Shown here: positions 1 to 64,000 of the stretch, piece after piece
How positions within the stretch are numbered: position 1 is the first letter of the stretch
Layout of the letters: every line of letters starts with the position of its first letter
From: an uncultured Pelagibacteraceae bacterium
Lineage (GTDB): Bacteria; Pseudomonadota; Alphaproteobacteria; Pelagibacterales; Pelagibacteraceae
NCBI GenBank assembly: GCA_902517865.1
Contig: CABYDT010000001.1
Location: 1 to 64,000, forward strand
Direction of reading: 5' to 3'
DNA: 64,000 bases
The notes under the pieces: model-generated
Databases searched by the model: none
What the model saw: the letters and a program-made list of their open reading frames with translations, nothing else
What the model was told of the DNA's origin: nothing
Position numbers and translations under genes: made by a program

Positions 1-1
1 G

Positions 2-598
2 AAAAATATAATTAGAAAGCTTAAACTAATCAAAATTAAATTGAATGAAAAAAATGTTTTAAAAATTCTTAATTTAATAAAATTGTTTAATAGCAAAGCA
101 AAAATTATAATAGACGCAAATGAGGGCTGGTCTTTTCGGTTTTTAAAAAAAAATATAAAAAAATTAGAAAACTATAATATTTTATTCATTGAGCAACCTT
201 TAAAAGCAGGTGAACAGAAAAAATTAAAAAAAGTAAAAACTAAAATACCATTTTGTGCTGATGAAGACTTTTACCATAATAAAAAACTTGATTATAACGT
301 TTATAAATGGGTAAATCTTAAAGTAGATAAGTTTGGATGTGACAAAAATATATTTTCTGCTATTCGTCTTTGTAAAAAGTATAAATTAAATATTATGCTT
401 GGGTGTATGGTTAGTTCATCCTTATCAATCGTACCTATATTAAGATATGCCAGATATAGTAAAGTTTTAGATCTTGATGGGGCTAAATTTTTGAAAGATG
501 ATTATAAAAATAAAATAAAATATAAGAACAATTTTATTTATTTAAATTCATTTTTCGCTTGGGGTAAAAAAAAGGCCCGCCAAAAGACGGGCCTTTAA
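2..598 (+). CDS. Enolase-superfamily (dipeptide epimerase-like) enzyme, 5' end outside window
   Basis: The reading frame is open to the first base of the window, so this is the C-terminal part of a longer protein. It shows the muconate-lactonising/mandelate-racemase barrel pattern: a KIKL strand at the window start, the metal ligands in IDANEGW, FIEQPL and CADED, a Lys in LKVDKFG where the general base sits, and GCMVSSSLS near the end. This set fits the L-Ala-D/L-Glu (dipeptide) epimerase branch, which recycles murein peptides, but substrate cannot be read from sequence. The last nine codons are formed by the stem of the terminator at 571-596, giving an odd KKARQKTGL tail. A TTG at 41 exists, but nothing supports it as a start because the upstream frame also codes for family sequence. 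Confidence 0.8.
   Translation, partial: KNIIRKLKLIKIKLNEKNVLKILNLIKLFNSKAKIIIDANEGWSFRFLKKNIKKLENYNILFIEQPLKAGEQKKLKKVKTKIPFCADEDFYHNKKLDYNVYKWVNLKVDKFGCDKNIFSAIRLCKKYKLNIMLGCMVSSSLSIVPILRYARYSKVLDLDGAKFLKDDYKNKIKYKNNFIYLNSFFAWGKKKARQKTGL
571..596. terminator. Bidirectional intrinsic terminator between convergent genes
   Basis: Perfect 9-bp inverted repeat AAAGGCCCG / CGGGCCTTT with an 8-nt loop. It is followed by AATTTTTTAA on the plus strand and preceded by a run of eight A, which is a T-run when read from the minus strand. It can therefore end both the epimerase transcript and the proteorhodopsin transcript (stop at 618). It is one of only a few GC-rich hairpins in the window and lies inside the epimerase coding end. 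Confidence 0.9.
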
Positions 599-617
599 TT
601 TTTTAATTAAGTTTTAA

Positions 618-1319
618 TTATCTTTGAGACGCTGGCGTCATTGCTTTAGCAGCAGCGTAAATAACTAAACCAAAACCGATTTTGTTTAGGAAGTCAGCTA
701 GGTTGTAAATGATATTTAGAGTAATTTCATCTACATTGCCCATTAAGTAACCGAATAGGTAACCTAAAGGATAAATTGCCCAGCCGATAGTTACGACCCA
801 CTTACAGAAATTAAATGCTTCTGCACCTGGACCTCTCATCTTGCTTGCAATTGTACCTGCTTCACCTGCAAAGATTTCATACAGAATGTATATCCATCCA
901 GCCATTCCTACTACGAAACCAGCTGTTGGGTTAATCATGCCAGCTTCACCTAAGTAACCAGCTGCAAGCATAACTACTGTACCGATTAATAATCTCCAGA
1001 AAATTCCAGTTGGAACTTTACGTACAGCTGAAAGAATAAAGTAAAATTCTAACATCTGTAATGGAACAGTTAATAACCAGTCTACATATCTATAAACTGT
1101 TGGAGTTGCGCCTGTAGTTACCCAGACATTTCTCATGTACATGTAATGAACAAATGCGATACCACAAACTAAACCCATAAGAGTAACCGAAGTTCTCCAA
1201 GAAGCTTTTACAGAATTTCTTTCTACAAAGAAAAATACTGTAGCAGCTAACATAGCCATTGAAATGACCCAGAAACTAATTCCTGTAAAATCATTTGTAG
1301 CTAAAAAGGTTGTTTTCAT
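618..1319 (-). CDS. Proteorhodopsin, blue-absorbing light-driven proton pump
   Basis: A 233-aa seven-helix retinal protein of the inner membrane that exports protons in light. The retinal-binding Lys is K213 in NLADFLNKIGFG. The Schiff-base counterion/proton acceptor is D80 in RYVDWLLTVPLQ and the proton donor is E91; H58 matches the conserved His of helix B. Residue Q88 corresponds to position 105 of green proteorhodopsin, where Gln gives blue absorption and Leu green. The frame stays open 38 codons further upstream, but that stretch is the leader RNA and not signal-peptide-like. The ATG at 1319 has an AAGGGAG ribosome site 8 nt upstream, so it is the start. The protein lacks the N-terminal signal peptide found in many proteorhodopsins. 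It is monocistronic, divergent from prpE; no retinal or carotenoid gene is in the window. Confidence 0.96.
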   Translation of the reverse strand: MKTTFLATNDFTGISFWVISMAMLAATVFFFVERNSVKASWRTSVTLMGLVCGIAFVHYMYMRNVWVTTGATPTVYRYVDWLLTVPLQMLEFYFILSAVRKVPTGIFWRLLIGTVVMLAAGYLGEAGMINPTAGFVVGMAGWIYILYEIFAGEAGTIASKMRGPGAEAFNFCKWVVTIGWAIYPLGYLFGYLMGNVDEITLNIIYNLADFLNKIGFGLVIYAAAKAMTPASQR

Positions 1320-1344
1320 ATTTTTTTCTCCCTTTTTGTTTAAA

Positions 1345-1432
1345 CAAAAAATGCGAATACAAATTTCTTTGAATTCGCAATCCTTAGCCGCCTTTTTACT
1401 AGAGTTTTGAGCTTTAAGGAACACCTGTCGCA
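1345..1432 (-). ncRNA. Structured 5' leader or small RNA upstream of proteorhodopsin
   Basis: Between a TATATATA box (about 1433-1440) and the proteorhodopsin start, the minus strand can form two adjacent hairpins. The first pairs TCCTTA (1420-1415) with TAAGGA (1386-1381), plus an inner GC/GC step across a 2-nt bulge, around an A-rich loop. The second is the terminator described separately. The layout (fold, then terminator, then ribosome site and ATG) is that of a transcription attenuator or of a short RNA processed or terminated before the gene. I did not match it to any riboswitch family I know. What is seen is the pairing; a regulatory role is inference. Confidence 0.5.
1346..1379 (-). 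terminator. Intrinsic terminator inside the proteorhodopsin leader
   Basis: TGCGAAT pairs with ATTCGCA (1379-1352). After one T-T mismatch, CAAA pairs with TTTG around a GAAA tetraloop, and the hairpin is followed by six T (1351-1346). It ends only 26 nt before the proteorhodopsin ATG, leaving no obvious room for another promoter, so transcription of the gene probably has to read through it. Confidence 0.7.
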
Positions 1433-1541
1433 TATATATAAACTATTGATTTTATTGATTTTTTTTAAAAAATTGCATTTTATCCACTAATTCGGTTAAA
1501 ATTAATAATATATTTAGTTATTTTAATTTCAGGGGATTCAT

Positions 1542-3428
1542 TTGAGTAAATACGACGAGATATTTAGAAGTTCATTAAAAGATCCAAACACATTTTGGGG
1601 TAATGCAGCAGAGGATGTTAAATGGATTAAGAAATTCGATAAAGTTGTCCATACTGATGGCCCACCATTTTATAAATGGTTTCGGGGTGGAAAAATAAAT
1701 ACTTGCTATAATGCGCTAGACAGACACGTCGATGAAGGTAATGGAGACAGAACAGCATTAATCTATGATAGTGCAATGATTAATGTTAAAAAAAAGTTTT
1801 CTTACAAAGAACTTAGAGATAAAACTGCGGAATTAGCAGGCGCTTTACAAAGATATGGAATAAATAAAGGGGATCGTGTCATTATTTATATGCCAATGAT
1901 ACCAGAGGCGATTATGGCTATGCTAGCGTGCGGGCGAATTGGAGCGGTTCACTCCGTAGTATTTGGAGGATTTGCTTCAAACGAACTTGCAAGTCGTATT
2001 GATGATTCAAAAGCAAGATTAATTTTATCCGCATCATGTGGATTAGAACCTGGTAGAATTGTGGAATATAAACCGCTTCTTGACGGTGCAAAAAAAATAG
2101 CAAAACATAAAATAGAAAAAACTATAATCTTTCAAAGAGATAAACATAAGGCAAAGCTAGATGGTAATGATGTTGACTGGCAAGACTTTATAAGTGGTGC
2201 AAATGCATTGGATTGTGTTGAATGTGATGCAAACGATCCAGCATATATTTTATACACTTCTGGAACAACGGGAGTACCAAAAGGAATTTTAAGAGACATT
2301 GGCGGTCACATTGTAGGCTTAAAGTGGACAATGAAAAATATTTACGACATAGATCCAACAGATATTTGGTGGTCTGCAAGCGACATAGGATGGATTGTCG
2401 GGCACTCATACATAGTTTACGGACCTTTGTTTCATGGATGTACTACAGTTATTTTCGAAGGCAAGCCAGTTGGAACTCCAGATGCAGGTGCATTTTGGAG
2501 AGTAATATCAGAATACAAAGTAAAAACATTATTTACTGCACCAACTGCTTTTAGGGCAATAAAAAAAGAGGATCCAAATGGAGAATTTTTTAAAAAATAT
2601 GATTTATCAAAATTTGAAGCTCTTTATCTAGCGGGTGAGCGTGCAGATCCAGATACAATTCATTGGGCTGAAGGACTTTTAAAAAAACCTGTAATTGATC
2701 ACTGGTGGCAAACAGAAACAAGTTGGACTATTGCGGGAAATTACAAAGGTATGGGATTGTTTCCAACTAAGTATGGTTCTGCAGGAAAACCTGCTCCAGG
2801 TTATGACGTAAAAGTATTAAAACCAGATGGAAGTGAAGCGAAACGTGGCGAGATGGGAGATATTTGCGTCAAATTACCTTTACCACCAAGTACATTTCCA
2901 ACTTTGTGGAATGCAGATAAAAGATACAAAGATAATTATATGAGCAACTATCCAGGTTTTTATCAAACATACGATGCGGGTCATATGGATGAAGATGGTT
3001 ACGTTTGGATTATGTCACGAACTGATGACATAATTAATACAGCCGGTCACAGGTTATCTACTGGGTCTATGGAGGAAGTTTTGTCAGAACATAAAGATGT
3101 TGCTGAGTGTGCAGTAATTGGAATATCAGATAGTCTTAAGGGACAAATCCCTATTGGTCTGATTGTTTTAAAATCAGGAGTAAATCGTCCACACGATGAG
3201 ATTAGTAAAGAATGCGTAAAAATGATTAGAGATAAAATTGGTCCTGTTGCTGCTTTTAAAACAGCAATTGTTATTCAGAGATTGCCAAAAACTAGATCAG
3301 GAAAAGTATTGAGAGGAACTATGAGAAAAATAGCAGATAAAGAGGAATATAAAATGCCAGCAACTATTGACGATCCAGCTATATTAGACGAAATAAAATT
3401 GTCATTAAAAGAAGCTCAGATTTTATAA
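1542..3428 (+). CDS. prpE: Propionyl-CoA synthetase / acetyl-CoA synthetase-like AMP-forming ligase
   Basis: A 628-aa acyl-adenylate-forming enzyme that activates propionate (and perhaps acetate) to the CoA thioester. The N-terminal acetyl-CoA-synthetase motif starts at once (YDEIFRSSLKDPNTFWG). The AMP-binding loop YTSGTTGVPKG is at about 236-246, WWQTETSW follows at about 387, and the C-terminal PKTRSGKVLRGTMR carries the regulatory and catalytic Lys near 588. Length and these motifs fit PrpE better than the roughly 650-aa Acs. The start is a TTG with AGGGGA 5 nt upstream. It is divergent from proteorhodopsin and directly followed by a 57-aa gene. The product could feed the thiolase and hydratase encoded downstream on the opposite strand. 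Confidence 0.9.
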   Translation: MSKYDEIFRSSLKDPNTFWGNAAEDVKWIKKFDKVVHTDGPPFYKWFRGGKINTCYNALDRHVDEGNGDRTALIYDSAMINVKKKFSYKELRDKTAELAGALQRYGINKGDRVIIYMPMIPEAIMAMLACGRIGAVHSVVFGGFASNELASRIDDSKARLILSASCGLEPGRIVEYKPLLDGAKKIAKHKIEKTIIFQRDKHKAKLDGNDVDWQDFISGANALDCVECDANDPAYILYTSGTTGVPKGILRDIGGHIVGLKWTMKNIYDIDPTDIWWSASDIGWIVGHSYIVYGPLFHGCTTVIFEGKPVGTPDAGAFWRVISEYKVKTLFTAPTAFRAIKKEDPNGEFFKKYDLSKFEALYLAGERADPDTIHWAEGLLKKPVIDHWWQTETSWTIAGNYKGMGLFPTKYGSAGKPAPGYDVKVLKPDGSEAKRGEMGDICVKLPLPPSTFPTLWNADKRYKDNYMSNYPGFYQTYDAGHMDEDGYVWIMSRTDDIINTAGHRLSTGSMEEVLSEHKDVAECAVIGISDSLKGQIPIGLIVLKSGVNRPHDEISKECVKMIRDKIGPVAAFKTAIVIQRLPKTRSGKVLRGTMRKIADKEEYKMPATIDDPAILDEIKLSLKEAQIL

Positions 3429-3602
3429 ATGCAATTTATAGCTATAGCGTATTTTATTAGTGTAGGAATTTTTGGGCTTTACTATAATTACCTTTATGCT
3501 CAAGAAAACGGATTTCTTTCTTGGCTACTATTTGGTGAAATAATAGCAACATTAAAAGCTTTTATTTGGCCCTTAATAGAGTTCGGGTTTATAAACTTTT
3601 AG
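3429..3602 (+). CDS. Small membrane protein, 57 aa, unknown function
   Basis: ATG lies immediately after the prpE stop codon, with no gap. The protein begins MQFIAIAYFISVGIFG and ends PLIEFGFINF; it has two hydrophobic stretches (about 2-16 and 31-52) around a polar YAQENG turn, suggesting a two-pass membrane protein. Its last 4 nt overlap the convergent enoyl-CoA hydratase gene. I do not recognise the family. Abutment to prpE and a clean, non-repetitive hydrophobic pattern support it as a real gene co-transcribed with prpE. Confidence 0.6.
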   Translation: MQFIAIAYFISVGIFGLYYNYLYAQENGFLSWLLFGEIIATLKAFIWPLIEFGFINF

Positions 3603-4363
3603 TTTGACCAATTGGGTCTTTTTTTTTGCAGAAAAGCTCTAATACCCTCTTGCTTATTTTTGCCATCTAATAAGTTATAAAAAGTATTACGCTCTTCTTT
3701 AAGATTTTTATCTAGCTGTTCATCTAGTTTAACAAGTCTTTTTATCTCAATTAGACTTGATCTTGGCTTTGATGCTATGTTTTTAAATATCCTGTCACTT
3801 TCTTCTGTATATTTTTCAGAGCCTATAACTTTACTGACAAATCCAAATTCATAAGCCTGTTGCGCTGTTATCATTTCTCCAGACATACAAATAAAATTTG
3901 CATGATACTTTCCAATATATCTTTTTAGTCGTTGTGTTCCCCCTATCCCAGGTATTAATCCTAAATTAATCTCTGGTTGGCCAAACTTGGCTTTATTAGA
4001 GGCTATAATTAAATCGCAAATAAGAGCTAGTTCCATTCCTCCTCCTAAAGCATAGCCTTCAATTGATGCTATGATTGGAAGTTTTATTTCCTCAATCTTA
4101 TCAAAATATTTAAATAATTCCTGAGATTTTGCTGAGCTTGAATTTAACTTATTTAACTCTTTTATATCAGCGCCTGGAGAAAATATATTAGCATTACCTT
4201 CGATAACGATACAATTAATTGACTTATTATTATCAAATTCAACTAGAGATTCATAAATTTCTCTTGAAGTTTCAATATCTAATGAATTTTTCTCTTTTTC
4301 TCTAGAAATTGTGACTGTTCCGATACTATTTTTTGATTGAGTCTTAATATTTTTATATGACAT
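3599..4363 (-). CDS. Enoyl-CoA hydratase/isomerase family protein
   Basis: A 254-aa crotonase-fold enzyme. The oxyanion-hole segments are FSPGADIKEL at about 61-70 and GYALGGGMELALICDLIIAS at about 105-124. A Glu in PEINLGLIPGIGGTQRL is in the place of the catalytic acid of hydratases. It would hydrate 2-enoyl-CoA to 3-hydroxyacyl-CoA. The start overlaps the end of the thiolase gene by 11 nt, so the two are translated from one message. No 3-hydroxyacyl-CoA dehydrogenase is next to them. Exact chain-length preference is unknown. Confidence 0.9.
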   Translation of the reverse strand: MSYKNIKTQSKNSIGTVTISREKEKNSLDIETSREIYESLVEFDNNKSINCIVIEGNANIFSPGADIKELNKLNSSSAKSQELFKYFDKIEEIKLPIIASIEGYALGGGMELALICDLIIASNKAKFGQPEINLGLIPGIGGTQRLKRYIGKYHANFICMSGEMITAQQAYEFGFVSKVIGSEKYTEESDRIFKNIASKPRSSLIEIKRLVKLDEQLDKNLKEERNTFYNLLDGKNKQEGIRAFLQKKRPNWSN

Positions 4364-5468
4364 TTTCTATACACATTGAAATACCCATACCACCGCCAAT
4401 ACATAATGTTGCTAAACCTTTTTTAGACTTTCTTTTTTTCATTTCATGTATAAGTGTAACCAATATTCTTGTTCCTGTTGCTCCAATTGGATGGCCAAGG
4501 GCGATTGCTCCGCCATTAACATTTAGCTTTTCCTTTGGAATATTTAACTCCTTCATCACCGCAAGACTCTGGGCTGCAAAAGCCTCATTAGCTTCTACTA
4601 AATCAACATCATTAATTGTCCAACCAGCTTTGCTTAAAGCTTTTTTAGATGCGGGAATTGGACCTGTTCCCATTACAGCAGGCTCTACCCCTGATGTTGC
4701 CCAAGAAATTATTTTAGCGAGAGGTTTTAGGCTTCTTTTTTTTGTTTCTTGCTCACTCATAACCACTACGCCTGCAGCACCATCATTGATGCCTGAGGAG
4801 TTTGCTACGGTAACAGTTCCATCCTTTTTAAATACAGGGCTCATTTGATTTAATTTTTCTAATGTTAATCCCGCCCTTGGATGTTCATCATCATCATGTT
4901 CTATGAGACCTCCAGCTATTTCTTCTTTAAATTTATTCTCTTTCATTGCCCTTAATGCTTTTGACTGAGAGTTAATTGAGAATTCGTCTTGCATTGATCT
5001 TGTAATTTGCCATTTTTCTGCAACGTTTTCTGCTGTCATGCCCATGTGATAAGATCCAAATGCATCTACTAATCCGTCTTTCAATAAAACCTCGTCTTCT
5101 GTATTACTCATACTTTCTTGTCCTCCGGCTAACACAATATTTGCTTCTCCGAGTAAAATTGACTGGTATGCACTTGCAACAGATCTTAACCCTGATCCAC
5201 AAACTTGATTTATTATGTAAGCGGTTTTATCAACTGGCACTCCTGCATTAATCGCAGCTTGTCGAGCTGGATTTTGACCTTGATTTCCGGTAAGAACTTG
5301 TCCCATAATAACCTCATCAATATAATTGGGCTCTAGATCAATTTTTTTAATAAGTGATTTGATTACGTGAGACCCAAGATCATGAGCCAAAAATCTTTTT
5401 AAGCCACCGTTCTTCTTTCCGATTTGAGTGCGTTGAGCTGCGACTATATAAACTGATGTATTTGACAT
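4353..5468 (-). CDS. Acetyl-CoA acetyltransferase (thiolase)
   Basis: A 371-aa thiolase that condenses two acetyl-CoA to acetoacetyl-CoA or cleaves 3-ketoacyl-CoA. The nucleophilic Cys is in NQVCGSGLRSV (about residue 89), the His in GGAIALGHPIGATGTR and the second Cys in LCIGGGMG. It is about 20 residues shorter than usual biosynthetic thiolases. The missing part is the surface loop after AGGQESMS, where most members carry a Gly/Arg-rich insertion before KDGLVDAF. It leads an operon with the enoyl-CoA hydratase gene and is divergent from phaR, the usual neighbour of PHB thiolase genes (phaA). Confidence 0.92.
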   Translation of the reverse strand: MSNTSVYIVAAQRTQIGKKNGGLKRFLAHDLGSHVIKSLIKKIDLEPNYIDEVIMGQVLTGNQGQNPARQAAINAGVPVDKTAYIINQVCGSGLRSVASAYQSILLGEANIVLAGGQESMSNTEDEVLLKDGLVDAFGSYHMGMTAENVAEKWQITRSMQDEFSINSQSKALRAMKENKFKEEIAGGLIEHDDDEHPRAGLTLEKLNQMSPVFKKDGTVTVANSSGINDGAAGVVVMSEQETKKRSLKPLAKIISWATSGVEPAVMGTGPIPASKKALSKAGWTINDVDLVEANEAFAAQSLAVMKELNIPKEKLNVNGGAIALGHPIGATGTRILVTLIHEMKKRKSKKGLATLCIGGGMGISMCIENVI

Positions 5469-5482
5469 CGGAATTTTATATA

Positions 5483-5493
5483 TTGCAACGCAA
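5483..5493. promoter_or_regulatory. Possible PhaR operator
   Basis: TTGC-AAC-GCAA is an 11-bp inverted repeat in the 52-bp gap between the thiolase and phaR start codons. PhaR proteins of other alphaproteobacteria bind CTGC-N3/4-GCAG type repeats, so half-site and spacing agree closely. It is placed to control both divergent genes. A GC-containing palindrome is unusual in such AT-rich intergenic DNA, but no binding is shown. Confidence 0.4.
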
Positions 5494-5520
5494 AAATATT
5501 CAATATAGAAATTTCTGCTT

Positions 5521-5958
5521 ATGATAAAAATAAAAAAGTACGCGAATAGAAGATTATATAATACAGAATCAAGTACTTACATCACGCAAGAGGACATCGT
5601 AAATTTAATTCTAAATGATGAAGAATTTAAAATAATTAATGCTAATAATAACGAGGATATTACCTCTTTAGTACTCACTCAAATAATCTTAGATCGAGAA
5701 ACTCGTGGATCAAAAATCATACCTGAAGAGCTATTAAAAAAACTCATAATTAATCATAAGAGAAATAAAACGAATGATACTTATACTTTTTTAAAAAATA
5801 TAACTAATTTTGCAAACGCAAGTCACTTATTTGAGAACAATCCCAATAGTGAAATAAAGTTTAATCCGTTTGACTTTCAAGAATATTTTAATAATAAAAT
5901 TGATAAAGATAAATTTAAAAAAACAAACAGACCTAAAGATTTAATTAAGTCTAACTAA
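5521..5958 (+). CDS. phaR: Polyhydroxyalkanoate synthesis regulator PhaR
   Basis: A 145-aa protein whose first 60 residues are the PHB/PHA accumulation regulator DNA-binding domain: IKKYANRRLYNTESSTYIT, then DIVNLI and a TSLVLTQIILDRETRG helix. The C-terminal part is short and Asn/Lys-rich. PhaR normally represses granule-protein and pha genes and responds to polymer. No PHA synthase or phasin gene is seen in this window, so here it may regulate the divergent thiolase operon as a carbon or acetyl-CoA flux regulator. Its 3' end overlaps the convergent pyrC by 8 nt. Confidence 0.88.
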   Translation: MIKIKKYANRRLYNTESSTYITQEDIVNLILNDEEFKIINANNNEDITSLVLTQIILDRETRGSKIIPEELLKKLIINHKRNKTNDTYTFLKNITNFANASHLFENNPNSEIKFNPFDFQEYFNNKIDKDKFKKTNRPKDLIKSN

Positions 5959-7273
5959 AAATTAAAGGTTTTCCGAACCTTTCTTTATTGTTAATCATAT
6001 TATCCCAAACCGCCAAGCTCCCGTTTATAACAGTGCCAAATGGAGATATGTTAACTTTCATACCATCAAATGCTGTCCAACCAGAATTACTCGCAATCCA
6101 ACTATTTTTAATTACATATGGCTGATTCATTTTGTAGATTGTTAGGTCGGCAATATTACCTTCCACAATTTCACCTCTATTTTTGATACCAAAAATTTTG
6201 CAAGGATTTTTACACAATAGTTCAACAAGTCGTTGAAATGATATTTTTTTTTGCAAGGCGTAATCAGTCATTATTAATCCGATAGTTTGTACGCCTGGCA
6301 TACCTGATGGGCTTTTAGGATATTCATTTTTTTTCTGCTCTATTGTATGTGGCGCATGGTCTGATCCAACAATATCAATTATATTGTCATGTACGCCCTT
6401 CCAGATTCCATCAAGATGATCTTTTGTCCTAATAGGTGGATTCATTTGTGCAAAAGTATCTAATTTTTCGTAACATTCTGGCGCGTATAATGTTAAGTGT
6501 TGAGGCGTAGCTTCTAACGTAAAATATTCTTTATTATTTCTCGCATACTCTATCTCTTCTTTAGTTGAAATGTGAAGTATATGAATTTTTTTTTTATGTT
6601 TTTTTGCATACGATATTAATTTTTTTGACGAATTTAGAGCGCAGTCAATATTTCTCCATTTATAATGTGAGTGAACATCCCCTTTTTTTATAAAATTCTT
6701 TCTATCGACCAACATATTCTCGTCTTCTGAATGTATTGCTACTACCTTAGGCGAATTTTTAATAACTTGCTCAATATACTTATCATTTTTTATTAGAAGA
6801 TTCCCAGTCGAGGAGCCTACAAACATTTTGATACCGCAACACGCTTCTAGATTGTTTACAAACTCTAAATTTTCTGAATTTTTTTCTGTTGCTCCAAAGT
6901 AGAATGCATAATTACAGAACATTCTATCCTTGGCTCTATTAAGTTTATCTTGAAAATTTTCTTTAGTATCCGTTGGGGGAAATGTATTTGGCATCTCGAA
7001 TACAGAAGTTATGCCACCTAAGACTGCTGATTTACTTCCGCTTTCCAAGGTTTCTTTTTCAGGATTGCCAGGTTCTCTAAAATGTACTTGGGTATCTATA
7101 AATCCAGGAAATATTGTTAATCCCGTGCAATCATAAGTATTTTCGGCCTTAATATAGATATTAGTATCAATTTTGTGAATTAAGTTATCTTTGATATAAA
7201 TATCTAGTTTATTAAATTTATTTTGAATAAAACACTCTGCGTTTTTGAGCAAAACTGAGTTTTTAGTGTTCAT
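5951..7273 (-). CDS. pyrC: Dihydroorotase
   Basis: A 440-aa amidohydrolase-fold enzyme that closes carbamoyl-aspartate to dihydroorotate in pyrimidine synthesis. Metal ligands and substrate residues are seen in order: DTQVHFREPG (HxH-type site at about 61-70, with the Arg that separates dihydroorotases from allantoinases), a Lys in GIKMFVG, His in VAIHSEDE and IHILHIS, and the Asp in GSDHAPHT. Its start is only 5 bp from the divergent ygfZ start and there is no Shine-Dalgarno sequence. Confidence 0.9.
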   Translation of the reverse strand: MNTKNSVLLKNAECFIQNKFNKLDIYIKDNLIHKIDTNIYIKAENTYDCTGLTIFPGFIDTQVHFREPGNPEKETLESGSKSAVLGGITSVFEMPNTFPPTDTKENFQDKLNRAKDRMFCNYAFYFGATEKNSENLEFVNNLEACCGIKMFVGSSTGNLLIKNDKYIEQVIKNSPKVVAIHSEDENMLVDRKNFIKKGDVHSHYKWRNIDCALNSSKKLISYAKKHKKKIHILHISTKEEIEYARNNKEYFTLEATPQHLTLYAPECYEKLDTFAQMNPPIRTKDHLDGIWKGVHDNIIDIVGSDHAPHTIEQKKNEYPKSPSGMPGVQTIGLIMTDYALQKKISFQRLVELLCKNPCKIFGIKNRGEIVEGNIADLTIYKMNQPYVIKNSWIASNSGWTAFDGMKVNISPFGTVINGSLAVWDNMINNKERFGKPLIFS

Positions 7274-7278
7274 AGTTT

Positions 7279-8124
7279 ATGATTGATAATTACATTACAA
7301 AGTTAGAAAGTAAAACAATTATTTCTTTATCTGGTAAAGATACAGAGAAGTTTTTACAAAATGTAATCACAAATGACATCGCGCAATTAAAAAGTGAAAA
7401 AGCAATATACGCAGCTTTATTAAACCCACAAGGCAAATTATCAAATCATTTTATTTTGTTCAAAATTGATAATAAAATTCATTTACTTGTAGACGACTCT
7501 TTAAAAAACGACTTAATTACTAAAATTAATTTATACAAACTAAAAATGGAAGTATTTGTTAAGCAAGAAAGTGATTTAAATTGCATTTTCTTTAAAAATA
7601 CAAATAAAATTAATTTAGATAAACAAATAATTTTCAAAGATCCTCGAATAAAACAATTAGGTAATTATTTAATATGCTCGAATGATCATATAAAAAATCT
7701 ATGTAGTAATAAAAATTTTAAATTTAACAAACAGGAATATTATTACGAATTATTAAATAATTTTGGAATGGTTGATGAATGTTTAAAAAATTTAAAAGAA
7801 AAATATTTTTCTTTGGAATGCAATTTAAAAGAGCTTAATGGAATAAGCTTCGATAAAGGTTGTTATATTGGTCAGGAAAATACTGCTAGAATGAATTTAA
7901 AAGACAAAATTTCTAGACGAATATTTAAGATAGAAACAGAAGATACGTTAACTGTAGATGAAAATATATTTTATGAAAAACAAGTTGTAGGTAAAGTTGT
8001 TTCTGAAACACCGGCATTTGGTATTTTTAAAATGGAAAAATTCAAAAATTATGCAGACAATGTATTAATTACTTCAAGTGATAAAAAATTAAAATTATTA
8101 AGACAAAACTGGTTGAACATTTAG
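7279..8124 (+). CDS. ygfZ: YgfZ/GcvT-fold folate-binding protein for Fe-S cluster repair
   Basis: A 281-aa protein of the COG0354 family. The diagnostic motif KGCYIGQEN is at about 194-202. The N-terminal half has the GcvT-like LSGKDTEKFLQNVITNDI pattern. YgfZ/IBA57 proteins act with tetrahydrofolate in maturation of some Fe-S proteins such as radical-SAM enzymes. No ribosome site precedes the ATG, and the divergent pyrC ATG is 5 bp away, so a leaderless message is likely. Confidence 0.88.
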   Translation: MIDNYITKLESKTIISLSGKDTEKFLQNVITNDIAQLKSEKAIYAALLNPQGKLSNHFILFKIDNKIHLLVDDSLKNDLITKINLYKLKMEVFVKQESDLNCIFFKNTNKINLDKQIIFKDPRIKQLGNYLICSNDHIKNLCSNKNFKFNKQEYYYELLNNFGMVDECLKNLKEKYFSLECNLKELNGISFDKGCYIGQENTARMNLKDKISRRIFKIETEDTLTVDENIFYEKQVVGKVVSETPAFGIFKMEKFKNYADNVLITSSDKKLKLLRQNWLNI

Positions 8125-8127
8125 TAG

Positions 8128-8850
8128 TTATTCCCAGTCAAATCTTGGAAACGTATCAAAAACCTTATGAATAGTTTCTGACCATTTTTCGCATACCTCC
8201 GTATACTCAGGATCGGTAATATTCAAACATTTGATAGAAGCAATTTTATTCTCATCTTTTTTATAAACTGCAAAATCAATTGGAGGTCCAACAGTTAAAT
8301 CACTACGTAATGTTGAGTCCATTGATATTAATGCGCATCTAGATGCATCGCCGATTTTTGTATTCGGCGTTATTACTCTATCTAAAATTGGTTTACCATA
8401 TTTTATTTCACCAATTATTAAAAATGGTTTGCTATCTGCAGGTTTTATAAAATTACCCTGGGGATAGATTAATAATAATTCCATGGGCTGTCCTTTAATT
8501 TGACCTCCAACAATAAATGTTGCTCCCAATAAAACATTATCTGTGTTTATTCCTTGCGGAGACGAATGCTTGACATTTAGAGAGCCAATGTAAGATGCTA
8601 TTTGATCAAAATCTTTACATGTATTTAAATTCAACTTATTTTTGTTATCTTTTAAGTCCTTTTGAATAGATTTAAATACAGCTTGAGATGTGCCAAGATT
8701 CCCCGAAGTTACAATTATAATTGTTCTGTCTCCAACATCATATGTGAGCATTTTTGAGTAAATATTTACGTTGTCTAAACCAGCATTAGTTCTTGAATCA
8801 GATGCAAATACTAGGCCATCTTTTGATTTAATACCTATACAATATGTCAT
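8128..8850 (-). CDS. Anbu-type proteasome-related peptidase
   Basis: A 240-aa Ntn-hydrolase of the COG3484 (ancestral beta-subunit, Anbu) group. The catalytic Thr is residue 2 directly after Met (MTYCIGIKSKDG), with SDSRTNAG at 18-25 supplying the conserved Asp and YSKM at about 32-35 the Lys. Anbu proteins form HslV-like assemblies, and their genes commonly sit with a permuted ATP-grasp protein, an alpha-E protein and a transglutaminase-like protease. Here only the ATP-grasp partner is present, divergently (8956). Substrate is unknown. Confidence 0.88.
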   Translation of the reverse strand: MTYCIGIKSKDGLVFASDSRTNAGLDNVNIYSKMLTYDVGDRTIIIVTSGNLGTSQAVFKSIQKDLKDNKNKLNLNTCKDFDQIASYIGSLNVKHSSPQGINTDNVLLGATFIVGGQIKGQPMELLLIYPQGNFIKPADSKPFLIIGEIKYGKPILDRVITPNTKIGDASRCALISMDSTLRSDLTVGPPIDFAVYKKDENKIASIKCLNITDPEYTEVCEKWSETIHKVFDTFPRFDWE

Positions 8851-8955
8851 GAGAGATAACTAATTTATATTATTTTAAGGTCCAAATATATATTAGCATA
8901 GCAGGTATAAAGACTCAACAATTGTTTAATTATGTGATGTTAAAATAATAAGTTA

Positions 8956-10401
8956 ATGAGTTCAATTTGGAAAAATTATAATGCGAAGCTATCGTATGAT
9001 GGATATTTTACTGATGAAAACAAGTTAAGAAAGCACGCTAAAATAATTTCAAGTATTTTAGAAAAATATGGAAACAAAAAGCTACAAGAAATTGAAAAAA
9101 ACTGTCAAAGTACAATAAGTGCTAGAGGTATAAATTTTCGAGTTTATGCTGCTAATAATGTTGCAGAAGATAAGAAATGGCCATTAGATATAATACCAAG
9201 AATAATTCCAAGATCACAATGGATAAAAATATCTAAAGGACTGATTCAAAGAGCAAAAGCATTAAATCTTTTTATTGACGATGTTTATAACGAAGGTAAA
9301 ATTTTTAAAGATGGGATCATACCTAAAGACCTTGTCCTAAAATCTAAGTATTATTTAAAGGAATGTAAAAATTTCTCACCAAAATTTAAAGCCTGGTCAA
9401 ATATATCGGGAATTGATTTAATTAGAAATATTTTTGGAGAATATCTTGTTTTAGAGGATAATCTTAGAGTGCCGTCTGGAGTATCATATATGTTAGAAAA
9501 TAGAATGGTAATGCATGATGTGTTTCCTGAATTATTCACGCGATATAGAGTTTCCCCAATACACCAGTACACAAACAAATTATATAATTGTATGAGAGAA
9601 TGTATTTCGAAGAAAACAAAAGATCCTCACATGGTTGTATTAACTCCTGGTATTTATAATTCAGCGTATTTTGAACACTCGTTTCTAGCTGAACAAATGG
9701 GAATTGCATTAGTAGAAGGCAAAGATCTCTTCGTGAAAAATGATAACGTATTTATGAAAACTGTAAAAGGTCCGCTAAAGGTAGACTGTATTTATCGAAG
9801 AATTGATGATAATTTTTTAGATCCAAAAGTCTTTTATAAGAAGTCTGTACTTGGTGTTCCAGGATTATTTAAGTGTTGGATTAAAGGCAATGTTAGTATT
9901 TTAAATGCTCCAGGCACTGGTATAGCTGATGATAAAGCAGTCTATGCATATGTAGAAAAAATTATTTCATATTACTTAAAAGAACAGCCAATTTTAAGAC
10001 AAGTCGAAACATTTCTGTGCAGTGATAAAAAACAACGAGACTATGTTATAGCAAATATGAAAAAGCTAGTAGTAAAGCCAACTGATGGATCAGGCGGAAG
10101 TGGTATAATGATTGGTCCTAAGGCTCCAATAAAAGAGATAAATGAATTTATTAGAAAGATAAAAAGTAAACCAGATAATTACATTGCTCAACCTTTAGAA
10201 ATTTTATCTACAGTCCCTACTATCGCAAAAGATGGAATTGATCCAAGACATGTTGATTTAAGACCATTTGTTTTAACTGGCAAAAATATGTACGTTACTG
10301 CAGGTGGGTTAACAAGAGTTGCATTACGAAAAGGAAGTACAATTGTTAATAGCTCAAAAGGAGGCGGCTCTAAAGATACATTAGTAATTAATGGTTATTA
10401 G
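8956..10401 (+). CDS. Circularly permuted ATP-grasp protein (DUF404/DUF407 type)
   Basis: A 481-aa protein with the N-terminal ISARGINFRVYA segment, the Arg/His-rich FTRYRVSPIHQY region, the glycine-rich ATP-binding stretch KPTDGSGGSGIMIG at about 375-388, and the C-terminal DPRHVDLRPFVLTG ending in a Gly/Ser-rich tail. The family is proposed to be a peptide or amino-acid ligase acting with alpha-E proteins, transglutaminases and Anbu peptidases. No ligase substrate is known. The 105-bp gap to the divergent Anbu gene is AT-rich and probably holds both promoters. Confidence 0.88.
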   Translation: MSSIWKNYNAKLSYDGYFTDENKLRKHAKIISSILEKYGNKKLQEIEKNCQSTISARGINFRVYAANNVAEDKKWPLDIIPRIIPRSQWIKISKGLIQRAKALNLFIDDVYNEGKIFKDGIIPKDLVLKSKYYLKECKNFSPKFKAWSNISGIDLIRNIFGEYLVLEDNLRVPSGVSYMLENRMVMHDVFPELFTRYRVSPIHQYTNKLYNCMRECISKKTKDPHMVVLTPGIYNSAYFEHSFLAEQMGIALVEGKDLFVKNDNVFMKTVKGPLKVDCIYRRIDDNFLDPKVFYKKSVLGVPGLFKCWIKGNVSILNAPGTGIADDKAVYAYVEKIISYYLKEQPILRQVETFLCSDKKQRDYVIANMKKLVVKPTDGSGGSGIMIGPKAPIKEINEFIRKIKSKPDNYIAQPLEILSTVPTIAKDGIDPRHVDLRPFVLTGKNMYVTAGGLTRVALRKGSTIVNSSKGGGSKDTLVINGY

Positions 10402-10406
10402 TTTTA

Positions 10407-10490
10407 TGGTGCGGTTAGAGAGACTCGAACTCTCACGGGAAACCCACACGGCCCTCAACCGTGCCTGTCTACCAATTCCAGCATAACCGC
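10407..10490 (-). tRNA. tRNA-Leu (anticodon GAG), CCA encoded
   Basis: Read on the minus strand, the acceptor GCGGTTA pairs with TAACCGC, the D-arm is CTG/CAG with AATTGGTAGA, the anticodon stem CACGG/CCGTG encloses the loop TTGAGGG (anticodon GAG), there is a long variable arm GGG-TTT-CCC, and the T-arm is GAGAG-TTCGAGT-CTCTC. Discriminator A and CCA are encoded (10410-10407). The class II shape and A73 fit leucine; it reads CUC and CUU. Confidence 0.97.
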
Positions 10491-10566
10491 TCAAAAACCA
10501 GTTTATATATTTAATAATGTGACAATAATATAATTAAATTATAATATAATCTGATAATATTCTATT

Positions 10567-11562
10567 ATGGAACTTGTATTTAATGATATTGTTAAAGCTG
10601 GTACAGCTAAAATTTATAACAAATTAAAGAAATCAATACCTGATTTGGAATGGCCACTTTTGGCTCCTTATATATTTGAAATTAATAAAATTAAAAAAGA
10701 AAATAATTTTGTAATTCTTGCGCACAATTATCAAACACCAGACATTTTTTATGGAATAGCTGACGTAGTAGGCGATTCTTTAGGTCTTGCAATCAAAGGA
10801 TCTAAAGTAAAAGAGAAAAATATCCTAATGTGCGGAGTTCACTTTATGGCAGAAACAGCTAAAATTATGTCTCCAGAAAAAAAAGTTTATTTACCTGATA
10901 TGCAGGCTGGTTGTTCATTAGCCGAGTCTATTACTGCAGAAGACATAAGAAAGTTAAAAAAAAAATATCCTGATGTTCCTGTTGTAACATATGTAAATAC
11001 ATCTGCTGATGTTAAATCTGAAACAGACATTTGTTGCACATCCGCAAATGCTGTCAAAGTGGTTGAGTCATTGGGTGTAGATGAAGTAATATTTTTACCA
11101 GACGAATATTTAGCAAAATACGTATCATTAAATACAAACGTTAAAATAATTTCATGGAAAGGTAAATGTGAGGTGCACGAAAAATTTAGTAAAAAAGATA
11201 TTTTAGAAATTAAATCTAGATATAAAGACTTAGAAGTTGTATCTCACCCTGAATGTCCTCCCGATGTAATAGCAGCATCGGATTTTACTGGATCAACAGG
11301 TTCAATGATTAATCATGTCAAAAATACTAAAGCTAAAAATATCTTTTTGGTTACAGAATGTTCGATGAGCGACAATGTACAAATAGAAAATCCAAATATA
11401 AACTTTATTAAACCATGTAATTTGTGTCCACATATGAAAAAAATCAAATTACCAAAAATATTAGATTGTTTAAAAAACTATAAAAACGAGATTAAAATAG
11501 ATCAAGATATTGCAAAAAAAGCAAAGAAGGCAATTTCAAGAATGATTGAAGTAGGTAGATAA
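10567..11562 (+). CDS. nadA: Quinolinate synthase
   Basis: A 331-aa enzyme that makes quinolinate from iminoaspartate and dihydroxyacetone phosphate for NAD synthesis. The 4Fe-4S ligand cysteines are seen in the three expected places: DMQAGCSLAES (about 119), HPECPPDV preceded by SWKGKCEVHEKF, and the C-terminal CNLCPHMKKI. The start region LEWPLLAPYIFEINKIKKENNFVILAHNYQ is typical. nadC follows after 3 nt; nadB is not in the window. Confidence 0.96.
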   Translation: MELVFNDIVKAGTAKIYNKLKKSIPDLEWPLLAPYIFEINKIKKENNFVILAHNYQTPDIFYGIADVVGDSLGLAIKGSKVKEKNILMCGVHFMAETAKIMSPEKKVYLPDMQAGCSLAESITAEDIRKLKKKYPDVPVVTYVNTSADVKSETDICCTSANAVKVVESLGVDEVIFLPDEYLAKYVSLNTNVKIISWKGKCEVHEKFSKKDILEIKSRYKDLEVVSHPECPPDVIAASDFTGSTGSMINHVKNTKAKNIFLVTECSMSDNVQIENPNINFIKPCNLCPHMKKIKLPKILDCLKNYKNEIKIDQDIAKKAKKAISRMIEVGR

Positions 11563-11565
11563 GGA

Positions 11566-12408
11566 TTGATCAAAAATAATTATTTTAAGAATATAAACAA
11601 GTTAATTAGCCTATCTTTATTAGAAGACGCAACAGGCAACGATATCACATCTAACTTATTATTAAGTCGTGATTATATTGTTGAAGCAAATATAATTTCT
11701 AAAGAATATGGGATACTTTGTGGAATTCCAATAATTAAAAAAATTATATCTCGAATTGACAAATCAATAAAAATTAAAATCTTTAAACAAGATGGTAGAA
11801 AATTTAAAAAAAATACTAAAATTCTTACTTTAAAAGGAAAAATTAAATCTATTTTAAAAATTGAAAGGGTTTTATTAAATTATCTTGGAACATTATCTGG
11901 TATATCTACTAAAACAAATAAATTGATGATGATTTGTAAAAGATACAAATCAAAAATTTGTTGTACTAGAAAAACAATACCAGGCTTAAGGCATTTACAA
12001 AAGTATGCTGTCAAAATAGGTGGGGGTACAAATAATAGATTTGACCTTGAAAATGAAATTTTTATAAAAGACAATCATTATGACAAATTATTTAATCAAA
12101 AAATTTCCGAGCTAATTAAAAAAAATAAAAACAAAAAAAAAATAACAGTTGAGGTAGATAACTTATCGCAAGTTAAAAATATAATTAAATATAAAATTGA
12201 TAGAATATTACTTGATAACATGAAGATAGATAAAATTAAAAAATGTTTGAAAATTATTCCACGTAATATTGAAACAGAAGTTTCAGGTAATATTAATGAA
12301 AGCAATATTTTAAGATACGCTAAAACAAGAGTTAATAGAATCTCATTAGGATCTTTAACCCATACGATTAAAAATATTGATTTTTCATTAATAATTAAAA
12401 CTAGATAA
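11566..12408 (+). CDS. nadC: Nicotinate-nucleotide pyrophosphorylase (carboxylating)
   Basis: A 280-aa quinolinate phosphoribosyltransferase, the step after NadA. LLEDATGNDITSNLLL at the N terminus, LNYLGTLSGISTKTN, TRKTIPGLRHLQKYAVKIGGGTNNRFDLENEIFIKDNH and the C-terminal EVSGNI and RISLGSLTH are family signatures. The start is a TTG 3 nt after the nadA stop. AAGGA abuts it without the usual spacer, but no other in-frame start codon is near. The 3' end overlaps the convergent gene by 21 nt. Confidence 0.94.
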   Translation: MIKNNYFKNINKLISLSLLEDATGNDITSNLLLSRDYIVEANIISKEYGILCGIPIIKKIISRIDKSIKIKIFKQDGRKFKKNTKILTLKGKIKSILKIERVLLNYLGTLSGISTKTNKLMMICKRYKSKICCTRKTIPGLRHLQKYAVKIGGGTNNRFDLENEIFIKDNHYDKLFNQKISELIKKNKNKKKITVEVDNLSQVKNIIKYKIDRILLDNMKIDKIKKCLKIIPRNIETEVSGNINESNILRYAKTRVNRISLGSLTHTIKNIDFSLIIKTR

Positions 12409-12771
12409 AGGTATATTATTTTCTCTGTATCCAGAAATAATATAATTTAATATCAATGGGTTTGCTTTTGAATAATTGCTTTTAATATTCATTTCATAAA
12501 ACATTATATCTGGGTTTTTAATAAATGTTTTTTTGTAATATAGCGGAAAATTTTCGTATTTATCCAATTTCATTTCTTCAATAGAATTAAATTTATATAA
12601 CACGCCAGGTACAAAACTTTTACTTGATTTCTCTAAATCTGGATCACCATATGGATCCCTAAAACAAATTTTATATCCTTTTAGTTTGTAATTTTTAATT
12701 TTAATAATATTAATTTTATTTTTTATACGATTTTGTATCGATAAGTTTGATCCATATGCAAAATAAAACAT
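12388..12771 (-). CDS. Gamma-glutamylcyclotransferase-like protein
   Basis: A 127-aa protein with the GGCT/AIG2 fold marks FAYGSNLS at 3-10, FRDPYGDPDL, PGVLYKF and LDKYENFPLYYKK. The family includes enzymes that release 5-oxoproline from gamma-glutamyl amines, so glutathione or gamma-glutamyl turnover is possible, but substrate is not predictable. It is the last gene of the sppA-glyQ-glyS-ppdK operon; its ATG overlaps the ppdK stop codon by one base (TAATG). It overlaps nadC by 21 nt at the 3' end. Confidence 0.75.
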   Translation of the reverse strand: MFYFAYGSNLSIQNRIKNKINIIKIKNYKLKGYKICFRDPYGDPDLEKSSKSFVPGVLYKFNSIEEMKLDKYENFPLYYKKTFIKNPDIMFYEMNIKSNYSKANPLILNYIISGYRENNIPLSSFNY

Positions 12772-15443
12772 TAATTCTTTTTATTTTGTATTATCCTTGA
12801 TTGCGCTGCTGCCAACCTAGCAATAGGAACACGATATGGAGAACAAGAAACATAATTGAGACCTATATTTTGGCAAAATCTTATTGAGTCCGGGTCACCT
12901 CCATGTTCTCCACAAATTCCTAATTTTATTTTCGATTTTTGTGTTTTTGCTTCATTGCACGCGTATTGAATTAATTTTCCAACTCCAGAAACATCAATGC
13001 TTACGAATGGATCAATCTTAAATATGTTGTTTTCAACATAATCATCCAAAAATTTGCCAGAGTCATCTCTGCTAATGCCTAAAGTTGTTTGTGTTAAATC
13101 ATTAGTGCCAAAACTAAAAAAATCTGCGTATTTTGAAATATCTTGGGCATTTAAAGCAGCTCTAGGTAATTCTATCATCGTACCCACGAGATATTTAATT
13201 TTTTTATTGTATCTTTTATTTATCTCTAAAGCTTTATTATCAACTAATTTTTTAAGTATCTCTAGCTCTTTTGAGGTAGAAACGAGCGGTATCATTATTT
13301 CAGGGATAATAGACCTAACTTTTAATTTTTCGCACTCAATTAATGCTTCAAAGATGGCTTCGCATTGCATTTCATAAATTTCTGGAAAAGAGATAGCTAG
13401 TCGACATCCTCTGTGACCAAGCATTGGATTTTCTTCATGTAAATCTTGAATTCTATTTTCGATTTCCTTTTCCGTTATTTTTAAAGCATCTGCAACTAAT
13501 GATATTTCTTTTTTACTTTTTGGTAAAAATTCATGAAGAGGCGGGTCTAATAAACGTACAGTCACTGGTAACCCAGACATAATTTTGAAAATTTCAATAA
13601 AATCTTTTTTTTGAAAAGGTAGTATTTTTTCTAAGGCTTTATTTCTGTCATCTTTTGTTTTAGAGAGTATCATTTGCCTGACGTAAAGAATTCTTTCCTC
13701 ATCAAAAAACATATGCTCAGTTCTGCACAAACCTATTCCCTCTGCGCCAAATTCTCTAGCTACTTTTGTATCAATTGGTGTTTCTGCGTTGGTTCTAACT
13801 TTTAAATTTCTATAATTGTCAGCCCATGACATTATTGTTGAAAAATCACCTGATATATCTGGCTTTATTGTTGGAACCTCTCCTTTTATTACTTCGCCTG
13901 TAGAACCATCTATCGTGATAATATCATTTTCTCTAATAACTAGATCATTAATTTTAAATTCTTTATTTTCGTAATCAATTTGAATAGTTCCAACACCTGA
14001 AACACATGGCTTACCCATGCCCCTAGCAACAACTGCAGCATGACTTGTCATTCCACCCCTGCAAGTCAAAATACCCTCAGCCGCATTCATTCCGTGAATA
14101 TCTTCTGGCGAGGTTTCTTGTCTGACTAAAATAACTTTCTGACTTTGAGTTTTTAGTTGCTCTGCTTCGTCAGCTGTAAAAATTACTTTTCCAGAAGCAG
14201 CCCCTGGCGAAGCTGGTAAACCTTTAGCAATAATATTTTTTTGTGCTTTTGGATCTAAAGTTGGATGCAAAAGTGTATCTAAAATTTTTGGATCAATTCT
14301 AAGTAAAGCTTGTTCTTTTTTAATTAATTTTTCGCTAACCATGTCTACAGCAATCTTTATTGCAGCTTTTGCGGTTCTTTTGCCAGATCTAGTCTGTAAC
14401 ATCCATAATTTATTATTTTCTACTGTAAACTCAATATCTTGCATATCTTTATAATGTTTTTCCAACTTTTTATAAATTTTGACAAGTTGCTGATATACTT
14501 TAGGCATTGCTTCTTCCATGGAAGGTTCATTAGAACCTGACTCTTTTCTCGCTTTTAAAGTTATATTTTGCGGCGTTCTTATTCCAGCTACAACATCTTC
14601 CCCTTGTGCATTAATTAAATATTCGCCATAAAAATTTTTATCACCAGTAGAAGGGTTTCTTGTAAACGCAACACCTGTAGCACAGTTATTTCCCATATTT
14701 CCGAAAACCATAGACTGTACATTAACTGCTGTGCCCCATTCTTCAGGAATATTATTTAATTTTCTGTAAGTTTTTGCTCTTTGATTTTTCCATGACAAAA
14801 ATACTGCGCCTATAGCTCCCCAAAGTTGCTCGAAAACATTTTGTGGAAACTCTTTTTTGGTTTGCTCCTTGATAACTTCTCTGAAATTAAGTATTAATTC
14901 TTTCCAATCTGAAGCTTCTAAATCTGTATCTAAAACAACTCCTTTAGTAAGTTTGTACTTCTCAATAAGATCTTCAAAATTATGATGATCAACTCCAAGA
15001 ACAACATTGCTATACATTTGAATAAATCTTCTATAACTGTCATAAGCAAATTTTTCATTGTTTGTTTTTTTGTATAATCCTTGAACGGTTTCATCATTTA
15101 AACCTAGATTTAGCACTGTATCCATCATTCCTGGCATTGAAACCCTGGCTCCTGATCTTACTGAAACTAGCAATGGATTTTTTTTATCACCAAAATTTTT
15201 TTTCAATTTTTTTTCAATATTTTTAATTGAATTCTTTACCTGTTTTTCAAGACTTTTAGGGTATTTTTGATTGCTTTTATAAAATTCGTTACATGCTTCG
15301 GTTGAAATTGTGAAACCAGGTGGTACTGGCAGTCCTATCCTTATCATTTCTGATAGATTGGCACCTTTACCACCCAACAAGTTTTTTAAAGGAACTCTCC
15401 CACTTTTTATTTTTTTATCAAAATCATATACCCAAATACTCAT
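12771..15443 (-). CDS. ppdK: Pyruvate, phosphate dikinase
   Basis: An 890-aa enzyme that interconverts pyruvate and phosphoenolpyruvate using ATP and phosphate. The N-terminal nucleotide-grasp begins LLGGKGANLSEMIRIGLPVPPGF. The phospho-carrier His lies in CRGGMTSHAAVVARGMGKPC (about 470), and the C-terminal PEP barrel has GTNDLTQTTLGISRDD and the catalytic Cys in GICGEHGGDP. The ATG at 15443 overlaps the glyS stop as TGATG; a GTG one codon earlier is the alternative. It lets the cell run gluconeogenesis from pyruvate, matching the tkt-gap-pgk-fba cluster. Confidence 0.97.
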   Translation of the reverse strand: MSIWVYDFDKKIKSGRVPLKNLLGGKGANLSEMIRIGLPVPPGFTISTEACNEFYKSNQKYPKSLEKQVKNSIKNIEKKLKKNFGDKKNPLLVSVRSGARVSMPGMMDTVLNLGLNDETVQGLYKKTNNEKFAYDSYRRFIQMYSNVVLGVDHHNFEDLIEKYKLTKGVVLDTDLEASDWKELILNFREVIKEQTKKEFPQNVFEQLWGAIGAVFLSWKNQRAKTYRKLNNIPEEWGTAVNVQSMVFGNMGNNCATGVAFTRNPSTGDKNFYGEYLINAQGEDVVAGIRTPQNITLKARKESGSNEPSMEEAMPKVYQQLVKIYKKLEKHYKDMQDIEFTVENNKLWMLQTRSGKRTAKAAIKIAVDMVSEKLIKKEQALLRIDPKILDTLLHPTLDPKAQKNIIAKGLPASPGAASGKVIFTADEAEQLKTQSQKVILVRQETSPEDIHGMNAAEGILTCRGGMTSHAAVVARGMGKPCVSGVGTIQIDYENKEFKINDLVIRENDIITIDGSTGEVIKGEVPTIKPDISGDFSTIMSWADNYRNLKVRTNAETPIDTKVAREFGAEGIGLCRTEHMFFDEERILYVRQMILSKTKDDRNKALEKILPFQKKDFIEIFKIMSGLPVTVRLLDPPLHEFLPKSKKEISLVADALKITEKEIENRIQDLHEENPMLGHRGCRLAISFPEIYEMQCEAIFEALIECEKLKVRSIIPEIMIPLVSTSKELEILKKLVDNKALEINKRYNKKIKYLVGTMIELPRAALNAQDISKYADFFSFGTNDLTQTTLGISRDDSGKFLDDYVENNIFKIDPFVSIDVSGVGKLIQYACNEAKTQKSKIKLGICGEHGGDPDSIRFCQNIGLNYVSCSPYRVPIARLAAAQSRIIQNKKN

Positions 15444-17506
15444 CACGCCCCATCGAGTTTAGAAAAGTCAGTAAATTTATCAAATGTTTTACACATCAAA
15501 TATAGTAATTCCAATCTATTTTTTTTAAGTTGTTGATTTTCACTATTTACTTTAACCTGATCAAAAAATGTATCCGTCAGGGGTTTTATTTCAGATAGTA
15601 ACTCAATTGACTTATTGTAATCCCTTAATCGACTAGGAGTTGTAAAATAATCTTTTATTTCATTAATCTTAATTAGAATTTCGTCTTCAGATGGGTGCTC
15701 GAATAAAATTTTGTCTGGATTTCCTAATATCTCATCTTGAGAATTTTGATTAATAATATTTTTTGCTCTTTTATAAACACTTACAGCTGTCTTGCCACTA
15801 TTTTGTTTTAACAAATTATCAAAGGTTTTTATTTTACTAAAAATTCCATAAATATCATCGCAACCGTTGGTATCAACTATTGAGTTGATGATATCCAATC
15901 TGAAATCTAAATCTTTTAAAATAATTTTAAATCTCTCAGTAAAAAATTCGTTTAAATTTTCAATAAGACTTTCGTTCTCAAGATTTATATTTTGCATTTT
16001 ATATAAATTCTTAGAATTATTGAATATTTCTTTTAAAGACAGTGATAATTTATTTTTAATTAAAATTCGTATAATACCAAGTGCATTTCTTCTAAGAGCA
16101 AAAGGATCTTTAGAGCTTGTAGGTTTTTCATTTATTCCGAAAAAACCTAAAACAACATCAATTTTATCGGCTAAAGCGACTGCAATACTAATTTTAGATC
16201 TTGGTACTTTATCTTTGGGGCCGAGTGGTAAATAATGCTCTTTTATTGCATTTGATATTTCATCACTAAAACCCTGTTGTATTGCAAAATGACTTCCTAT
16301 AACACCCTGTAATTCTGGAAACTCTGCAACTAAATCTGATACTAAATCTGCTTTAGCAATAGACCCAGCTATTTCTGTATCACCTTTATTTGCACCAACC
16401 AAATCTGCAATTATAGATGATAATTGTCTAATTCTTTGCGTTCTATCGTACATTGACCCAAGCTTTTTAAAGAATATTATATTATTTAGTTTTGATATTT
16501 GCTTTACAAGATTTTGTTTTTTATTTTTATCCCAGAAAAATTTCGCATCGAATAACCTGGCTTGAAGAACTCTCTCATTTCCTTTTAGAATTAAATTATT
16601 TGCGTCTCTGTTATTAGACACAAATAAAAAGTAGTTAATATGTTTATTGTCCGTTTTTAACTTCATGGGGAAATATTTTTGATGTTGTTGCATAGTTAAA
16701 TCTAATAATTGCGGTGGCAAATCTAAAAAAGTCTGTTTGAAATTGCCTTTTAGAACGCATGGTTTCTCAACTAGATTTACAACTTCATCTAAAAGCTTAC
16801 TATTTAATTCTTCATGACAATTATTTTTCTTTAAAATTTTCTTTAAATTTTCAGATATAATAAATTTCCTGTCTTCTTGATTAAGTATGATTTTATTTTT
16901 TTTTAAGGTGTCAATATAATGGGAAGCGTTTTTTATTTTAATTTCTTTCTCTTCATAAGGACCATCTAGATATATAACATTACTAGAAACTAAATGATTA
17001 AAATTAAATTTTATAACATTATTGTTTAACATACATGCTATAGAAATTAGAGGTCTTCCCCAAGAGCAATCATAAGATCCCCATCTCATTGATTTTTTCC
17101 ATTGAATTTCACTTAAAAATTCAGTTAGTATTTTTTGGAGTATCTCAATAGTATTCACCTCTTTTTGTTTTGATTTATAAAAATAAAACCTACCCTTTCC
17201 AGTATCTTCCTCGATAAGATCTTCTTTATTAATTGATTGAGATTTCATGAAACCAGCCAAGGCTTCATCATTACAACCTACTCTAGGGCCTTTAATAACC
17301 TTGCTTGGTAATATAATCTTTGTGACCATTTCTTCTGCTAATAAAACTAGTCTTTTAGGAGTAGACAAACATTTTAAAGTTTTGAAACTTATAATGTTAT
17401 CTTTAAAATTATTCTCGGCTATTTTTATTAATTGGTTTCTAGCGCTACTTTGAAGTAAATAAGGTATCTCCTCAGAATAAATTTCTAAAAAAAAATTATG
17501 TTTCAT
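15443..17506 (-). CDS. glyS: Glycine-tRNA ligase beta subunit
   Basis: A 687-aa beta chain of the bacterial heterotetrameric glycyl-tRNA synthetase. It starts with [22 protein letters not shown], carries [17 protein letters not shown] and the central HD-like stretch around [36 protein letters not shown], and ends with the tRNA-binding anticodon domain. Full length. Its start overlaps the glyQ stop by 4 nt (ATGA), so the two subunits are translationally coupled. Confidence 0.97.
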
Positions 17507-18405
17507 TTAGGTTGTTCTAACCATAGCTCACCGCATTTTTTAGTTAATGACCTAATTCTGTTAATATAATTAGCTCTTTCTGTTACACTAATAATACCCC
17601 GTGAGTCCAAAAGATTAAAAATATGGCTAGCCTTTAAACACTGATCGTAAGCGGGTAAACAGAGTTTTTTTTCACAAAGATTATTACATTCATTTTCAAC
17701 TCCAATAAATGTTTGCAATAATGTATCGGTATTTGCATGTTCAAAATTATAAGCTGAGTATTCTTTTTCAGATCTTAAATATATATCTTTATACTTTGTA
17801 CCTTGGTCATTCCAATCTAGATCATAAACACTATCTTTTGCTTGTATAAACATGCATATTCTCTCCAAACCATAAGTTATTTCTACTGATACAGGTTTGC
17901 ATTCGTAACCTGCCATTTGTTGAAAATATGTAAATTGCGTAATTTCCATTCCATCACACCAAACTTCCCATCCTAAACCTGATGCTCCAAGTGTTGGACT
18001 TTCCCAATCATCTTCTACAAACCTAATGTCATGATTTTTATAAATTATTCCTAAAGCAGTTAAGCTTTTAAGATAAAGTTTTTGTATGTCTTTTGGAGAT
18101 GGTTTAATTAAAACTTGGAATTGATAATAATGTTGAAGTCTATTTGGATTTTCTCCATACCTCCCATCTGTTGGCCGTCTAGAAGGTTGGACATAAGCAG
18201 TTTTCCATGGGTCAGGTCCTAAAGATCTCAAAGTTGTTGCTGGATGAAATGTTCCCGCACCAACCTCTAAATCATAAGGTTGGAGAATTACGCAACCCTG
18301 CTTAGACCAAAAATTTTGAAGACTAAATATTATTTCTTGAAACGTAAGATATTTATTTTTTGAACTTTTTTTTTGTTTTACAGATTTAATTTTTTTTTTT
18401 ACCAT
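17503..18405 (-). CDS. glyQ: Glycine-tRNA ligase alpha subunit
   Basis: A 300-aa catalytic alpha chain. The sequence is strongly conserved: [56 protein letters not shown] and [19 protein letters not shown]. It has a Lys-rich N-terminal extension of about 20 residues ([19 protein letters not shown]), which is normal in AT-rich genomes. It overlaps the preceding peptidase gene by one base (TAATG). Confidence 0.97.
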
Positions 18406-19211
18406 TATAAACCATATTTATTCCACAAATATCTAGATTCAAGCTCATATGATATATTTATTATATCGTTACTCAAATTTGAGGATAGTCTTCTCTTTAA
18501 CCAACTTTCTGGTTTATCAAAATTTTTTATTTTTACTTTTTTTCCAAATTTTTCTTGAATTGTTTCTGTCATATCACCAATTCCGTCTACTAATCCAAGA
18601 TCCTTTGATTTTTCACCCGACCAAAATTCTCCTGTAAATAAATCATCGTCTTTCATATGTTTTATTTTATCTTTTCTGCTTGATTTAACTAATTCTATAA
18701 ATTGTTTATGTAGATCTTCTTGAATTCTTTTTAACCTTACAACGTCTTCTGGTTTTTCCTCTTTAAAAGGGTCCAAAGTGCTTTTACTTTTGCCAGCTGT
18801 ATAAACTCTTCTCTCAACTCCAATTTTTTTAATTAGTTCATTTAAACCAAAGGCAGCGTATATAACACCGATAGAGCCTACAATCGAACTTGAATTTGCA
18901 TAAATTTCATCGCCAGCACATGCGAGCATATATCCGCCTGATGCTGCTACGTCTTCAGCAAAAGTAAAAACTTTAACTTTTTTTTCTTCTGCCAACCTTC
19001 TAATTAATGAATAAATTAATTTTGATTGAACAGGAGATCCGCCTGGAGAGTTAATGGAAATAGCCACGGCTGATAATTTTTTGGTTTCGAAAGCTTTTTT
19101 TATAATTGCCTCATTTGAAGCCAAACTCAACCCTTGTTGGAATCTTCCAACGTTACCTATAACTCCTTTTAATCTTATGTGTGCAACCACAGGTTTTTTA
19201 CTAAAAATCAT
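18405..19211 (-). CDS. S49-family signal peptide peptidase-like protein
   Basis: A 268-aa serine protease of the SppA/SohB type. The nucleophile Ser is in [17 protein letters not shown] (about 98) and the Lys base in [14 protein letters not shown] (about 149); [10 protein letters not shown] forms the substrate groove. There is no clear N-terminal transmembrane helix, so it may be a soluble or peripheral form. It digests leftover signal peptides in characterised members. First gene of the operon with glyQ, glyS, ppdK and the GGCT-like gene. Confidence 0.88.
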
Positions 19212-19326
19212 AATTAGAATCTTTTATTAATTTATATCAAAAACGTAAAGGTAATGTTTATTTTTTTGCTGAAGGGTGCGTCATTTGATTAATAACAAAT
19301 AGCCAATAAATACGTTAAAAAAAAAC

Positions 19327-20340
19327 ATGTTTTCAAATGTAATTCGTCTAAAGGACATAGATTCAAATCCTTTTTTAGAGATAAAAGACCTATTTCAACT
19401 AGAATTAAAAGAAGTAGATAATTTGATTTCATCTAAACTTTCAAGTCATGTAGATCTTATAGGCAAAATGTCCTCACATTTAATGAAAACAGGTGGAAAA
19501 AGAATAAGGCCACTATTGGCAATTTCTTCCTCGGCGATATTTAATTACAAGGGAAAGCGTCACATTAATTTAGCGGCTTGTGTTGAATTAATACACAATG
19601 CAACCCTTCTGCACGACGATGTCATTGATAAAAGTGAAACTAGAAGAGGTTTTAAGACAACTAATTCTATATGGGGAAATAAAACATCTATACTAGCAGG
19701 CGATTATTTATTAAGCCGATGTTTTCAAATGATGGTAGATGATGGTTCACAAGAAGTCCTTAAATTACTTTCATCTGTCTCTTCTGAAATAGCTCAAGGT
19801 GAAATTTTGCAACTGCAATTTGAAAAACAGGTTGATATGGTTGAAAAGAACTACATTGATGTCATTACCGCAAAAACCTCCTCTCTTTTTGGTGCATCAA
19901 TGAGAATTGGCGGATGTATAAATAATAAATCTAATAAAGAAAAAGAAGCGTTAGAGTCATTTGGAAGAAATTTAGGAATTTGTTTTCAAATTACCGATGA
20001 TATTTTAGATTATTCATCAAAAGAAAAAATATTTGGAAAGAAAATAGGAAATGATTTTATAGAGGGTAAGCTGACTTTGCCAATAATTTTACTTTTTCAA
20101 AAATTAATAGGCAAAGAGAAAGATAAACTTACTAATCTTTTTTTGAAAAAAGAAAGAACTGAAGAGGAATTTAATTTTATTTTAGAGAATTTAAAAAAAT
20201 ATAAAATTTTAGAGGACTGTAAAAAAAGAGCAGATTATTTTTCTAACGTATCATCGGACTCGCTTAATATGTTCGCAAATAATAATTTGGTAAAAAAACT
20301 ACAAGAGTTATCTAAGTTTATTGTAAATAGAACTAATTAA
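19327..20340 (+). CDS. ispB: Polyprenyl diphosphate synthase (octaprenyl/decaprenyl type)
   Basis: A 337-aa trans-prenyltransferase that makes the ubiquinone side chain. The first Asp-rich motif is LLHDDVIDKSETRRG (about 97-111) and the second is FQITDDILDYSSKEKIFGKKIGNDFIEGKLTLP. GGKRIRPLL precedes them. The chain is too long for a farnesyl synthase (compare ispA at 31581); the product length cannot be fixed from sequence. There is no clear ribosome site before the ATG. It ends 8 nt inside the convergent tspO. Confidence 0.88.
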   Translation: MFSNVIRLKDIDSNPFLEIKDLFQLELKEVDNLISSKLSSHVDLIGKMSSHLMKTGGKRIRPLLAISSSAIFNYKGKRHINLAACVELIHNATLLHDDVIDKSETRRGFKTTNSIWGNKTSILAGDYLLSRCFQMMVDDGSQEVLKLLSSVSSEIAQGEILQLQFEKQVDMVEKNYIDVITAKTSSLFGASMRIGGCINNKSNKEKEALESFGRNLGICFQITDDILDYSSKEKIFGKKIGNDFIEGKLTLPIILLFQKLIGKEKDKLTNLFLKKERTEEEFNFILENLKKYKILEDCKKRADYFSNVSSDSLNMFANNNLVKKLQELSKFIVNRTN

Positions 20341-20812
20341 GTCTAAATATTTCAAAATTTAAATATCCAGCAAAACATACCCAAACAAAATATGGTATCA
20401 TTAAATAGAATGAATTAATTAATATATTAAAATATAACTTCATTAAAAAAATAATAAATAATAACAAAATAACAATATTTACAAAACCAAGAAAAATAAG
20501 TTGAAATTCGAAAAAAATAATTGGCCATGTTACGTTTATCAATAAATGCGCATAATAAAGTTTAATTATTTTTTTAGCATTTCTTATTTCAGTATTCTTT
20601 AATTTATCATAAACTTTCCATACTGCGATACTCATTAGAATATATAATGTTATCCAAACGGGAGCAAACACCCAATCAGGTGGGGACAAGCTAGCTTTAG
20701 TTAAAGATTGATACCAAGTATCATTGCTTTTTCTTGTAACTAAGGCTGAAGCATACGAACAACCAAGGGTAATAATTGTTATATTAAATAAACTTAAGTA
20801 TTTTTTTGTCAC
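20333..20812 (-). CDS. tspO: TspO/MBR family membrane protein
   Basis: A 159-aa five-helix protein. The TspO pattern is clear: WYQSLTKASLSPPDWVFAPVWITLYILMSIAVW, then NVTWPIIFFEFQ and PYFVWVCFAGYLNFEI. TspO binds porphyrins and affects tetrapyrrole and stress responses. The start is a GTG whose GTGA overlaps the stop of the 54-aa gene, which itself is coupled to gcvP. It is therefore the last gene of the glycine cleavage operon, an unexpected place. Confidence 0.9.
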   Translation of the reverse strand: MTKKYLSLFNITIITLGCSYASALVTRKSNDTWYQSLTKASLSPPDWVFAPVWITLYILMSIAVWKVYDKLKNTEIRNAKKIIKLYYAHLLINVTWPIIFFEFQLIFLGFVNIVILLLFIIFLMKLYFNILINSFYLMIPYFVWVCFAGYLNFEIFRLN

Positions 20813-20973
20813 AAATTTATATTTGATCTTACAACGAATAAAGTTATAGCTCCAATAACATGACCGTAATAAACAAGATTTATAAATAATCTTAAGATAA
20901 ACTTATGATCGTTTTTAATTTTAAGATAATCGCAAACAGTATTTCCAGGGTTGTATAAAAGCTCTGCTTTCAT
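20809..20973 (-). CDS. 54-aa protein of the gcv operon, unknown function
   Basis: The ATG shares its A with the gcvP stop (TAATG) and its TGA stop overlaps the GTG start of tspO (GTGA), which is strong positional evidence for translation. The protein starts [18 protein letters not shown] and has one hydrophobic stretch near the C terminus (about residues 28-49, LRLFINLVYYGHVIGAITLF), so a single-pass or membrane-associated protein is likely. It contains one Cys. I recognise no family. It may assist TspO or link the membrane to glycine oxidation; both are guesses. Confidence 0.7.
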   Translation of the reverse strand: MKAELLYNPGNTVCDYLKIKNDHKFILRLFINLVYYGHVIGAITLFVVRSNINL

Positions 20974-23840
20974 TAAGCAGCTTCTTCATCTCTATAACTT
21001 TCTAGGGATGGACAAGAGCAAACTAAGTTTCTATCTCCATGCACATTATCTACACGTGCAACCGGAGACCAAAACTTATTAGCTTTTAGATATTTCAACG
21101 GAAATGCCGCTTGCTCACGAGTATATTTGTGTGTCCACGAGTCTGAAGATAATTCAAGGTTTGTATGTGGTGCATTTTTAAGAGGATTATCATCTTTATC
21201 AAAAACATTATTTTGAACCATTGTTATTTCTTTCTTTATATTTATCATGGCACTGCAAAATCTATCAAGCTCAGCTAGTCCTTCACTTTCAGTTGGTTCA
21301 ATCATAAGTGTTCCGGCAACTGGCCAAGACATTGTTGGTGCATGAAAACCATAGTCTATCATCCTTTTTGCAATATCTTCTTCTGAGATCCCGGATTCCG
21401 CTTTTATCGGTCTAAAATCAATTATGCACTCATGTGCAACTAGATCATTTTTCCCTTTGTATAAAGTTTTATAAGAACCCTCTAACTTTCTTGAAACATA
21501 ATTAGCATTTAATATAGCAACTTCGGTTGCTTTTCTCAAACCTATGGCTCCCATCATATTGATATACATCCATGAAATAGGTAAAATGCTAGCACTTCCC
21601 CATGGAGCCGCAGAAACAGCGCCCATTCCAGTACTTGGGCCTGAACCCTTTTTAATTACTTTATGGTTTGGTAAAAACGGTTTTAAATGCTTTGCTACTC
21701 CTATTGGACCCATACCCGGACCTCCTCCACCATGTGGTATACAAAATGTTTTGTGTAAATTCATGTGGCAAACATCAGGTCCAAATTTTCCAGGCTTAGC
21801 TAGTCCTACTAATGCATTTAAGTTAGCTCCATCCATATAAACCTGCCCTCCATGCTTATGAATAACAGCACAAATTTCTTTGATATGCTCTTCGAAAACA
21901 CCATGTGTTGAGGGATATGTCACCATTAAAGCAGCTAAGTTTTCAGAGTGTTCTTCAGCTTTTCTGGTTAAATCATTTAAATCTACATTGCCCTCATTAT
22001 CACAATTAATTACAACAACCTTCATACCGGCCATTTGTGCGCTTGCTGGATTTGTTCCGTGTGCTGAACTAGGAATTAAACAAACATCCCTGTTTTTATT
22101 TTTTCTCTCTATATGGTATTTTCTAATAACCATTAAGCCTGCATACTCTCCTTGGGCACCTGCGTTTGGTTGTAAAGATATTCCCGGAAAACCCGTTATT
22201 TCAGCTAACATTTTTTTAAGATCATCAAACATTAACATGTAACCTTTGGCTTGTTCGACGGGAGCAAAAGGATGGATTGATCCAAATTCAGGCCATGTGA
22301 CAGGTATCATTTCAGCTACTGCATTTAATTTCATTGTACAAGACCCAAGCGCAATCATTGATCTATTAAGTGCAATATCTTTATCCTCTAATGATTTTAA
22401 ATACCTCAACATTTCAGTTTCTGAATGGAAACTGTTGAATATTTCGTGTGTTAAAAATTTTGATGAACGTTTTAAAGTATCTGGAATAGAATTTATCTTA
22501 GCTTTTTCTAAATTATTTAGCTTAGATTTAATACCAAAGACTTTTAATAATAAATTTAAATCTTCAACTGTGGTAGTCTCATCAAAAGAAACGGATATAG
22601 AATTTTTATCGATTTCTCTTAAATTAATTTGATTTTTTTGAGCTTGCTTTAGAAGGGCTTTCGTTTTCTTGCCGGTGATGATTGTTACAGTGTCAAAAAA
22701 ATTATTTGATAAAATTTTAAATTTTTTCTTTATATTGTTGTAAAATAAATTTGCAAATTTAGTCGTACGTTGTCCAATATGCAATATTCCCTTCGGCCCA
22801 TGATAAATACCGTACGCGGCTGCCATTATTGATAGTAAAGCTTGAGCTGTACAGATATTGCTTGTGGCTTTTTCTCTTCTGATGTGCTGCTCTCTAGTTT
22901 GTAGAGCCATTCTGAGTGCCTGATCTTTATTTCTATCAATTGATACTCCAATTATTCTTCCCGGCATTGCTCTTTTAAATTCATCTTTTGTTGCAAAAAA
23001 AGCTGCGTGTGGACCGCCATAGCCCATGGGAACTCCAAATCTTTGAGAATTTCCTACAACTATGTCTGCGTCCATCTCACCAGGAGGCTTCAAACATGTC
23101 AAAGCAAGTAGGTCCGTAACTATGATTGCTTTACCCTTTTTGTCATGAGTATGATTTATATATTGGTCTACATTTTCTATTTGACCGTAAGTGTTAGGAT
23201 ATTGAAATATTGCACATAATAAATCAGTATCGATTTTTTTTATATTTTGATCTTTATCTATTATTACTTTTAAACCAAAAGGTTCTGCTCTAGTTTTAAC
23301 AACGTCAATTGTTTGTGGGTTGCAATTTTCTGATATGAATATTGTGTTCAATTTATTTTTATCAATTCTTTGACACAATGCCACCGCCTCAGCCGCAGCC
23401 GTACTTTCATCTAGTAAAGAAGCATTAGCAATATCCATTTTAGTCAAATCAATTACCATTTGTTGAAAATTCAATAACATTTCTAATCTTCCTTGAGCCA
23501 CTTCCGGTTGATAAGGAGTATAAGCTGTGTACCAACCTGGATTTTCTAATATATTTCTTAGAATTACATTTGGCGTATATGTGCCGAAGTATCCCATTCC
23601 AATATAGCTTTTAAAAACTTTATTTTGCTTTGCTATAGATTTTAATTTCGTTAAAGCGTCGTTTTCAGATACAGATGAGTCTAGTTTTAAATTTTTTGTT
23701 TCTATAATTTTCTGAGGAACAATCTTGTTTATAAATTCTTCCATTGATGAATGACCTAAATAAGACAACATTTTATTTTGGTCGTCTTCAGAAGGACCAA
23801 TATGCCTTTGTATAAATTCTATTGATCTATTATCACTCAT
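20973..23840 (-). CDS. gcvP: Glycine dehydrogenase (decarboxylating), P-protein
   Basis: A 955-aa fused P-protein that decarboxylates glycine and passes aminomethyl to GcvH. It starts [21 protein letters not shown]. The PLP Lys is in [21 protein letters not shown] (about 692), and the glycine-rich [15 protein letters not shown] is upstream. Full length for the alphaproteobacterial one-chain form. It overlaps gcvH by one base (TAATG). Confidence 0.98.
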
Positions 23841-24220
23841 TAATTTGGGTTCTCCGTAGCATACTTTTCATAATCACTTTTATTCATTAATGTGTCAATT
23901 TCGCTTTTATTTGTCACTTTAATTTTAAAAAACCAACCAGCATTCTCTGGATCTTTATTAACTAAAGATGGGTCAGAAACAATTGAACTATTTGTCTCAA
24001 CAACTTCTCCACCAATCGGAGAATAAACATCACTTGCTGCTTTTACAGACTCAACGACTGCAGCTTCGTTACCAGCTTCAATCTTCTTACCTTTATCGGG
24101 TACCTCTGTAAATACAATATCGCCAAGCTGTTTTGCGGCGTGAACAGTTATTCCTACTGTTGCAACATCACCTTCAAGCTCAACCCATTCATGTTTTTTT
24201 GAATATTTTTTTTCACTCAT
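23840..24220 (-). CDS. gcvH: Glycine cleavage system H protein
   Basis: A 126-aa lipoyl carrier. The lipoylated Lys lies in [23 protein letters not shown] (about residue 59), and the N terminus [18 protein letters not shown] is typical. The start has one of the strongest ribosome sites in the window (AGGAGG, 9 nt upstream), in line with the need for more H protein than T or P. It lies 11 nt downstream of gcvT. Confidence 0.98.
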
Positions 24221-24231
24221 ACGTATACCTC

Positions 24232-25341
24232 CTATTTTACATAACTTTTTTTATAAAAAGGCAAAGCGTGTATTTTTGCCTTGTGTTTTTTTCCCCTAAC
24301 TTCAAGATCCACATCTTTTCCTATTTCAGCAAAGTCAGTTTTTATATATCCCATAGCTATCGGACCATTTACGCTAGGACCGAAACCTCCACTAGTTATT
24401 ACGCCAACTTCTTCATTGTTAATAAATATTTTTGAACCTTCTCTGGCAATTATTTTCTCAGGTTTAATACCAACTCGTTTTTTTTTTGTTCCATCTTTAA
24501 TTTGTTTTAAAACTATTTCAGAGCCTAGAAAAGATCCATCGCTCTTATGCTTTTTTGACAAAGCCCATGACAAACTACCTTCAATAGGCGTAGTTTTTGG
24601 ATCTAAGTCATGACCATAAAGACATAAACCAGCTTCCAGCCTTAAAGAATCTCTTGCCCCAAGCCCAATGAGCTTAACATCTTTGTCTTCTAAGAGCTTT
24701 TTACAAAATTTTTCAACTAATTTGTTCGGTAATGAAATTTCATACCCGTCTTCACCGGTATAACCTGATCTGTTAATAAATAATTTTTCATTATCATAGT
24801 TATATGAATTTCCGTTCATAAATTTTAAGTCTTTAACCCCGGGAACTAATGTTTCTAAAATTGAAGCAGCTTTTGGACCTTGAAAAGCTATCAAAGATAA
24901 ATCCTCATGTAATTTTGTATTTTTTTGATTTATAACCTCGTGAATACGTTTAACATCGTTATGTTTACACGCGGCATTAAGAACAATATTTAGACCGTCA
25001 TTTACTTTAGTTACTATTAGGTCATCATCAATTCCACCGTTTTTATTCATAAGCACTGAATATTTTGATTGATGCATCTTCAAAGAACTTAGGTCAATTG
25101 GAATTATTTCTTCTAATTTTTTGTATTCTTTCTCATCACATTTTATTGAAAATTGACCCATGTGAGATACATCAAAAATTCCTGCTTTTAATCTAACATG
25201 CTTGTGTTCATTCATTATGCCTTCTAAATATTGTACAGGCATTTCATAACCTGCAAACGGTACCATCTTCCCTCCATTAGACAAATGAAAACTGTGTAAC
25301 GCAGTTTTTAACTCTTGAATTTTTTCTGCACTTTGACTCAT
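24232..25341 (-). CDS. gcvT: Glycine cleavage system T protein (aminomethyltransferase)
   Basis: A 369-aa folate enzyme that forms methylene-THF from the H-protein intermediate. Marks are GGKMVPFAGYEMPVQY, FDVSHMGQF, GYTGEDGYEISLP, LGARDSLRLEAGLCLYGHDL and the C-terminal GGFGPSVNGPIAMGYI. An upstream ATG at 25362 lies inside riboswitch aptamer 2, so I use the ATG at 25341 (MSQSAEK). Its weak AGAG ribosome site is part of the expression platform. The first gene of gcvT-gcvH-gcvP-54-aa-tspO. Confidence 0.97.
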   Translation of the reverse strand: MSQSAEKIQELKTALHSFHLSNGGKMVPFAGYEMPVQYLEGIMNEHKHVRLKAGIFDVSHMGQFSIKCDEKEYKKLEEIIPIDLSSLKMHQSKYSVLMNKNGGIDDDLIVTKVNDGLNIVLNAACKHNDVKRIHEVINQKNTKLHEDLSLIAFQGPKAASILETLVPGVKDLKFMNGNSYNYDNEKLFINRSGYTGEDGYEISLPNKLVEKFCKKLLEDKDVKLIGLGARDSLRLEAGLCLYGHDLDPKTTPIEGSLSWALSKKHKSDGSFLGSEIVLKQIKDGTKKKRVGIKPEKIIAREGSKIFINNEEVGVITSGGFGPSVNGPIAMGYIKTDFAEIGKDVDLEVRGKKHKAKIHALPFYKKSYVK

Positions 25342-25428
25342 AAATAAACTCTTTTTACCCATCTGTCTGTTTACCTGAGAGATTTGCTCCTTCGGTGGAA
25401 CTTAAAGTTCGCTTTCCAGAGTTTATTT
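25342..25428 (-). promoter_or_regulatory. Glycine riboswitch expression platform: anti-ribosome-site helix
   Basis: On the minus strand AAATAAACTCT (25428-25418, linker and start of aptamer 2) is exactly complementary over 11 nt to AGAGTTTATTT (25352-25342), which holds the ribosome site and ends at the base before the gcvT ATG. The inner part of this helix competes with the aptamer-2 P1 pairing (TCTG with CAGA). Glycine binding would thus free the ribosome site, giving an ON switch at translation. Pairing is seen; the direction of control is inferred. Confidence 0.6.
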
Positions 25429-25503
25429 TAGCACGGTCCTTTTGCCTGAGAGTTTCCTGGGCTTCTTGCTCCTTCGGCGCTATAAAGATAGTCTCTCCCG
25501 TAC
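25362..25503 (-). ncRNA. Tandem glycine riboswitch
   Basis: Two glycine aptamers in series upstream of gcvT. Aptamer 1 runs about 25503-25431 with P1 GTACGG/CCGTGC, the conserved GCCGAAGGAGCAA and AACTCTCAGGCAAAAGGACCGT. Aptamer 2 runs about 25420-25362 with CTCTGGAAAG, a GAAC/GTTC hairpin, CACCGAAGGAGCAA and ATCTCTCAGGTAAACAGACAGA. Glycine riboswitches are known to control glycine use genes in SAR11, which needs glycine or serine. Confidence 0.96.
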
Positions 25504-25510
25504 GAATCCA

Positions 25511-25539
25511 ATTTTCTAACAAAGTTTGTAATTAGTCAA
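25511..25539 (-). promoter_or_regulatory. Probable promoter of the gcv operon
   Basis: TTGACT (25539-25534) and GAAAAT (25516-25511) are separated by 17 nt and would place the transcript start near 25504, where aptamer 1 begins. The -35 box matches 5 of 6 and the -10 box 4 of 6 sigma-70 positions. It starts 12 bp after the stop of the upstream EamA gene, so some read-through from that gene is also possible. Confidence 0.4.
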
Positions 25540-25551
25540 ACTGAAATATAG

Positions 25552-26400
25552 CTAAGATTTGTATGTTTTTAGTAAAAGAGCAACAAAAATCATCGCACCT
25601 CCGATAAATACACCTAGTGGTGGTGTTTCAGAAATAAAAATCCATGCCCAAATTGGACCTGCCAAAGCTTCTGTAAAAGTGAAAATTCCAACCTTGGCTG
25701 CTGGAGTAGTTTTAGATCCAATTGTCATACAAATAAATCCTGGCGCATATTGTAGGGCACCAAAAAAGAAAGCAAGTATTAAATCATGAAAGTCTATCAT
25801 TAAATTTTCACTCAGAAAAAAACCAAGTACTAATCCAAAAATTCCTGACATAGCAACCGCAGGAACCATATCGGTTTCTTTGAATTTTCTTATTAAAATT
25901 ACAATAATTGTAAATGCAAATGGAATAATAAAAGCTATGCTGTTACCTAGTAGAGTACCACTTGAAATTTTTGTTCCTATCATTATGTAAATACCAGCAG
26001 CAGCCAATAAAATAGCAATGGCCGTCGAAACGTTAATTTTTTCTTTTAGAAAAAAATATCCAGCAATTGCTAAAAAAAAAGTTTGTGTTCCAATTATAAA
26101 CAAAACATTTGCGACTGTTGTGTATTTCATGGCGAACATGTAAGAAGCGCTACTAGTTGCAAATAATAAACTACAAGCGACTCCTGAAAATCCAAGCCCT
26201 ATGAATTGTTTAGATATAGATATTCTTTTATTTGATAATGCTAAAAATATTAAAACAGCAGGTACAAAAAAAAGTGACCTCCAAAAGTAAATCGTCCAAA
26301 CGTCTGTAACATTAAAAGACTTAAAAATAGTACCACCAGTACTTAAAAAAAGGCCACCTAAAGCCACTATTAAATAACCTGGTATTTTATAATTGGACAT
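25552..26400 (-). CDS. EamA/DMT-family transporter
   Basis: A 282-aa inner-membrane protein with about ten hydrophobic helices in two EamA repeats. The first repeat opens GYLIVALGGLFLSTGGTIFK with YFWRSLFF; the second covers about 145-280, ending in TEALAGPIWAWIFISETPP. The family moves amino acids, nucleotides or other metabolites out of or into cells. Substrate is unknown; position just upstream of the glycine operon on the same strand is suggestive but not proof. No own ribosome site is strong. Confidence 0.85.
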   Translation of the reverse strand: MSNYKIPGYLIVALGGLFLSTGGTIFKSFNVTDVWTIYFWRSLFFVPAVLIFLALSNKRISISKQFIGLGFSGVACSLLFATSSASYMFAMKYTTVANVLFIIGTQTFFLAIAGYFFLKEKINVSTAIAILLAAAGIYIMIGTKISSGTLLGNSIAFIIPFAFTIIVILIRKFKETDMVPAVAMSGIFGLVLGFFLSENLMIDFHDLILAFFFGALQYAPGFICMTIGSKTTPAAKVGIFTFTEALAGPIWAWIFISETPPLGVFIGGAMIFVALLLKTYKS

Positions 26401-26429
26401 ATTTTATCTTTAGTTTAAATACTTTTAAA

Positions 26430-27209
26430 ATGAAGTTAGGATTTTTAGGAACTGGAAAAATAACCTCATCTATTATTGAGGGATTACTTAAGTCAAAAAC
26501 TAAGTTTAATCAAATTATAATTTCAAAAAGAAATGTTAAAAATTCAAGGTATTTAAAAAACAAATCAAAGAAAATTAAAATTTATGAAAATAATCAAGAT
26601 ATTATTAATAATAGTAACTGGGTTTTTATTTGTTTAACACCCAAAGTTGCAAAAAATGAATTACAAAAACTAAAATTTAAAAAAAAACATATTATTATAA
26701 GTTTAGTTTCAACCATCAGCTTAAAGGACATAAAAAAATCTTGCAATCCTTCAAAAAATATTTTTAAAGCTGGACCTTTACCATTTGCATCAAGCTGTAA
26801 TAGTCCAACTATTATTTATCCAAAAAATAAAAATATTAATAATTTTTTTAAAAAACTTGGCTTAGTAGTTAATCCTAAAAATGAGAGACAAAATGATCAT
26901 TTCTGGGTTATGACTGCTACAATGGCAACTTATGCAAACTTTTTAGCTGAACTGCATAAATATTTAATAAAAAATAAAGTAAATAAAATTAATGCTGGAG
27001 AATATTTGTATGAACTTTCTGCAGGGCTAAATGAACTAATAAAACGTGAAAAATATAATTTTAAAAAAATAGTCTCTGACTTGCAAACAAAGAAGGGGAT
27101 TAACCAACAATTGCTAAATGCGTTAAGTAAAAAAAACCTTTACAAACAATTAAATTTGCAATTAAAAAAAATTTATAAAAGGATTAAAAAAGCAAACGAT
27201 CAAGGATAA
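26430..27209 (+). CDS. proC: Pyrroline-5-carboxylate reductase-like protein
   Basis: A 259-aa protein with an N-terminal NAD(P)-binding fold (KLGFLGTGKITSSIIEGLLKS, FICLTPK) as in ProC. The C-terminal dimer domain is divergent: the usual SPGGTT substrate loop is replaced by LQTKKGINQQ, and the A-L-x-G-S-G-P-A segment by TATMATYANF. It may be a drifted ProC or a related reductase. It would make proline if active. It ends 10 nt inside the convergent pdxH. Confidence 0.65.
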   Translation: MKLGFLGTGKITSSIIEGLLKSKTKFNQIIISKRNVKNSRYLKNKSKKIKIYENNQDIINNSNWVFICLTPKVAKNELQKLKFKKKHIIISLVSTISLKDIKKSCNPSKNIFKAGPLPFASSCNSPTIIYPKNKNINNFFKKLGLVVNPKNERQNDHFWVMTATMATYANFLAELHKYLIKNKVNKINAGEYLYELSAGLNELIKREKYNFKKIVSDLQTKKGINQQLLNALSKKNLYKQLNLQLKKIYKRIKKANDQG

Positions 27210-27817
27210 AGAATTTCTTTACTCCAGCTACCACCATTAAATTTATATCTCAATCTTTGGTGTAACCTATCCTTTACATCTAACCAAAATTCAATTTCGA
27301 CTGGACTTATCTCCCAACCAGACCAATAAGGGGGTCTTGGCACGCTGTTCTGATCTGGATATTTGGTCTCAAATTCTTTAATTCTTTTTTCAAACTCATC
27401 TCTAGAAGTCATAGTTGAAGATTGTTTAGATGCCCAAGCTCCTATTCTACTGCCGTACGATCTTGAATTATAATACTTGTCTGCAACCGTATCATCTACC
27501 AACTTAACACTTCCCTTTACTCTTATTTGTCTTAATAAAGATTTCCAATGAAAACACATAGATGCTTTTGGATTTGCTTTTAAATCTTTACCTTTTTTAC
27601 CTTCTAAATTTGTGTAGAAAATGAAACCCGTTTTACTTATTCCTTTGAGAAGGACCATTCTAACATCTGGTTGCCCAGATGAGTCGGACGTCGCTACTGA
27701 AAAGGCATTTGGATCGTTTGGTTCTGATTTTTCTGCTTCTTTCATCCATGCATCGAATAAAATATAAGGATCATCCTCATTTAAAAAACATTCATGTAAT
27801 CCAAGTTTTTGATTCAT
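27200..27817 (-). CDS. pdxH: Pyridoxamine 5'-phosphate oxidase
   Basis: A 205-aa FMN enzyme that makes pyridoxal phosphate. It shows DPNAFSVATSDSSGQPDVRMVLLKG, GFIFYTNLEGKKGKDLKANPKASMCFHWKSLLRQIRVKG for FMN binding, SYGSRIGAWASKQS, PPYWSGWEISPVEIEFW and the C-terminal DRLHQRLRYKF...W...LYP ending. Complete by length. PLP is needed by GcvP encoded nearby, though there is no operon link. Confidence 0.95.
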   Translation of the reverse strand: MNQKLGLHECFLNEDDPYILFDAWMKEAEKSEPNDPNAFSVATSDSSGQPDVRMVLLKGISKTGFIFYTNLEGKKGKDLKANPKASMCFHWKSLLRQIRVKGSVKLVDDTVADKYYNSRSYGSRIGAWASKQSSTMTSRDEFEKRIKEFETKYPDQNSVPRPPYWSGWEISPVEIEFWLDVKDRLHQRLRYKFNGGSWSKEILYP

Positions 27818-27850
27818 AATTAAGCCAAAATAACCTATATAATATATTTA

Positions 27851-28936
27851 ATGTCATACAATACTTTTGGGAAAATGTTTAGATTTACAACATGGGGTGA
27901 ATCCCATGGTCCTGCAATAGGATGTATAGTAGATGGATGCCCTCCAAATGTTGAAATAAAAGAAAGTGACATTCAGAAGGACTTAAATAGAAGGAAACCT
28001 GGGCAGTCAAAATACACAACTCAACGGAAAGAGGATGATAAAGTACAGATCTTGTCAGGTGTATTTGAAGGTAAGTCCACAGGCACGCCTATCGCTTTAA
28101 TCATTTATAACAAAGATCAAAAATCCAGAGATTACGAAACAATTAAAAATAAATTTAGACCTGGACATGCAGACTATACTTATTTTAAAAAATATGGAAT
28201 TAGAGATTATAGGGGCGGTGGTCGCCAGTCTGCGAGGGAAACAGCGTCAAGAGTCGCTGCGGGTGCAATTGCTAAAAAAGTTTTATCAAAACTTCTTGGT
28301 AAAAAATTTAATATTATTGGCGGTGTAACACAAATTGGTCCTGTATTTTATAATCCAAAAAATTGGAGTGATAAAGAAATTAGAAGAAATCCATTCTTTT
28401 CGCCAGATAAAAAAGTGGTCCCAATTTATGAAAGATATTTATTAGATATTAGAAAAGCTGGAAGCTCGGCAGGCGCGATGATTGAATTGAGAGCTAAAGG
28501 TATTCCTTTAGGATTAGGCGCTCCTATCTACTCAAAACTTGATGCTGATATTGCGTCGGCTTTGATGAGTATAAATGCAGTAAAATCTGTTAATATTGGA
28601 GCAGGTAGTGATGTAGCAAGTTTAACAGGTGAATTAAACTCAGATGAAATGAGAATAAAAAAAGGGAAAACAAAATTTAAAACAAATAAAGCCGGAGGTA
28701 TCTTGGGTGGAATATCATCTGGTCAGGATATTATCTGCTCATTTGCAGTTAAACCAACGTCATCGATATTAAACTCAAGACAAACTATAGATAAAAAAGG
28801 AAAGAACACTAATATTTCTGTGCGTGGAAGACACGATCCATGTGTTGGTATAAGAGCAGTTCCTATTGGTGAAGCAATGTTAGCTTGTGTTTTATTAGAT
28901 CATTATTTAATGAACAAAGCTCAATGTGGAAGTTAA
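27851..28936 (+). CDS. aroC: Chorismate synthase
   Basis: A 361-aa FMN-dependent enzyme, the last step of the shikimate pathway. All three signatures are present: [17 protein letters not shown] at about 17-33, [37 protein letters not shown], and the C-terminal [18 protein letters not shown]. The stop is directly followed by the GTG start of the rhomboid gene. Confidence 0.97.
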
Positions 28937-29674
28937 GTGATACCTTTAAAAGATGACAATCCAACTAGTAGCAGACCAATAATAACTTATTGTATTATCG
29001 GTATTTGTATTTTTGTATTTATTTTAGAGTTATCATCTCCAGGTTACAAGACGGGAACCTTGTTCTATTCTTATGGGGTCATACCGGCAGTCCTTACAGG
29101 TAAAGTTTTGCTACCTCAAGAGGCGTATGCTGTGCCTGCATCTTTTACACTAATTACATCGATGTTTATGCATGGAGGTTTCATGCACTTAATTGGTAAC
29201 ATGCTTTACATGTGGATTTTTGCAGACAACATTGAAGATGAGTTGGGTCCTACTAAATTTTTAATTTTTTATATTTTATCTGGAATAGCTGCAGCATTAA
29301 CTCAAGTTTATATGAATACCGATTCTTTTATACCAATGGTTGGAGCAAGTGGAGCTATTGGTGGGGTGCTTGGTGCATATATTGTAAATCATCCTAAGGC
29401 TAAAGTTTTGGTCTTAATACCTTTGGGCTTCTTTTCCCAAATAGTAAAAATACCAGCAATATATGTTTTAGGTTTCTGGTTTGTCCTGCAATTTGTAAGT
29501 TCTGCGCTCTCATCGTCAGAGGGTGGTGGAGTTGCTTATGGTGCGCATATTGGTGGCTTTGTATTTGGCGTTATAGCAATTTTATTTTTCAATAGAAGAG
29601 TTAAACCCAGATCTATAAAAAAGGTACCAGAAAAAAAAGAAAGAAAAATTAAAAATCCTTGGGATACTAGGTAA
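28937..29674 (+). CDS. Rhomboid-family intramembrane serine protease
   Basis: A 245-aa membrane protein with six to seven helices. The catalytic Ser is in GASGAIGGVLGAY (about 138) and the His in GAHIGGFVFG (about 204); HGGFMHLIGNMLYMWIFADNIED holds the conserved HxxxN segment. The dyad is intact, so it should be active. The N terminus IPLKDDNPTSSRPIITY is typical of the bacterial group. Start is GTG, 0 nt after aroC. The positively charged tail is cytoplasmic by the positive-inside rule. Confidence 0.93.
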   Translation: MIPLKDDNPTSSRPIITYCIIGICIFVFILELSSPGYKTGTLFYSYGVIPAVLTGKVLLPQEAYAVPASFTLITSMFMHGGFMHLIGNMLYMWIFADNIEDELGPTKFLIFYILSGIAAALTQVYMNTDSFIPMVGASGAIGGVLGAYIVNHPKAKVLVLIPLGFFSQIVKIPAIYVLGFWFVLQFVSSALSSSEGGGVAYGAHIGGFVFGVIAILFFNRRVKPRSIKKVPEKKERKIKNPWDTR

Positions 29675-31579
29675 TTATTTTATAATTTTAATATTATCTT
29701 TATTAAATAAAACGTCCTGAATTTTATTACAAATATCATCGGCATTTAAACCTGCAGCAGCATACATAGACTCTGGAGTATCCTGATCAATAAATCGATC
29801 AGGTAATATCATATTTCTAAACTTTAAGCCTTTATCAAATAAACCTTTACTTGATAGTAAATAAGAAACGTGAGAACCAAAACCACCTATTGAACCCTCT
29901 TCAATAGTAATAAATACTTCGTGATTTCTTGCACAATCCAAAACTAATTTTTCATCAAGAGGTTTGGCAAATCTAGCATCAACTAATGTTGGATTAATAC
30001 CTTTAGCTTTTAATTTATTTATAGCCAATTTACATTCCTCTAATCTTGCACCAAAATTTAAGATACATACTTTGTCACCTTCGCCTATTATCTTGCCTTT
30101 TCCGATTTCAACAGTATCGTCTAGGCTTGGCAATTCATAACCAAATCCATTACCCCTAGGATATCTAAAAGCACATGGTCGGTCATTTATATGTACGCTT
30201 GTATTAACCATTCTGACTAGTTCTGCTTCATTACTTGGTGCCATTACAATAAAATTGGGAAGTGTACTTAAGTAAGTAATGTCAAATGAGCCAGCATGAG
30301 TTGCTCCATCAGCACCAACTAAACCGGCCCTATCAATTGCAAATCTGACTGGTAATTTTTGTATTGCAACATCATGCACAACCTGATCGTAGGCTCTTTG
30401 CAAGAAAGTTGAATAAATTGCAGCATAAGGCTTGAAACCTTCGGTAGCCAGCCCAGCTGCGAATGTTACTGCATGTTGTTCTGCTATTCCTACATCAAAA
30501 GATCTTTTTGGGAATTTTTTGTTAAAAATATTTACACCAGTACCATCTGGCATAGCAGCAGTAATAGCAACAATTTTATCATCTAAATCTGCGTGCTTAC
30601 TTAAAGTTTCGCCAAATACATTTTGATAGGACATAATATTTGAATTGCTTTTTTTCTGCTCCCCTGTTGCTGGATTAAATTTTTTAACACCATGATATTT
30701 ATCAGCTGATTCTTCTGCAGGTTTATAGCCTTTACCTTTTTGTGTGATTGCATGAATTAAAAATGGCCCATTATGTTTTGAATTTTTAACATTTTCTAAA
30801 ACTGGAATTAGATCCTCAAATTTATGTCCATTAATTGGACCAACATAAAAGAAACCCATTTCTTCAAATAACGTTCCGCCTGTTGCTAAACCCCTTAAGT
30901 ATTCCTCAGCTTGTCCAATTGTTTTTTTTAATTTAAAAGGAAATTTATCAGCAAGTTTTTTAAACATTTCTCTAAATCCTATGTAACTTTTTCCAGATAA
31001 TAATTTTGCAAGGTAAGAGCTCATTGCGCCAACAGGCGGCGCGATGGACATATCATTATCATTTAGTATAACAATTAATCGAGAGTCCATTGACCCTGCG
31101 TTATTCATCGCTTCGTATGCCATACCCGCGCTCATTGCTCCATCACCAATTACTGAAATTATATTATTTGTTTTTCCTTCAATATCTCTTGCAACTGACA
31201 TTCCAAGGCCAGCTGAGATCGATGTTGAACTGTGCGCAGCTCCAAAAGGATCATAATTACTCTCAGATCTTTTGGTAAAACCAGATAAACCTCCGCCCTG
31301 TCTTAAAGTTCTTATCCTATCTTTTCTTCCTGTTAAAATTTTATGCGGGTAGGCTTGATGTCCTACATCCCAAATTAATCTATCTTTTGGAGTATCAAAC
31401 ATGTAATGCAGTGCTATTGTCAATTCAATAACTCCCAAACCTGCACCAAGGTGTCCACCAGTTTCAGAAACTGCACTTATAAGTTCTTTTCTTAGTTCAT
31501 CCGCAAGTTGTGGTAATTGACTTCTATCTAATAACCTCAGATCACTCGGAAAATTAATTTTATCTAAAAGTTTGTTCAT
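29675..31579 (-). CDS. dxs: 1-deoxy-D-xylulose-5-phosphate synthase
   Basis: A 634-aa thiamine-diphosphate enzyme, first step of the MEP isoprenoid pathway. Marks include [45 protein letters not shown] with the ThDP-binding NDN, and [16 protein letters not shown]. The frame continues 11 codons upstream, but the ATG at 31579 sits 1 nt after the ispA stop and aligns with family starts. Operon xseB-ispA-dxs, a classic bacterial order. Its ThDP need ties it to thiD and thiE. Confidence 0.97.
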
Positions 31580-31580
31580 T

Positions 31581-32462
31581 TTAATGATCTCTTTTAAAAA
31601 TATAATTTGCACACTCTACCAATGTCCGAGCAGAATCTCCATAAGAAACGAGATTTTCTTTAATTAAAGACTGTATGTCTTGAGCTAATTTTTTTGTTTG
31701 ATGTTCCCCAATTGCTGACATTATTGTGGCTTTGCCTTTAATTTCATCTTGCTTCGTTGGCTTTCCAATTTTATCTGAGTCACCATGTCTATCTAAAAGA
31801 TCATCTGAAATTTGAAATAATAATCCTAAATTCATACCTACTTCTTTTAATTTTTCACGATCATCCTCTACTCCTGCTACAATGGCAGCTGACTCACAAC
31901 AAAATCCCATAAGCTCACCAGTTTTTTTTAGCTGCATGTCAATAATTTCTTTTTTATTCTTTTGTTGTTTTTCAAATTTTAAATCTAAAAATTGCCCGCC
32001 CGCAATTCCTTTATGACCAGCACACACTGATAAAGCTCTAATTAAATTCAATTTTCTTTCTTTATCAACATTAATTTCATCGCTTGATAAAATTTCAAAA
32101 GCTGTTGTAAGCAATGAATTACCAGCAAGTATTGCTGTCGACTCCCCAAATTTTTTATGGGTACTTTCTTTGCCTCTTCTAAAATCATCATTATCCATTG
32201 AAGGAAGGTCGTCATGAATTAACGAATAACTATGAACACACTCAATAGCTCCCGCTATAGGAATATATTTGTATTCATCTATTTTATAAATATCAAAAGC
32301 ACACTTGGTTAAATACGTTCTAATTTTTTTACCACCGGAAAAGAGACCGTATGACATTGCTTCAAATAAATCATTATTTGTATTTTTCTTTGAAAAATAT
32401 TTTTTCAAAAAATTATCAACCTTATCGGCAGATAACTTGATTTTTTCTGTGACTGAATTCAT
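31581..32462 (-). CDS. ispA: Farnesyl/geranylgeranyl diphosphate synthase
   Basis: A 293-aa short-chain prenyltransferase. First Asp motif [18 protein letters not shown] (about 77-94), second [17 protein letters not shown]. The DDxxxxD spacing of the first motif is the bacterial FPP/GGPP type. It supplies precursors for ubiquinone, and in proteorhodopsin cells possibly for carotenoid and retinal. It lies between xseB (6 nt) and dxs (1 nt). Confidence 0.95.
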
Positions 32463-32468
32463 CTGAAG

Positions 32469-32723
32469 CTACTTTTTTCGGTCGAATGGTTTTTTCTTTA
32501 CATTGCCTTGTTTGTCTATCGTTATCTCTTCAATCTTGGTGTTGGCTTCTTTTAATTTTTCCTCACAATGTTTTTTCAATTTTATTCCTCTGGTGTATTG
32601 CTTAATCGATTCCTCAAGTTCAATTGATCCGTTTTCTAAACTGGATACTATTGTCTCAAGCTCTTGCATAGCTTCTTCAAAAGTGAGTTTTTCTATATCT
32701 AAATTGTCGTTTGTATCTTTCAT
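32469..32723 (-). CDS. xseB: Exodeoxyribonuclease VII small subunit
   Basis: An 84-aa protein with LTFEEAMQELETIVSSLENGSIELEESIKQYTRGIKLKKHCEEKL, the XseB signature. It partners XseA (not in the window) in single-strand DNA degradation. Two starts are possible: ATG at 32747 (92 aa) or 32723; I chose the second because it gives the usual family N terminus. The tsaC start is only 16 or 40 bp away on the other strand. Confidence 0.92.
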   Translation of the reverse strand: MKDTNDNLDIEKLTFEEAMQELETIVSSLENGSIELEESIKQYTRGIKLKKHCEEKLKEANTKIEEITIDKQGNVKKKPFDRKK

Positions 32724-32763
32724 TTCTAGATTTTTATTACATAACATAATAAATAATAAAAAA

Positions 32764-33708
32764 ATGAATTACTATTCAAATATTTACAAGCCAACGGCAA
32801 AAAATCTAAATAAGTCTGTTAAACTTCTAAAAGAGGGTCAGCTAATCGGTATACCAACAGAAACTGTCTATGGCTTGGGTTCAGTGGCCTATAACGATAA
32901 GGCTGTTAAGAAAATATATAAGTTAAAAAAAAGACCTACAAGCAATCCAATTATAGTACATTTTAAGGATTTGAAATCGATTCAATCCGAGACGATGGGT
33001 AATAAATATCTTAAAAAATTATACAAAAAATTTTCTCCAGGTCCGATCACATATGTCCTGAAATTAAAAAAAAATTCAAAGATTTCTAAATTGCTCTTAA
33101 ATAAAAATAAACATATCGCGTGTAGAGTTCCTAGAGATAAGATATTTTTAAAAATTTTAAAAAAACTTAACAAGCCTATTGCTGCTCCTAGCGCAAATAT
33201 AAGTAATAAGGTTTCTCCTACGTCAGCATTTCATGTTCACGATGAATTTAAGAATAAAATAAATTTAATTATCGACGGTGGTTCTTCAAATGTTGGCATA
33301 GAATCCACGGTTATTGATTTAACTAAAAAACCTGAACTATTGAGAGAGGGTTTTATAACACAAAAAAAAATTAACGCTGTACTTCAAATTAAAGTAAAAA
33401 AATCGAATGCTATAAATACATCACCTGGACAAAGTTTGCTTCATTACAGTCCGGGAATACCAGTTTATTTAAATCGAAAAATACCAAAAAAAAATGGGGC
33501 ATTATTAGTTTTTGGAAAAAGTCGAATTAAAAGTAATGATTTATTTTATTTAAGTAAGAAGAGAAGTTTGACTGAAGCTTCTAAAAAACTTTATGAATTG
33601 TTGAGAAAAATTAAAAAAAATGGATATAAAAATATATCTGTGACACCAATACCTAATAAAGATATTGGAGTTGCAATTAATGATAGGTTAAAAAGATCAG
33701 CAAAATGA
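32764..33708 (+). CDS. tsaC: L-threonylcarbamoyladenylate synthase (Sua5/YwlC type)
   Basis: A 314-aa enzyme making the TC-AMP used for t6A37 in tRNA. The YrdC domain has GQLIGIPTETVYGLG at about 24-38, KRPTSNPIIVHF, and CRVPRD; APSANISNKVSPT closes it. The extra C-terminal Sua5 domain starts with SPGQSLLHYSPGIPVYL. The frame is open further upstream, but only the ATG at 32764 gives a family N terminus. It overlaps the ABC gene by 4 nt (ATGA). Confidence 0.94.
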   Translation: MNYYSNIYKPTAKNLNKSVKLLKEGQLIGIPTETVYGLGSVAYNDKAVKKIYKLKKRPTSNPIIVHFKDLKSIQSETMGNKYLKKLYKKFSPGPITYVLKLKKNSKISKLLLNKNKHIACRVPRDKIFLKILKKLNKPIAAPSANISNKVSPTSAFHVHDEFKNKINLIIDGGSSNVGIESTVIDLTKKPELLREGFITQKKINAVLQIKVKKSNAINTSPGQSLLHYSPGIPVYLNRKIPKKNGALLVFGKSRIKSNDLFYLSKKRSLTEASKKLYELLRKIKKNGYKNISVTPIPNKDIGVAINDRLKRSAK

Positions 33709-34439
33709 AAAATATTTTAGAGGTAACAAATCTTAAAAAAAAATTTGGTAATTTTACTGCTGTTAATAATGTTAATTTTTCCTTAAATGAAAAGAAAACA
33801 ATCGGTCTGTTAGGTCCAAATGGGTGCGGGAAAACAACAACTATTGCTATGCTACTAGGTTTAATTACTCCTACTTCTGGTTCAATTAAGATTGATAATG
33901 AAGATTTAAATCCAAGAGATCACCAATTTTTGTCAAAAATGAATTTTGCATCTCCTTATGTTGAATTGCCAAAAAAATTAACTGTAATGCAAAATTTAAA
34001 AGTTTACGCAATGATGTATGAGATTAAGGATCCATTAAAGAAGATTGAGGAACTGATTGAGAAATTGAAACTTCAAAGTTTAATATTTAAAAAAACTGGA
34101 GAATTGTCCTCAGGACAAAGAAATAGAATTTCTTTAGCTAAATCTTTAATTAATGATCCACAAATTCTTTTGCTTGACGAGCCTACTGCTAGTCTAGATC
34201 CTGACACTGGAGATTTCATCAGGACTTTTATTGAGGATTATCAAAAAAATAATCCAATATCTATTTTGCTAGCATCCCACAATATGAATGAAGTTAAGCG
34301 TCTTTGTGATCATATATTAATGATGAAAGAAGGAAATATTATAGATCAAGGAACTGCAGATCAATTAATCTCTAAACATGGAAGAAATAATTTAGAAGAG
34401 GTTTTTCTAAAAATAGCGAGGGAAAAAAATGAAAATTAA
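33705..34439 (+). CDS. ABC transporter ATP-binding protein (ABC-2 exporter type)
   Basis: A 244-aa ATPase. Walker A GPNGCGKTTT at about 38-47, signature LSSGQRNRISLAKS, Walker B ILLLDEPTASLDPDTG and the H-loop LASHN. The next gene is its membrane partner, overlapping by 11 nt. The pair resembles NodI/NodJ-like and polysaccharide or drug exporters. Substrate unknown. Its ATGA coupling to tsaC is probably chance operon packing. Confidence 0.9.
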   Translation: MKNILEVTNLKKKFGNFTAVNNVNFSLNEKKTIGLLGPNGCGKTTTIAMLLGLITPTSGSIKIDNEDLNPRDHQFLSKMNFASPYVELPKKLTVMQNLKVYAMMYEIKDPLKKIEELIEKLKLQSLIFKKTGELSSGQRNRISLAKSLINDPQILLLDEPTASLDPDTGDFIRTFIEDYQKNNPISILLASHNMNEVKRLCDHILMMKEGNIIDQGTADQLISKHGRNNLEEVFLKIAREKNEN

Positions 34440-35220
34440 AAGAATTTTATCCTTGATGTTAAGACACTTTTATTTAATTAAAGGATCATTTCCAAGAATA
34501 TTTGACTTAATCTATTGGCCTACAGTTCAAATAATCCTTTGGGGATTTGTCTCTAAATTTTTTACAATGTACAGTAGTTATTTTGGTAATGCTGTAGGAG
34601 TCATACTAACAGCTGCAATACTTTACGATTTTTTATTTAGATCCAGCATTAGCTACAACATGCTTTTCCTTGAGGAAATATGGAGTAGAAATTTAATTAA
34701 TCTTTTTGTATCACCATTAAGATCAAGTGAAGTAATTTGTGCTTTAACTTCAACAGCGCTTCTTAGGACTTTGTTGGGTTTAATACCTGCCGTTTTCATT
34801 GCAATGCCATTATTTAACATATCAATATTTGAACTAGGGTTTCCGTTATATTTGTTACTTTTATCTTTGTATATGTTCGGTATCACTTTAGGTTTATTGG
34901 TTACTGCAGGATTGATAAGATTTGGACCATCTTTTGAAAACGTAGCATGGGCAAGTTTATTTTTTATTGCTCCCCTAGGGTGTATTTATTACCCCGTAGA
35001 TATTTTGCCAGAATGGATTAAGCCATTAGCATTATCATTTCCTTTGGCTCATATATTTGAAGAAATGAGATCAATTCTAGTTAACAACACTGTAAATTTT
35101 AAAAATATCTTAATAGCGCTTGGATTAAATATTTTTTATATCGGTTTAGGAATTGCAGTTTTTTATAAAGCTTTTAAAAGTGCGAAAAATAGAGGTACAC
35201 TAGTAAATATAGGTGAATAA
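34429..35220 (+). CDS. ABC-2 type transporter permease
   Basis: A 263-aa membrane protein with six hydrophobic helices and the ABC-2 hallmark FFIAPLGCIYYPVDILPEWIKPLALSFPLAHIFEEMRSIL near the C terminus. RDFDLIYWPT-like FDLIYWPTVQIILWGF lies at the first helix. It pairs with the ATPase at 33705. The stop codon is the last base before the tRNA-Arg CCA end on the other strand, so any terminator must lie inside the tRNA gene. Confidence 0.88.
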   Translation: MKIKRILSLMLRHFYLIKGSFPRIFDLIYWPTVQIILWGFVSKFFTMYSSYFGNAVGVILTAAILYDFLFRSSISYNMLFLEEIWSRNLINLFVSPLRSSEVICALTSTALLRTLLGLIPAVFIAMPLFNISIFELGFPLYLLLLSLYMFGITLGLLVTAGLIRFGPSFENVAWASLFFIAPLGCIYYPVDILPEWIKPLALSFPLAHIFEEMRSILVNNTVNFKNILIALGLNIFYIGLGIAVFYKAFKSAKNRGTLVNIGE

Positions 35221-35295
35221 TGGCGGGCCTATCAGGATTCGAACCCAAACTAAATGTTCCGAAGACACTTGTGCTATCCATTACACTATAGGCCC
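35221..35295 (-). tRNA. tRNA-Arg (anticodon UCG), CCA encoded
   Basis: On the minus strand the acceptor GGGCCTA/TAGGCCC is perfect, the D-arm is GTGT-AATGGATA-GCAC, the anticodon stem AGTGT/ACATT holds loop CTTCGGA (anticodon TCG), and the T-arm is TTGGG-TTCGAAT-CCTGA with two G-T pairs. G73 and CCA are encoded. It reads CGA and possibly the other CGN codons. Confidence 0.95.
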
Positions 35296-35316
35296 AAAAG
35301 TATTATACTTATTTAA

Positions 35317-36294
35317 ATGATTACAAAACATAATTTTATTGTCAAAGAAAAAGATCACAAAAAGAGAGTTGATTTGATTGTGGTGTCAAATTATTCAAAT
35401 TATAGCCGAAGTAAAATCAACAAGATAATTAAATCATCTTTATTAACAGTAAATAATAAAGTTATTAACGATCCATCAAAAAAACTAATCTGTGGAGATA
35501 AAGTAAATTTTGAAAATATTATTAAAGATACAAAAATAAAACCTTCAAAAATTCCGATTAATATTGTTCACGAAGATAATGATTTGATAATAGTTGATAA
35601 ACCTGCTGGTATGGTTGTGCATCCAGGTGCAGGTAATTACACAAACACTCTCGTAAATGGGTTGCTTTATTATTACAAAAATAACTTATCGCAAATCAGC
35701 GGCATGGATAGACCAGGTATAGTCCATAGAATAGACAAAGATACTAGTGGACTATTAGTTATAGCTAAAAATGATGACACTCATAAATTTTTGGCAAGGC
35801 AGTTCGAAAAACATACAATTGCAAGAAGCTATTTAGTATTTGTTTACGGTATTATTAAACCACTAAAAGGAAATATAAATACACTTATTGGAAGAAGTAA
35901 AATAAATAGACAAAAAATGACAGCTAATATCCAAAAAGGTAAAAATGCTATAACTAACTACGAAACGATCTCTATCTATCAAGGAAAAAAAATTCCAAAT
36001 ATTAGTTTGTTAAAATGCGTTCTCGAAACAGGCAGAACTCACCAAATTAGAGTTCATTTAAATTACAAAAAAAATTATATTATTGGTGATCAAACATATG
36101 GTAAAAAAATTAAAAAATTCAATGAAGTAGATAAATCTCTTGTAAATTATTTGAAAGAATTTAAGAGGCAAGCTTTGCATGCTAACACCCTTGGATTTAT
36201 TCATCCTAAAAATAATAAATTTGTGAGTTTCACTTCTAAACTGCCTAGAGATTTATTAAAATTACAAAAAATGCTTGAAAAATTGAGAAATTAG
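35317..36294 (+). CDS. rluD: RluD-type 23S rRNA pseudouridine synthase
   Basis: A 325-aa RluA-family enzyme with an N-terminal S4 domain (KKRVDLIVVSNYSNYSRSKINKIIKSSLLTVNN) and the catalytic Asp in GIVHRIDKDTSGLLVIAK (about 140). ETGRTHQIRVHL and HALGF-like HANTLGFIHP follow. RluD modifies helix 69 of 23S rRNA; RluC remains an alternative. It starts 21 bp from the tRNA-Arg gene on the other strand. Confidence 0.9.
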   Translation: MITKHNFIVKEKDHKKRVDLIVVSNYSNYSRSKINKIIKSSLLTVNNKVINDPSKKLICGDKVNFENIIKDTKIKPSKIPINIVHEDNDLIIVDKPAGMVVHPGAGNYTNTLVNGLLYYYKNNLSQISGMDRPGIVHRIDKDTSGLLVIAKNDDTHKFLARQFEKHTIARSYLVFVYGIIKPLKGNINTLIGRSKINRQKMTANIQKGKNAITNYETISIYQGKKIPNISLLKCVLETGRTHQIRVHLNYKKNYIIGDQTYGKKIKKFNEVDKSLVNYLKEFKRQALHANTLGFIHPKNNKFVSFTSKLPRDLLKLQKMLEKLRN

Positions 36295-36332
36295 CTACTT
36301 GTTATTTATTAATTAGAAATTAAATATTCATT

Positions 36333-37235
36333 ATGTCAAAAAAATTAACAAAATCTAATTTACCAGTTTTAACACCTGATGGGAGCTTTGAAGCATATTT
36401 ATCGAAAATTAGAAAATTTCCGATGCTCGATGCAGCAGAGGAATATATTTTGGCAAAGAACTGGAAAGAAAAAGGTGACAAGGACTCTGCTCATAAATTA
36501 GTTACAAGTCATTTAAGGTTAGTTGCTAAAGTTGCGATGGGTTATCGTGGTTATGGTTTACCAGTAAATGAATTAGTATCTGAAGGTAATATTGGACTGA
36601 TGCAAGCGGTTAAAAAATTTGATCCAGAGAAAGGATTTAGATTAGCAACATATGCAATGTGGTGGATCAAAGCGTCGATACAAGAGTATATTTTAAGATC
36701 TTGGAGTTTAGTAAAAATAGGTACAACAGCTGCTCAAAAAAAATTATTTTTTAATTTAAGAAAAATGAAATCCCAGATTGTTAAAGCAGATCAATCCGAC
36801 CTGCTTCCGGAACAAATTACAGAAATTGCAGATAGACTTGATGTTAAAGAGGATGAAGTAAAAAGTATGGAACAAAGATTAGCTGGCCATGAAAAATCCT
36901 TAAATGCTCCAATTAAGTCTGACAGTGATGAAGGAGAGTGGCAAGACTGGATAGTGGATGAAAGTGCTGACCAAGAATTACAAATTTCTCATAAACAAGA
37001 GTTGGATAAAAGACAAACATTATTAAATAAAGCTTTAAATATTTTAGAAGATAGAGAAAAATCTATCTTATATGATAGGAGACTTATTGATGAACCTAAA
37101 ACTTTAGAAGAGTTAAGTATTAAACACAAGGTTAGTAGAGAAAGAATAAGGCAGATTGAAAACAGAGCTTTTGAAAAAATACAAAAAGAAATGTTAGATA
37201 TGGCAAAAAAGGAAAAATTAATTACGGCTAACTAA
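36333..37235 (+). CDS. rpoH: RNA polymerase sigma-32 (heat-shock sigma factor)
   Basis: A 300-aa group 3 sigma factor. Region 2 is NELVSEGNIGLMQAVKKFDPEKGFRLATYAMWWIKASIQEYILRSWSLVK; the RpoH box GTTAAQKKLFFNLRK follows, which marks it as sigma-32 rather than RpoD. Region 4 ends SVSRERIRQIE-like VSRERIRQIENRAFEKIQ. It controls chaperones and proteases such as FtsH, encoded at 41883. It shares TAATG with the next small gene. Confidence 0.96.
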   Translation: MSKKLTKSNLPVLTPDGSFEAYLSKIRKFPMLDAAEEYILAKNWKEKGDKDSAHKLVTSHLRLVAKVAMGYRGYGLPVNELVSEGNIGLMQAVKKFDPEKGFRLATYAMWWIKASIQEYILRSWSLVKIGTTAAQKKLFFNLRKMKSQIVKADQSDLLPEQITEIADRLDVKEDEVKSMEQRLAGHEKSLNAPIKSDSDEGEWQDWIVDESADQELQISHKQELDKRQTLLNKALNILEDREKSILYDRRLIDEPKTLEELSIKHKVSRERIRQIENRAFEKIQKEMLDMAKKEKLITAN

Positions 37236-37348
37236 TGGATAAATTATTTAAAAATAAAAAATTAATTTTAATTATAATTGGTATAGTTTTAATAGAACTT
37301 TCAGGTCACGGTATATTTGCTACTATTGTAAGGTTGTTTAGTAGCTAA
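37235..37348 (+). CDS. 37-aa single-pass membrane protein coupled to rpoH
   Basis: ATG shares its A with the rpoH stop codon. The product begins MDKLFKNKKLILIIIGIVLI and ends FATIVRLFSS. Five Lys precede a 15-20 residue hydrophobic helix, the pattern of a small inner-membrane protein with the N terminus in the cytoplasm. I recognise no family. Overlap with rpoH suggests a role in the heat-shock or membrane-stress response, perhaps anchoring or feedback, but this is inference. Confidence 0.55.
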   Translation: MDKLFKNKKLILIIIGIVLIELSGHGIFATIVRLFSS

Positions 37349-37358
37349 AAAGTTTTTA

Positions 37359-39490
<2,132 letters not shown>

Positions 39491-39491
39491 A

Positions 39492-40823
39492 CTACTTGAT
39501 CGCCTTAGTTAACAATCTTAAACATTTTTGCATTAGATTTTTATTGAGAGTTTCTACCATGATTCTAACTTTTGGTTCTGTACCTGAAGGTCTTACTAAA
39601 ACTCTACCTTTATTTTGAATCATTTTATTTGCATTTATAATAGCTTTTTTTACGATATTCTTTTTAATCACGCTTTTATCTTTTACAGTAATGTTAACAA
39701 GTTTTTGAGGGATTGGTTTAAACACTCTTAAAACTTTACTGGCTTTATAACCTTTTCGTAAAGAGAATAAGACCTCAAGAGCAACTAATAATCCGTCTCC
39801 AGTTGTAGCAAATTTACCAAGTATAATATGACCTGACTGTTCTCCTCCTAAATTAAATTTATTTTTGTGCATCATTTCCTTAACATAACGATCTCCAACA
39901 TTTGATCTTAAAAACTTAATGTTTTCTGTCTTAAAAAAATTATTTAATCCATAGTTTGACATCAATGTTCCTATTACACCGCCTTTTAAAATTTTTTTTC
40001 TTTTCCATCGTTGTCCTAACATTGCAATTATTTGATCTCCATCTATCATTTTTCCATGTTCATCACACATGATGACTCTGTCACCATCTCCATCTAGTGA
40101 TATACCAATATTAGCTTTGTATTTTTTTACCGCTGATTGAATTTTTGCTGGGTGAGTTGATCCGCAATTTAAGTTAATATTTAATCCATTTGGTTTTGCA
40201 CCCATAACAAAGACTTTAGCGCCTAAGGATTTAAAGAGTTTTGGACCTGCTTTGTACCCAGCTCCGTTCGCGCAATCTAAAACAATTTTCATACCTTTTA
40301 ATGAAAAGTTTTTAGGAAAATTACTTTTTAGAATTTTTAGATATTGTTCATTTCCATCCTCTAGTCTTTTCACTCGCCCTAATTCTGTAGGTTTTGTTAA
40401 GTGTATTGACGTCTTGGAATCTATAATTTTTTCAATTTTTTTTTCAATACTGTCTGATAATTTCATACCGTCAGGTCCAAATAATTTAAGTCCATTATCA
40501 TAAAACGGATTATGAGATGCAGTGATCATTATACCTAAATTGGCTTTCATTTTTTTTGTAAGCATTGCAAGTCCGTTAGTAGGAAGCGGACCAAAAGTAA
40601 TTACCTGCATGCCGGCAGAGGCAAGACCAGATACAATTGCTGGCTCCAATGTATATCCTGATAATCTTGTATCTTTTGCAATGATTGCAAGTTGTTTAAT
40701 TTTTTTTTGATTTTTAAAATATGTACCAGCTGCTAAACCAAATTTAAAAAATTTTTCTCCATCTATATTACCAATATTAACAGTGCCTCTAATTCCATCG
40801 GTACCAAAATATTTTTTTGTCAT
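39492..40823 (-). CDS. glmM: Phosphoglucosamine mutase
   Basis: A 443-aa alpha-D-phosphohexomutase making glucosamine-1-phosphate for peptidoglycan and LPS. N terminus KKYFGTDGIRGTVN, catalytic phosphoserine in GIMITASHNPFYDNGLKLFGPDG (about 101), metal loop SLDGDGDRVIM, GEQSGH sugar site and RPSGTEPKVRIMVE phosphate site. All domains intact. Overlaps folP by 4 nt. Confidence 0.97.
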   Translation of the reverse strand: MTKKYFGTDGIRGTVNIGNIDGEKFFKFGLAAGTYFKNQKKIKQLAIIAKDTRLSGYTLEPAIVSGLASAGMQVITFGPLPTNGLAMLTKKMKANLGIMITASHNPFYDNGLKLFGPDGMKLSDSIEKKIEKIIDSKTSIHLTKPTELGRVKRLEDGNEQYLKILKSNFPKNFSLKGMKIVLDCANGAGYKAGPKLFKSLGAKVFVMGAKPNGLNINLNCGSTHPAKIQSAVKKYKANIGISLDGDGDRVIMCDEHGKMIDGDQIIAMLGQRWKRKKILKGGVIGTLMSNYGLNNFFKTENIKFLRSNVGDRYVKEMMHKNKFNLGGEQSGHIILGKFATTGDGLLVALEVLFSLRKGYKASKVLRVFKPIPQKLVNITVKDKSVIKKNIVKKAIINANKMIQNKGRVLVRPSGTEPKVRIMVETLNKNLMQKCLRLLTKAIK

Positions 40824-41875
40824 ATATTAATTAAAGATTTATTAATGCCTAAAGCTTCTTTTGTTGCCGCTATATCATGAACTCGAAAGAATTGTACACC
40901 TTGATTGGCTCCTGTTAATACAGACGCTATAGTTCCACCAATTCTATCTTTTGTTACTTTTGTTTTCATAACTTTTGCGATAAAACTTTTTCGAGATGAA
41001 CCCAGCATAATTGGGCATCCTAATGCATGAAATATTCCAATATTACTCATTAATTTTAAATTATGATTTAAATTTTTTCCAAAGCCTATACCTGGATCTA
41101 TTATAATTTTGTCTTTTTTAAGACCTAGTTTTATTAGTAAATTTATTTTATTTTCTAAAAAATCATAAATATCTAACACTACATTTTTATATTTTGGACT
41201 TTTTTGCATAGTTTGTGGTGTACCTTTTGAGTGATTTAAAATTACATTAGGCTTAAACTTTATGATAACGTTTATTGAATTTTTATCAAATTCAAGTGCA
41301 GAGACATCATTAATTATCTTTGCTCCATTCTTAATTGAGTCAATCATAATCTCTGCCTTCCTAGTATCAGCAGAGACTTTAAATTTTTTTAGATTTTTTA
41401 TGACTTTTAAAATTCTTTTCTTTTCCTCTTTAATCGAGACAAGTTCAGCTCCAGGCCTGGTTGACTCACCACCTATATCGATAATATCGGCACCATCATT
41501 TAATAATTTTTTTGCATGCTTAACTGCTGAATTTTTTTTATAGTATAGCCCGCCATCCGAAAAACTATCAGGAGTTATGTTTAATATACCGCATAATTTT
41601 GGCTTATTTAAACTTAATCCAAGATAGGGTTTTCTTTTTGTAACTAAGTTACTAATTAATTGTTTAAAATTATTACTCTTTAAATTTTTAAATTTATTTA
41701 GATTATTGATTTTAATTGTTTGTTTTTTAATCTTTTTGCCTCTTAAAATTACCTCAACTGCTGAAAATGAAATATCTTCCCTTCCACATAATTTTTTTGC
41801 TAATTTCGATTTTACTAAGTGTTTAGCATCAGAACCGTAAGAAAATTCTAATGGTCTCACGTAAACTTTGACCAT
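40820..41875 (-). CDS. folP: Dihydropteroate synthase
   Basis: A 351-aa enzyme joining p-aminobenzoate to the pterin in folate synthesis. The catalytic barrel starts at KPKLCGILNITPDSFSDGG (about 90), with DIIDIGGESTRPGA and IDPGIGFGKNLNHN. The roughly 90-residue N-terminal extension (RPLEFSYGSDAKHL...) is not a start error: it has a coherent sequence and alphaproteobacterial FolP proteins carry a similar one. Its role is unknown. Confidence 0.94.
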   Translation of the reverse strand: MVKVYVRPLEFSYGSDAKHLVKSKLAKKLCGREDISFSAVEVILRGKKIKKQTIKINNLNKFKNLKSNNFKQLISNLVTKRKPYLGLSLNKPKLCGILNITPDSFSDGGLYYKKNSAVKHAKKLLNDGADIIDIGGESTRPGAELVSIKEEKKRILKVIKNLKKFKVSADTRKAEIMIDSIKNGAKIINDVSALEFDKNSINVIIKFKPNVILNHSKGTPQTMQKSPKYKNVVLDIYDFLENKINLLIKLGLKKDKIIIDPGIGFGKNLNHNLKLMSNIGIFHALGCPIMLGSSRKSFIAKVMKTKVTKDRIGGTIASVLTGANQGVQFFRVHDIAATKEALGINKSLINI

Positions 41876-41882
41876 TTGAAGT

Positions 41883-43775
41883 TTAATTTTGTAATTTAGG
41901 CTTTAATCCAATAGATCCTAACGCACTTTCTTGCTTAGGGCTTTTGTCATTATCTATTTTTTGATTTCTGCTTGGATAGATATCTCTTAAAATTAAATCT
42001 CTGATCTCGTCACCTGAAAGTGTTTCATACTCTAATAAAGCTTTAGCAAGCTTATGCAAATCGTCAGCTTTTTTATTTAAAATGTCTTTTGCAGTGTTAT
42101 AACCTTTTTCAACGATTTTTTTTACTTCAGAGTCAATTTTCTTGGCTGTTTCTTCTGACACGTTTTGTTGTCTTGCAACCGACCTTCCAAGAAATACTTC
42201 TTCCTCGTTTTCTTGGTAAGCTAAGAAACCTAATTCATCACTCATTCCAAATCTAGTGACCATGTTCTTAGCCATTTTTGTAACCATCTCTATATCCGAA
42301 GATGCGCCTGAGGTTATCTTGTCATAACCAAAAATCATCTCTTCAGCTATTCTTCCTCCGCTTCCAACAGCAATATCTGCAAACATCTTCTCTCTAGTGA
42401 TTGAAAGTTGATCTCTTTCTGGCAATCTCATTACCATACCAAGAGCTCTTCCTCTTGGGATTATTGTTGCTTTATGAATTGGGTCCGATGCTGGCTGATT
42501 TAAAGATACAATAGCATGCCCACTCTCGTGATATGCCGTAAGTTTTCTTTCGTCTTCTGTCATAACCATAGATCTTCTCTCTGCTCCCATCATAACTTTA
42601 TCTTTAGCCTCTTCTAGATCTACCATGGTTACAATTCTTTTATTTTTTCTCGCTGCTAGAAGTGCGGCTTCATTAACTATATTAGCTAAATCTGCACCAG
42701 AAAATCCTGGAGTGCCTCTTGCAACTGTTCTGGGATTTACATCTGGACCGTATGATATTTTTTTTAAGTGAACTTTAAGGATAGCTTCTCTTCCAATAAT
42801 ATCTGGATTTGGAACCACAACTTGTCTATCGAATCTACCAGGTCTTAATAAAGCAGGATCTAATACATCTGGTCTATTAGTTGCTGCAATTAAAATTACT
42901 CCTTCGTTAGTTTCAAAGCCATCCATTTCTACGAGTAGTTGGTTAAGTGTTTGTTCTCTCTCATCGTTACCACCACCAAGCCCAGCACCTCTACTTCTAC
43001 CAACAGCATCAATCTCATCGATAAAAATAATACATGGGGCATTTTTTTTACCTTGTTCAAACATATCCCTTACTCTTGACGCACCAACACCCACAAACAT
43101 TTCAACAAAGTCTGAACCTGATATCGTAAAGAAAGGAACATTTGCTTCTCCTGCAACTGCTCTTGCAATTAATGTTTTACCTGTACCTGGGGGGCCAACT
43201 AGTAATGCACCTTTTGGAATTTTGCCACCTAATTTTTGGTACCTTCTAGGATCTTTTAAAAATTCTACAACTTCTTCTAATTCTTCTTTGGCTTCTTCAA
43301 CACCAGCAACATCTCTAAATGTTACTCTTCCTTGTGCTTCAGTTAACAGTTTTGCTTTTGACTTTCCAAAACCCATAGCGCCACCTTTTCCTCCCTGCAT
43401 CTGGCGCATAAAAAATATCCAAACCCCAATTAACAATAACATCGGGAACCATGACAATAGGATTCCTAAGAAGGACGGCATTTTATCTTCAGAAGGACCT
43501 GCGGATATTGCAACGCCTTTCTCTGTTAATCTTTCGACTAAGTTTGGATAATTTGGTGAATAAGTTTTAAATTTTGCTCCATTTGAAAAGTTTCCCTCAA
43601 TTTGATTTCCTTTAATATCAACTGAAGTTATATTTCCTTTTTCAACTTCTGTTATGAATGTTGAAAAGGGTAAATCTTTTGTTGCAGTTGTTCTATTTGG
43701 ATTTTGAAATAAGTTAAAAAGTCCTAAGACTAACAGGACAATTATTCCCCACATCATCAAATTTTTCATATTCAT
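41883..43775 (-). CDS. ftsH: ATP-dependent membrane protease FtsH
   Basis: A 630-aa AAA+ zinc protease. Transmembrane helices at about 5-20 and 104-124 enclose a periplasmic domain. Walker A GPPGTGKT is at about 193-200, Walker [42 protein letters not shown], and the zinc site HESGHAI at about 415. It degrades membrane proteins and sigma-32, linking it to rpoH at 36333. A CTTG/CTTATTT pair upstream faintly resembles a sigma-32 promoter. Confidence 0.98.
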
Positions 43776-43829
43776 ATCTTATAATAAATAAGTATTTATT
43801 TACAATCTACAAGCACCCAATTGGCGCAT

Positions 43830-44846
43830 TTAGACCCTGTTTTCTCTAAAAACAATGACATTTTTATGTCCATTAGCGAAAATATAACCGCCCAATGTCA
43901 TTTTTGAAATTCTTTTTCCATTACAAAGATTAATTAACCGATTTATGCTTTTGGAACGTGGGGGAAAATCTTTCTTAGATAATTTCAAAAATAGGTTTGA
44001 AAGAACCCTAAATCTAATTTCGTATGGCTCATTAGTAAATAATTTTTTATTAATAGTCATTTTCCTTCCATTTTTAAGTAAATATTTTTTCTCTGCGACC
44101 CTTGTAAAGTGCTCGATTGCTGATTTAGCTGAAGCCAAGTTTGCAAGAGTTGAATTTATTCTATCCTGATTTAAACCTTCCCTCTCTAGTTGATTTTTTA
44201 GCTTTCTAATTCTTGATCTTAAATATAGGTCTTTACTATTAGAAGGATCCTTTAGAATAAAATTAAAATTTTTTGATGCAATTTGCGATAAATCTTTTTT
44301 TTTAAAGTCTAGCAAAGGCCTAATAAATTCAATAGATTTATACTTTTTAATAACTTCGATTGGCGCTAAACCAAATAATCCGCTTCCTCTACTTAATCTA
44401 ATATAAAAATTTTCAATTACATCATCATTTTGATGACCGATTAATAAATACTTAATTTTATTCTTTTTACAGAAATTTATCATTAGCTCATATCTCATTT
44501 GCCTTGCTGTAGCGTGAAGATTTGATGTAATTTTACTTTTAATTTTTAGAATTTTAGTTTTAATTTGGAATTTTTTTAGTTCATTTGAAACTGTTGTTAT
44601 CTCCTTAAAACTATTTTTTCGTAAGTTGTGATCAATTAATAGTGCAATTAACTTAATTTTATATTTTGCAGAAAAAACTTTTGATAAAACTGACAAGGCC
44701 AAGCTATCTGGACCGCCAGATACAGCCAAGGCTAATTTTTTTTGTTTAGCTATTTTAGATAATTTTTTTTCAAATTTATTATATAAATGAAATTCTTTCG
44801 CGGATAATTTAACCAGTTTTTTGGCACTTAAATTTCTTTTTTTCAT
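43830..44846 (-). CDS. tilS: tRNA(Ile)-lysidine synthase
   Basis: A 338-aa N-type ATP pyrophosphatase that modifies the CAU anticodon of tRNA-Ile. The PP-loop is ALAVSGGPDSLALSVL at about 40-55; LIGHQNDDVIENFYIRLSRGSGLFGLAP is family-specific. It lacks part of the C-terminal domain of longer TilS proteins, like other reduced alphaproteobacteria. The start overlaps cpoB by 38 nt, a large same-strand overlap, but no later ATG precedes the PP-loop. Confidence 0.92.
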   Translation of the reverse strand: MKKRNLSAKKLVKLSAKEFHLYNKFEKKLSKIAKQKKLALAVSGGPDSLALSVLSKVFSAKYKIKLIALLIDHNLRKNSFKEITTVSNELKKFQIKTKILKIKSKITSNLHATARQMRYELMINFCKKNKIKYLLIGHQNDDVIENFYIRLSRGSGLFGLAPIEVIKKYKSIEFIRPLLDFKKKDLSQIASKNFNFILKDPSNSKDLYLRSRIRKLKNQLEREGLNQDRINSTLANLASAKSAIEHFTRVAEKKYLLKNGRKMTINKKLFTNEPYEIRFRVLSNLFLKLSKKDFPPRSKSINRLINLCNGKRISKMTLGGYIFANGHKNVIVFRENRV

Positions 44847-45729
44847 ACTTTGCTTTTTGGATTACAGATTTGCTAGCATTAGGGTACTGTTGTTGAATTC
44901 CATTTAACATTGTGCAACCTTGATCTTTTTCACCTAATTCTGAAAGAGTAATTCCTAGCTTAAGTAAATTTTGTGGACCTTTTGAGCTTTTAGGATACTT
45001 TTGGTATCCATCTAAATACGCTGCGGCGGCATCATGATATAATTGTCTAATATAAAAAGTTTCAGCATACCAATACTGTGCGCTGCCTGCTAATTTATGT
45101 TTAGGATTTTTTTCTACAAATTCTTTAAGTGCTAATTCTGCTTTTTCATAGTCGCCGACTTTAATAAAACTGGTCGCAAATCCATATTGTTTTTCTGGAG
45201 TACCTTTTGGCAATAAATTAGAAGACTTTACTTTTTCAGTTTGAACAACTCCAGCTGGACTTACAGATTTCGTTTTTTGGTCACTCTTCATAACAACGGT
45301 TCCTAAACTTGATGGCTTGTCAGTACCTGGAAGCCTTTTTTTCTTATCTTTGTTTTTCTTAGCAATTTTTTTAGGATCTCCTGACTCTAAGTCAGAAAGT
45401 CTTAGTTCATTATCTGCTTGAATTTTTTCTAATCGCTCAGTTAGTTGATCCATTTTAAAAAGAGTATCTTCATTTGAGGCTGTTAATTTTTGGATTTGTT
45501 CTTCTAGTTCTGTAATTTTAACTAATTGTCTTGTTAAAGCACCTTCAAGTGATCCTGACGTTCCAGATGATCCTTTTCCTTTGAAACTTTGACTATAAAC
45601 TGCCTTTTCTAAAACTTTTAAATCTTTTTTAATTTGTTTTAATTCGTCTAAAACTTTGTTCAATTTTTCATCTGCGAAAGCATTAGTAGTTACTATAGTG
45701 ATTAGAATATAAAAAAATAATTTTTTCAT
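44809..45729 (-). CDS. cpoB: Cell division coordinator CpoB (YbgF)
   Basis: A 306-aa periplasmic protein. A signal peptide MKKLFFYILITIVTTNAFA ends at about residue 19. A coiled coil (about 22-120) follows, then a Lys/Ser-rich linker and three TPR units from about 190 (YGFATSFIKVGDYEKAELALKEFVEKNP onward). It couples Tol-Pal to peptidoglycan synthesis. It comes after pal and a terminator, so it may have its own promoter and lead the tilS-ftsH row. Confidence 0.92.
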   Translation of the reverse strand: MKKLFFYILITIVTTNAFADEKLNKVLDELKQIKKDLKVLEKAVYSQSFKGKGSSGTSGSLEGALTRQLVKITELEEQIQKLTASNEDTLFKMDQLTERLEKIQADNELRLSDLESGDPKKIAKKNKDKKKRLPGTDKPSSLGTVVMKSDQKTKSVSPAGVVQTEKVKSSNLLPKGTPEKQYGFATSFIKVGDYEKAELALKEFVEKNPKHKLAGSAQYWYAETFYIRQLYHDAAAAYLDGYQKYPKSSKGPQNLLKLGITLSELGEKDQGCTMLNGIQQQYPNASKSVIQKAKYEKKKFKCQKTG

Positions 45730-45757
45730 TAAATTGAGTATATTTTAAATGTTGGCA

Positions 45758-45793
45758 AAAAAAAGACCCTGTTTAAAACAGGGTCTTTTTTTA
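45758..45793 (-). terminator. Intrinsic terminator after pal
   Basis: AAAAAGACCCTGT pairs with ACAGGGTCTTTTT around a TTAAA-type loop, with T-runs on both sides. Read from the minus strand it lies 15 nt after pal and 29 nt before cpoB, so it ends or attenuates the tol-pal transcript and separates it from cpoB. It is nearly symmetric and could act in both directions. Confidence 0.85.
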
Positions 45794-45807
45794 AAAAATA
45801 ATTATAA

Positions 45808-46272
45808 TTATTTAGATTTAACAGTTACTGATCGTCTGTTTTGAGACCAAGCTAATCTAGAAGACTCTGGATTTACAGGTCTTTCTTTACCGTAGCTTAT
45901 AACAGTAATTTTGCTGCTAGCTACACCTTGGCTCATTAAATAATCTTTAACTGCGTTAGCTCTTCTTTCACCTAATGCAAGGTTGTACTCTCTCGTACCT
46001 CTTTCATCAGCATGACCTTCTACAACAACACTTATACCGCTGCTCTTAATATATGCAGCTTGTTTATTCAATGTACCTTTAGCACCTGAATGTAAACTAG
46101 ATCTGTTAGTTGCGAAAAAAACTCTATCTGGAACACCAGAAGCTAGAAACTTAACAGTATCAGAACCAGTGTAATAATCTTTTCCAGGCTTTCTAGAACT
46201 TGTTGCACAAGCTGTTAAAAGGAAACCTAAAAAAACTACTAAGATTAGATTTTTTATATTTTTTAAAGACAT
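45808..46272 (-). CDS. pal: Peptidoglycan-associated lipoprotein Pal
   Basis: A 154-aa outer-membrane lipoprotein. The lipobox is LLTAC (Cys about 22) after a short signal. The OmpA-like domain has VFFATNRSSLHSGAKGTLNKQAAYIKSSG, VVEGHADERGTREYNLALGERRANAVKDYL and VISYGKERPV. The frame allows a start four codons upstream (46284), but GAGGT lies 6 nt before the ATG at 46272, so I take that one. Confidence 0.96.
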   Translation of the reverse strand: MSLKNIKNLILVVFLGFLLTACATSSRKPGKDYYTGSDTVKFLASGVPDRVFFATNRSSLHSGAKGTLNKQAAYIKSSGISVVVEGHADERGTREYNLALGERRANAVKDYLMSQGVASSKITVISYGKERPVNPESSRLAWSQNRRSVTVKSK

Positions 46273-46372
46273 CTTTAACCTCATTTACGATTTTCCTCAC
46301 TTCTACATAATTGCGGTCTTTTATCAAGAGAAAATATACACAATTATTAATTAAATTTTTATGAATTTAGCT

Positions 46373-47710
46373 TTATTTTGACAGTAAACTAGACCATGAA
46401 GGGTCTGAAGCATCAGATGGAGTTTTAAGCTTTACTTCATTATATCCTGTAATATCAATTGACCATAATTTAGAGCTTGCTCCAACACCCTTTTTTCTAG
46501 CTGCAGTTTCACGATAAAATATCAATACTCTGCCATTTGGGGACCATGAAGGTGCTTCTTGATAGAAGTTTTCTGTTAGTAATCTCTCTCCAGAGCCATC
46601 GGTTCTCATAACACCAATATAAAATTTACCTTTAAAAATTTTTGTGAATGCTATTAAGTCTCCACGAGGTGACCAAACAGGTGTTCCATACAACCCTTTT
46701 CCTCGAGAAATTCTTTTAACTTTTCTTCCATCGCTTCTCATCACATAAAGCTGTTGGAAGCCGCTTCTGTCCGAATTAAACACAACAAATCTTCCATCAG
46801 GTGAGTAAGAAGGTGAAGTATCTATAGAGGGGTGAGATGTTAATTGTTCAACTACCCTGCTTTTTAAATCCATAGTGTAAATATCTGAATTACCGTCTTT
46901 TGCAAAACTCATTATTACTTTATTACCGTTAGGTGAAAAACGAGGAGCGAATGTCATGCCTGGAAAATCACCTACAATTTCTTGAACACCAGTTTCAATG
47001 TTTAACAAATATACTCTTGGTAAATTCTTAAAATAAGACATGTAAGTTACGAGTTGAGAATTTGGATTAAATCTAGGGGTAAGAACTAATTCATTACCTA
47101 ATGTTAGAAATTTATTGTTTGCTCCATCTTGGTCCATAATAGCAAGTTTTTTTATTCTTCTGTCCTTTGGTCCACTCTCAGCAACATAAATAATTCTTGT
47201 ATCAAAGTATCCCTCTTCACCCGTCATTCGTTGGTAAATTTTATCAGAGATTATATGACCGATTCTTCTCCATGATTTAGGTGTCGCAAATAAAGCCAAA
47301 CCTTCAATTTCTTTTGCAGAAACTACATCCCACAATCTAAACTCAACTCTAAGTCTACCCTTTTCATCAATTTTTATTTTTCCTGAAATCATTATTTGCG
47401 CTTTAATTAAAGACCAATCTTCAAAACGAGGTTTAAGGTGTGATAATTTAGGTTTTTGAATATGAGATTTTTTATCTAAAATATAGAATAAACCTGATCT
47501 CTTTAGATTATTTTTAATAACTTTCGGTAGGTTGCTTTCGAGATTAAGTTTTTTAATACCTTCAGAAAATTTTTCAGGATTATCAATATAAAAGTCTGAC
47601 ACTGCTGCCGGCAAAGGTTCTAAATTACCTCTGGTAATATCAATTTTAACTGCTGCATTAAGGTTTGTATTTAAAAATACGATTAGTAATATAAAGTATA
47701 TTTTTTTCAT
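46373..47710 (-). CDS. tolB: Tol-Pal system protein TolB
   Basis: A 445-aa periplasmic protein with a signal peptide ([20 protein letters not shown]). An N-terminal domain precedes a beta-propeller of WD40-like repeats, seen as recurring DG/SPNG-type blocks such as [31 protein letters not shown] and [14 protein letters not shown]. It docks Pal and TolA. Abuts tolA with no gap. Confidence 0.97.
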
Positions 47711-48527
47711 TTATCCTTTTAACATTTCTTTTGCGTCAAAATTAAGTTGTAAATCTTTCCACTTATTATACCCAGTTGTTGGCATCTTTAAGGGATCACA
47801 TAGTTTGACTGCACGTAATGCACTTTCAGCCAATACTCTATAAAAGCCCTGACCTGGCTTGTTCATTCTTGCATGATCTAAAATCTCAGAACTCATAATT
47901 GACCCATCTGGTTTTAATTGTAATTTAATTCTTACAGTTAAATCCTCATCATATGGAAGACCCAAAGGGATATTCCAACATTTAAAGATTTGAGCTTTAA
48001 TAGCATCTTCTTGTGTAATAGTTAATCCCTTATCTAAACTTACTGTATTATCTTGAGATTGGGTGATATCTAAACTTTTCTTAGCTTGAATATCAGCTTG
48101 CTCTTCTTTAGATTTATCAATTAAAGCTGCTATTTTATTAGGATCAAATAACTCTTTTTTTTCAAATTCTGAAGACTGCCTAATTTTTTCCTTAACTTCC
48201 TCTGGATTTTGTTTTTTCTTTTTTTCTTCAACCTGTTTTTTTATATTATCTGGTAAAGGAACAGCATCTAATTTTTCTTTAGGTATTATTTTGGGTGGCG
48301 CTTGTTTTGTAACAAGCCTTTCTTTCTCTTTTTCCTTAATTTTTTCAATAATCTCCTTTGCTTTTGGTGCAAAAGGTAATTGGGTTTTGTCAGAAATTTG
48401 TATCAAATCTATAGCTATAATTGGAGGCACATCTATTGGTTTTTTTGACCACGAATGGCATTGTAATCATAGTAAATAGAATAATAAAAAAATGAAATAA
48501 AAGTGATAGCGAAAAACTTTTATACAT
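47711..48527 (-). CDS. tolA: TolA, split by a +1 shift in a poly-A run
   Basis: TolA links the inner-membrane TolQR motor to Pal and TolB. The long frame (47711-48430, GTG start) has a coiled coil rich in Lys/Glu and a C-terminal TolA domain (QIFKCWNIPLGLPYDEDLTVRIKLQLKPDG) but no membrane anchor. The anchor is encoded just upstream in another frame from ATG 48527, 3 nt after tolR: MYKSFSLSLLFHFFIILFTM then ITMPFVVKK. Removing one A from the seven-A run (plus-strand T at 48440-48446) joins them as ...VVKKPIDVPPIIAI, the expected continuous TolA. This is either a sequencing/assembly error or a true frameshift. Confidence 0.85.
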
Positions 48528-48530
48528 AAA

Positions 48531-48950
48531 TTATCTTTTGGTTTGAGATATTAGTGCAACTTTTGTAAATCCCGATCCCGCTAGATTGCCCATAACTTCC
48601 ATAACCCTACCGTAATTAATGTTTTTGTCTCCTCTAACATAAATTCTAGTGTCCGTTCTGTTTTTAGAAATTGCAAGTAATTTTGCAACAAGCTCGTTAA
48701 ATGCAACTTTAGTATCTTGTACAAAAACCTCTCCCTTTGAATTAATTGAAACCGTTAAAGGCTCTCTATCGTCTGGCAAAGAATCTGCTTCGCTTTCTGG
48801 TAAATTTACTGGGACTCCTACTGTTAACATTGGTGCAGTAACCATGAAAACAATCAAAAGAACTAGCATTACATCAACAAAGGGAGTGACATTTATCTCA
48901 CTCATTACATTTCTAGAGCGTCTTTCAGATTTTTGTAAATTAATCGCCAT
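48531..48950 (-). CDS. tolR: TolR (ExbD-family) protein
   Basis: A 139-aa inner-membrane protein with one helix after MSEINVTPFVDVMLVLLIVFMVTAP, which contains the conserved Asp of the proton path (about residue 26). The periplasmic part ends YGRVMEVMGNLAGSGFTKVALISQT. It works with TolQ in the proton-driven Tol motor. Gap to tolQ is 2 nt. Confidence 0.97.
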   Translation of the reverse strand: MAINLQKSERRSRNVMSEINVTPFVDVMLVLLIVFMVTAPMLTVGVPVNLPESEADSLPDDREPLTVSINSKGEVFVQDTKVAFNELVAKLLAISKNRTDTRIYVRGDKNINYGRVMEVMGNLAGSGFTKVALISQTKR

Positions 48951-48952
48951 TA

Positions 48953-49627
48953 TTAAATTATTGTTAGAAAGCTACGTGAGAAGTTTTCTAATTTTTGAGT
49001 ATAAAGTCTTGAGCTATTAGAGTATCGATTGTACGCAACAACTGCAGGGATTGCTGCTAAAAGTCCTAAAGCGGTTGCAAATAAAGCTTCGGCAATTCCA
49101 GGTGCAACGATTGCTAAACTTGTATTTCTTGAGATTGCGATTGATTGAAAGGAATTCATAATACCCCACACGGTTCCAAATAATCCTACGAAGGGTGCAA
49201 CCGAACCTATGGTAGCAAGTATTGTTAAATTTTTTTCATACCCTTCTATTTCTTTATCAATAGCTACATCCATCATCCGTTTTACGATTTCATTAGACTC
49301 TTTTGCGCTTCTATTTTTATGTTCATTTAATGTATCCATGCCTACCCTGAAAACTCTCGTCATTGGATCTGCATCTTTCTCGCTAGTTTTTTTATAAATT
49401 TCCTGCGCAGATTTAGAGTCCCAGAATTTTTTTTCAAAGTTATTACTTGTTAAATTTATTTTTTTAAAAATCTTATGTTTCTCAAATATTAAAGCCCAAG
49501 AATATATTGAAGAGACTATTAAAATTATAATTACAGATTTGACAATTAAATCCGCTCTCATAAATAATGTTATTATGGAAAAATCCGTTGTAGCTATAGC
49601 AGCTGCGCCTGTAGTAACTTGATCCAT
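48953..49627 (-). CDS. tolQ: TolQ (MotA/ExbB-family) proton channel
   Basis: A 224-aa protein with three hydrophobic helices. The typical segment GSVAPFVGLFGTVWGIMNSFQSIA and the following GIAEALFATALGLLAAIPAVVAYNR are TolQ/ExbB signatures. First gene of the tolQRAB-pal group, 57 nt after ybgC. Confidence 0.97.
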   Translation of the reverse strand: MDQVTTGAAAIATTDFSIITLFMRADLIVKSVIIILIVSSIYSWALIFEKHKIFKKINLTSNNFEKKFWDSKSAQEIYKKTSEKDADPMTRVFRVGMDTLNEHKNRSAKESNEIVKRMMDVAIDKEIEGYEKNLTILATIGSVAPFVGLFGTVWGIMNSFQSIAISRNTSLAIVAPGIAEALFATALGLLAAIPAVVAYNRYSNSSRLYTQKLENFSRSFLTII

Positions 49628-49684
49628 TAAACCTCCCTAAAATCAAATAATGTCATTAATTTGGCAATCTATTACCCTAATTTT

Positions 49685-50083
49685 CTAAGAAATACTATTT
49701 TTAAACTTATTGTATAGTTCATCAGGCATTTTTTTTGGTAAACCATTGTTATCGATGGTCACAAGGTCTATTTTACCGTCAACTAAGACATCCTCTTTTC
49801 TCAGTATTTTTTGCTCCATAGTGATTCTGACTGGTGATATTTTTATTATTTTTGTAAAAACATTCAAATTATCCTCAAACTTGGCAGGTTTTTTAAATTC
49901 GACATTGCATGATTTCACTACAATTCTAATTTCATATTTTGATAATATATCTTTATGATTTAAACCACATGAATAAATTAACTCTGTTCTAGCTCTTTCA
50001 AAATATTTTAAATAATTTGCATAATACACGATACCTTCGGCATCCGTATCTTCGTAATATACTTTTAAACTAAAATTAGCCAT
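49685..50083 (-). CDS. ybgC: Acyl-CoA thioesterase YbgC
   Basis: A 132-aa hot-dog thioesterase. YYEDTDAEGIVYYANYLKYFERARTEL holds the catalytic Asp and the 4HBT signature. The frame opens four codons earlier, but GGAGG is 5 nt before the ATG at 50083, which decides the start. It hydrolyses short-chain acyl-CoA or acyl-ACP and is the normal first gene of tol-pal clusters. It overlaps ruvC by 8 nt. Confidence 0.94.
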   Translation of the reverse strand: MANFSLKVYYEDTDAEGIVYYANYLKYFERARTELIYSCGLNHKDILSKYEIRIVVKSCNVEFKKPAKFEDNLNVFTKIIKISPVRITMEQKILRKEDVLVDGKIDLVTIDNNGLPKKMPDELYNKFKNSIS

Positions 50084-50576
50084 GATAACCTCCATTATTA
50101 AAGTGGTCTAAAAAATATTTTCCTATTAAAATTGCATCTGCTTTATTCGCATCTTTTTTCCTTGAGATTTCATTAGAAAATTTTGGGAATAATTCTATCG
50201 CTTTTGTCCTACTTGCGTCTTTTTCAGATCCAATTAAATTAAAATGTTTCTTCCATTTAGCTGGGCTAACAAAATATATGGGTATCTCAAGAGTAGAGAA
50301 TATACCTTTAATCACACCAAACGATTGGCCAAAATTAAACATGCTAGTTACACCTTGACCTGGCATCGCACTAACTCTCTCGATAATGACGCTAATTTCG
50401 TCCTTTTGGTCCTCAATTGTTTGTTTTACAATTTTTGACAGTTGAGCGGCATTAATTTGTTTCTTATTTTTTTTTCCATCCGTCATAGTTGGTACATCAA
50501 ATATTTTGGACAGTTTTCTATCTATATAGACACTACAAGCACCATTTACCCCGGGATCTATAGCAAAAAGTATCAA
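50076..50576 (-). CDS. ruvC: RuvC-like Holliday junction resolvase, phage type
   Basis: A 166-aa RNase-H-fold nuclease. Acidic residues D7 (FAIDPGVNGA), E66 (VIIERVSAMPGQGVTS) and D142/D147 (KKDANKADAIL) fit a resolvase. VDAAAL-like INAAQLSKIV, SMFNFGQSFGVIKGI, SPAKWKKHFNLIGSEKDASRTKAIELFP are characteristic of the form common in phages and some alphaproteobacteria, not of the E. coli-like RuvC. It lies between yebC and ybgC, where ruvC-ruvA-ruvB normally stand; ruvA and ruvB are not here. Confidence 0.85.
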   Translation of the reverse strand: MILFAIDPGVNGACSVYIDRKLSKIFDVPTMTDGKKNKKQINAAQLSKIVKQTIEDQKDEISVIIERVSAMPGQGVTSMFNFGQSFGVIKGIFSTLEIPIYFVSPAKWKKHFNLIGSEKDASRTKAIELFPKFSNEISRKKDANKADAILIGKYFLDHFNNGGYHG

Positions 50577-50577
50577 G

Positions 50578-51321
50578 TTAAATTTCCATCATTAATTTTT
50601 TATCTATTTTCGCGTTAGAATATACATTTTGAACATCATCATCATCTTCAAGTTGACTATTAAAATTGTCTACAATTGTAAATGCTTCTTTATTTTCAAT
50701 GTTAACATAATTTTTAGCCTTCCAAATTAAGTCAGAAAATTCTAATTCTTTAATTCTACTCTCAACCACTTCACGTACTTTGTTATAATTTTCAATCGTT
50801 GTAGTAATTTCGTAACAATCTTCTATATTTTCAATATTTTCTGCTCCTGAGTCAGCTATTAAATTAAATATTTCTTCTTCTGAACAATAAGTCTTTTTAA
50901 CTTTGATTAAACCACATCTCTCGAATTGATAAGAAACTGAACCTTCCGATCCTAATGATCCAGAGTTTTTTTCAAAAATCGACCTCACATTTGAAACCGT
51001 CCTATTTTTGTTATCTGTAAGAGCTTCAACAATAAATGCCACTCCTTCAGGACCAAAGCCCTCATACTGAACTTTGTCAAACGATTGTCCATCTTGAGCC
51101 TGTGACTTTTTAATTGCTCTTTCAATATTATCTTTGGGCATGTTTGCACTTCTTGCTGCTTGCACAGCTGATCTAAGTCTAGGATTCATTAAAGGATCCG
51201 GCAAACCCATTTTTGCAGAAACGGTTATTTCTCTACTTAATTTAGAAAACAATTTTGATCTTATTTTGTCTGCTTTTCCTTTTTTGTGTTTAATACCTGC
51301 CCAATGTGAATGTCCAGCCAT
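50578..51321 (-). CDS. yebC: YebC/PmpR-family protein
   Basis: A 247-aa protein of the TACO1/YebC family. GHSHWAGIKHKKGKADKIRSKLFSKLSREITVSAKMG and NPRLRSAVQAARSANMPKDNIERAIKK are diagnostic. Long called a transcription regulator; recent work on relatives points to helping ribosomes through polyproline stretches, which would overlap with EF-P (59407). Gap of 1 nt to ruvC. Confidence 0.96.
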   Translation of the reverse strand: MAGHSHWAGIKHKKGKADKIRSKLFSKLSREITVSAKMGLPDPLMNPRLRSAVQAARSANMPKDNIERAIKKSQAQDGQSFDKVQYEGFGPEGVAFIVEALTDNKNRTVSNVRSIFEKNSGSLGSEGSVSYQFERCGLIKVKKTYCSEEEIFNLIADSGAENIENIEDCYEITTTIENYNKVREVVESRIKELEFSDLIWKAKNYVNIENKEAFTIVDNFNSQLEDDDDVQNVYSNAKIDKKLMMEI

Positions 51322-51323
51322 AA

Positions 51324-52124
51324 CTAACTTTTGTATTTTAAGTTCCCACCAATTAATATTGGATAAATATTTTTTGCAAGTCCAGTATCATTATTACCTT
51401 CAACGATTATTCCGGAAATAGTTGGTGCTTCCATAGCTGGAACTAAACGATCTGTTTTTTTTTTAAAGAATCTTAAGATAGCGTTTTCTTTTTTCATTCC
51501 AATTACAGAATTATAATCGCCACACATTCCTGCATCAGTTTGAAAAGCTGTACCCTTGTCCAAAATTCTATAATCTAAAGTCGGTGTGTGTGTATGGGTT
51601 CCTACAACAAGAGTCGCCTTACCATCCAATAAATGTCCCATTGCTTGTTTCTCACTTGTTAACTCTGCATGAAAATCAATTAATAGAAAGTCTACATGTG
51701 TTTTAAGTTTAATTTCGGAGATTTTTTTTTCTATTATTTCAAAGACGTTATTACATTTTTTCATATGAATATTTCCCATAATGTTCATAACTCCAACTTT
51801 TGCATTTTTTTTACTGTATATTTCAAAACCACTTCCAGGAGTTCCATCTTCAAAGTTGAATGGCCTCAAAAGCCTTTTTTCCATAATTATATAATTAAGA
51901 ATTTCTTTTTGATCCCAAATATGGTTTCCCGATGTAATTACATCAACTCCACACTTAAACAATTCATCACATATGGATGGTGTAATACCGTAACCGCCTG
52001 CAGAATTTTCTCCATTTGCAATAACAAAATCAATTTTGTGATTTGATATAATTTTTGGTAACTTTTCAATTACTGCAATTCTTCCTGCTCTACCAACAAT
52101 ATCTCCCAAAAATAAAAAATTCAT
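51324..52124 (-). CDS. YmdB-family metallophosphoesterase
   Basis: A 266-aa binuclear metal phosphodiesterase of the TIGR00282 group. NFLFLGDIVGRAGRIAV, IANGENSAGGYGIT, GVDVITSGNHIWDQKE, DFHAELTSEKQAMG and VVGTHTHTPTLD supply the metal ligands in order. Bacillus YmdB hydrolyses 2',3'- and 3',5'-cyclic nucleotides. Overlaps ygfA by one base and leads into yebC. Confidence 0.92.
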   Translation of the reverse strand: MNFLFLGDIVGRAGRIAVIEKLPKIISNHKIDFVIANGENSAGGYGITPSICDELFKCGVDVITSGNHIWDQKEILNYIIMEKRLLRPFNFEDGTPGSGFEIYSKKNAKVGVMNIMGNIHMKKCNNVFEIIEKKISEIKLKTHVDFLLIDFHAELTSEKQAMGHLLDGKATLVVGTHTHTPTLDYRILDKGTAFQTDAGMCGDYNSVIGMKKENAILRFFKKKTDRLVPAMEAPTISGIIVEGNNDTGLAKNIYPILIGGNLKYKS

Positions 52125-52675
52125 TAATAAAGTAATTCTCCTTCAGTTAATACGTAATCTAATTTTTTATCGTATTTATTAGTCGGTACACATTTGGTTT
52201 TTTGAAAACTAAAACCTAAACCAATTGACAAAATATTTTTTTTTTTAGACTCATAAAGATATTTGTCATAATAGCCACCACCATAACCAAGCCTATTTTT
52301 ATTTTTGTCAAATGCAAGTAGTGGAACAATCAATATATCAGGCTCTAAACTAACATGATTAGAATGAGGTTCTGGAATTCCAAATTTACCTAAACATAAT
52401 GGCTGCGTTCTATCCCATTTTCTGAATATCATTTTACCATTATTTTTTTTTAGACTTGGTAGCATTATATTACAATTAAGATATGTATTGGCTATTACTG
52501 AAAATATATTTATCTCACATTTAATAGGATAATAAATACCTAATCTTTTTTTATTTTTTTTTTTTATAATCTTTCTGATTTTCGAAAGCATAAAATCAAT
52601 TTGTTTTTTGTTAAGATCAAAATAATTTTTTTTTCTTAAAGAAAAATATTTTTCGCGTAGTAAGGATTTCATCAA
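52124..52675 (-). CDS. ygfA: 5-formyltetrahydrofolate cyclo-ligase
   Basis: A 183-aa MTHFS-family enzyme salvaging 5-formyl-THF to methenyl-THF. The ATP/Mg site RLGYGGGYYDKYL is clear (about 132-144), with YYPIKCEIN and DILIVPLLAFDKN before it. It abuts zapA; zapA-ygfA adjacency is conserved in proteobacteria. The 6S RNA often found between them is not present, as there is no space. Confidence 0.93.
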   Translation of the reverse strand: MMKSLLREKYFSLRKKNYFDLNKKQIDFMLSKIRKIIKKKNKKRLGIYYPIKCEINIFSVIANTYLNCNIMLPSLKKNNGKMIFRKWDRTQPLCLGKFGIPEPHSNHVSLEPDILIVPLLAFDKNKNRLGYGGGYYDKYLYESKKKNILSIGLGFSFQKTKCVPTNKYDKKLDYVLTEGELLY

Positions 52676-53104
52676 TTAAGAAGCTTTTGTTATAAAAGCA
52701 TTAATTGAGTTATTTACTTTATTGATAATTTCTGTGTAATTTTTTTCATTATTTTCAATTGAAGCTTTTAATTCACTTAACTCATTATCTAGTTTTCGTA
52801 CTTCTAAATCACGGTTTTCTTTATACGTTATAGACAAATCTTTTATTTCCTTAAATTTTTTTTCGAGTTCATTATTATGATCTTTTAATTTTTTCAAAGT
52901 AGATTTTACAGTTAATAATTCATCCATAATTTGAATTGTCGTTATTAAAAGTAGCTTTGCTTCACCTAAATTACCAAGATCAGATTTTAATTTATTAAAT
53001 TTTTCATTAAGTTGATTTGTTAATTTTTCTAGATCTTCCTCTTGCCCATCTTCACAAGCCAAAAGGTAGTCTCTACCATTAAATTTAATATTTACGTTTA
53101 CCAT
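52676..53104 (-). CDS. zapA: Cell division protein ZapA
   Basis: A 142-aa protein with the ZapA head VNVNIKFNGRDYLLACEDGQEEDLEKLTNQLNEKFN, then EAKLLLITTIQIMDELL and a long coiled coil (about 65-130). ZapA bundles FtsZ filaments. It overlaps by 7 nt the repaired end of the coiled-coil gene upstream. Confidence 0.9.
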   Translation of the reverse strand: MVNVNIKFNGRDYLLACEDGQEEDLEKLTNQLNEKFNKLKSDLGNLGEAKLLLITTIQIMDELLTVKSTLKKLKDHNNELEKKFKEIKDLSITYKENRDLEVRKLDNELSELKASIENNEKNYTEIINKVNNSINAFITKAS

Positions 53105-53536
53105 TCGTCCTTTTCAAATAAATTTTCTGTTTCTTGGTTAAGTTCATCCAACTTCTCAGACACTTTTTTTTTGCTTATTTTCACTTTCTAAAACTTTATA
53201 TCTGGACACCTCTAATTCTTCCTCCATAATAGCAATGTCTTTTTTTAATTTATTATTTTCATCCTCAATTGCGATAATCTTATCTTTCAAATCTTCATTG
53301 GAGGAAGCTGAAAGATTTTTACCTTGAAGTTCTGAGAGTTGATTAATTAAGGATTTGTTTTCATCTTCAAGTGTGGATAACTTTTCCATAAGCTGTTTTT
53401 TTTCATTTTCTAGCTCTCCTTTGACGCTTTCTAAATCAACAATTTTCTTTTTAGAATTAGCAACTAAATCAGTAAACAAATCTAGTTTTGAGAGAGTTTG
53501 TAATAATTCAAGCTCTTTTGTTTTAATATTATCCAT
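53098..53536 (-). CDS. Coiled-coil protein upstream of zapA, split by a poly-A shift
   Basis: As read, the frame stops at 53156 (126 aa, ending NKQKKSV). It is Glu/Lys-rich with heptad-like Leu spacing throughout, so a long coiled coil. Deleting one A from the nine-A run (plus-strand T at 53164-53172) extends it by about 19 residues, VSEKLDELNQETENLFEKDEW, keeping the heptads and ending inside the zapA start as is usual for this operon. Small coiled-coil genes next to zapA occur in other alphaproteobacteria; function is unknown but probably in division. Confidence 0.6.
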
Positions 53537-53583
53537 ACTATATAAATTTTAGTATTTATATTTATACAGCAAAGTAATATTAA

Positions 53584-53604
53584 TTTCGACAACGAAAGTC
53601 GAAA
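53584..53604. promoter_or_regulatory. Inverted repeat before tkt, possible operator
   Basis: TTTCGAC-AACGAAA-GTCGAAA is a perfect 7+7 bp inverted repeat ending 7 nt before the tkt ATG. It contains two CGAAA direct repeats and stands out in AT-rich DNA. It could bind a dimeric regulator of the tkt-gap-pgk-fba operon or fold as a hairpin near the ribosome site. The regulator is unknown. Confidence 0.4.
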
Positions 53605-53611
53605 AGATTTA

Positions 53612-55555
53612 ATGTCAAAAGTAAAACATTCTGAACTAGCAAATGCGATTAGATTTTTATCCATTGATGCCGTACAACAGGCTAATTCAGGGCACCCGGG
53701 TATGCCTATGGGTATGGCAGACATTTGCACTGTTCTTTTTAAAAACTTTTTAAGATTTGATCCAGACAACCCAGGGTGGATTAATAGAGATAGATTTATT
53801 ATATCAAATGGTCATGGTTCAATGTTGTTATACTCGCTTTTATATTTGACCGGCTACAAAAGTATTAAATTAGAAGATATTAAAAATTTTAGACAATTAA
53901 ATTCTATTTGCGCAGGACACCCAGAATATGAAAAAAACTCTGGCATTGAAACGACAACTGGTCCGCTTGGACAAGGAATTGCTAATTCAGTTGGCTTTGC
54001 AATAGCTGAGGAAATTTTAAAAAGCAAGTTTGGTAAATCTAAAGTAAATCATAAAACATACGTTACTGTAGGCGATGGATGTCTCATGGAGGGTATTAGC
54101 CATGAAGCCTTAAGTCTTGCTGGACACCTTAAGTTAAAAAATCTAATTCTCTTATTTGATAATAATTCTATTTCAATTGATGGACCAACTAATCTCACAG
54201 TTTCTGATAACTTTAGAAAAAGATTCGAAAGTTATAATTGGGACTATATTGAAATAAATGGTCACAATGAGAAAGAGGTTTTTAAAGCTTTGAAAAAAGC
54301 ACAAAAAGCAAAAAGACCCACGGCTATATCGTGCAAAACAATTATTGGTTTCGGATCGCCAAATAAAGCTAAAACTTCTGATTCTCATGGCAGTCCTCTT
54401 GGAGAAGAAGAGGTAAATCTTGTTCGAAAAAAACTTAAATGGCCTTATAAACCTTTTGAAATACCTGAACATATACTTTTAGAATGGAGAAAAATAGGTA
54501 CAAGATTTAAAAAAGAGTCACAAAAAAACGATTTAGCAAAAGAAATTAAAAAATATAATTATGATTTAAATGAGATAATATTAAAGGCTAAAAATGATAT
54601 TTTTAAAAATAACGAAGCAATGGCAACACGTAAATCATCTGAAAAAATATTATCACACTTGGTGGAAAAGAATAAATTTTTAATTGGTGGTTCAGCAGAT
54701 TTATCAGGATCAAACAATACTAAAATTAAATCTCATAAAATTATTAAGGCAAATGATTTTAAAGGAAATTATATACACTATGGAGTAAGAGAGCACGCTA
54801 TGTGTGCAGTTATGAATGGTATAGCATTGCACAGCAATCTCAAACCATATGGTGGTACTTTTTTGATTTTTAGTGATTATTGTAAGCCTGCAATAAGATT
54901 AGCTGCATTAATGAAAATTGGTGTAATATTTGTTTTAAGCCATGACTCCATAGGTTTAGGGGAAGACGGTCCAACGCATCAACCGGTTGAACAATTATCA
55001 GGTCTTCGATCTATTCCAAATCTAAATGTATTTAGACCTGCAGACACAACCGAAGTCGCAGAATGTTGGCAGATAGCATTGCAAAATAATCAAACACCAA
55101 GTGTAATTGCCCTTACAAGACAAAAAGTTAGTCCAATTAGAAAACAATTCACTAAGCAGAATTATTGTGAAAACGGTGCTTATGAAATTATGAGAACAGG
55201 AAATGATATTAAATGTACAATCTTAGCTTCTGGATCCGAGGTGGGCTTGGCAATAGAAGTAGGACATAAATTAGCCACAAGAAATATATATTCAAAAATA
55301 ATATCTGTGCCTTGCTTAGATATTTTCGAAAAAAATTCTGAAGAAACAAAATCTAAAATTTTAGACGAGACAAATATAATTTTTTCAATTGAAGCTGCCA
55401 AAACAGATAGCTGGGGCAAATACGTCGGAAAAAAAGGAAAATCATTTGGGGTTGATGATTTTGGCAAAAGTGCTCCATATAAAGAAATATTCAATGATTT
55501 TAATTTAAAAGCAGATGAAATATCTAATTCGATTAGCGGGATAATAAATGATTAA
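53612..55555 (+). CDS. tkt: Transketolase
   Basis: A 647-aa thiamine-diphosphate enzyme of the pentose phosphate and Calvin pathways. [63 protein letters not shown] with DNN for ThDP, and [19 protein letters not shown] are all present. First gene of tkt-gap-pgk-fba-thiE; overlaps gap by 8 nt. No good ribosome site. Confidence 0.97.
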
Positions 55556-56558
55556 AGTAGCCATAAATGGTTTTGGAAGAATTGGCAGAATGGTATTAAG
55601 ATCTATTTACGAAAATAAATTTAACAAAAAAATAAAAGTAGTTGCAATTAATAATAAGGCATCTGCTGATATAAGTGCATTTCTATTGCAGAAAGACTCA
55701 ATTCACGGTGACTTTAAATTAAAAGTAAAAAATAATAGAGATACACTATTCATAAATAAAGATAAAATTGCTTTATCGAGTAAGTTGGAACCTAAAGAAT
55801 GTCCATGGAAAAAACATAAAATTGATATTGTTTTTGAGTGTTCTGGAAAATTTAATACAAAATCACAAGCTAGCGGACACATAAAGGCAGGTGCAAAAAA
55901 AGTAATTGTCTCGGCTCCGTGTAAAAATGCAGACAAAACAGTGGTATTTGGAATTAATCACAAAAAAATTACTAAAAAAGATAAAGTTGTTTCAGTAGCA
56001 TCCTGCACCACAAATTGTTTGGCTCCAGTAGTTTCTGTTCTAAATGAAAATTTTGGGATTGAGAAAGGTTTTATGACAACTGTACATGCTTATACCAGCG
56101 ACCAAAGATTATTAGATAATTCTCACAAAGATCTAAGAAGGGCTAGAAGTGCCCCAAATTCTATCGTCCCAGCTTCAACAGGAGCTGCAAAATCATTAAG
56201 AATGATAATTCCAGAAATTGGAAATAAGATTGATGGAATATCTTTAAGAGTACCGGTGCCAAATGTGTCATTGGTTCAATTAAATTTTATAACAAAGAAA
56301 ATAATCACTGAAAAAATATTAAATAACTCATTTATTAAAGCAAGCAATTCAAACCTTAAAAATATTATGGGTGTAGAAACAATGCCATTAGTATCCTCAG
56401 ATTTTAATCATGATACGAAATCATCAATTATAGATCTCGGTCTTACAAAAGTTTTGGGTGGCAGATACGGAACTGTTTTTTCTTGGTATGACAACGAATG
56501 GGGATTTGCTAATAGAATGAATGATTTAGCAATTTTTATGAAAAAGACCTTAAAATGA
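55548..56558 (+). CDS. gap: Glyceraldehyde-3-phosphate dehydrogenase
   Basis: A 336-aa enzyme. Rossmann [13 protein letters not shown], active-site Cys in [48 protein letters not shown] and the C-terminal [12 protein letters not shown]. Position 36 is Asn (VVAINNKAS) where NAD-specific enzymes have Asp (IND), so NADP use is possible. Overlaps pgk by 4 nt. Confidence 0.97.
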
Positions 56559-57733
56559 GTCAATACAAAATTCTTGATAAGTATTCTACAAAAAATAAAA
56601 TTATTTTGCTACGTGTAGATTTTAATGTGCCTGTAAATAACAAAAAAATTCAAGACATCACTCGAATAAATAAAATGAGAGAAATTATACATGGTTACAT
56701 TAATAATAATAATAAAGTTGTCCTGTGCTCACATTTAGGAAGGCCAAAAAAAAATATGAAAGATGGCTTGTCATTTCTTCCAATAAAGAGTGAAATTGAG
56801 AAGGCACTAAATAGTGAAATAGATTTTAATGAAGTTGAAAAATTAGAGAAATCAAAAATAAAAAAATCAAAAAAAAAAATTTTTTTACTTGAAAATGTAA
56901 GATTTTATCCTGGAGAGGAAACAAACAATGACGAATTTTCAAAAAAACTAGCAAGCATTGCTGATGTTTACATAAATGAAGCTTTTTCATGTTCACATAG
57001 ATCTCATGCTTCAATTAATGGTGTAACTAAATATATTGATTCCTATGCGGGTGAAACTGTTATTGAAGAAATTAATGCATTAAATAAAATTATAACTCAA
57101 ACTCAAAAACCTGTAGCTTGCTTGATTGGTGGATCAAAAATTTCAACAAAAATTGATTTAATCATCAATTTACTTCCTAAAATGGACTATATGATAATTG
57201 GTGGGGCTATGGCTAATAATTTTTTAAAATATGATAACGTAAATATTGGTAAATCATACTTTGAGCAGGTAGATATTAGTATTGTAAAAAGTATTCATCA
57301 AGTAGCTAATCGATGTAGGTGTAAAATCATTTTGCCGACTGATGTGATTGTATCTCAAAATCAAAATACTAAAGGTACATTAAAAAAATTAAATGAAGTA
57401 AATAATGATGATTGTATTTTTGATATTGGCTATGAAACAATTAAAATAATAGATGAAACATTAAGTAAATGTAAAACTGTTTTGTGGAACGGTCCTTTTG
57501 GATTATTTGAGAATGATAATTTTTCTAATGGTACAGAACAAATTGCAAAATCAGTGGCATATTACACAAAAAAAAATAATTTAATTTCAGTTGCAGGCGG
57601 CGGAGATACATTTGCAGCAATAAAAAAATCAAATTTAATAAGTAATTTTAGTTATATATCAACCGCAGGTGGTGCATTTTTAGAATGGTTAGAAGGTAAA
57701 GTTTTGCCAGGCTTAAAGGTACTTGAAAAATAA
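56555..57733 (+). CDS. pgk: Phosphoglycerate kinase
   Basis: A 392-aa two-domain kinase. LLRVDFNVPVNNKKIQDITRI, CSHLGRPKK, SCSHRSHASINGV, GGSKISTKIDLI and the C-terminal VAGGGDTFAAIK with STAGGAFLEWLEGKVLPGL are signatures. Substrate-level ATP step of glycolysis, or its reverse. 21 nt before fba. Confidence 0.97.
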   Translation: MSQYKILDKYSTKNKIILLRVDFNVPVNNKKIQDITRINKMREIIHGYINNNNKVVLCSHLGRPKKNMKDGLSFLPIKSEIEKALNSEIDFNEVEKLEKSKIKKSKKKIFLLENVRFYPGEETNNDEFSKKLASIADVYINEAFSCSHRSHASINGVTKYIDSYAGETVIEEINALNKIITQTQKPVACLIGGSKISTKIDLIINLLPKMDYMIIGGAMANNFLKYDNVNIGKSYFEQVDISIVKSIHQVANRCRCKIILPTDVIVSQNQNTKGTLKKLNEVNNDDCIFDIGYETIKIIDETLSKCKTVLWNGPFGLFENDNFSNGTEQIAKSVAYYTKKNNLISVAGGGDTFAAIKKSNLISNFSYISTAGGAFLEWLEGKVLPGLKVLEK

Positions 57734-57754
57734 TTTTGTGTTAGAATAATCAAA

Positions 57755-58768
57755 ATGGATATTAAAAAAATTGCAAAACAAATGGTCGCTAAAGGAAAGG
57801 GTATTTTGGCGGCGGATGAAAGTACAGGGACTATGACAAAACGTTTACAATCAGTAAATGTTGAGTCAACTTTAGAAAATAGACTCAATTTTAGAAATAT
57901 ATTGTTCTCCTCTCCTAAAATTTCAGATTATGTAAGTGGTGTCATTTTGTTTGATGAGACTATCAGACAAAAGGTGAATGGCAAGTCCATCTCAGAAATA
58001 TTAAATGAAAGAAATATTTTGCCAGGAATTAAGGTAGATAAAGGTGCAAAAAAACTAGCCCTTTCAAAAGATGAAACAATTACAGAAGGATTAGATGGTC
58101 TTAGAGAAAGATTGAAAGAGTATTACGAATTGGGCGCAAGATTTGCGAAATGGAGGGCTGTCTATAAAATTTCTGAAAAGGATAGTTTGCCAAGTAAAGA
58201 ATCTATAAAAGCTAATTCTCATGCACTTGGAAGATATTCCGCTTTAGTACAAGAAGCTAATATGGTGCCAATAGTTGAGCCAGAGCTTTTAATGGATGGC
58301 AAACACAACATAAATGTATGCAACGATGTGACTTCGATGATACTGGAAGAAACTTTTTACCAGTTAGCAAATAATAATGTGGACGTGGAAGGCATCGTTT
58401 TAAAACCAAACATGATTTTAAATGGAAATGAAAGTAATACAAAAAATAATCCAAGCGAAGTTGCAAAACTTACTTTAAATTGTCTTAAAAAAAATGTTCC
58501 CTCAGGAGTACCAGGAATAGCTTTTTTATCAGGTGGACAATCTGAGTTTGAAGCCACGATGAACCTTAATGAAATAAATAAAGTTAATGACTCGAAATTT
58601 GCTTTTACATTTTCATATGGAAGAGCTTTACAACAAAGCGCACTTAAAACCTGGGCAAAAGATTTAAAAGACACTAAAAGTGTACAACATGCTTTTGAAG
58701 AAAGGGCAAAAATGAACAGCTTAGCAGCCCAAGGTAAGTGGAATAAAGAGCTTGAAAAAGCTGCTTAA
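57755..58768 (+). CDS. fba: Class I fructose-bisphosphate aldolase
   Basis: A 337-aa Schiff-base aldolase, the eukaryote-like class I. GKGILAADESTGTMTKRL is the N-terminal signature; GARFAKWRAV supplies a phosphate/active-site Lys; VEGIVLKPNMILNG holds the Schiff-base Lys (about 216); FLSGGQSEFEA and FSYGRALQQSALKTW complete it. Class I is metal-free, useful in iron- or zinc-poor ocean water. Confidence 0.96.
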   Translation: MDIKKIAKQMVAKGKGILAADESTGTMTKRLQSVNVESTLENRLNFRNILFSSPKISDYVSGVILFDETIRQKVNGKSISEILNERNILPGIKVDKGAKKLALSKDETITEGLDGLRERLKEYYELGARFAKWRAVYKISEKDSLPSKESIKANSHALGRYSALVQEANMVPIVEPELLMDGKHNINVCNDVTSMILEETFYQLANNNVDVEGIVLKPNMILNGNESNTKNNPSEVAKLTLNCLKKNVPSGVPGIAFLSGGQSEFEATMNLNEINKVNDSKFAFTFSYGRALQQSALKTWAKDLKDTKSVQHAFEERAKMNSLAAQGKWNKELEKAA

Positions 58769-58770
58769 AA

Positions 58771-59370
58771 TTGAAAAATATTTATTTAATTACCCCGAAC
58801 AAACTAAATAAAAGATTTTACTATTATCTACCTAAAGTTTTAAGTACGAAAAAAATTAAATTTTTACAGGTCAGAAGCAAAAAGTTATCAAAAGTAAAAT
58901 TATTAAATCATATAAAAAAAATAATTCCAATCGTAAAAAAGTATAAAACAAAATTAATAATTAACGATTATCCTAAATTGGCAAGCACTTTCAGTTGCGG
59001 TTTTCATCTCGGTCAAAATGACCTAAAAAATAAATTAAATAAACAATATTTAGCTAAAAAGAAATTTTTTGGTATCACCTGTCATAATTCTATTGCCCTT
59101 GGAAAAAAAGCCATGAGATATAAGCCTGATTATCTTGCTTTTGGAGCTTTTTTCAAAACTAAAACAAAAAATGTAAAATTTGCTGCAAATCCTGCTTTGA
59201 TAAAAAAAGCTAAAAAAATATTTAAAATTCCAATTGTTGGGATTGGCGGAATTAACGCAAATAATTATAAAATTCTTTTAAAAAATAGAGTAAATTATAT
59301 TGCAGTTTCAGGGTTTATATGGCGCAACAAAAATATGTCTCCAATAGAAGCAATAAAAAAATTTAAATAA
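58771..59370 (+). CDS. thiE: Thiamine-phosphate synthase
   Basis: A 199-aa TIM-barrel enzyme joining HMP-PP to thiazole phosphate. Visible marks are LQVRSKKLS, LIINDYPKLA, GFHLGQNDL, GITCHN, LAFGAFFKTKTK and GIGGINANNYK. Very Lys-rich and somewhat short but with all loops. TTG start 2 nt after fba, so it is the tail gene of the glycolytic operon, whose first enzyme Tkt needs its product. Confidence 0.88.
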   Translation: MKNIYLITPNKLNKRFYYYLPKVLSTKKIKFLQVRSKKLSKVKLLNHIKKIIPIVKKYKTKLIINDYPKLASTFSCGFHLGQNDLKNKLNKQYLAKKKFFGITCHNSIALGKKAMRYKPDYLAFGAFFKTKTKNVKFAANPALIKKAKKIFKIPIVGIGGINANNYKILLKNRVNYIAVSGFIWRNKNMSPIEAIKKFK

Positions 59371-59406
59371 TCTTTCATTAATAAATTAAAAAGTGTATTA
59401 AGCGGT

Positions 59407-59971
59407 ATGAAAATTCTAGCTAGTGAAATAAGACCAGGTACCGTTATTGAATATAAAAATGACCTATGGAGATGCCTCAAAAGTCAGGCTGTAAAACCAG
59501 GCAAAGGCGGTGCTTTTAATCAAGTTGAACTTAAAAGTATTACTAAAGGTACAAAACTAAACGAAAGATTTAGGTCTGGAGAAACGATTGAAAGAGCATC
59601 TTTGGATGAAAGAAATTATCAATACTTGTACGAAGATGGAAATTCCCTAGTATTTATGGAAGAAAAAACTTTTGAACAAGTAAACATACCAAATGAAATT
59701 ATTGGTGATGATAAATTGCTTTTAAAGGAAAATATAAGTGCTGTTTTAGAGTTTTATGATGAAAAGCCAATTAGTGTTAGTCTTCCCAAACAACTAGAAT
59801 ATGAAATTTTAGAGACAGATGCCGTTGTTAAAGGGCAGACAGTTTCAAGTTCTTATAAACCAGCAACAATACAAAATAATTTAAAAATAATGGTCCCCCC
59901 CCTTCATAGATCAAGGTGACACTGTTGCAATCGACTCTCGCACTCGAGAATATATAAAAAAAATAACTTAA
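59407..59971 (+). CDS. efp: Elongation factor P, shifted by one extra C near its 3' end
   Basis: EF-P helps ribosomes through polyproline. The three-domain protein begins MKILASEIRPGTVIEYKNDLWRC; the tip motif KPGKGGAFN contains the Lys that gets modified (about 34). As read, the frame ends at 59919 with VPPLHRSR. Removing one C from the eight-C run at 59895-59902 gives VPPFIDQGDTVAIDSR then TREYIKKIT, the normal EF-P end, and a TAA that shares its A with the suhB ATG. So the reported base is an error or a real frameshift in an important gene. Confidence 0.92.
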
Positions 59972-60765
59972 TGCCGCTATTATCTCCAGAAATAAATGTT
60001 TTAGAGAAAATCTGCAACAAAGTATCTAAAATTATTATTAGAGATTTTGGTGAAGTAGAGAGGCTGCAAGTCTCAAAAAAGGGTCCTGGAGATTTTGTTA
60101 CAAAAACCGACAAAAAAGTTGAAAAAATTATTATCGAGGAATTAAGTAAAGCAAGACCTGGATATGGCTTTATTGCAGAAGAGAGCGGGATTAATAAATC
60201 TCAAGCTTCTGAATTTAATTGGATAATAGACCCAATCGATGGAACGTCTAATTTTATGCATGGTATTCCACACTTCGCAATCTCAATTGCATTAGAAAAA
60301 AATTCTGACATTGTTTGTGGTGTTATATTTGATCCAATAAAAAATGAATTTTTTTTTGCTGAAAGAGGTAGAGGGGCATATGTTAATAATAAAAGAATCA
60401 GAGTTTCATCAAGGCAAAATATGCAAGAGATTATCGGTTTATACGGGTGTCCACCTCTTGAAATAGTTGAAAATCATAAAATATTTAGTCAATTAAAAGT
60501 AGCCTCAAATAAAATTCATAAATTAAGAAATTTTGGAAGTGCCGCATTAGACTTTGCTTATGTTTCGGCTGGAAGAGCTGACTTAGCTTGGTATGATCAT
60601 TTAAATTATTGGGATTATGCAGCTGGAATAATTATTTTATTAGAGTCAGGTGGTCGCATATCTGACTTTGAAGGAAATGACTTTAATAAAGATACCAAAA
60701 ACATATTCATATCTAATGACAAAATTCATAACGATTTAATTAAAGTTCTTTTTAAGAATGAGTAA
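59971..60765 (+). CDS. suhB: Inositol-monophosphatase family protein (SuhB-like)
   Basis: A 264-aa Mg-dependent phosphatase. EESG (about 70) and WIIDPIDGTSNFMHGIPHFAISIA supply metal ligands; GSAALDFAYVSAGRADLAWYDHLNYWDYAAG is the second signature. SuhB also acts in rRNA antitermination in E. coli. TAATG coupling to the repaired efp end supports both calls. Overlaps the MFS gene by 8 nt. Confidence 0.93.
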   Translation: MPLLSPEINVLEKICNKVSKIIIRDFGEVERLQVSKKGPGDFVTKTDKKVEKIIIEELSKARPGYGFIAEESGINKSQASEFNWIIDPIDGTSNFMHGIPHFAISIALEKNSDIVCGVIFDPIKNEFFFAERGRGAYVNNKRIRVSSRQNMQEIIGLYGCPPLEIVENHKIFSQLKVASNKIHKLRNFGSAALDFAYVSAGRADLAWYDHLNYWDYAAGIIILLESGGRISDFEGNDFNKDTKNIFISNDKIHNDLIKVLFKNE

Positions 60766-61924
60766 GTTTGTTTTTTTCTTATTTTTAGATGTTCTTGCTT
60801 TTAGCGGTGTATTAATTGCAACGCTTCCATTCATTATAAAGAATTATGGGGGAGATATTTTTTTAATAACAGTAGCTTTCGGGTCATTTTCTTTTTTTCA
60901 ATTTTTTGTGTCTCCGTTTTGGGGAAGTCTATCGGACAAGATAGGTAGAAAACCTTTGATCATCTTAAATTGTATTGCTGAATTGATTGCAAATATTTTA
61001 TTAGCTCTGAGTAATAATCTTCTTTTAATTTTTATAGCACGTGTTGTTGCTGGTATTTTTAAAACAAATGTATCTGTTGGGACCGCATATATATCTGACA
61101 TAACAAGTAATGAAAATCGAGCGAAAGGTATGGGTATGTTTGGAGTAGCTTTTGGTCTAGGATTTACTTTAGGACCACTTGCTGGTGGACTAATTGCAGG
61201 ATCCAATTTCACGCCCGAAAGCTTAAGTAGTGTTGCATGGTATGCAAGTGCAATAAATTTGGTTAATTTATTTTATGTAATATTTTTTTTAAAAGAAAGT
61301 TTAAAAATTAAAAAAGATTTTAAATTTTCAGAAGTTTCTCGAAAACTCTCTGATCAAATGGTTGTAGCAAAAAATAAGTCTCTATACCCATATTTTTTAT
61401 TAATATTAATTATTTATTTAGTTTTTTCAGGCATGGAAGGTATTATAGCAATTTGGACAAACGATACATTTTCTTGGGGTCCGAAAGAAATTGGATATGT
61501 TATGCTATTAGCAGGTTTTTCGCAAATCGTTGTACAAGGTGGTCTGCTTAGGATATTAATTAAGAAATTTTCTGAAATTCAGTTAATTCAGAGCGGATAC
61601 TTAGCTTTAATAATCGGTTTCATATTGATAACAACAGAAAGCATTTCTATCATACCCTTTGCAATCATAGCATTATGTTATGGGATTGGTATTACGAGTC
61701 CATGTTTAAATAGTTTGTTATCAAAAAAAGCTAATGAAAATCAAAAAGGTTTAATATTGGGAACCGCATACTCTAGTCAAGCAGCTGCTAGATTTCTCGG
61801 ACAACCACTTGCTGGATTAGTATTCTTAAATCTTGGAAAAAATTATCCATTTTATTTTGATATAGTTTTCTTATGTATTCTGGGGATTATATACTTATAT
61901 TATTTCAAAAAAGGTTTAAACTAA
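60758..61924 (+). CDS. Major facilitator superfamily transporter
   Basis: A 388-aa protein with about twelve hydrophobic helices. The MFS loop GSLSDKIGRKPLI is between helices 2 and 3, and GRVV-like ARVVAGIFKTNVSVGTAYISDIT at helix 4; AAARFLGQPLAGL in the second half. Closest in look to the TetA-like drug/sugar exporters. Substrate unknown. Confidence 0.88.
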   Translation: MSKFVFFLFLDVLAFSGVLIATLPFIIKNYGGDIFLITVAFGSFSFFQFFVSPFWGSLSDKIGRKPLIILNCIAELIANILLALSNNLLLIFIARVVAGIFKTNVSVGTAYISDITSNENRAKGMGMFGVAFGLGFTLGPLAGGLIAGSNFTPESLSSVAWYASAINLVNLFYVIFFLKESLKIKKDFKFSEVSRKLSDQMVVAKNKSLYPYFLLILIIYLVFSGMEGIIAIWTNDTFSWGPKEIGYVMLLAGFSQIVVQGGLLRILIKKFSEIQLIQSGYLALIIGFILITTESISIIPFAIIALCYGIGITSPCLNSLLSKKANENQKGLILGTAYSSQAAARFLGQPLAGLVFLNLGKNYPFYFDIVFLCILGIIYLYYFKKGLN

Positions 61925-61975
61925 CGAGTATTCAATTATTGTCTAATTAACATGATTTGATATAAAGTTTTTTTT

Positions 61976-62197
61976 ATGAAAAAAAAAATACATCCTAAAA
62001 TGAACAAGATTAAAGTGCAAATGACTGACGGCACTGAGTTTGAAACTATGTCAACATGGGGCTCTGAAGGCGAAGTCATGAAATTAGATATTGATCCAAA
62101 ATCTCACCCTGCATGGACAGGTGAAACGCAAAAAGTTCAAGATAAAGGTAGAGTAAGCAAATTTAATAAAAAATTTGCTAATCTCAAAAAAAGTTAA
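61976..62197 (+). CDS. rpmE: 50S ribosomal protein L31
   Basis: A 73-aa protein with [28 protein letters not shown] and [24 protein letters not shown], the L31 pattern. It has no Cys, so it is the zinc-free form; this alphaproteobacterial version also keeps the longer middle. trcR follows after 2 nt. Confidence 0.95.
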
Positions 62198-62199
62198 CT

Positions 62200-62781
62200 A
62201 TGAATTCTCCTCTAATGCCAAAAGCTACTGCTGTTTGGCTTATTGAAAATACAACTTTAACATTTAAACAAATTGCTGATTTTTGCGGTATTCACGAATT
62301 AGAAATTAAAGGTATCGCTGATGGTGACGTGGCAGTAGGTATAAAGGCATATAATCCAATTTTATCAAATCAACTAACTCGTGATGAGATTGAAGCTTGC
62401 TCAAAAGACTCTTCTAGACCATTAAAAATTAAGGAAAAAACTTTAGATGTTGAGGTTAAAAAGATTGTAGGAACAAAATACACGCCTATTTCAAAACGAG
62501 AAGATAGACCTAATGCAATATCTTGGCTGACAAAAAACTATCCGATGTTAAGTGATGGACAAATATGTAAACTTGTAGGAACCACTAAAAATACTGTCGA
62601 TGCAATAAGAACTAGAAAACATTGGAACATGTCCAACATATCTCCAAAGGATCCGGTGGCTGCAAATTTATGTACTCAAACAGATTTACAAAAAGCAATA
62701 GATAAGGCTAAAAGAAAACAAGAGAGAGAAGAAAAGAAAAAACAAAAAGAAACACAGCAACAGCAACAACAAGCAAATTGA
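62200..62781 (+). CDS. trcR: Cell cycle transcriptional regulator TrcR (DUF1013)
   Basis: A 193-aa protein specific to Alphaproteobacteria. [51 protein letters not shown] is the DUF1013 head, a helix-turn-helix-like region; a second HTH-like stretch is [37 protein letters not shown]. The tail is Lys/Glu and Gln-rich. TTGA overlap with purE. Confidence 0.93.
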
Positions 62782-63272
62782 AAAAAAGTTCAAAAACACC
62801 ATTAGTCTCAATAGTCATGGGTAGCAAATCTGATTGGCCTACAATGAAATTTGCTGCGGATATTTTAAAAAAGTTAGGTATTAAAATTGATACCAAAATA
62901 GTATCAGCTCACCGTACACCAAAGAGGATGTATGATTTTTCTTCTAAGGCAAAGAAAAATAATATAGCGGTGATTATTGCGGGAGCTGGTGGCTCTGCAC
63001 ATTTGCCAGGGATGATTGCATCCTTAACCGAAATCCCAGTTATTGGCGTTCCTATTCAAAGTAAAAGTTTAAATGGTCTTGATAGCTTATTATCAATAGT
63101 ACAAATGCCAAAGGGTATTCCTGTTGGCACAGTTGCGATAGGAAAAACAGGAGCTGTTAATGCAGGTTTGTTTGCAGCATCCATAATTGCAACTTATAAT
63201 TATAAAGTAGCAGATAAACTTATTTCTTATAGAAAAAAACAAACAAAAAAAGTAAAAAAAAATCCTAGGTAA
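62778..63272 (+). CDS. purE: N5-carboxyaminoimidazole ribonucleotide mutase
   Basis: A 164-aa class I Pur[40 protein letters not shown] with the catalytic His, and [26 protein letters not shown] are diagnostic; [13 protein letters not shown] follows. TTG start in a TTGA overlap with trcR. TAATG coupling to purK. Confidence 0.97.
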
Positions 63273-64000
63273 TGAAAAAACTTGGAATAATTGGCGGTGG
63301 TCAGTTAGGAAGCATGCTTTGCCAGGCAGCAAAGAAACTTGATTTTCAAACTATCATTTTAACAAATGATAGTGATGCCCCAGCTCAAAATTTTTGTGAT
63401 GAGTTTATTTGTTCAAATTATACAGCAAAAGATAATCTAGAAAAATTTGCAAAGATGTGCGATATCATTACTTTTGAGTTTGAAAATATTCCTTTTGAAA
63501 CGCTAAACGACTTGTCAGCTATAAAGCCAGTTTTTCCTGATCCAAATATTAATAAAATCGTACAAAATAGATTACTTGAAAAAAACTATGTCAATGAATT
63601 AGGTGTGAAGACTACAAAGTATGCTCACATAAAAAATAAAAAAGATTTAATTAAAAACTCATCCTTATTGCCTGGCTTTTTAAAAACAACAACTTTAGGT
63701 TACGATGGCAAAGGGCAGCTTTTTCTAGAAAATATTAATAATTTAAAAATTAAAGAGATTGATTATTCAAAAGATTACATACTCGAAAAAAAAATAAATT
63801 ATTCTTTTGAGTTTTCTATTATTTTAACGAGATTTCAAAATAAAAATATACAAATGTATAGCCCATTTTTCAATTTGCATAAAAATGGAATTTTACATAT
63901 GTCTACAACGAAGATTCCAGAAAAAGTCATAAAAGATGATTTGGAAATTGCTAAAGACTATTCAAAAAAAATTGCGGAAAAATTAAACTATATTGGAACT
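63272..64000 (+). CDS. purK: N5-carboxyaminoimidazole ribonucleotide synthase, 3' end outside window
   Basis: The frame is open to the last base (243 residues seen of about 360). It begins KKLGIIGGGQLGSMLCQAA, then FEFENIPFETL, the ATP-grasp loop KTTTLGYDGKGQ and EKKINYSFEFSII. ATP-grasp enzyme that carboxylates AIR to N5-CAIR for PurE, encoded immediately upstream with TAATG overlap. Confidence 0.95.
   Translation, partial: MKKLGIIGGGQLGSMLCQAAKKLDFQTIILTNDSDAPAQNFCDEFICSNYTAKDNLEKFAKMCDIITFEFENIPFETLNDLSAIKPVFPDPNINKIVQNRLLEKNYVNELGVKTTKYAHIKNKKDLIKNSSLLPGFLKTTTLGYDGKGQLFLENINNLKIKEIDYSKDYILEKKINYSFEFSIILTRFQNKNIQMYSPFFNLHKNGILHMSTTKIPEKVIKDDLEIAKDYSKKIAEKLNYIGT

Follow-up and report, generated by a model that had tools for sequence, protein, structure and literature searches.

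The proteorhodopsin gene in the analysed stretch of Pelagibacteraceae DNA (64,000 nucleotides, hereafter the window) is preceded by a short leader hairpin, which is shared by all 14 complete leaders sampled from SAR11 clade III (three genera and one genome of a Fonsibacter-like genus) and appears to be under selection for base pairing. It has no match in Rfam. Our preferred explanation, to which we would give slightly less than an even chance, is that it acts in cis as a 5'-UTR stem-loop, specific to proteorhodopsin in this clade, that makes the mRNA more stable and keeps the ribosome site insulated. The control of proteorhodopsin in SAR11 is poorly understood, and a leader element found only at this gene provides a concrete target for it in clade III, including strain HIMB114. 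In axenic cultures of clade Ia, proteorhodopsin has been found to be constitutive, with about two-fold more in the dark in stationary phase (PMC3090418).

The gene and its leader are arranged in the window as follows:

618-1319, minus strand: proteorhodopsin gene (ATG at 1319-1317, 233 aa), an open frame with homologues
1328-1332, minus strand: Shine-Dalgarno site GGGAG, recognised from the sequence and conserved in the alignment
1335-1348, minus strand: longer dyad TTTGTTTAAACAAA, which contains GTTTAAAC
1338-1345, minus strand: GTTTAAAC, the invariant dyad core (14 of 14 leaders)
1346-1351, minus strand: T6 run, a terminator-like tail or the 3' strand of a basal stem
1352-1379, minus strand: core hairpin TGCGAATTCAAAGAAATTTGTATTCGCA, from folding, shuffles and covariation
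1381-1385, minus strand: AAGGA, the predicted first nucleotides of the mRNA, which would pair with the T run (from the predicted start and fold)
1393-1398, minus strand: TAAAAA, putative -10 element, from its position and a TANANA-like pattern in 13 leaders
1397-1408, minus strand: AAAACTCTAGTA, a copy of the upstream box CAAAyTyNAGTA and probable promoter region, from the anchored comparison of 13 leaders

Relatives of the encoded proteorhodopsin, 50-100% identical, are found across the family; those of clade III begin directly at MKTTFLATNDF, while those of clade Ia (L027-L031) carry an N-terminal signal-peptide-like extension. An in-frame continuation of the open frame back to position 1433 was considered as a leader peptide or as part of a longer protein, but stop codons interrupt it in a 95%-identical sister and in the majority of the other relatives, and hence it is not coding. 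A second rhodopsin, approximately 31% identical, is encoded in this genome at G000:C4:86485-87177 (L002) and was also found in relatives (L113, L114 and L116); it has T at the proton-acceptor position (RYITW vs RYVDW) and may be the flotillin-associated rhodopsin paralogue of PMC10308929.

The core hairpin and selection on its pairing

As stated in the original prediction, the leader carries a hairpin of 7+4 bp with a GAAA loop, followed by a T6 run, 26 nt before the ATG. Folding of positions 1352-1379 reveals a 1x1 U.U mismatch and yields -10.1 kcal/mol, to be taken with the softness of thermodynamic predictions for AT-rich RNA, and this exceeds chance, with one of 60 anchored shuffles folding equally well. 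The 45-nt stretch beginning at the predicted transcript start (1385) has a fold z of -4.0; the whole 119-nt leader folded together is unremarkable (z = -0.97). The core hairpin is the dominant fold in most leaders. The predicted openness of the Shine-Dalgarno site is unremarkable.

Two other elements that had been proposed for this leader fared differently. The letters of a stem between TCCTTA (1415-1420) and TAAGGA (1381-1386) are there, but they pair with no more than ordinary energy (p = 0.19), the T run is the better partner for bases 1381-1385, and the stem was rejected as a conserved helix, as it must slip in the 95%-identical sister and has no consistent counterpart in relatives. The GAAA tetraloop is seen in the window hairpin, but the loops vary among leaders, which rules it out as a conserved contact.

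The stem itself changes among relatives in a manner that suggests the preservation of pairing. It reads TGCGAA...TTCGCA in the genus of the window (g1), TGTGAATTCTA...TAGAATTCACA in leader L011 and TTTAGAGC...GCTCTAAA in leader L022. Among five hairpins of 28 nt that align without gaps, three pairs are changed on both sides, with a covariation score reached by two of 500 shuffles. In a second test, based on a MAFFT alignment of twelve leaders made without structure fitting, 84% of the cells pair and nine carry a change on both sides, a number reached by none of 500 shuffles, while sliding the partner by 1-3 columns reduces the pairing to 40% or less. In the HIMB114-type leaders (g9) taken alone the stem hardly varies and no covariation was detected. 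We consider the evidence for selection on pairing good, albeit not overwhelming, because the independent lineages are few and the shuffles ignore relatedness. The expectation of a conserved RNA hairpin is thus borne out by compensatory changes among relatives, and the first of the two outcomes named in advance as speaking against it, namely no conservation or compensation, did not occur.

Distribution of the hairpin and of the downstream dyad

Both the family and named genome records supplied proteorhodopsin loci, with HIMB114 represented by L037. Hairpin-bearing leaders come from g1 (three genomes), g9, g12 and a single genome (G064) of g6, which we take to be a Fonsibacter-like genus, the clade names Ia and III being likewise our own assignment, based on genome sizes and strains. 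All 14 complete clade III leaders sampled from these groups possess the hairpin at a fixed position, 28-34 nt before the ATG, and share the order hairpin, T(3-8), GTTTAAAC, A-rich segment, Shine-Dalgarno site, ATG. The hairpin is absent from the other g6 leaders and from the clade Ia leaders sampled; consequently, it would be expected to escape a survey that starts from a clade Ia genome, and the Fonsibacter-like genomes that lack it constitute a natural control. On the proteorhodopsin tree the hairpin label requires two changes, compared with 10.8 obtained by shuffling, which agrees with a single gain at the base of clade III and a single loss within g6.

The upstream neighbour is divergently oriented in every leader sampled; it is acs-like in g1, g12 and G064, and crtI-like (carotenoid desaturase family) in g9 and the remaining g6 leaders, and the hairpin occurs beside either type. 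Since no sampled leader has an upstream gene on the same strand, the possibility that the hairpin is the terminator of another gene was discarded, and it can be assigned to the proteorhodopsin transcript. In 32 genomes, a covariance model built from twelve leaders matches proteorhodopsin leaders at E <= 2.6e-5, among them L010, which was outside the training set, and nothing besides proteorhodopsin leaders below E 0.004; the L022 leader was not convincingly recovered (E 0.11). Five weaker matches comprise three antisense hits inside one conserved gene (carB-like by translation), one inside another coding frame and one unrelated terminator, so that an element shared by a regulon finds no support. 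By both the covariance model and the dyad pattern, a single gene per genome carries the element. The claim that it belongs to no known RNA family agrees with the Rfam searches, which returned no credible match at curated or permissive thresholds. In viral contigs, no related protein was found. Elsewhere in the window, positions 25424-25510 on the minus strand correspond to a glycine riboswitch (Rfam RF00504, 66.8 bits).

Directly after the T run, GTTTAAAC is invariant in 14 of 14 clade III leaders. The pattern of dyad, Shine-Dalgarno site and ATG is present at proteorhodopsin in all 15 clade III genomes with a match (15/15), with three further matches elsewhere, and the exact 14-mer TTTGTTTAAACAAA has one copy in its own genome, which argues against a regulon. 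A copy of GTTTAAAC before amt was dismissed, as it is confined to two close relatives and is not conserved. In three genomes from two other SAR11 genera (L122, L138 and L139), TTTGTTTAAACAAA also directly precedes the Shine-Dalgarno site of a gene for a tiny protein rich in Lys and Arg (MAKRRKK...). Clade Ia leaders (e.g. L027, L030, L057) contain a related perfect AT-rich dyad, GTTTA followed by a centre and TAAAC. Its usual form is TAGTTTA-N4-TAAACTA, with N2 in some leaders, and it is located approximately 20 nt upstream of the Shine-Dalgarno site; the centres are TATA, AATT, ATAT, TTAA or TA and are self-complementary in 91 of 91 matching leaders. The variable spacing argues against a simple dimer operator, and the perfect centres argue against a plain hairpin loop.

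The probable promoter and the terminator-like tail

When 13 leaders were anchored on a shared AGTA, they were found to have in common the box CAAAyTyNAGTA, an A-rich stretch resembling a -10 element and an A at the expected sigma-70 start; in most of them the distance from the end of the box to the hairpin, judged by inspection, is 16-19 nt. Leader L022 has no AGTA box. A general promoter scan did not flag the site in the window, where the box pattern is no commoner than chance. We regard the conserved box as a probable promoter, with a start at approximately 1385, about 5 nt before the hairpin; because the anchor was itself chosen and the general scan did not pick the site, this promoter is one that we infer. 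From the predicted start, the 5' UTR would be 55-68 nt long and in 13 of 13 leaders would fold into a single stem-loop opening at nucleotides 1-5, with z from -2.5 to -6.9 and, if the start is right, only 0-4 unpaired nucleotides before the extended stem. In the predicted folds the extension comes mostly from the A/G-rich first nucleotides, which pair with the U run.

The T run has a length of T6-8 in 12 leaders and T3-4 in two, which keep the hairpin nevertheless, so that the terminator tail seems to be dispensable. The intrinsic terminator score is above 0 in 12 of the 14 clade III leaders (8.7 in the window), and among 135 leaders scanned, some of them the same locus entered twice, positive scores are confined to the clade III hairpin group, with none of the other SAR11 proteorhodopsin leaders scoring as an intrinsic terminator. 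The leader scores range from 1 to 20, compared with 54.5 for the 3' terminator of the proteorhodopsin gene. The window contains 8 terminator-scoring sites including this hairpin, and only three of the places are intergenic. Strong intrinsic terminators are located at 571-596, after proteorhodopsin (54.5), and at 45765-45785, where a bidirectional one lies between two genes, with few others in the 64 kb. A site called as terminator-like may conceal a long stem with the U run as its 3' strand.

Alternative explanations and known systems

According to the stabilising and insulating explanation, transcription would start at about 1385 and the mRNA would begin with the stem-loop, in which the first, A/G-rich nucleotides would pair with the U run and so close the base. 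With its 5' end enclosed in the stem, the mRNA would resist pyrophosphate removal and 5'-end-dependent cleavage by RNase E, the self-contained fold would keep upstream RNA away from the ribosome site, and an abundant membrane protein would thereby have a long-lived mRNA. As a strand of the basal stem, the U run would serve a purpose other than termination, in keeping with the two T3-4 leaders. A 5'-terminal stem-loop is known to stabilise E. coli mRNAs (Emory 1992; Bouvet and Belasco 1992; Arnold 1998; Bricker 1999; as cited in PMC3997798), and this knowledge, together with the predicted fold at the 5' terminus, leads us to prefer the explanation to leaky attenuation. Counting against it are the T6-8 run that 12 of 14 leaders retain and that a terminator would require, the lack of a scan-flagged promoter, the unremarkable predicted openness of the Shine-Dalgarno site, the small number of independent lineages, the absence of covariation within g9 and the missing AGTA in L022.

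Leaky attenuation is the main rival, possible in our opinion yet rather unlikely: the hairpin with its U run would be a leaky intrinsic terminator a few tens of nucleotides from the promoter, and some factor would set the read-through. It draws on the positive scores, which 12 of 14 leaders have and which none of the other SAR11 proteorhodopsin leaders scanned shares, and on the use of intrinsic terminators by this genome, for instance after proteorhodopsin. However, scores of 1-20 are weak next to 54.5, two leaders lack the full U run, no conserved antiterminator, leader peptide or sensor was found in the leaders compared, and the upstream frame is non-coding. Of the attenuator or riboswitch architecture put forward in the original prediction, the terminator-like part is supported by score, and the riboswitch part is not, given the absence of a conserved aptamer, the failure of the first stem and the variable loops. 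Although the position in the leader and the terminator-like hairpin would suit a riboswitch, or a stand-alone small RNA that shares the promoter, we consider either very improbable: there is no conserved aptamer sequence or second stem, the loops and flanks vary, Rfam offers no match, and little room is left upstream if the predicted start is right. For the small RNA, which had also been suggested, we found no positive evidence.

It is also improbable that GTTTAAAC is a DNA or RNA site for a regulatory protein and that the hairpin merely positions or insulates it. The invariance of GTTTAAAC amid varying surroundings would agree with such a site, as would the related perfect dyad of clade Ia leaders with its self-complementary centres (91/91), but the halves are spaced by 0, 2 or 4 bases among clades, unlike a fixed dimer operator, and the exact 14-mer occurs once in its own genome. 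A small chance may be granted to a regulated switch, in which the stem-loop or terminator together with GTTTAAAC would respond to some factor (light, retinal, energy state) and set the output after initiation. If true, marine rhodopsins would have their first known point of control at the RNA level.

Among known systems, the candidate SAR11 RNA motifs of Meyer et al. 2009 (PMC2704228), a report whose main text does not mention rhodopsin, resemble the present element in being intergenic hairpins, one of which is often followed by a poly-U tract. Attenuators based on intrinsic terminators likewise have, in the 5' leader, a hairpin with a T run immediately behind it, and the score is above 0 in 12 of 14 leaders here; the present element differs in its weak scores, in the short T run of two leaders, and in that no sensor, leader peptide or antiterminator was found. 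The stem-loops of ompA and papA in E. coli and of aprE in B. subtilis are located, like the one predicted here, at or near the 5' end and close to the ribosome site, and they too precede genes with abundant products. What sets the clade III element apart from them is that its 5' end is predicted, that the U run would form the 3' strand of the basal stem, that the invariant GTTTAAAC follows, and that it belongs to one gene in one clade.
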